A stretch of DNA of 23,881 nucleotides from a virus, in the IMG/VR virus record IMGVR_UViG_3300021085_000006, positions 1 to 23,881 of that record. One strand, written 5' to 3'. Under the pieces are notes generated by a model that ran no database searches, was not told where the DNA came from, and saw nothing but the letters and a program-made list of their open reading frames with translations. A program made the position numbers and the translations under genes. Of the stretch, positions 1 to 23,881 are shown one piece after another. Position 1 is the first letter of the stretch. Every line of letters begins with the position of its first letter.

Positions 1-35
1 AAAAGCGCGTTTAATCTGTCGCGAAGTGTTGCCAT
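1..35 (-). CDS. Portal protein, 5' fragment (cut by the window edge)
   Basis: The ATG at 35-33 and the next codons duplicate the start of the full portal gene at 23789. This is the same gene seen a second time because the linearised circle overlaps itself. It is not a second gene or a pseudogene. Confidence 0.9.
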   Translation of the reverse strand, partial: MATLRDRLNAL

Positions 36-127
36 ATGGGTTGCAATTTACTACAGGGAAATTATATCGAAATTCTGCTCTGTCTCCTGTGGAGTCTTCA
101 TGTGTTCACCTATACCCATAACCATGG
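1..127. repeat. Left copy of 127-bp exact terminal identity (circle junction)
   Basis: Bases 1-127 are identical to 23755-23881. Both copies carry the start of the portal gene and the end of the large terminase gene. Joined once, the two ends give a continuous circle of 23,754 bp in which terminase and portal are 15 bp apart. A length of 127 equals a k-mer size often used by short-read assemblers, so this is more likely an assembly overlap than a physical terminal repeat. Confidence 0.95.
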
Positions 128-1742
128 CAACGATCGGATCAATCTTGCCGCCGCTCTTTTGTTTGTCCGCTTTTATGTTGCCCGCCGGATCCATTTTCAA
201 TTCAACGTTTCCAAGCGCCCAACGTAGGACCGGATCGCCATCGTGCCAAACCTTGCCCGTCCTTACCAACACCTCCAGCTGTTTGGTCGGTGACGACATA
301 GATACAAAGCCCTGACCGAATGGCGTCAACGGTACGCCGTCGTCAACTAAGTCGATTGCGATCTGCGTGCTGTTGTATCTGTCGAATGCAATCTTCTCAA
401 TTTGATAGTTATGCATCAAGCTGCTGCCGTCTACCTCCTGACCGTCGGGCCTGTTCATTACGCCGCTTACCAGCCGCCTGATTGCTGCGTAGTCGGTAAC
501 GTTTCCATCTGTAACGTGGAAGTTTGGGAGATCCAAAAACGTGCGGTAGATGTGCGACGGCTCGCGGTCCAGTACGTTATCAATCGTATCGCTTGGCATA
601 AAGTAATGGCCGCGAACGTGGTAGCCTTCGCCGTCAGGGTATACCATCACTAGCGCCGTCATATCGGAAACGCTAGCAAGGTCCAACCCACCCCAACAGA
701 TCCGCCCCGTCAAATCTTCCTGCCGTTCGTTGGCGCTCCAAATTTCGTCCTGTATCCAAGTCTTCGACGCGGTCACCCATTTGTTTAGGTGCTTGGTTTT
801 AAATTCTACCTCACGCGATCCGCCTAGGTTTATGGCTTGCTGTAACTGTGACTCCAATAGCTGCGGCCGTAGCGCCACGCCCAACGATGGATTTGCTTTT
901 ATCCATGTGCTAGAGTCCGTCCAGTCGTCATCTTCATCCAGCTCGTAAATCAAAGCAAATTGTGCGTCGTCGTGCTTTACTCCGTCGAGTATTTCCTTGC
1001 ACGTCTTTTGCATTTCGTAGCATGGAGATTCACGGTTAAAGCCTGCCGTTGTGATGGTAAGGTGTAACGGGTTACGCCGCGCCTGCATACCTGATCGCAG
1101 GACGTTGGCCACGCCGTCCGTTGGGTGCGCGTGATATTCGTCAATGCCGGCGAAGTGTATGTTCAAGCCGTCAAGTGTATCGCGCTCGCTACTCAGGTAC
1201 GTGCATCGCGCTGAGAGCGTCGGCGCTTTAATATCGTGCTTCCCTGCTCTAAGGTGTTTACGGAGCGGCGGCGAGATCGAGACCATCCTTTGCGCTTCGT
1301 CGAATCCGATCTTTGCTTGGTCTTTCTTAGTTGCTGCAAAATAAACCTCGGCAGCTTTTTCCTGATCAAAGAAAAGAGCAGCGAGCGCACAGCCCGCCAT
1401 AAGTGTCGTCTTACCATTCTTGCGAGCAACCGTAATATAAGCATAGTTAAAGCGTCTTGTTCCGTCTTCACGAAACCAACCGTAAAGATTCCACAAGATA
1501 AACTGCTGCCATGGAAGTGGATCGAACGGCTTGCCGTCCCATTCACCGACCGTATGCCGGATTGCCCTTTGAAAAAATGTAATGTAAGCCTGTGCAGTCT
1601 TTGGCTTAAACTCTAGGCCGCGCTCCTCGGCTGTGTCAAGATCCGTTAAGTATCGCTGGCACGCCTTGACTACATACTTGGCCGCTGGTGTTTTGCCTGT
1701 GATAACGTCAAGCGCGTAATTGTGCCCAACGCTGTCAAGCAT
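51..1742 (-). CDS. terL: Terminase large subunit (HK97/Terminase_1 type)
   Basis: ATP-driven DNA packaging motor and genome-cutting nuclease, 563 residues, a normal length. The N-terminal ATPase has a Walker A of the form ARKNGKTT at residues 106-113 and a Walker B IHFAGIDE at 195-202, with D201 and E202 as the metal and catalytic acids. The C-terminal half holds an RNase-H-like nuclease: a GGLDLAS segment near residue 350 and a late KIDPIVA segment near 540 fit its acidic residues. The ATG at 1742 overlaps the small-subunit stop by 8 bp. The stop lies 15 bp before the portal start once the circle is closed, which is the standard packaging order. The nuclease assignment is from family knowledge; the ATPase motifs are directly visible. 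Confidence 0.95.
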   Translation of the reverse strand: MLDSVGHNYALDVITGKTPAAKYVVKACQRYLTDLDTAEERGLEFKPKTAQAYITFFQRAIRHTVGEWDGKPFDPLPWQQFILWNLYGWFREDGTRRFNYAYITVARKNGKTTLMAGCALAALFFDQEKAAEVYFAATKKDQAKIGFDEAQRMVSISPPLRKHLRAGKHDIKAPTLSARCTYLSSERDTLDGLNIHFAGIDEYHAHPTDGVANVLRSGMQARRNPLHLTITTAGFNRESPCYEMQKTCKEILDGVKHDDAQFALIYELDEDDDWTDSSTWIKANPSLGVALRPQLLESQLQQAINLGGSREVEFKTKHLNKWVTASKTWIQDEIWSANERQEDLTGRICWGGLDLASVSDMTALVMVYPDGEGYHVRGHYFMPSDTIDNVLDREPSHIYRTFLDLPNFHVTDGNVTDYAAIRRLVSGVMNRPDGQEVDGSSLMHNYQIEKIAFDRYNSTQIAIDLVDDGVPLTPFGQGFVSMSSPTKQLEVLVRTGKVWHDGDPVLRWALGNVELKMDPAGNIKADKQKSGGKIDPIVAMVMGIGEHMKTPQETEQNFDIISL

Positions 1743-2097
1743 CTTTAAATGTTAAGAGCTGCTCAAGTTCGTCGTCTAGTTCTACCTCGACCTCGATGCG
1801 CTTTCGTGCGGCTGGAGTCATGCCTAATTCTTTTAGAACTACCAAATATTTGGATCTTGATTCTACAAGCATCTGATGCTCAGGCCGGTGCTTCGTCATC
1901 GTGCCGCCGTCCCTGTTTTTAAATTCGTAGGTGTAACCTTTTTCGTCAATCAGCGACTGAAGTTCTCGGACCTCCACGGCTAGGCAAGACGCCATAATCA
2001 ACAGGTCTTCATCCAATTCGCCAATGTGTCGCGCGCTGCGCAGTGCGTTTTTGATCCGCTTGTATTCAAGCTTTTGCGTGTCTGTGAGTACGTCCAT
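1735..2097 (-). CDS. terS: Terminase small subunit, P27 family-like
   Basis: Likely recognises the packaging site and loads DNA onto TerL. The product is 120 residues from the ATG at 2097, the usual size for P27-type small subunits. It is helical and charged, with a central segment and a late stretch (ELGMTPAARKR near residues 90-100) typical of that family. An in-frame TTG 18 bp upstream (2115) would add six residues, but the ATG is preferred. It sits directly between the HNH gene and TerL, overlapping TerL by 8 bp. The family call rests on position and the LGMTPAARKR signature. The DNA-binding role is family knowledge. Confidence 0.85.
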   Translation of the reverse strand: MDVLTDTQKLEYKRIKNALRSARHIGELDEDLLIMASCLAVEVRELQSLIDEKGYTYEFKNRDGGTMTKHRPEHQMLVESRSKYLVVLKELGMTPAARKRIEVEVELDDELEQLLTFKDA

Positions 2098-2195
2098 GCT
2101 CAAAGGTAGCGCCAAAACGCAAAGAAAAAAATGAAATAATTCGCCATGGATACTACGGCGATGCAGGCGCTTTTATCTCAGGTTTTTGCAGGGGG
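2098..2195. other. Noncoding gap before terS; candidate cos region
   Basis: This is one of the longest gaps in the genome, about 98 bp. It holds an A-rich run on the plus strand (2116-2136) and a 5-bp inverted repeat at 2190-2203 that reaches into the HNH stop. In cos phages with an HNH-TerS-TerL-portal order, the packaging site commonly lies just before terS. No cut site can be read from sequence alone. I found no convincing promoter here. Confidence 0.35.
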
Positions 2196-2477
2196 CTACC
2201 CCTCATGTGCTTCACGGCCTGACTTGGAGGCATGGCAAGGGGTGCAGAGGCTCTGCCAGTTGCTTACATCGAAGAACTCAGCCCCTTGGCGGACAGGTAT
2301 AACGTGATCCACCACGTTGGCAGGTCCGCCGCATCCTGTACACTCAGGGTTATTCTTAAGGAAGGCCAGGCGGCTCTTGCGCCACGCGTTTGTCCAGTAC
2401 CTGCGATCTTGTGGCGTGTCTCGCTTGCGTCCTTTGCGCCTCGGATCGGGCGTCTGCTTGCGTGGTATGGTTGGCAT
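2196..2477 (-). CDS. HNH endonuclease, packaging-associated
   Basis: Small metal-dependent nuclease of 93 residues. Visible motifs are C46-x2-C49, D57-H58, N73 and C78-x2-C81-H82. That is a zinc-stabilised beta-beta-alpha HNH fold with the catalytic His in the VVDHVIP segment. The first 25 residues are basic and proline-rich. HNH genes directly before terS-terL-portal are known to assist packaging and cos cleavage in HK97-like phages, and this order is exact here. The ATG shares a base with the preceding stop (TAATG), indicating translational coupling. An unrelated homing role is possible, but position and compact size argue for packaging. Confidence 0.9.
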   Translation of the reverse strand: MPTIPRKQTPDPRRKGRKRDTPQDRRYWTNAWRKSRLAFLKNNPECTGCGGPANVVDHVIPVRQGAEFFDVSNWQSLCTPCHASKSGREAHEG

Positions 2478-2587
2478 TAGGTATAGTAATAACCGTAGTG
2501 GCCTGTCAGCTCATACATCTCGCGGCTGATCCGCTTGAACACTTCCCACCTACAACCATATCCAAGTTCTTTAATGTTGCTGATCAT
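2477..2587 (-). CDS. Small hypothetical protein, coupled to the HNH gene
   Basis: A 36-residue product from the ATG at 2587. It is basic and aromatic, with a tyrosine-rich end (YELTGHYGYYYT). Support is mainly contextual: its TAA stop overlaps the HNH start as TAATG, the arrangement used at real junctions elsewhere in this genome, and it fills an otherwise empty gap after the NinG-like gene. A TTG at 2623, five bases after the NinG stop, would give 48 residues. I do not recognise a family. The same frame stays open upstream to 3025, but that part lies inside the NinG-like gene and is a shadow. Confidence 0.5.
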   Translation of the reverse strand: MISNIKELGYGCRWEVFKRISREMYELTGHYGYYYT

Positions 2588-2627
2588 GTTCACATCTAGC
2601 AACTCATTGCGCTGACCTCTCAACTGG

Positions 2628-3065
2628 TCATACCTTTGCCTTTGCTTTCGGCTTAGGCTTGACCGCTTTAGTCTCTGCGTACCTAAGCGCCTCGGCTCTG
2701 TGATACTCGTATAGGTATTGTAACTCTGATAGCGTGAACTTTCTACCTTGGTGCGCTTGTCGCATAAGCTGCGCAGTTCTTCCGGGGTCTTCGCTTTCAA
2801 TACGGCAGCCAAATATCCATTGTTCTCCTTGTCGGTGAATATTGCAGGCATAGCATTGCGGCTTAACGTTAGATGCTTCCCACCGAGTAGCCATGTGCCT
2901 TCTGCTGAGAAAATGCCCAGCGTGTATCTTAGATGCGTGATGCTTTGCGTTGCAGGTGTAACACGTACAGTCGCCGCGTAGATCTGCCGCTTTCCAGCGG
3001 ATGTGTTTACTAAACCACTCATCAACCTTCTTTTTTAGTTGTGCGTGCGTCTTTTTCTTTGCCAT
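2628..3065 (-). CDS. ninG: NinG/Rap-like recombination nuclease
   Basis: A 145-residue protein resembling lambda NinG (Rap), which acts on recombination intermediates. Visible features are a basic N-terminus (MAKKKTHAQLKKKVD), C35-x2-C38, the histidine cluster H48-A-G-H51, N66, and C71-x2-C74 followed by N75. Together these form a zinc-bound HNH-like core with GHF as in NinG. The C-terminus is a lysine/proline/alanine tail (KPKPKAKAK). It overlaps the preceding gene by 44 bp. Its place after the replication and modification genes fits a role in late DNA processing. Substrate specificity is family knowledge only. Confidence 0.8.
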   Translation of the reverse strand: MAKKKTHAQLKKKVDEWFSKHIRWKAADLRGDCTCYTCNAKHHASKIHAGHFLSRRHMATRWEASNVKPQCYACNIHRQGEQWIFGCRIESEDPGRTAQLMRQAHQGRKFTLSELQYLYEYHRAEALRYAETKAVKPKPKAKAKV

Positions 3066-3405
3066 TACCGTTGATTGCTTCGCTAATGTAGTCCTTTAGC
3101 ATTTCGCGCTCGCGCTTACGGCTTTTGTATTCATCGGACTGCTGGACCCTGTGCCAGTTGGCCCGTAGTTTGCGCCTGTACGCCTCACGTTGCTGAAAGT
3201 AATGCGTCTCGCACATGACCCAAAAGTCTTTGTTGTATTGCGTTACATCAGGATGAGCTGTAAACGTGCCGCTGTTGTTTATAAAATACTCCTTTTCGAT
3301 GTGATGCGGCCTGTATCTGCTCGCGCACTCAGCGCCGTAGACTTCTGTAATGGCGTAGCGGCGTGAGTCCATCAGATCAAGCCAAAATCTTTCTATATCT
3401 GTCAT
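3022..3405 (-). CDS. Hypothetical protein, basic and helical
   Basis: A 127-residue protein of unknown function. The N-terminal half is aromatic and mixed (ERFWLDLMDSRR; HIEKEYFINN). The second half is a highly charged helix rich in Arg, Lys and Glu, ending in a lysine-rich tail. There is one Cys-His pair (CETHYF) but no recognisable catalytic set. It starts ATGA-overlapped with the PAPS-reductase-like gene and overlaps the NinG-like gene by 44 bp, so it is embedded in the operon. Nucleic-acid binding is possible from its charge, but nothing proves it. Confidence 0.7.
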   Translation of the reverse strand: MTDIERFWLDLMDSRRYAITEVYGAECASRYRPHHIEKEYFINNSGTFTAHPDVTQYNKDFWVMCETHYFQQREAYRRKLRANWHRVQQSDEYKSRKREREMLKDYISEAINGNGKEKDARTTKKEG

Positions 3406-4202
3406 AATCCGCAGTATCCTGAATCACATGACCAATCAGAAAAGTATATTTCTGTTTGTGGTCGGTGCTTTTCGATGTTAGTGTAATTAATTTCGCTTTT
3501 GAATTGGTTGCCAGTGCGTTGTTCCTGCTCTTTAAACCATTGCATTTTATTGGGGTGATCGTCAAACTTTTTGCGTAGTACTAGAGCATTACGGTGAAAG
3601 CATCCGACGCAATTGTTTTGCTGTGCAAATGGTAGCGGTATGTCATCCCAATATTGCACGATTTTATCACGTTTAATACCGTTTTCTATAAGTGGAAAAA
3701 CAGGCTTTTGCCATCCTACTTTACCAAACTGCCGCAACCCGTCCACGCATTTGTCAAGCATATTCTTTGCCCTGCGTTCTTCTCCCTGTCTAAATCCAAT
3801 TTGCATTTCAACGGGTTCGCCGATTGTGTTTTGCCACCAATCAAACATTGGTTTAATCTTCATTTCTGTCGTGCAGTAGCGCGCCATGATATTCGGTAAA
3901 TAGCCGCTTTTTTTGTCAATTATCTGTTCAAACGGTAGGCCAGCAACCCAATGAATTTCCTGTTCAAGATATTGTTCAAGTTCGAGAATAGTTTCTAAAA
4001 TTGTATCCTCTTCAAGCGTACCGATAAACTCGCGGCCAATTTTGTCGCTGGCCATCTTTCGCAGTATTGGGTCAGGGTGTTTACATTTTGCGTCGTCTGT
4101 TGTAACCAAAGCAAAAACAAGGTAGTCACTCGGATAATTTGCCGCGATGTATGCCGACGACTGCCCGCCGCTTACGCTTGTTACCGTCTTCATTTCAGTC
4201 AT
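3402..4202 (-). CDS. PAPS-reductase-like PP-loop enzyme
   Basis: A 266-residue member of the PP-loop ATP pyrophosphatase superfamily, of the PAPS reductase/DndC type. The adenylation loop SGGQSS is at residues 11-16, a variant of SGGxDS. An RYCT-x4-K segment near 109-115 and a G-F-R-x3-E-x-R segment near 138-145 match the substrate and pyrophosphate sites of the superfamily. Two cysteine pairs follow, N-C-V-G-C in the C-terminal third and a terminal C-x4-C, which may hold a metal or an Fe-S cluster. It overlaps the DNA methyltransferase as ATGA, suggesting coupled expression. The substrate is not known: sulfate assimilation, DNA sulfur modification and nucleotide modification are all open. 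Confidence 0.8.
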   Translation of the reverse strand: MTEMKTVTSVSGGQSSAYIAANYPSDYLVFALVTTDDAKCKHPDPILRKMASDKIGREFIGTLEEDTILETILELEQYLEQEIHWVAGLPFEQIIDKKSGYLPNIMARYCTTEMKIKPMFDWWQNTIGEPVEMQIGFRQGEERRAKNMLDKCVDGLRQFGKVGWQKPVFPLIENGIKRDKIVQYWDDIPLPFAQQNNCVGCFHRNALVLRKKFDDHPNKMQWFKEQEQRTGNQFKSEINYTNIEKHRPQTEIYFSDWSCDSGYCGL

Positions 4203-4813
4203 TGCATAGGAATTCTAAGTTGTGATTGATGCTGCTGGAGGCGTTTCTTTGCCGCTTCAAAATAATCAATATCCAATTCGCATCCTACCAAATCAAAGCC
4301 AAGGTTATGGCAGGCAATTGCAATTGAACCGCTTCCAAGGTGCGTGTCGAGTATCCTGTCTCCTTCTTTTGCGTAGTTCATTAGCAGCCATTCGTACAAC
4401 TTGACAGGCTTTTGTGTTGGGTGTATTCTTTTGTCGGTTTGCTTGCCGCGATGATACCGAAAAAACCTTACTGCAGTTTTGAATGTGGTATAACATAATT
4501 CTGCATCAGCAAAAGAAAAGCCGTCATTTTGTTTATCCCATATCACCCAACAGGTAGAGTTTTTTCTAATTTTTGACATGAAATTATTTGCGCCCCATAT
4601 CATTTGATTTTCACTAACTCTTTGCAGCTCTTTAAAGTATTGTTCGCTCGGCGCATAGCTATCCCAGTTTTTCACTTCATGCTTGCTGCCACTCCAATTA
4701 TTCTTACCGTCCATACCTAACCCGTAAGGCGGGTCGACAATAGCCAACTCGAAAGCGTTGTCTTCGCACGTTGCAAGGTATTCCATGCAGTCGATGTTGT
4801 GAAGCTCAATCAT
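4199..4813 (-). CDS. DNA (adenine-N6 type) methyltransferase
   Basis: A 204-residue S-adenosylmethionine-dependent DNA methyltransferase. Motif IV, DPPYG, is at residues 27-31. HPTQKP is at 131-136. The AdoMet-binding motif follows as DTHLGSGS at 156-163, so catalytic region precedes AdoMet region, the beta-class order. DPPY points to N6-adenine, though N4-cytosine cannot be excluded. The short middle gives little room for a target-recognition domain, as in orphan phage enzymes. No restriction partner is adjacent. It overlaps its neighbours by 8 bp (upstream) and 4 bp (downstream). Probable roles are protection from host restriction or marking phage DNA. Confidence 0.92.
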   Translation of the reverse strand: MIELHNIDCMEYLATCEDNAFELAIVDPPYGLGMDGKNNWSGSKHEVKNWDSYAPSEQYFKELQRVSENQMIWGANNFMSKIRKNSTCWVIWDKQNDGFSFADAELCYTTFKTAVRFFRYHRGKQTDKRIHPTQKPVKLYEWLLMNYAKEGDRILDTHLGSGSIAIACHNLGFDLVGCELDIDYFEAAKKRLQQHQSQLRIPMQ

Positions 4814-5513
4814 GGCTTTGCTTCTGTCGTTCGTCCATCTCCTGCCGCTCTGTGTACGTTAAGCGGTTCTCTCCTGCCATCCAATCGGCTGCATGCACCC
4901 TAGACGCTATCGGATTCACTTCAGTGGCGTATTCAGGCTGTAAATGCCTCATCGCTTCCTGCTGCATCCGTTCAGCGTCTTTACGTTCGTTCTCGCGTAT
5001 GGTTTGAATAACAGGCTGCTTTAGTTGGTCGTATTTGGTAAAGCAATCCACAAACTGCGCCAATTTTAAGCGTTCGTAGTACGGCCCAAAGCTTTCTTTG
5101 GCCATCATGTACAAGCAAAGCCGCCAGTCTTCAAGCGTGAAGGCCGGGAACTGCTGTACAAGCTCATTCACGGTTAGCGCGATGTGCGCCGGCTCGCTCA
5201 GTGTCTTATTTGCGTCTATAAAGTCCACGCAGCGGCTGATCATGCCAGCAAGTGCCGCACGGGTTGCCCCTTCGTTTACTTTCAACGCCGTTTTCACGTT
5301 TGTGCCTTCAAAGCACTGGGCCACCGTCAGGCTCGATACGTCCAGTTCTTGCAAATTCTGCAAGCTTCTCTCTGTTGACGTCTGTTTTAAGGTTTGCCGC
5401 TCTGCTGGCGTTAGATCGGCCGCCTGCGCGCTGTTTAAAAACAAGGCCTTTGTAGGTGTTTGCGATTGCTCGATGGATTGCGTCGATTGCATCGCTTTCG
5501 GTTTGGTATTCAT
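4806..5513 (-). CDS. Possible helicase loader, DUF6633-like
   Basis: A 235-residue alpha-helical protein. The middle (residues 70-165) contains a segment like AFTLEDWRLCLYMMAKESFG-PYYERL, which resembles the core of DUF6633-type proteins of Bacteroidota phages that commonly follow a replication initiator. A helicase-loading role is inferred from that position and is not proven. The N-terminal 25 residues are Gln/Thr/Ser rich. The start overlaps the initiator gene by 206 bp in another frame, unusually long. The ATG at 5513 has an A-rich leader (ACAAAATG). A SLQNLQE segment before the conserved core suggests that at least residues from about 50 onward are real. The 3' end overlaps the methyltransferase by 8 bp. 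Confidence 0.75.
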   Translation of the reverse strand: MNTKPKAMQSTQSIEQSQTPTKALFLNSAQAADLTPAERQTLKQTSTERSLQNLQELDVSSLTVAQCFEGTNVKTALKVNEGATRAALAGMISRCVDFIDANKTLSEPAHIALTVNELVQQFPAFTLEDWRLCLYMMAKESFGPYYERLKLAQFVDCFTKYDQLKQPVIQTIRENERKDAERMQQEAMRHLQPEYATEVNPIASRVHAADWMAGENRLTYTERQEMDERQKQSHD

Positions 5514-6039
5514 TTTGTAATTGGATCAGTGCCCTTTGTTCACTTTTGGGCGATTTGTATTTGAAACGCTGCTCTGTTTTCTTGTATTCCAGCCACTCGG
5601 ACCACGCGGCAGAAAAGGCGTCTGTTTGCCATGGAAGGACTACAGAAAAATTTTCTTCCTTGTTTTGTAGTGTTTTAGTAATTTGTTTTGTAAGTTGATT
5701 AGTACGTGTCCGTTTGCGCCCACCCCCCTGGCTGTTTGCACCCACCCCCCTGTCCGTTTGCGCCCACCCTAAAGTCCGTTTGTGCCCACCCTGTCCGTTT
5801 GCAACCACCCCCCTCTTGAGGTGGCCGCTTTGAATCAGTCTGTAAATAATCTTACGGGTACGGTCTTCGCTTATGCCGATCGCCTCGGCAAGTTTGGCGT
5901 TGGTCATAAAGCACGCTTTGCCATTTTCCGCGAAGCTGGCGACCTCAGCCAACAGAATACGATCCATTGGCGCGAGGTCCAGCGTCCAAATCTCTAGCGG
6001 TATCCAAATGCCGGTGCGACTACCGTGGGCGCTTTTCAT
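5308..6039 (-). CDS. Replication initiator, lambda-O-like organisation
   Basis: A 243-residue protein. Residues about 10-72 form a winged helix: GIWIPLEIW start, TNAKLAEAIGISEDRTRKII recognition helix, then LIQSGHLKRG wing. Residues 76-110 are a Gly/Arg/Asn linker encoded by five DNA repeats, followed by an Asn/Lys/Thr-rich stretch encoded by AT-rich DNA. From about 135 a helical domain (FSAAWSEWLEYKK onward, with KSPKSEQRAL) resembles C-terminal domains of phage initiators that contact helicase or loader. The start at 6039 is chosen because it overlaps the HTH gene by only 20 bp and begins the conserved part. An ATG at 6090 would overlap much more. The 3' 206 bp also encode the start of the next gene. 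Confidence 0.85.
   Translation of the reverse strand: MKSAHGSRTGIWIPLEIWTLDLAPMDRILLAEVASFAENGKACFMTNAKLAEAIGISEDRTRKIIYRLIQSGHLKRGVVANGQGGHKRTLGWAQTDRGVGANSQGGGRKRTRTNQLTKQITKTLQNKEENFSVVLPWQTDAFSAAWSEWLEYKKTEQRFKYKSPKSEQRALIQLQNEYQTESDAIDAIHRAIANTYKGLVFKQRAGGRSNASRAANLKTDVNREKLAEFARTGRIEPDGGPVL
5639..5704. other. AT-rich stretch beside the iterons; candidate unwinding element
   Basis: These 66 bases contain only 16 G or C (about 76% AT by hand count), clearly richer in AT than their surroundings. They directly follow the iterons in the initiator reading direction and encode the Asn/Gln/Lys/Thr-rich linker. In lambda-type origins an AT-rich stretch next to the O-binding repeats is where the strands first open. 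The role here is inferred from that arrangement. Confidence 0.6.
5708..5814 (-). repeat. Five iterons inside the initiator gene; candidate replication origin
   Basis: Five direct repeats on the plus strand share the core GTCCGTTTGCGCCCACCC. They start at 5708, 5730, 5752, 5774 and 5793; three extend to 22 bp with a CCCCCCT end and two are 19 bp. Spacing is 22, 22, 22 and 19 bp, near two helical turns. Since 22 is not a multiple of three, the same DNA is read in all three frames (encoding GANS, AQTD or HKR-type segments), so the DNA, not the peptide, is conserved. This is how lambda ori sits within gene O. Confidence 0.85.
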
Positions 6040-6247
6040 TGATCTGCTCAATTGTTTCGGCCACTGCGTCGAATAGCTGCAACGGCTCAACGCCGTCCAT
6101 TTGTATGATATGGCCGCTGTGCTTCAGTATGCCCGTCGGGTTTACGGCCATCCAGTTCTTAATAGTCCTCAGGCTTACCCCTAGGTCATCGGCTGCGTGC
6201 TGATCACTTGCCCACTGTTGCCGTATAAACTCTCTGACGTTCATCAT
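6020..6247 (-). CDS. Small helix-turn-helix DNA-binding protein
   Basis: About 75 residues. The segment ASDQHAADDLGVSLRTIKNW is a clear helix-turn-helix: AADDLGVS as first helix and turn, RTIKNWM as recognition helix. A short mixed C-terminal part follows. It lies directly before the initiator, which it overlaps by 20 bp, so it may be a Cro-like regulator or a helper in origin binding. Start choice is uncertain: ATGs at 6265, 6247 and 6244 are in frame, and the later two reduce overlap with the preceding gene, so 6247 is used. There is no divergent partner repressor, so a lysis-lysogeny switch is not evident. Confidence 0.75.
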   Translation of the reverse strand: MMNVREFIRQQWASDQHAADDLGVSLRTIKNWMAVNPTGILKHSGHIIQMDGVEPLQLFDAVAETIEQINEKRPR

Positions 6248-6395
6248 ATTCAATTTTAATTTCATGCTTTATGTGTTTTGCGCGTAGGTCATCCACGTAC
6301 CTCTCAAAGCTGCCGTAGTTGTCGAATGCCACGCGCGTTTTTTGCTGCGGTAAGCTTACTACATATCGCAGGCTACCACTTTGCACCGCCTCCAT
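6204..6395 (-). CDS. Small hypothetical protein in the replication operon
   Basis: A 63-residue product with alternating beta-like segments (LRYVVSLP, HEIKIEYDERQRVYTATVG) and one short helix (FERYVDDLRAK). It resembles a compact alpha/beta protein, but I do not recognise a family. It overlaps the DUF3127-like gene by 23 bp and the HTH gene by 44 bp with the chosen starts. Its ATG at 6395 is the only strong start. Co-transcription with DNA replication genes is the only functional hint. Confidence 0.65.
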   Translation of the reverse strand: MEAVQSGSLRYVVSLPQQKTRVAFDNYGSFERYVDDLRAKHIKHEIKIEYDERQRVYTATVGK

Positions 6396-6714
6396 TGCTT
6401 GCAGGTTGTTCTGTTGGTGCTGGCTGACCTTCTACTACTTCGTAGCTCCATGGAGAGAGCGACATGAAGGCCCGAAATTGACCGGTTTCCGTGTTCTCCC
6501 ATTCACGGCCTCGGACGTTGCAACGCGCTTTGATCGTCTTACCTTCAGGCAATGCCACGGCCTCATCTACGTCGTCTTTAAGGAACTCCAGCGCCATAAG
6601 CTGCGGATATTTCCCATCTTGGACTTCTACGTGTACTTCGCACTTTCTGAAGCCACTAGGAAACTCCTGCGGCTTGCATACTCGCTTTATAACTCCCTCA
6701 ATTACTAATTCCAT
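6373..6714 (-). CDS. DUF3127-like single-stranded-DNA-binding-type protein
   Basis: A 113-residue protein from the ATG at 6714, which has an A-rich leader (AAGAAAAATGG). An upstream in-frame ATG at 6765 lies inside the previous gene and is rejected. The beta-strand pattern of the first 90 residues (LVIEGVIKRV, RKCEVHVEVQ, ALEFLKDD, KARCNVRGREWE, FMSLSPWSYEV) fits an OB-fold. The sequence strongly recalls DUF3127, a family found mainly in Bacteroidota and their phages. The last 20 residues are a low-complexity Pro/Gln/Gly tail like the flexible tail of SSB proteins. Probable role: coating single-stranded DNA during replication or recombination. The DNA-binding claim is inference from fold and context. 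Confidence 0.8.
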   Translation of the reverse strand: MELVIEGVIKRVCKPQEFPSGFRKCEVHVEVQDGKYPQLMALEFLKDDVDEAVALPEGKTIKARCNVRGREWENTETGQFRAFMSLSPWSYEVVEGQPAPTEQPASNGGGAKW

Positions 6715-6973
6715 TTTTCTTATATGATTTATTAAATTCTGTTTGTGACCAATTCGGCATATCAATCGCCCTCAGTTGGTTTAATCGTAACCGCTCAAAT
6801 ATCTCACGCCAGCGAATCGGCGTAGGTTCTGTAAATATTATTTCGTCTTCTAGTCCTTCGTCGTCGTCTTTCATTGTCGACGTGCTGAGTAGGTGCAAGG
6901 CATAATCTCGCAAATCGTCGGTGTGATCCGCTTGCACTTGCTCCAGCTGCTCAAAGAACTCATCTGCGTTCAT
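6698..6973 (-). CDS. Acidic hypothetical protein
   Basis: A 91-residue protein with a strongly acidic first half (EFFEQLEQVQADHTDDLRD; KDDDEGLEDE) and a more basic end. The middle, IRWREIFERLRLNQLRAI, is an amphipathic helix. No family is recognised. The start overlaps the annealing-type gene as ATGA and the end overlaps the DUF3127 gene by 17 bp, so it belongs to the same coupled series. An acidic partner of a DNA-binding neighbour is conceivable but unproven. Confidence 0.65.
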   Translation of the reverse strand: MNADEFFEQLEQVQADHTDDLRDYALHLLSTSTMKDDDEGLEDEIIFTEPTPIRWREIFERLRLNQLRAIDMPNWSQTEFNKSYKKNGISN

Positions 6974-7350
6974 TGCTCAAGTTCATCCTCGCCGTACGTG
7001 TTACCGAATCCTGCAAGCTTCAAAATGGCACGGGACAAAGCGCGTTTTTCAGCCATGGCGATCGGGTACGCGTTACGGTTATTTGACTTGCTCACCTCGC
7101 CATATGTCTCCACTTGCCCCATTTCGCATTTTGCGTATGCTTTAACGCAGTATTTTCCCTCTTTGGTGTCTGACCATTCAGGCACCGTTTCAAAGCTAAC
7201 TACGGCCTTTATTTTAGCTTGGAGGTATTCAACCCCTCCACGGGTCATTATCACAAAGCCACGCGGATCAACATGAAACTGCTTCTCAAAGTCCATTTCA
7301 TACTTGGTGGCTAGTCGTCTTAAATCTGCGTTTTTGTCTTGGTTGCTCAT
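6970..7350 (-). CDS. Single-strand annealing-type recombination protein (candidate)
   Basis: A 126-residue protein. Residues about 30-60 form a FVIMTRGGVEYLQAKIKA core, and the C-terminal third has AMAEKRALSRAILKLAGF followed by YGEDE. This AEKRA-x-(S/N)R-x2-LKL signature is common in phage DNA-annealing and recombination proteins of the Rad52/ERF/Sak type. The protein is short for that group, so it may be a minimal version or a related ssDNA-binding factor. It lies between the primase domain and the SSB-like protein, with ATGA overlaps on both sides, which supports a DNA role. Family assignment is from memory of the motif and needs a profile search. Confidence 0.6.
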   Translation of the reverse strand: MSNQDKNADLRRLATKYEMDFEKQFHVDPRGFVIMTRGGVEYLQAKIKAVVSFETVPEWSDTKEGKYCVKAYAKCEMGQVETYGEVSKSNNRNAYPIAMAEKRALSRAILKLAGFGNTYGEDELEQ

Positions 7351-7871
7351 GACTCAAATTTTAAGGGTGTTATGTCGTAATTAATAAAGGGCGCGTACCC
7401 TGACGCAAAGCGCAGGCTGCTGAGGTTGTTTGAAACGGGCACATCTACCACCACATTAAACTGCTCCTCAATCAGGTCCATGACTTGGCCGGCTTTGTCT
7501 CTGTGGTTTTTGTGGTCTATGTCTTCCACTGCAACAAGCATATAAACACCTTCGCCCATGCAGCTCAGGCCACCGGCTACCACATACGGCGCCGCCTCCA
7601 TATCGCGCACCACGTTCTCCGGATTGAATCCAGCGCCTTGGTGCTTGCCGTCTATGTCGATCTGCACTAGCCCGCTGTGCGTTTGGATCGTGTCCTGTCT
7701 GCGGCTGTAGAATACACCGTGTGGCATAATCGCCGGCAGTTGTTTTTTGCTGTAATCGTTTATCATGACGTCAGGCCGTACGTGTTCCAGCCACTCGGCT
7801 AAATAGACTCGGCGCGTCTCGCGATCAAATGCCCCACGGCAGGAGCTTACTTGTATTGCTTCAATATTCAT
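7347..7871 (-). CDS. BT4734-like stand-alone primase-polymerase domain
   Basis: A 174-residue protein matching the N-terminal (BT4734-like) domain often found in Bacteroidota fused to VirE/DUF3987-type helicases. Visible features are the metal-binding D72-I-D74 in GLVQIDIDGKH, a GGLSCMGEGVYMLVAV strand-loop-strand at 100-115 resembling the SxxGxGxH-type nucleotide loop, and a late NLSSLRFASGYAP segment whose Arg fits the third conserved site. It ends where the helicase part would normally begin, and no helicase follows. Priming is therefore proposed as a separate small protein. ATGA overlaps join it to genes on both sides. Catalytic activity is inferred from the superfamily. Confidence 0.75.
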   Translation of the reverse strand: MNIEAIQVSSCRGAFDRETRRVYLAEWLEHVRPDVMINDYSKKQLPAIMPHGVFYSRRQDTIQTHSGLVQIDIDGKHQGAGFNPENVVRDMEAAPYVVAGGLSCMGEGVYMLVAVEDIDHKNHRDKAGQVMDLIEEQFNVVVDVPVSNNLSSLRFASGYAPFINYDITPLKFES

Positions 7872-8017
7872 CGTTCTCGGTTTTGCTTTAGGTGCATTTT
7901 CATTTTGTCAATCAGGCGCAGAAACTCGCGTTCCTCGGCTAGGTCTTGCTGCCACTGGTTGAATGATTCAGGCGCGTCAACTTGTACGCTGCTACGGACG
8001 CAAATAGGTTTGTTCAT
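7868..8017 (-). CDS. Small hypothetical protein, helical
   Basis: A 49-residue product from the ATG at 8017, found by reading between its neighbours. It has a helical centre and end (FNQWQQDLAEEREFLRLIDK then a Lys/Arg-rich tail). The start overlaps the upstream stop as ATGA and the stop overlaps the primase start as ATGA, which is strong contextual support. Function unknown. The AAACTAGACCA leader is shared with the gene just upstream. Confidence 0.65.
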   Translation of the reverse strand: MNKPICVRSSVQVDAPESFNQWQQDLAEEREFLRLIDKMKMHLKQNRER

Positions 8018-8157
8018 TGGTCTAGTTTTTTCATTTCTGCCTTAACTCGTCGTTGGCCTCTTTTGTCGCCATCTCTCACTACTTCTCGCCATAATGCGTG
8101 CAAGGCTAATTGTACAATTAGTAAATCCAGTTCTACTGTTTTTTTTTCTTCCTTCAT
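8014..8157 (-). CDS. Small basic hypothetical protein
   Basis: A 47-residue product from the ATG at 8157. It begins with a MKEEKKTVELDLLIVQLALHAL helix, partly hydrophobic, and continues with a basic part (RDGDKRGQRRVKAEMKK). It is too short for a true membrane segment call. ATGA overlaps occur at both ends. A longer in-frame reading upstream is very arginine-rich and is the shadow of the acidic gene before it. Function unknown. Confidence 0.6.
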   Translation of the reverse strand: MKEEKKTVELDLLIVQLALHALWREVVRDGDKRGQRRVKAEMKKLDQ

Positions 8158-8267
8158 TGGTCTAGGGTTTGATCTTGTTGTTTGTCGTGTTGTTCGTCGG
8201 CCTCTTCGTAGTAGTCGCGGCCTTCGTCTTCGTCGTCTGCTGGGTAGTCGTATCCTTCGCGCCACAT
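8154..8267 (-). CDS. Very small acidic hypothetical protein
   Basis: A 37-residue product from the ATG at 8267, dominated by Asp, Glu, Tyr and Gln (for example DDEDEGRDYYEEADE). Net charge is strongly negative, as in some phage DNA-mimic or inhibitor peptides, but nothing more specific can be seen. Its start shares a base with the preceding TAA stop (TAATG) and its stop overlaps the next start as ATGA. The same frame is open further upstream, but that part lies inside the preceding gene. Confidence 0.55.
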   Translation of the reverse strand: MWREGYDYPADDEDEGRDYYEEADEQHDKQQDQTLDQ

Positions 8268-8446
8268 TACGACAAGCCTGAAATTTTGTTCATCTTGTCG
8301 GCTGCGCGCTGTGCAAATTTTTCGGTTTTGTAATATTTGCCTGTCCAAGTGTTGCCGTTGGCTTCTGCAATCCACATTCCGCCCAATTGGACTGCCTTGT
8401 AATTGTTGTTTGCGTTTGTCATAGTAGTGTTGTTTGCGTTTGTCAT
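8267..8446 (-). CDS. First gene of the early operon, small hypothetical
   Basis: A 59-residue product if translation starts at 8446, or 51 if it starts at the second ATG (8422). The two ATGs belong to a 24-bp tandem duplication that repeats MTNANN. The body (KAVQLGGMWIAEANGNTWTGKYYKTEKFAQRAADKMNK) looks like a small beta-beta-alpha domain of unknown function. An ATG at 8473 lies inside the upstream repeats and promoter and is rejected. The gene is the first after the terminator at 8508-8534 and the candidate promoter, so it is probably made early and strongly. Confidence 0.65.
   Translation of the reverse strand: MTNANNTTMTNANNNYKAVQLGGMWIAEANGNTWTGKYYKTEKFAQRAADKMNKISGLS
8399..8446 (-). repeat. 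24-bp tandem duplication carrying two start codons
   Basis: Two adjacent 24-base units (8446-8423 and 8422-8399 on the minus strand) share their first 19 bases, beginning ATGACAAACGCAAACAACA. Each provides a possible ATG for the same reading frame. The upstream ATG is so close to the candidate -7 element that only the second would have a normal leader. Confidence 0.85.
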
Positions 8447-8450
8447 GGTG

Positions 8451-8482
8451 TAAAGATATGCAACTTTCTGCATCTATGCAAC
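8451..8482 (-). promoter_or_regulatory. Candidate Bacteroidota-type promoter of the early operon
   Basis: On the minus strand GTTG (8482-8479) is followed after 20 bases by TATCTTTA (8458-8451). This is close to the TTG/TTTG and TAnnTTTG elements of Bacteroidota sigma-A promoters, with the final G replaced by A. It lies between a terminator and the first gene of an operon, where a promoter is expected. Transcription would start near the first ATG. Confidence 0.45.
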
Positions 8483-8493
8483 TTTCTGCATCT
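8458..8493. repeat. 18-bp tandem repeat with internal dyad, upstream of early genes
   Basis: ATGCAACTTTCTGCATCT occurs twice in direct succession (8458-8475 and 8476-8493) without mismatch. Each unit contains ATGCA and TGCAT as inverted arms around a 6-base centre. The pair overlaps the candidate promoter, so it may be a double operator for a dimeric regulator, for instance the phage HTH protein. Confidence 0.85.
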
Positions 8494-8507
8494 TTTTTAT
8501 TGGGCAC

Positions 8508-8534
8508 AAAAAAAGGCCCCCACGTTTGGAGGCC
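8508..8534 (-). terminator. Rho-independent terminator after the lysis/late genes
   Basis: On the minus strand a 7-bp stem, GGCCTCC pairing with GGGGGCC (one G-T pair), closes a 6-base loop and is followed by seven T. It lies after the last lysis-region gene and before the early promoter, so it separates the late and early units. Confidence 0.85.
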
Positions 8535-8557
8535 CCTCTTACCATTAAGATCTGCGC

Positions 8558-8731
8558 TCAGTCTTTGCGTTTGCGACCGCTCCGACCTAACACAATAGCG
8601 TTTATAATTCGTTTGAGTACGTCAACCACCTTGTCATCCTTGGTGCTTTCCGTCAATGCGGTGACCGTGCCCGCTGCTGTCAAGATCGCCAGTGCAATCT
8701 CCGACCAATACATTTTTGCAAGTTCTAACAT
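8558..8731 (-). CDS. Small membrane protein, possible holin
   Basis: A 57-residue product from the ATG at 8731. A hydrophobic helix, IALAILTAAGTVTAL, occupies about residues 12-26. A KDDKVVDVLKRIINAIVLG helix follows, then a basic end (RSGRKRKD). One clear membrane segment plus an amphipathic helix and positive tail suits a small class of phage holins or lysis accessories. An upstream in-frame ATG at 8791 lies inside the phosphoesterase gene and is rejected. It is the last gene before the terminator. Alternative roles such as superinfection exclusion remain possible. Confidence 0.7.
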   Translation of the reverse strand: MLELAKMYWSEIALAILTAAGTVTALTESTKDDKVVDVLKRIINAIVLGRSGRKRKD

Positions 8732-8753
8732 GGCGTAAATATAAGGCGAATGA

Positions 8754-9467
8754 TCAAAGCGGCATAAGGCAATTGATTGCCGTGTGCCCACCGATTACCA
8801 CGCCGCATCCTATCGCCTGTTTTTTGTAGTGCTTGGCATATGCAGCCGCGTAGGTCTCGCGATCCAGTCCACAACCCACTTGCATACCAAACAGCTTAGC
8901 TTTGTTGCCTACCATCCATTCAACATAAGCCTGTGTATGAATATGGCCTTGGACCGTGCTTTGCAAGTCGTTCTTTGCCTTTGTGCGTGCGGTGCCGCCT
9001 TCGCCATGCACGTACTGTACACCATCGTACTCGATCCGCTCCGTCCAGTTCCAGGACGTGCCCAACACTTCATTGAAGGACTTAATCCAAATGCTTGGAA
9101 TGGATGAGCTGAACGCCCTGCGCATTACTACGCGGTCATGATTGCCTATTATCACATCAGCCACGGGGAAAGCATCGCGCCACTTTTGCAGGTCTTCAAT
9201 TGCAATTTCTAGTTCTGTCTTGGCGCTGAGTCCATCGGGGTCGGTTTCGTGCCTGCTGGTGGCGTGTGAGTCGATGAGGTCACCGATAAAAATCACTTGA
9301 TTGCAGGCGTGGCGGTCATACGTTTCAAGACAATACTCAAAGTAGCCCTCCATTTCGAAAGGACAATGCAAATCACCTATCACTAAAATACGCCGTTCCT
9401 TGTTGCGTAGGTAATCAAGCGCACGCATCTGCTGGGCGTTGATCCGTGGGCGTATGTCCTTACTCAT
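8754..9467 (-). CDS. Calcineurin-like metallophosphoesterase
   Basis: A 237-residue enzyme with all five metallophosphoesterase motifs: GDLH at 31-34, GDLID at 62-66, GNHD at 108-111, H154 in YVHGEGG, and GHIH at 174-177. Two metal ions are expected. The start at 9467 overlaps the endopeptidase stop by 8 bp; an in-frame ATG at 9506 would overlap by 47 bp. The substrate is unknown. Related phage enzymes are variously suggested to act on nucleic acid ends, cyclic nucleotides or phosphoproteins. Its position between endolysin and a small membrane protein is odd for a DNA-repair role. A defence-countering role against nucleotide second messengers is speculation. Confidence 0.9.
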   Translation of the reverse strand: MSKDIRPRINAQQMRALDYLRNKERRILVIGDLHCPFEMEGYFEYCLETYDRHACNQVIFIGDLIDSHATSRHETDPDGLSAKTELEIAIEDLQKWRDAFPVADVIIGNHDRVVMRRAFSSSIPSIWIKSFNEVLGTSWNWTERIEYDGVQYVHGEGGTARTKAKNDLQSTVQGHIHTQAYVEWMVGNKAKLFGMQVGCGLDRETYAAAYAKHYKKQAIGCGVVIGGHTAINCLMPL

Positions 9468-9843
9468 ATAACCAGACGACGTCAGCGTCTTTTGCTGGAT
9501 CGTCATCCACGTGCAAAAAATCGGGGTGAATACCTATGCGATTAAAACCGGCCTCATAAAGTGCGCCAATCATATACCCGCGTGATCGGTTATCGTTGCA
9601 CGCAATATCAGCAGCAAAGCCGTGCAGGTGGGCGCTGTCTTTCTTACCTCCGCAAGCTCGGTTGTGCGCGCTGCAACGTACGCCAGACGTTATAACAAAA
9701 GGAATGCCCGCTTTGTGGCGAGCATCGTCTAACATCATTAAGAAATCAAGATCCATTATGTCAATACCAAGGCCCTCAGAATTTGCGCGGCATTTCTTGC
9801 ACTTGCAATCAAACTCCTCGTACCTAAAATATCTTAGCTCCAT
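9460..9843 (-). CDS. M15 family peptidase, endolysin
   Basis: A 127-residue zinc peptidase of the M15_3 (D-Ala-D-Ala/L-Ala-D-Glu) type that cuts peptidoglycan stem peptides to release progeny. Visible residues are SGVRC at 53-57, H60-N61, S70-x-H72-x2-G-x3-D79 with H72 and D79 as zinc ligands, and H111-V-D113 providing the third ligand. A short N-terminal part contains a CKCKKC cluster, perhaps a metal or stabilising site. There is no signal peptide, so it needs a holin to reach the wall. It follows two small membrane proteins with overlapping starts, forming a lysis cassette. Confidence 0.92.
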   Translation of the reverse strand: MELRYFRYEEFDCKCKKCRANSEGLGIDIMDLDFLMMLDDARHKAGIPFVITSGVRCSAHNRACGGKKDSAHLHGFAADIACNDNRSRGYMIGALYEAGFNRIGIHPDFLHVDDDPAKDADVVWLYE

Positions 9844-9956
9844 AATAATGCAAAGGCTGCGACTAGTATAATGAGATCCGCCACGTCAGCCCTCCCGTAC
9901 TCGCGGGCCTTGTATATGACGTTGACGGTTACGGTGGCTAATATAATGTAAATCAT
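9834..9956 (-). CDS. 40-residue two-helix membrane protein, candidate holin
   Basis: Read from the ATG at 9956, this tiny gene encodes two hydrophobic segments (MIYIILATVTVNVIY and DLIILVAAFALLWS) separated by a charged loop KAREYGRADVA. That is the hairpin layout of a small class II-type holin. Its start overlaps the preceding stop as ATGA and its end overlaps the endolysin start by 10 bp. It is short for a holin, so it may act with the coiled-coil membrane protein just before it. Identification rests on topology and position alone. Confidence 0.7.
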   Translation of the reverse strand: MIYIILATVTVNVIYKAREYGRADVADLIILVAAFALLWS

Positions 9957-10159
9957 TTTTGCAGCTTTGCTAACATCAACTCAATTTTGTGGACGCTGGC
10001 CAGTAGTTCTTTCATGTCGCTCTTTATCTCGTTGCTGTCAATCTCTAGCTGGATCACGCGGCTCTTTAGACGTGCCACCGTGCTATTTAGGTTTACCCAT
10101 ACACCAACTAAACCCGCCGCCACTGGCAAAACAATTGCCACAAATTCCCACTGCATCAT
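9953..10159 (-). CDS. Membrane-anchored coiled-coil protein, lysis-associated
   Basis: A 68-residue protein starting at 10159 (or 10156; ATGATG overlaps the tail gene stop). An N-terminal hydrophobic helix, FVAIVLPVAAGLVGVWV, is followed by a long coiled coil with heptad-spaced Leu/Ile/Val through residue 68. Comparable proteins next to phage lysis genes act as holin partners or haemolysin-XhlA-like factors, although XhlA has the opposite order of coil and membrane helix. Its position before the holin candidate and endolysin supports a role in lysis. It could also be a tail-associated membrane protein. Confidence 0.7.
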   Translation of the reverse strand: MMQWEFVAIVLPVAAGLVGVWVNLNSTVARLKSRVIQLEIDSNEIKSDMKELLASVHKIELMLAKLQK

Positions 10160-12477
10160 TTCTCTTTTTTCTGTATGATAAACCAATTCGAATTATGGCA
10201 CAAGATAGTGATGCCGTCATAAGCGCGATTGAAATTGTAGGACGTTGCGCCGTCGATAGTTACGCCTGTATCGCCTGTGTTAGGTCGCAGGCTTATATAT
10301 TTATTCGCGGCTATTGTGCCATCGCTATGGAATTGAATGCTGCGCCCCTCGTTATCTGCAACTAGCGGCAAATAAATAATGCTTGCACCGTTGCCGCCTG
10401 TCCATGTGTTCATTATCATGTAATCAATTGGGCGCACGTTGTACGTTGTGCCTGTTCGATTCGTTACGGTGGCGGTTCTGTACTGCACGCGCGATCCGTA
10501 ACTATCCTCACCAATTAAAAGCGTCCTATTCAGGGCCTCCGTTGCTCCTGTAACGCCCAAACCGGGGTTGTGGGTTATCGGGTCCACCACGTCGATTGCG
10601 TCGCCTATGGCCGTCGTAACGGTCGAAGCATCTCGCGCAACTAGAAACGCCTCTAATTCGGTTTCGATGGATCGCGCTGTGAATGTCAATTGAAATAGTG
10701 CAAAGTCTCCGGCTGTGTCGTCAAGCGTTTGCCACATCTTTAAATCACTTCCGTACACCGTGCCGCGTTGTATCGGTGTGCTGATCCGCTGGCCTGCTAG
10801 TATCTCCTGCACGCCTAGCCGGTTAATGCCTACGCCTGTACCCGTGTAGTTTAAACTTTGCCACTGCGTTACCGGTACGGCATTGACGCCCACGATGACC
10901 AAAATAACCCCGTCAGCGTTCTGCGTTTCTCCGTCACCAAACAAGCAAAGTCCTTGGTCGATTTCACCTCGTGCCGTGTCGCTGTTGGTAGCTGTAAAAG
11001 TAACCTCATCGCCTAGCGCGTTGTTGCCAAGGAGATCAGCACGCAAAACAACGATTTCAAAATCTGCCGTTGACGTGTTCACTAGCGTGCTATCAGATGC
11101 GCCAGCGTCATCTATGCCCACAATGGTCACACTTAAATCCATTCCGGTCTGATCACTTGGCAGTGCTGGCGTATTGATTACAATCGGCATGGTAATATTG
11201 CCGCCTTCGTTTCTGTTAAATACGTAGCTAACGACTTCATAATATTCCGGCGTCGTCGTCCATTGTGGAGTGCTGTAAACGTGCGAAGTGTATTCAAGTA
11301 CACCCTCATCAACATCGGCGAGCTGAAAATCTAACGTCGTTTCTGTAAACTGTGCATCCCGTTGCAGGTACTGCGTGCCTACCTTAACTTCAAAGCGAAG
11401 CATGACACGCGCCACAATATTATCGCCCGTTGCCACACCGTCGCCAGCATATGAATAATTAAATGTGCCGGTAATTAAAAACTCGGTATCCTGCAAGTAG
11501 TCTATATCTGTATCCTCTAACGTGTTTCCAAATTCTGTTTCGGTGTAGAGATTATCGTAGATGAGCGGATAGTTTCCGTTGTATTTACGCGTGCGTCGCA
11601 CTTCCTTTAACGGAACTAGGCCGCTGTACTGATAGCCGCGCAATCGCTCCAGTGTTGAATTGAATGGGCGATCTGATGCAAAGAGCTGCTGTGTTATATC
11701 TGTACCGTCCTTTTGCTTGCCCTCAACTGTTAGCTCTGTCGGGTCAAACTTCTGTGCACCCAATGGTAAGAACCACCAAACGCCGTCACTCTGAAACAGC
11801 CGCGCGTTGAATACCTTGGTCAGGCTTTCGAGTATTTCAAAGGTTGAATAATATTGATTCACTCCGTTGCTGTCAGGGTTGCCTAGCCCTAAATTTGAAA
11901 TACGTGTATCAATTAATTGATTGCTACCGGTGTAATCTACCGCGTCGAAATCGTTGACGTAATACAGGAAGTTATCCGTACTCCATAGATGACTCGCGCG
12001 TGTGCGGTTCAAACATTGCAGCAGCAACGTCGGCACATCTATTAAGCCCGTCGAATCGTGCTTCACATATTGCAAATTGCCTAGGTCGTCGGCTGCTGTT
12101 AACGTGTTTTGAATCGGCTGATAGTCGTATGGCCGTGTGACCTGCTCCGGATACAATACCCCGAACCAATACTTTGAATTTACGCCGTCCGGATCTTTGT
12201 ACACGCTTACCGAAAACCGTTGTTCAGGCGTCGTGGTCAGCAAGTCCATGAACGTTGTATGAATGCTAGTTTGTTCTGTAAGTGTAAAAGTCAACTCGCT
12301 ACCGATAACGCCCTGCATTCGGTCTTCATTGTTGCCGGTGTATGTCAAGACAAAGCCATCAGCGCCGAGCTTAAACGTGCCCGCCGTGCCGGTGAAATCT
12401 GCATCGTGGATATTTAATCGGTAGTCCGTGCCGAGGTCATCGGTAAACTCTGCGTATAGTCGTATTGGATCAGCCAT
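10156..12477 (-). CDS. Large tail-tip/baseplate-hub protein
   Basis: A 773-residue protein directly after the tape measure, where the distal tail and hub proteins of siphophages lie. It is beta-rich throughout, with no signal peptide. The first 150 residues (MADPIRLYAEFTDDLG and FSVSVYKDPDGVNSKYWFGVL) resemble starts of tail-tip proteins in flavobacterial phages. The last 70 residues form a small beta domain ending in GITILCHNSNWFIIQKKEK, like fibre-tip ends that finish with a Trp-x-Ile/Ile motif. It may therefore combine hub and receptor-contact parts in one chain. It starts as TGATG with the tape measure. No peptidase or lysozyme motif was seen. Confidence 0.75.
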   Translation of the reverse strand: MADPIRLYAEFTDDLGTDYRLNIHDADFTGTAGTFKLGADGFVLTYTGNNEDRMQGVIGSELTFTLTEQTSIHTTFMDLLTTTPEQRFSVSVYKDPDGVNSKYWFGVLYPEQVTRPYDYQPIQNTLTAADDLGNLQYVKHDSTGLIDVPTLLLQCLNRTRASHLWSTDNFLYYVNDFDAVDYTGSNQLIDTRISNLGLGNPDSNGVNQYYSTFEILESLTKVFNARLFQSDGVWWFLPLGAQKFDPTELTVEGKQKDGTDITQQLFASDRPFNSTLERLRGYQYSGLVPLKEVRRTRKYNGNYPLIYDNLYTETEFGNTLEDTDIDYLQDTEFLITGTFNYSYAGDGVATGDNIVARVMLRFEVKVGTQYLQRDAQFTETTLDFQLADVDEGVLEYTSHVYSTPQWTTTPEYYEVVSYVFNRNEGGNITMPIVINTPALPSDQTGMDLSVTIVGIDDAGASDSTLVNTSTADFEIVVLRADLLGNNALGDEVTFTATNSDTARGEIDQGLCLFGDGETQNADGVILVIVGVNAVPVTQWQSLNYTGTGVGINRLGVQEILAGQRISTPIQRGTVYGSDLKMWQTLDDTAGDFALFQLTFTARSIETELEAFLVARDASTVTTAIGDAIDVVDPITHNPGLGVTGATEALNRTLLIGEDSYGSRVQYRTATVTNRTGTTYNVRPIDYMIMNTWTGGNGASIIYLPLVADNEGRSIQFHSDGTIAANKYISLRPNTGDTGVTIDGATSYNFNRAYDGITILCHNSNWFIIQKKEK

Positions 12478-14495
12478 CAGAATCCCCTTACTCGGTTTCG
12501 GTCGATTGCATTTCGTTCACTCGTTAGAAGTATGTCACGGCCTGAAATCTTGCCGGTGACCTGTACGGCTTGCCCGCCCATCATACTCTGCAATTTGTCA
12601 AGCGGCGCAATGACTTCAGGGTTATGCGACGCGCCTGAGTACTCGCCTACCTGCGCGATCACTGGACCGCTTACGATACCACCTCCGGCAAATTGTGGAA
12701 TGCCAAAGCCGCCGCCTATAAACTGACCAAGGCCAACCGCCTTGCCTCCTGCACCCATCAACGATGTAGGCATAAGCAACGAAAGCACTGCAAACTGTGC
12801 AATCAATGAAGCCAGTTGAATGGCCATTTGCTTAATCATAGTTTTCATTATTTCCTCGAAGCTTGCTGTTCCATCTATCAACTTTTGAAATGCATTATCT
12901 ACAAAGCCCGCTATCATTTGGCCCATGGCCTGCGCTTGCCTCTGTACTAAATCGCGCGCGGCTAGAATGCGATCACCAGCAGCGGCCCAATCCTCTTCGT
13001 CGCCTAGCATTTCCTCAGCAAAGTCGATTTCCTCAAAGTTTAAATCGTCGCCGGTTCCAACTGTACCAATTTGCATGTCATCAAACAACTCGCTTTTTTG
13101 AGTGCCTAGCTTCGAAAGTTCTTGCCGCAAATCAAAGGCTACGCTGGACGCCTTTACCATTTCCAAAGTAAGGCCGTTAATCTTTTCGCCCGCCGTTTCA
13201 GTTTTTTTACCGTTCTCTGATAGCTTCTCATTCACACCGTCAAGCATTCCATTCATCTCGCTTAACTCGGCGTTGGCTTCACTGTATGCGTCGGTTGCTT
13301 CACGCTGTTCCTTTATCGCCTTACCTCCATAGCCTTGTTCTACAATTGCATCCTTCGCTTTTTTCTCGGCTTCCAATTGTGCAACTAGTGTTTTCTGCTG
13401 ATCAATTGCAACCTCAATATTTCGCTTCTTTTCTTCTAGTGTTAGGTTCTTGTTTGCTTCTGTTAGCCGGTCGATTGCGGTTACGGCTTTGACCGTTTCA
13501 CCGCTCAGCATTATGATACCTGTAACAACCAAAGCCAAGGCCGTGGCTACAATCGAAAACGGGTTGGCTAACATGGTAGCACTGAGCGCTAGGAACGCCG
13601 TGCGTACAGCTTGAAGCCCCGCCAACAGCGAAGGCACAAGAACAAGCAACGGGCCAATGGCAGCGGCGACGGCTGCAATCCTCAGGGCGAGCTTTTTGTT
13701 TTCCGGCGAAAGGTTTTGAACCTTCTGCGTGAACGCTGTGAAATCATCAATTAACTCTTTCACAACAGGCAATAAATCTTCAGCCAACGCCGCGCCTGCT
13801 AGCTTTAAATTGTCAAGCGCCGTGCTGAATTTACCCGATGCCGTTTCACTTAGTCGCTCCATAGCGCCGGCAGCAAAACCGCCCTCCTCGCTAAAGCTTT
13901 TAAGTACCTCATTAAACTGATCAACACTCACGCGCCCCGCGCCAAGTTTATCAGCAGGCAAGCCAGTAGCTTCAGCCAAGGCGGTGAAGATTGGTATACC
14001 GCGTTCTGCAAGCTGGTTGAGGTTTTCAAGTTCTACCTTGCCTTTGGCGTTGACCTTGGCAAAGATTGCAGCAATCTCATCAATGGGCTGGCCACTTGTT
14101 GCAGCTATGTCGCCAAGGAATTGGAGCTGTGTATTGACTTCCTCCAAGCCTGATCCGGATGCAATCAACTGCCGCGCTGACTTTGCTACCGCCTCAATTT
14201 GGAACGGTGTCTTTGCAGTGAACTCGTTAAGGTTGGCCATCATATCGGCGGCCTGCTTTGCTCCACCTGTCAAGCTTATAAAACTTACCTCCATTGTTTC
14301 GAGGTCAGCCGCTGACTTTACAGCTGCCGCACCAAGTGCCGCAATTGGCATGGTTAGGCTGCGCGTCATGGACCTGCCAAGTTTTTTAGTGCTTGCGCCA
14401 AAGTTCTGCATCTTGCGCATTGAAGCGCCAAGTGCTTTATCAAACTGCCGCGTTTGCGCTCCTATCGTTACGATTAAATCGTTCAGCTTTGCCAT
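12477..14495 (-). CDS. Tail tape measure protein (TP901-1-like)
   Basis: Length-setting rod within the tail, 672 residues. The N-terminus (DLIVTIGAQTRQFDKAL; MRKMQNFGASTKKLGRSMTRSLTMPI) and the AAAVKSAADLETMEVSF segment are typical of the TP901-1 tape-measure family. A hydrophobic block at about 268-332 is the usual membrane-active region. Coiled-coil stretches rich in Lys, Glu and Ala follow at about 340-440. The C-terminus is Gly-rich (GAGGKAVGLGQFIGGGFG) and hydrophobic. At about 1.5 angstrom per residue, the tail would be near 100 nm. It overlaps the chaperone gene by 13 bp and is expected to be wrapped by the G/T chaperones during assembly. Confidence 0.93.
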   Translation of the reverse strand: MAKLNDLIVTIGAQTRQFDKALGASMRKMQNFGASTKKLGRSMTRSLTMPIAALGAAAVKSAADLETMEVSFISLTGGAKQAADMMANLNEFTAKTPFQIEAVAKSARQLIASGSGLEEVNTQLQFLGDIAATSGQPIDEIAAIFAKVNAKGKVELENLNQLAERGIPIFTALAEATGLPADKLGAGRVSVDQFNEVLKSFSEEGGFAAGAMERLSETASGKFSTALDNLKLAGAALAEDLLPVVKELIDDFTAFTQKVQNLSPENKKLALRIAAVAAAIGPLLVLVPSLLAGLQAVRTAFLALSATMLANPFSIVATALALVVTGIIMLSGETVKAVTAIDRLTEANKNLTLEEKKRNIEVAIDQQKTLVAQLEAEKKAKDAIVEQGYGGKAIKEQREATDAYSEANAELSEMNGMLDGVNEKLSENGKKTETAGEKINGLTLEMVKASSVAFDLRQELSKLGTQKSELFDDMQIGTVGTGDDLNFEEIDFAEEMLGDEEDWAAAGDRILAARDLVQRQAQAMGQMIAGFVDNAFQKLIDGTASFEEIMKTMIKQMAIQLASLIAQFAVLSLLMPTSLMGAGGKAVGLGQFIGGGFGIPQFAGGGIVSGPVIAQVGEYSGASHNPEVIAPLDKLQSMMGGQAVQVTGKISGRDILLTSERNAIDRNRVRGF

Positions 14496-14827
14496 TGGTC
14501 TCTTTCTAGTATTCGCTGCCTGAGTTCTTCCTTGTTAAGTTTACCGGCCTTGGCCTTTGGTTTCTCCCATGGGAATTGCATCAGGTCCTTAGGCTGCAAT
14601 TTACGCCCTTTTTTTAGGTGAGGCTGCATGATCATAGAACCTAGCCACCGCGTGCGCTCCCACTCCATACGCTCGCGTATCTCTTCGCTCTCACGGTTGG
14701 CGTCAAGTGCAAGGCTTACCTCGCCGAATGTCATTGACCAAAATGCAGAAGGGGACAGGCGCAAAATGCCCATCCCCATCCGTATAATATCCGGCCAGCC
14801 AATCGGCTTATCCGTGCCGTCTATGCT
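14483..14827 (-). CDS. Tail assembly chaperone, T-like part (made by -1 frameshift)
   Basis: This frame has no good start of its own: it is open from the slippery site at 14827 through 14483. The residues before its first ATG (14779) already belong to a conserved element, GWPDIIRMGMGILRLSPSAFW, typical of tail-chaperone T regions. So the real product is the G protein extended by -1 frameshift, about 207 residues in total (93 from G, then 114 here). After the conserved block comes a charged Lys/Glu/Arg-rich helix that ends within the tape-measure start. In the lambda model the T part contacts the tail tube protein while G coats the tape measure. Confidence 0.85.
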   Translation of the reverse strand, partial: SIDGTDKPIGWPDIIRMGMGILRLSPSAFWSMTFGEVSLALDANRESEEIRERMEWERTRWLGSMIMQPHLKKGRKLQPKDLMQFPWEKPKAKAGKLNKEELRQRILERDQWQS

Positions 14828-15105
14828 TTTTTTTCGCTGCTATATTCGCCGAGTGCATCAAAGCACTGGGTGACGTGTTCAAGCGTTATATAATCCTCAA
14901 AGGTAGGTAGGTCCATATCGAATTCCTGACCTTCAAAGCTGCAACCACATTCAACGCCAACATAGCAGAGGAAGCCACACGCCTCAGCGCTTAGCTTCGA
15001 CGGATCGGATAGGCTGAACACATTGACTTTTGTCTTACGTTCAAACTTTTTCAGCGCCTTCATGCTGTACCGCACTGGGTACTCTGTGCCGTTTACTTCG
15101 ATCAT
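14821..15105 (-). CDS. Tail assembly chaperone, G-like
   Basis: A 94-residue protein that coats the tape measure during tail assembly. The N-terminus MIEVNGTEYPVRYSMKALKK and the following FERKTKVNVFSL segment are typical of gpG-type chaperones of Gram-negative siphophages. It ends EYSSEKKA at the slippery site, so a minor fraction is extended into the T-like frame. The start overlaps the major tail protein stop as ATGA. Position between the tube protein and the tape measure is the conserved one. Confidence 0.88.
   Translation of the reverse strand: MIEVNGTEYPVRYSMKALKKFERKTKVNVFSLSDPSKLSAEACGFLCYVGVECGCSFEGQEFDMDLPTFEDYITLEHVTQCFDALGEYSSEKKA
14827..14833 (-). promoter_or_regulatory. -1 programmed frameshift slippery site, A AAA AAA
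   Basis: In the G frame the codons read GAA AAA AAA GCA TAG, giving the heptamer A-AAA-AAA just before the stop. After slipping back one base, translation continues through 16 codons without a stop into the T-like reading frame. Only six bases separate the heptamer from the end of the G stop, so frameshifting would rescue ribosomes about to terminate. This matches the known GT arrangement of long-tailed phages. Confidence 0.85.
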
Positions 15106-15506
15106 GTAATTGTTGCCTCTGTTACCGTACCGCTCAACTCAAAGCTCGCGCTGTAGGTTGCTGTATCTTCTGTGCCGCCTGACTGCTCAAGGCTGGTTAT
15201 AAATGCAGTAGCTGAATAGCTTGCATCTCCTGTAATTTCATTGCTAAACTTTAGGGTTAAAGCTGTGCGGTTATTCCACGCTGCAAACAAGTCAACAACA
15301 TCTTGATCGGATGATTGATAATCAATCAAACCGCTACAGCTCACGCTGCCGGATCGTGTACCGGCTAGCAATTCACGAAAGCCAGCGCTGTCTTTTGTAG
15401 TTATGTCAATGGTTTCGACGCTCAACGAAAGCGAGCAATCAGTTGCGGCGGCAATAAGACTACCGCCAAGGTAAACCCCCAAATTTGTACCGTTAAAAAT
15501 GGCCAT
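15102..15506 (-). CDS. Major tail (tube) protein, TP901-1-like
   Basis: A 134-residue beta-rich protein forming the tail tube. The first part, MAIFNGTNLGVYLGG then AATDCSLSLSVETIDITTKDS, is the characteristic start of TP901-1-type tube proteins. The remainder alternates short strands (SGSVSCSGLIDY, ALTLKFSNEI, ATYSASFELSGTVT). It is compact and shows no Ig-like extra domain. It starts one base after the stop of the 55-residue protein and overlaps the G chaperone as ATGA, the standard tail order. High expression would be expected from its structural role. Confidence 0.92.
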   Translation of the reverse strand: MAIFNGTNLGVYLGGSLIAAATDCSLSLSVETIDITTKDSAGFRELLAGTRSGSVSCSGLIDYQSSDQDVVDLFAAWNNRTALTLKFSNEITGDASYSATAFITSLEQSGGTEDTATYSASFELSGTVTEATIT

Positions 15507-15507
15507 T

Positions 15508-15675
15508 TTATTCTTCTATTAAATCGTTATTATCTGAGTCTTTCTTTTTCTTAGGAGCGTCGAGGTATCCCTTTGCTTTTAGTTCTGCGGCAAACTCAGA
15601 AGTGACCGACGGCGTTGCGCCTTTCTTCCAGTTGTGACCGCGTAGCTTGCACGCCTTTTGAATTGTGACCTTCAT
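15508..15675 (-). CDS. Small structural-region protein, 55 residues
   Basis: The ATG at 15675 starts a 55-residue reading frame that fits exactly in the gap: it begins nine bases after the preceding stop and ends one base before the tube-protein start. The sequence opens with a beta-like MKVTIQKACKLRGHNWKKGA and has a SEFAAELKAKGYL helix, followed by a charged tail (KKKKDSDNNDLIEE). Such short proteins with a strand-GxxxxxG-strand-helix layout frequently occur among head-tail genes, but their role is not known. No other frame in the gap looks coding. Confidence 0.75.
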   Translation of the reverse strand: MKVTIQKACKLRGHNWKKGATPSVTSEFAAELKAKGYLDAPKKKKDSDNNDLIEE

Positions 15676-15684
15676 GCCTGCAAG

Positions 15685-16089
15685 TTAATCAATTTCAGGT
15701 TGATCCGAAAACCATCCGTTTTCTTCCATATATTCCTGTGAACGTATCGTCGTGTCGCTTGGCACAATATGCCCGAAGGGAAATTTGGAATTGACTTGCA
15801 CGTAACTGCTCAGGCTGTATCGCTCATCATTTGACAGCTCAGGAAAGCAAGCAACGAGGCGTTCAAGCGTTGCCGCTGGGCTTACGTTTATCAGATAGTC
15901 GGTATCGACTTGCAGCGCGTTCTGTACTCCGTCAGGGTGTACGACAATACCAAACACCATCGACGCGTGTTCGCGTTCGTCCTGTATCAATACGGGTCTG
16001 CTGATATTGTACAGCTCGCGCGTAATTTGGTACGCTCTCGCTTCGCTTGTTTGCGTGGGCGTTGGTAGTACTATGATATAACCGTTCAT
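15685..16089 (-). CDS. Hypothetical tail-region protein
   Basis: A 134-residue alpha/beta protein of unknown function. It begins MNGYIIVLPTPTQTSEARAYQI and has one hydrophobic strand (SMVFGIVVHPDG) and a helix (AATLERLVACFPEL). There is no signal peptide or membrane helix. It is coupled to the large fibre-fusion gene by TAATG and lies just before the small protein and the tube gene. A chaperone for the fibre-bearing upstream protein or a neck component is possible from this position, but no motif shows it. Confidence 0.7.
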   Translation of the reverse strand: MNGYIIVLPTPTQTSEARAYQITRELYNISRPVLIQDEREHASMVFGIVVHPDGVQNALQVDTDYLINVSPAATLERLVACFPELSNDERYSLSSYVQVNSKFPFGHIVPSDTTIRSQEYMEENGWFSDQPEID

Positions 16090-19000
16090 TAGAATATGTC
16101 GTAAAAGGTATTGATGTTGCTTTCGATGTTCGTGCGGTTTCCTGCGCTGTCTTGGTCAACGGTGTAAAAAATTGCCTCTTGTATTTTGGCATGAATTTCT
16201 ACATTTGCTGTACCATCGACGACCGCCCCAATATCAACACTAGAACTTGACATTGCCGTTGGAGTGTTTGCCTGTGTTCCTTGGCTGCTGCCATTCATAA
16301 AGCTTTCCAGATTGGATGAGCTGACCACGTTAAACGTGAGGTTTTGGTTGAGCATACTCGAGTTCGTGTAGGATAAAGTATTAACCACGGTGTTCTGCTC
16401 CCTTCTGAATATTACGTTGCTTCTGTTGCTTGTTCCGTACATGAATCGCAAATCATTATCCTTTGTTGCTCCATCGCCTAACCTGAAGACCGTTGGGTCG
16501 TAAGTTCCGTGGCTTACATTATCAACAGAACAAACGACAATCATCGTGCTGTTAGTGTGGCTTATGCTTGCAGAAGAATGTAAGCTATTCGGGTCGCCAT
16601 TAAAATAAGCAGCGGGCTTCCCGTTCTCCAATATTACCCCGTTCGTACCGTCATAAATTTTTGGCATTTGCGAGGTAGTGGATTGCGTTGCATCGTTTGA
16701 GCCTGCTTGATCGTACCAAGTCCTGATGAATCCGTTGTTACTTCCACAGTGGTCAGCCAGTGCAACCGTATCGAGTTCACCGAATACGTTGAATCCTATA
16801 TCAGCGTAGCTTGATCCGTTGTAAACCTCTACCGCGTCACCCGTGTAAGCTGTGCGAAGTTTCCGCAAAGAGTACGCCGCCTCTGCTCCTGAATACGTGT
16901 CGAGGAGTGGCGTGTTTTGGGTGTAATAGGCTCCTATGTTTTCTTCGATACTTATGGTATCGCTTGCAGACTTTACCGCAGAATAAATTATTGCTTCTTG
17001 AATGTGGTTTTTACCAGCGTTCGCTGGTGAGTCGTTTGTATTTCTCGAATTTATCTTGAATAAAGGTGAAGTTTGTGAGGCAAACGATTCTCCTCTTACC
17101 AAAATTCTCTGAAAAAAGTCTCCCGTTTTATACGTACCTGTATAAGAATTATTATCTACAAAGGGAGTAAATGAAGAATACGTACCGCCCGAACGCAAAG
17201 CTGGGCTGTTGTCTGTGTCAAAATTGAAAATCCATTGACTGTTTCCATTATTAGGGTTAATAACAGAGAAAAAAGTTGCTGTTTGACTTGATAAAAGCCC
17301 CGCGTAAAGAGTTTCACCAAAAAAATGCAAAGCAGCTCTGTTTTCTTGTTTTACGATTGAACCGCTTGTATAAATATCAGGCTCTGCAGATGCCGTGCTT
17401 TGGGTCGCGTCGTTGCCGTTTCCGCTTTGGTCCTTCCATTCGCTGACCGTGCACGTTGTGCCTGTGCAGAAAGTCGTGATTGCGCTCTCGTCGATGTTGC
17501 CTGAACCGTCAAAGCCGATCGTTGTGGTCGTGCTGTCTGATGCCCTACGAATTACCATGCACTCCGTAACGTTGCCGTTCAGCCTTCGCGTACTGTATGC
17601 CGCCTCTGCTCCGCTTCCGTAGGTTTCATTTAACAAGCCAACAAATGAAGGGGCTGCATCTTCCTCCTCCCACGACTGCACCAAGGTAAACGGTGGCACG
17701 CCATACGTTGCGCCGTCCTCGAATGCGTCAAACACTGCGACCGTATCCGCGTACGCTGTATCGTCTGCAAAGGTGTGAATTAAAGTATAGTCACCTATCA
17801 CATCGTCGCCACTGATAAAGCCCGTTTTGTGGTAAATCTTTCGAACGATGACTTTGCCCGCTGCTGGTGTGTCTGATGAAGCGTCGATAAAAATACCGTC
17901 ACCTTCTGACTTGACAGAGTAACCCCGCTCAAAGTATACGTCAGGCATTTGCAAACCTGTCTCTACCTCATCTTCAAATCGGTTCGTGTAGCTAGCCAAC
18001 GATTTGAACGCGCCCGCTGTAGCGTCGTATATTAAAGCCTGATTTCCTACAGGCGTGCCCGCTATTGTAACGTCGCTCAAGTCGTTTAGATCCGTAGGTA
18101 CTGCGCTTGTATCGGCCTTTGCGTTCAATGCCGTTTGTGTTGCCGTGCTTACCGGCTTATCCGCGTCGCTTGTATTGTCCACGTTACTAAAATCAGCACT
18201 GTTCGCCTTCGCATTCAAAGCTGTCTGTGTGGCTGTACTTACAGGCTTATTCGCGTCGCTTGTATTATCTACGTTGCTGAAGTCATCGCTGTTAGCTTTA
18301 GCGTTTAGTGCTGTCTGCGTGGCTGTGCTAACTGGCTTGTTTGCGTCGCTTGTATTGTCCACGTTACTGAAGTCGGCGCTGTTAGCTTTGGCGTTTAGTG
18401 CTGTCTGTGTATCTGTGCTAACTGGCTTATCTGCGTCGCTAGTATTATCTACGTTGCTAAAGTCGGCGCTGTTTGCCTTAGCGTTTAGCTCTGTCTGTGT
18501 CGCAGAACTTACGGGCTTATTTGCGTCGCTAGTATTATCCACGTTAGCAAGTCCAATCTGTGACTTTTGCAGCGTGTCGTTTGTCCATATATCACCGTCG
18601 TAAAATAGCACGTTGCCATCTTCCGGCCCGCCCTGCTCAAATTGCACGTCTGTTAATTGTCCTAGCTCAGTCACGCCGCCCCCGCCATCTGCTGGCTGCC
18701 ATTCCTGCGAATCTGCATCGTACGCAATTACTTGCCCATCGCTTACGCCTGTGGTGTCTACGTCGTACAAATCGCCGAGCATTGCACCCGTTACCGGTGT
18801 GCCCTGCGCTATAGTAAAATTATCGCGCTTAATCCGAAAGGTAAAAGTTAGCACTTGAGCAAAGCGGCGCGGCGCGTCAATGGTGTCTATATCTACGTCA
18901 TTGAACTGGATGCTTTCCACGTTCACGCCGTTGTAAGTACCACTCACGCGATCCAATGCGCCGCGCACCTTGTCGCCAAGATCAGCAGCCAGCGCGTAGC

Positions 19001-19211
19001 TATCCGCATAGCAAAGAAATTCAAAGCGCACTTCGTCTAGCTTACTCGGCCCGTCGTGCGTGTCTTCCGGTGCAACGCTTTGCAACTGATAAACAATAAA
19101 GGGCGTGGCGGTTTCCTGCTCGGCTACCTCTGGAAAGATGTTAACACCAACGATATCGGTGACGTCTGTATTTTGCGCTAGTATTACGTAGGCGGCTATT
19201 CCTGCATTCAT
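16089..19211 (-). CDS. Tail-completion domain fused to a fibre with two ABF-B-like modules
   Basis: A 1040-residue chimera. Residues 1-132 resemble DUF3168 tail-completion/neck proteins (IFPEVAEQETATPFIVYQLQ; LTFTFRIKR ending). A Gly/Asp linker with two tail-fibre-like segments follows to about 222. Residues 223-372 are five 30-residue NVDNTSDANKPVS repeats. A beta region follows to about 522. Two modules then resemble the arabinofuranosidase-B catalytic-like (concanavalin fold) domain: from about 523 (GAEAAYSTRRL then WKDQSGNGNDATQ) and about 768 (GAEAAYSLRKLR then WYDQAGSNDATQ). These likely bind cell-surface glycans; hydrolysis is unproven. Domain order suggests fibres at the neck. It overlaps the gp10-like gene as ATGA and the next gene as TAATG. 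Confidence 0.85.
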   Translation of the reverse strand: MNAGIAAYVILAQNTDVTDIVGVNIFPEVAEQETATPFIVYQLQSVAPEDTHDGPSKLDEVRFEFLCYADSYALAADLGDKVRGALDRVSGTYNGVNVESIQFNDVDIDTIDAPRRFAQVLTFTFRIKRDNFTIAQGTPVTGAMLGDLYDVDTTGVSDGQVIAYDADSQEWQPADGGGGVTELGQLTDVQFEQGGPEDGNVLFYDGDIWTNDTLQKSQIGLANVDNTSDANKPVSSATQTELNAKANSADFSNVDNTSDADKPVSTDTQTALNAKANSADFSNVDNTSDANKPVSTATQTALNAKANSDDFSNVDNTSDANKPVSTATQTALNAKANSADFSNVDNTSDADKPVSTATQTALNAKADTSAVPTDLNDLSDVTIAGTPVGNQALIYDATAGAFKSLASYTNRFEDEVETGLQMPDVYFERGYSVKSEGDGIFIDASSDTPAAGKVIVRKIYHKTGFISGDDVIGDYTLIHTFADDTAYADTVAVFDAFEDGATYGVPPFTLVQSWEEEDAAPSFVGLLNETYGSGAEAAYSTRRLNGNVTECMVIRRASDSTTTTIGFDGSGNIDESAITTFCTGTTCTVSEWKDQSGNGNDATQSTASAEPDIYTSGSIVKQENRAALHFFGETLYAGLLSSQTATFFSVINPNNGNSQWIFNFDTDNSPALRSGGTYSSFTPFVDNNSYTGTYKTGDFFQRILVRGESFASQTSPLFKINSRNTNDSPANAGKNHIQEAIIYSAVKSASDTISIEENIGAYYTQNTPLLDTYSGAEAAYSLRKLRTAYTGDAVEVYNGSSYADIGFNVFGELDTVALADHCGSNNGFIRTWYDQAGSNDATQSTTSQMPKIYDGTNGVILENGKPAAYFNGDPNSLHSSASISHTNSTMIVVCSVDNVSHGTYDPTVFRLGDGATKDNDLRFMYGTSNRSNVIFRREQNTVVNTLSYTNSSMLNQNLTFNVVSSSNLESFMNGSSQGTQANTPTAMSSSSVDIGAVVDGTANVEIHAKIQEAIFYTVDQDSAGNRTNIESNINTFYDIF
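18096..18545 (-). repeat. Five 90-bp repeats coding the fibre shaft
   Basis: Five consecutive 90-base units encode 30-residue repeats centred on NVDNTSDANKPVS and TQTALNAKA. The protein is more conserved than the DNA: third codon positions differ between units, so they are not very recent copies. This repeat type is common in phage tail-fibre shafts. Confidence 0.9.
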
Positions 19212-19729
19212 TTCTTTCCTTTGTTTCGTGCGACTTTGTCAATCTGAAATTTGTACTTCTTACGCATCTTCTCGAACGCCTCGCCTCGTTTGTTTGCAAT
19301 CGACCGAGCGAACACGCCTTTGTTTCGGTTGTTGCCTTTTATAAACTGGTCGTCACCTTCCACGATGTTGGCAAACCATGCATCAGCGTCTTTCGGTGCG
19401 CGTCTACCTACACGCGGCCCAACCCAAAAAGTCGAATGCTGTTTATCAATCTGCCAAACCTTTACAGATCTGCGCAGCGTGCCAGGCTTTATATCAAAGC
19501 CACCTTTGCCACCTCGACGGATCCGAATAGTTTGGCGCGCGTCCACAATATTATTTAACATCTCATCCTTGTAGATCTTGCCGACTGCTCTATGGATTCG
19601 CTTCTGCACCTTCTGATCGCTTACCTGTTTACGCAGCTGCTCGAATTGTTTAAGCAGCGGCTTAATGTCTGCGCCGATTCCTTCAAAGCCAACCTTACCG
19701 CCTTTCTGCTCAAGTGATCCCTGTGCCAT
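19208..19729 (-). CDS. HK97 gp10-like tail component
   Basis: A 173-residue basic protein, probably part of the head-tail interface. The pattern resembles HK97 gp10-like proteins: an early helix (LLKQFEQLRKQVSDQKVQKRIHRAVGKIYKDEM), a central beta part (TLRRSVKVWQI, STFWVGPRVGRR) and a lysine-rich C-terminal helix ending NKGKK. It lies between the head-tail adaptor (20 bp overlap) and the tail-completion fusion (ATGA overlap), the normal neck order. The length is somewhat above average because of the charged ends. I am fairly sure of the family and less of the exact neck position. Confidence 0.82.
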   Translation of the reverse strand: MAQGSLEQKGGKVGFEGIGADIKPLLKQFEQLRKQVSDQKVQKRIHRAVGKIYKDEMLNNIVDARQTIRIRRGGKGGFDIKPGTLRRSVKVWQIDKQHSTFWVGPRVGRRAPKDADAWFANIVEGDDQFIKGNNRNKGVFARSIANKRGEAFEKMRKKYKFQIDKVARNKGKK

Positions 19730-20060
19730 GTGTTCCGGTTATTTCGCAAAGCAAGATTAGCTGGTCATTGCGCCCAACTTCCTCGATGCCTTGAATGGTG
19801 TACGTGTTGCTATTGTAGATAACGCGGTCCGCTGGATTAATTGCCCGTGTGTCCGTGCTGCTTCGGATCTTAAACCGTAGCCGCTGCACTGGCATATCCT
19901 GATTGCCGGTAAGCTTCTCGGCCATGCCTTCGCCCGCCTTCATCAGTTCAGCCCATACGGTTACGAGCGTAGCCCATGACGGCACGCGCTCACCGTACGC
20001 GTTGGCGCTGGTGGTGTAGTTCTGTACCTCTATTCGTCTGTCGCTTTGTCCTATCCTCAT
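19710..20060 (-). CDS. Head-tail adaptor (head closure) protein
   Basis: A 116-residue protein from the ATG at 20060, which overlaps the connector stop as ATGA. The open frame upstream to 20177 is a shadow of the connector gene. The opening MRIGQSDRRIEVQNYTTSANAYGERVPSWATL with later VWAELMKAGEG is the recognisable start of phage head-tail adaptor (SPP1 gp16-like) proteins, followed by RLRFKIRSSTDTRAINPADRV and a YTIQGIEEVGR strand. It seals the portal after packaging and receives the tail. Neighbour order supports the call. Confidence 0.9.
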   Translation of the reverse strand: MRIGQSDRRIEVQNYTTSANAYGERVPSWATLVTVWAELMKAGEGMAEKLTGNQDMPVQRLRFKIRSSTDTRAINPADRVIYNSNTYTIQGIEEVGRNDQLILLCEITGTHGTGIT

Positions 20061-20620
20061 ACTGAAGTGATAACGCGGTAAGGGTTTAAGATAGCATACA
20101 AGCCGAGCGGTAAGGTGGTGGCAATTGTACCGGCTACAACTGGCTGCCGCTGCTCGTATAGGTGCGCCACCATCCAACGGATCGCAGTAATAAACGGCTT
20201 AGGCATATCGGCCTCTGCGTATCCTACGGTCATGTTCACCTGCACCGCGTTGAAAGTGTCGTCATAAAGATCGGGCACGCTGTCAAATGTGATCCGCGCG
20301 GCTTTGGTCTTTATATCGGCCCACCATTTAGCTGTCGCTAGTGTCTGCGTGCTGTTGGCTGTGTCCTTGTACTGCACCGAGGTAATGGAGTTGACTGGAC
20401 CAATAGGCAGACGGACGTTGTAAAAATAATCAATGTACCCCACGGCGGTCACGTCACCGAGGCGCGTATTACAATAGTCCTCCACCCACGCAATCGCTGC
20501 ATCTCGATAGGCTTCTATTAGGGTGTCCTCGTCCGTGTGATCTACTCTCAAATGTTCTTTGAGCTGTGCCACGGTTATAATGCTATTAAGGTCTGGCGTG
20601 CCTGTTATTTCTACGGTCAT
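20057..20620 (-). CDS. Head-tail connector, gp6-like
   Basis: A 187-residue protein from the ATG at 20620 (an adjacent ATG at 20623 adds one Met). The N-terminal helices, ITVAQLKEHLRVDHTDEDTLIEAYRDAAIAWVEDYCN, are the hallmark of gp6-like connectors that form a ring under the portal. A beta part follows (LPIGPVNSITSVQY), then a C-terminal helix (FITAIRWMVAHLYEQRQPV) typical of the phiE125 gp8/gp6 group. Residues in the open frame before the ATG overlap the terminator and are unlikely to be translated. It is the first gene after the capsid terminator. Confidence 0.9.
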   Translation of the reverse strand: MTVEITGTPDLNSIITVAQLKEHLRVDHTDEDTLIEAYRDAAIAWVEDYCNTRLGDVTAVGYIDYFYNVRLPIGPVNSITSVQYKDTANSTQTLATAKWWADIKTKAARITFDSVPDLYDDTFNAVQVNMTVGYAEADMPKPFITAIRWMVAHLYEQRQPVVAGTIATTLPLGLYAILNPYRVITSV

Positions 20621-20640
20621 CATATGGCTAAAATACGGAC

Positions 20641-20669
20641 AAAAAAAAGAGGGGCCGCAGCCCCCCTTT
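20641..20669 (-). terminator. Rho-independent terminator after the capsid gene
   Basis: On the minus strand a GC-rich stem (GGGGGGC with GCCCCTC, one G-T pair, extended by three A-T pairs) closes a TGCG loop and is followed by five more T. It lies 24 bp after the capsid stop and before the connector. Partial termination here would keep capsid messages more abundant than neck and tail messages. No clear new promoter was found before the connector. Confidence 0.88.
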
Positions 20670-20692
20670 CCAATCAAACTAACCCAACCAAA

Positions 20693-22597
20693 TTATGCGC
20701 TCAACTTTGTAGCCGTTGCCAACGCTTGCGGCTGTCGCAAATCGAAGTCAAAGAAACGGTTCACGTGCAAAGCAATCTGTGCAGTGCCTGCGTCGCTGTA
20801 CGGGTCAACTAGCAAGTCGATGCCACCGAAGTAAGCCAAGATTCCGCCCTGTGCAAAGTTTCCAAAAATCATATTTCCACCAACTGTTGAACCACCTACG
20901 GCTGCATCTAGTGTAGAGTTCACCAAGTATGGAGTAGCTACCCCACGATACATGTTGAACTGTCCGTTTTCCCATAGTGCGTTGACGCTTGCAACCTGTG
21001 CCAAAGCCTTCGAAAGCGCGTACGCTTTTGGACTCATGACGTACGCAGCGCCTGCAAGGTTTCCACCGTCTGCAAGCACAGCGGTTTCCATGTCGTTGAC
21101 AATACCAGCATCTAAAACATCGTCACCAGTTACCACCTGATTAACAGCAGTTGATGCCATAATAGTATCAAAAGCATAGTCGTCTACGTAGGCGTTCATG
21201 GCTGCGGCCAACTCGTTAGCAATAAGTGCATCCACTTCACCACCGCCCTGCAAAATCAATTGCTTGCTGTACTTGGTGTTTGCTGCAACACGCTGCGGCG
21301 ACAAAGTAAGGCTGTCCATATCTAAACCTGAAGCTGAATCTGATGCAACTTCTGTGGCTCCTGTACCTGTGGCCTTAGTGCTCACACGTGGAAACTGCAA
21401 GTTACCTGTGGCGTTTCGAATCACTGTCGTGCCGAGTCCTTCGACTACCGTTGGCGCGCGCAGTGCTTCGATTGCAGCAGGTACAACAGTAGGAACAAAT
21501 CCTGCACCAGCTTCGCCTGTTGTTGCTTGGAAGTCGTCAGCTGTACGCAAAGCGATAGAAGGAATTGCAATTTGTCCGGCCATCTGTAGGCCTTGGCTTC
21601 GTGCTTCCTTGCTGGCTTCACTTGCCCACTCTGCTTCGGCACCTTCCAAATTTCGACCGTTTGCAACTGCAGCGACTGCACGGCTTAGGGAAAAAGATCC
21701 GTTCACGCGCTCAACTTCGCGTTGCTCGGATGCGCCAGCTGTACCGCTTTGCGCCATTCGTGCAACCATATCCTGCTCACGTGTTTTGTGCTTAATCTTT
21801 ACATCAAGGTCCTGCATCATGCCGTCAAGCTTGTCGCATCGCTCTTGTTCTGCTTCTGTCATAACGCGGCCTTCTGAGTCCGCCTTTTGGCCAATGGCTA
21901 CGAATTCCTCGTAGTTCGCATTGCGTTGGCCTTTCAAATCGTTTAAAGTCATCTTTGTAATGTTTTGCGTAAAGTTACGCGGTTCTGTTTTTATCGTTGC
22001 AGGTTCTGCGCGCTTCTCCTCTACGGGTTCGGCTGCTACCTGTTCTTCTTTCATGTCCTCCACTTCCTGCGCCGCCTCTGCCATGTTACGCGCGTATACT
22101 GATGCCGTCGGGCTTGCTGGGTATGTTACCGCTGAGGTATCTAATAATTTGCCCACCTTTGTAATCGTTCGCGTGCTGCGGTCCTCGCTCCATTCGTCCG
22201 CCTCAATAGTAAAGGCGAAAGAGCTTTGTGAGATATCGCCGCGCTTGATTAGCTTGTAAAGATCGCGCCCGTCCTGCGTATCGGCAAGTGCTGCGCGATA
22301 CTTCAAACCTTGATTGTCTACGCTAAGCTCTAGCGTGCCGTTCGTAGTTCGTGCCAATGGTGCGCCCGTGTGATTGAGTAAAAATCTTACATCATCCTGC
22401 ATAACGTCGTCAAACGCGCCACGTGCTACGGTTTCTTTGAAGTATCCTAAATCGTACTCTACATCAAAGTTGCTTGCATAGCCTTCGACTACCAAAGCAT
22501 CATCGCCAGCGGCTCGCACTTCTGCCGTTCGCAGTTCTACGTTTTCACCGTATTGGCTGCGCAGCTCCTCGGTGCGCTTGTCATCTTTATTATCCAT
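20693..22597 (-). CDS. Prohead protease-scaffold-major capsid protein fusion (HK97 fold)
   Basis: A 634-residue polyprotein. Residues about 20-170 are an S78-type prohead protease: VVEGYASNFDVEYD start, H76 in FLLNH, S125/S126 in SQSSFAF, and SAVTYPASP. Residues about 172-290 are charged, with an acidic linker (MAEAAQEVEDMKEEQ) and a coiled-coil delta-like scaffold (EEFVAIGQKADSEGRVMTEAEQERCDKLDGMMQDLDVKI). From about 300 an HK97 major capsid domain runs to the end (ATTGEAGAGFVP, LQFPRV, SKQLILQGGGEVDALI). Usually protease and capsid are separate genes. An in-frame ATG before TLNDLKGQRN (residue 216) might also start a separate scaffold-capsid product. It overlaps the portal by 8 bp. Confidence 0.93.
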   Translation of the reverse strand: MDNKDDKRTEELRSQYGENVELRTAEVRAAGDDALVVEGYASNFDVEYDLGYFKETVARGAFDDVMQDDVRFLLNHTGAPLARTTNGTLELSVDNQGLKYRAALADTQDGRDLYKLIKRGDISQSSFAFTIEADEWSEDRSTRTITKVGKLLDTSAVTYPASPTASVYARNMAEAAQEVEDMKEEQVAAEPVEEKRAEPATIKTEPRNFTQNITKMTLNDLKGQRNANYEEFVAIGQKADSEGRVMTEAEQERCDKLDGMMQDLDVKIKHKTREQDMVARMAQSGTAGASEQREVERVNGSFSLSRAVAAVANGRNLEGAEAEWASEASKEARSQGLQMAGQIAIPSIALRTADDFQATTGEAGAGFVPTVVPAAIEALRAPTVVEGLGTTVIRNATGNLQFPRVSTKATGTGATEVASDSASGLDMDSLTLSPQRVAANTKYSKQLILQGGGEVDALIANELAAAMNAYVDDYAFDTIMASTAVNQVVTGDDVLDAGIVNDMETAVLADGGNLAGAAYVMSPKAYALSKALAQVASVNALWENGQFNMYRGVATPYLVNSTLDAAVGGSTVGGNMIFGNFAQGGILAYFGGIDLLVDPYSDAGTAQIALHVNRFFDFDLRQPQALATATKLSA

Positions 22598-23789
22598 TGT
22601 TATTTGTTTCTGAAACTTTATCGGAATAAGCGCCTAGCTTATCCAGTGCAATTTGATTTATCTGCACCGTGTGCGTATCGCCTCCGTCCGTTGGGTTTAG
22701 TTCTTCCTTGCCCCTGACTTCGTTAATACTCAGCACGCCATTATTCAGCATCTTCGTATAGAAGTCTGCGCGGCTTTGCATATCGCCACGATACAAATCG
22801 TTAAGGTTAAACTTGCTGTAAATCTGTGGGCGCTCACGTGACTGGATTAACTTCCTGTCAATTTCCTGCTCGATGCGCTTGGCCCATGGTGCAATTGTGT
22901 GCCGTGCAAATTGCAGGTTTTGCTGTTCAACGTTGTTATAAGTTGTTTGGCTTTCGAGCTGTACCAATGTAGGGGGCACGCTAAAAATGCGGCAAATCTC
23001 CTCGGCCTGAAATTTACGCGTCTCAATGAATTGCGCTTCGTCAGGGCTGATGCTGATCCGTGAATACTTAAACCCAAACGGCAGCAACTTCGTGCCTGCT
23101 TGCTGTGCGGCCTTGTTCCAACTGCCTTGTATTATATCCATCTGCTCTTTCTTCAAAGGCTGATCGCTGGATAGTATACCCGTCATTTGCCCGCCGCTAC
23201 CAAAGTACTCAGCGCCAAAGTCTTCGGCTGCTTTCGCTAGTCCTAAATTCTCACGGTGCAAACGGATCGGCGACTTTCTTTGAAGGTTGCAAATCTCAAG
23301 CATATTCTCTGCCTGCACAATTCCAACATTGCGAACGCTGTAAACCATTTGGCCGTTTACAGTCTTACGGTCCACGTCGTAGATATCCAAGCAAATTAAG
23401 CTAGTCACGTATCCACGGCCATCGCGCTCTATCAGTGCATAGCCTACGCCATTAATAACTGCATTGCTGATAACCGTTTCCCAAAAGTCGAATGCCGTTT
23501 GGTATTCGTTGGGCTTGTATTTGATAACGTCGTACGCTGGGTGAACATTCGCCGGTTCTATCTCGCGGCCAGTGCGCTCGTATACCTCAAGGTCGAGACT
23601 TGCCAAGGTGCTGGCGATCTTGTAGACGCAGGCGTAAACCGTCGAGATGGTTAGCGCTGTGTTCTCGTTTATGTTTGAGCCGCTGACCGTAGTGCCGTAA
23701 ATGCCTAAATCATTCGCCAAGGTCTGAGAGTCATACTTACCTACGCGATATCTCAAAAGCGCGTTTAATCTGTCGCGAAGTGTTGCCAT
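22590..23789 (-). CDS. Portal protein (HK97 gp3-like)
   Basis: A 399-residue portal subunit, twelve of which form the DNA entry ring at one capsid vertex. Diagnostic stretches are TALTISTVYACVYKIASTLA near residue 45, the NEYQTAFDFWETVISNAVINGVGYALI segment near 95-120, the FSVPPTLV segment near 270 and the FARHTIAPWAKRIEQEIDRKL helix near 295-315. It is near the usual length of 400-450. It starts 15 bp after the terminase stop across the circle junction and overlaps the capsid fusion by 8 bp. The first 35 bases also appear at the window start. Confidence 0.95.
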   Translation of the reverse strand: MATLRDRLNALLRYRVGKYDSQTLANDLGIYGTTVSGSNINENTALTISTVYACVYKIASTLASLDLEVYERTGREIEPANVHPAYDVIKYKPNEYQTAFDFWETVISNAVINGVGYALIERDGRGYVTSLICLDIYDVDRKTVNGQMVYSVRNVGIVQAENMLEICNLQRKSPIRLHRENLGLAKAAEDFGAEYFGSGGQMTGILSSDQPLKKEQMDIIQGSWNKAAQQAGTKLLPFGFKYSRISISPDEAQFIETRKFQAEEICRIFSVPPTLVQLESQTTYNNVEQQNLQFARHTIAPWAKRIEQEIDRKLIQSRERPQIYSKFNLNDLYRGDMQSRADFYTKMLNNGVLSINEVRGKEELNPTDGGDTHTVQINQIALDKLGAYSDKVSETNNNG

Positions 23790-23881
23790 ATGGGTTGCAA
23801 TTTACTACAGGGAAATTATATCGAAATTCTGCTCTGTCTCCTGTGGAGTCTTCATGTGTTCACCTATACCCATAACCATGG
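23755..23881. repeat. Right copy of the 127-bp terminal identity
   Basis: Identical to bases 1-127. It holds the first 35 bases of the portal gene, the 15-bp terminase-portal gap and the last 77 bases of the terminase gene. Confidence 0.95.
23805..23881 (-). CDS. terL: Terminase large subunit, 3' fragment (cut by the window edge)
   Basis: The last codons of terL (ending NFDIISL) appear again here because the window reads past the circle junction. The complete gene is at 51-1742. Confidence 0.9.
   Translation of the reverse strand, partial: MVMGIGEHMKTPQETEQNFDIISL

Follow-up and report, generated by a model that had tools for sequence, protein, structure and literature searches.

The stretch of viral DNA analysed here (the window) spans the whole 23,881 bases of the IMG/VR virus record IMGVR_UViG_3300021085_000006. 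Its ends carry the terminase and portal genes, which lie side by side in the related contig G008, and its gene order recurs in contig G006, where the circle is opened at another point. Because the gene order of these two contigs closes the circle, the record appears to represent a circularly permuted and almost entire genome of approximately 24 kb, opened between terminase and portal. An early module on the minus strand holds both a gene for a 243-aa replication initiator (5308..6039; ATG at 6039, stop at 5308) and a gene for a predicted single-stranded DNA-binding protein (6373..6765), the latter recognized by profile matches to DUF3127/PHROG 4932. The initiator matches several PHROG replication initiation families (best 5.8e-10), and neither a helicase gene nor a recognized loader gene was found in the window. 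The DUF3127 and BT4734-like domains encoded in the window, together with matches of the gene downstream of the initiator that are confined to Bacteroides, Phocaeicola, and Elizabethkingia phages, indicate that the host is probably a member of the Bacteroidota. Prophage relatives were absent from 296 sampled Bacteroidota genomes, except for one distant match in a Belliella assembly.

The initiator is predicted to consist of two folded domains joined by a disordered linker. Its N-terminal part (residues 8-76; 5812..6018, minus strand) is a predicted DNA-binding winged helix of the HTH_36/DnaD_N-like type, in which HTH_36 (PF13730) matches residues 22-74 with 35.3 bits (cut-off 25, E 1e-8), DnaD_N stays under its cut-off (24.1 bits against 27; 4e-5), and AlphaFold places helices at residues 15-70. 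PF04492 (Phage_rep_O) showed no Pfam match to the initiator, and RepA_N (PF06970) did not appear among its Pfam matches up to E = 1. The C-terminal helical domain (residues 134-243; 5311..5640, minus strand), with helices at 140-193 and pLDDT of 67-85, is proposed to contact a partner or helicase. Confidence in the model is low outside the two domains (mean pLDDT 55.9). The E-value of its best PDB match falls short of significance: Foldseek returned 2v79 with a probability of 0.99 but an E of 0.26, and the initiator structures 4pt7 and 4pql with E of 0.34-0.43. Residues 80-132 are predicted to be disordered (pLDDT < 50), and since the domains on both sides are predicted to fold, the origin-like DNA described below would lie in the part of the protein able to tolerate it.

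A second gene on the same strand (4806..5513), encoding 235 aa, shares 206 nt with the initiator gene, read in a different frame, and is proposed, by inference, to encode a replication partner. Its start and length are conserved in relatives, and in the Elizabethkingia phage TCUEAP3 its homologue comes directly after a gene annotated for replication initiation. In the overlap (5308-5513), both reading frames are preserved among relatives, and synonymous divergence is reduced from 0.324 to 0.190, which suggests dual coding. The protein has no Pfam match above cut-off, and its low-confidence model (pLDDT 44.7) yields an uninformative fold.

Five 18-bp repeats (iterons) with the consensus GGGTGGGYGCAAACGGAC lie on the minus strand, beginning 229 nt into the initiator gene, just past the winged-helix-coding part. 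A repeat search placed iteron 1 (GGGTGGTTGCAAACGGAC) at 5793..5810, iteron 2 (GGGTGGGCACAAACGGAC) at 5774..5791, iteron 3 (GGGTGGGCGCAAACGGAC) at 5752..5769, iteron 4 (GGGTGGGTGCAAACAGCC) at 5730..5747, and iteron 5 (GGGTGGGCGCAAACGGAC) at 5708..5725, giving start spacings of 19, 22, 22, and 22 in gene order. This is exactly what the earlier note had described from the letters alone, namely, five repeats at intervals of 22, 22, 22, and 19 bp in the linker-coding part of a winged-helix gene, and its remark that the spacing changes the frame at every copy was borne out on recomputation, with each successive iteron lying in a new reading frame. The best iteron triple scored 34, a value reached in none of 1000 dinucleotide shuffles (maximum 28) and in none of 1000 synonymous recodings of the same peptide (maximum 32). 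No iteron of this kind was found outside the initiator gene in the window or in ten related contigs, nor was a second iteron array found elsewhere in the window.

Next to the array lies an AT-rich stretch of 66 bp (5639..5704), a proposed unwinding element, in which we counted exactly the 16 G/C that had been claimed; this is the lowest count of any 66-mer in the window, tied with a stretch at 6678-6700, at the start of the single-stranded DNA-binding protein gene. The AT-rich part contains a second repeat set, TACWAA, in four minus-strand copies 12, 12, and 11 bp apart: TACTAATC (5697..5704), TACAAAAC (5685..5692), TACTAAAA (5673..5680), and again TACAAAAC (5662..5669). At gene offsets 335, 347, 359, and 370, the first three copies share a frame and the fourth is in another. 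Only 0.54 copies were expected, and four copies occurred in none of 2000 recodings. In the relative L018, the equivalent TACTAAACCA repeats, read off the sequence, are spaced 11, 13, and 11 bp apart. Promoters and terminators near the origin were found at chance level only. The cumulative GC skew was monotonic, lacking the turning point near 5700 that had been suggested as a check; it is uninformative here, as all identifiable genes share the same orientation.

Comparison of 17 distinct homologous genes, with a protein identity of 68-90%, revealed selection on the DNA itself. All full-length homologues keep the five iterons at the same positions, and synonymous divergence per comparable pair was 0.064 for the iterons, approximately one fifth of the level seen for the domains on either side (0.327 for the winged-helix part and 0.237 for the C-terminal part). 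These data bear out the expectation that the repeats persist in homologues under DNA-level selection. In the AT-rich part, synonymous divergence was 0.124, dropping to 0.061 in codons 112-128, while the encoded residues are free to change (0.363 over codons 111-133). By these comparisons, the iterons and the AT-rich stretch are conserved as DNA, not as peptide.

Five sister phages (L403-L407), with a related capsid and HTH_36 initiators, displayed a natural exchange of the same region. Their initiators are 49-51% identical to that of the window along almost the full protein length in the four complete genes (L403-L406) and 39% identical in the truncated L407. Their iterons, beginning CGCAAACGAGTGCGY, occupy the same place with a start spacing of exactly 22 and are unrelated to those of the window; the AT-rich repeats of L406 and L407 (AATAAAACAGA, every 12 bp) also differ from the window's, and those of L403-L405 are of the ACTACTATAACA type, every 15 bp, with the motif TAATACA present. 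Across the swap, the winged helices share 46-54% identity and the C-terminal domains 67-88%. The homologue L011 makes the boundaries visible: against L404, its C-terminal domain is 88%, its winged helix 49%, and its linker 26% identical, with unrelated iterons, whereas against the window its winged helix is 96%, its linker 91%, and its C-terminal domain 75% identical, with the same iterons. Because these identities change in blocks, the winged helix and the origin are seen, at the level of sequence comparison, to travel together as a unit while the C-terminal domain stays constant. The winged helix is tied to the iterons in that both change together, and such co-exchange is a prediction of a model in which the winged helix reads the iterons. 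A comparable case is known in staphylococcal plasmids, where pPR9 and pSK41 differ by a block of ~500 bp spanning the N-domain and the origin; the replaced N-domain of pPR9 is HTH_36, and its mini-replicon is functional and replicates autonomously (PMC5703833).

Taken together, conservation in homologues, frozen synonymous sites, and the joint change of iterons and winged helix in sister phages support what the earlier note had proposed, and the locus is very probably a theta-type replication origin embedded in the phage's own initiator gene. In the mechanism we envisage, the N-terminal winged helix would bind the iterons cooperatively, 22 bp being close to two helical turns, and the strain of binding would melt the adjoining AT-rich repeats, at which one exposed strand would be held. 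The C-terminal domain, perhaps with the downstream gene product, may then recruit the host helicase or primase, and the linker would serve as a disordered tether that tolerates coding for an origin.

Iteron arrays may have regulatory roles in plasmids, and the repeats could accordingly be an operator or a copy-control site through which the initiator regulates its own gene or limits initiation, with the true origin elsewhere; binding of the initiator alone could not discriminate between the two functions. We consider this unlikely, as the array begins 0.2 kb into the gene and is followed by an AT-rich repeat element conserved as DNA, the window offers no other array, and the layout matches that of the lambda origin. 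Slightly less probable still is an origin opened mainly by host DnaA, with the phage protein as a mere accessory. The complement of AATAATACAA in related origins does contain TTGT and TTATT, which are reported DnaA single-strand motifs of the E. coli oriC (PMC10797057), but DnaA boxes are not enriched in the window (14 against 21 expected) and the iterons co-vary with the phage winged helix. That the repeats serve the peptide, as a repetitive protein linker, is hardly credible: the encoded sequence is Gly/Arg-rich and looks repetitive, yet its frames differ between copies, the array is not reproduced by any of the 1000 synonymous recodings, the linker is predicted to be disordered, and the frozen synonymous sites by themselves already refute the idea. 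Equally improbable is a young, functionless tandem duplication by slippage, which would account for the regular spacing but not for copies that are degenerate among themselves and occupy corresponding positions in proteins of only 68-70% identity, nor for the replacement of whole arrays in sister phages, and neither copy loss nor variable copy number was seen among the full-length homologues.

The layout of the embedded origin, our preferred reading, recurs widely among relatives of the initiator. In a survey of 71 representative relatives, in which an array was counted if it exceeded all 50 shuffles and lay in the same gene part, arrays were present in 48, with spacing peaks at 22 and 23 bp. 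Lambda, used as a control, yielded its four annotated iterons with start spacings of 20, 24, and 23. More than one reading frame is used by 46 of the 48 related arrays and by the lambda iterons as well, so the disregard of the reading frame that the earlier note had singled out is true of the window but not special to it. The same layout with other iterons was found in phages of Pseudomonas, Lysinibacillus, Oceanospirillum, Fusobacterium, Lactobacillus, Butyrivibrio, and Erysipelothrix, whose initiator genes are often followed by a gene annotated as a DnaC-like loader or a DnaB-like helicase.

Many of these origins share a short element, TAATACA, following the iterons. It was present in 33 of 58 origins, compared with 2.5 expected from shuffles and 7.8 from synonymous recoding, in loci that are homologous and hence not independent samples; its reverse complement occurred in none of the 58. 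Its density was 8.8 per kb in the origins and 0.03 per kb in the rest of these genes, and the copies are spaced 12, 15, or 18 bp apart on one strand only. The element was found at loci L029, L030, L032, L033, L101-L223, L231-L238, and L403-L405, with hosts including Pseudomonas, Lysinibacillus, Fusobacterium, Staphylococcus, Lactobacillus, Enterococcus, and Butyrivibrio, among others. Of ten loci added after this survey, nine belonging to cultured phages or a Firmicutes plasmid and one to a Bacteroidota plasmid, seven carried it, against 2.4 expected. Exact TAATACA is absent from the window's clade.

All 56 TAATACA copies lie in one frame, encoding Asn-Thr, which raises the question of a peptide explanation. 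This was rejected because AAT-ACA is used for 61 of 73 Asn-Thr pairs, far above the 15.2 that the codon usage of the individual genes would predict; in GC-rich genes, AAT makes up 86% of Asn codons in the origin part and 31% elsewhere. We also considered identity with the DnaA-trio, as TARTAATAC reads as 3'-RAT-5' triplets; it is not claimed because, relative to the flanking double-stranded sites, the triplets are on the strand opposite to that in the B. subtilis layout (PMC10201434). The element is likely to be a shared one for opening or loading. On balance, we lean slightly toward a broader view, in which a strand-specific AT-rich element beside the iterons (TAATACA-type, mostly every 12 or 15 bp, or TACWAA in the window's clade) is common to HTH_36 embedded origins from at least four host phyla and is conserved as DNA despite being coding, while the iterons differ by family; these replicons would then have in common a conserved step in which a single strand is read, by the initiator C-domain or by host DnaA, helicase, or primase. 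No description of the TAATACA element was found in the open-access literature. It is a potentially new part, apparently undescribed and common to embedded origins across phyla, and with this comparison the long-standing question of which factor reads the melted strand at such origins becomes testable by synonymous mutation.

An origin inside an initiator gene is a known kind, exemplified by lambda, the RepA_N plasmids, and pPR9 Rep, and is not new in itself; the window origin is therefore a further case. Origins inside initiator genes also occur in several Gram-positive phages. In lambda O, iterons in the middle of the gene precede an AT-rich tract, the N-terminal part binds DNA, and the C-terminal part contacts a partner (PMC7466680). 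The window resembles this origin, with its four 18-bp iterons, in layout, and the label lambda-like in the earlier note is apt to that extent; it does not extend to the protein, since the N-domain of lambda O is PF04492 (5.7e-36) and that of the window PF13730, whose nearest kin are HTH_36/DnaD-like and include pPR9 Rep. The window further differs in having five iterons of unrelated sequence at a mostly exact 22-bp spacing, no recognizable lambda P, and a downstream gene overlapping the initiator by 206 nt. A scan for lambda O relatives, meant for a wider test, returned near-identical copies only.

In pSK41, Rep boxes inside rep are bound by an N-terminal winged helix, and in pSK41 and pPR9 the origin-encoded linker is dispensable as protein and the architecture is DnaD-like (PMC5703833). 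Unlike the window, the RepA_N plasmids are Firmicutes plasmids with antisense-RNA copy control, and pSK41 has a PF06970 N-domain; pPR9 Rep is alike in carrying an HTH_36 N-domain in a working plasmid initiator. The Pseudomonas phages Skulduggery and HU1 and the Lysinibacillus phage vB_LspM-01 share with the window HTH_36, the iteron position (spacing 20-24 bp), and the adjoining AT-rich DNA, but their iterons are unrelated, TAATACA often stands where the window has TACWAA, and a DnaC-like loader or DnaB-like helicase gene often follows. RK2 oriV (13-mers) and F oriS (8-mers) similarly combine iterons with a shorter repeat set in an AT-rich region, and in RK2, TrfA holds one strand of that region (PMC4081077); their initiators, TrfA and RepE, are not HTH_36 proteins, and the 13-mers and 8-mers differ in sequence from the window repeats. 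The open-access literature search found no published origin of this kind for a Bacteroidota phage, in agreement with the earlier note. The window offers a precise predicted origin and a natural cassette swap for a poorly studied, apparently Bacteroidota-infecting phage group, directly testable in a plasmid.

Elsewhere in the window, a PAPS-reductase-like gene (PHROG 424) and a DNA methyltransferase gene lie at 3402-4813, between the proposed partner gene of the initiator and NinG. The former was not found in the related contigs G003, G006, and G008, and the latter is missing in two of the three; because of these absences, both genes look like variable cargo. The other AT-rich stretch (6678-6765), at the start of the predicted single-stranded DNA-binding protein gene, has 16 G/C in 66 bp and is without iterons.
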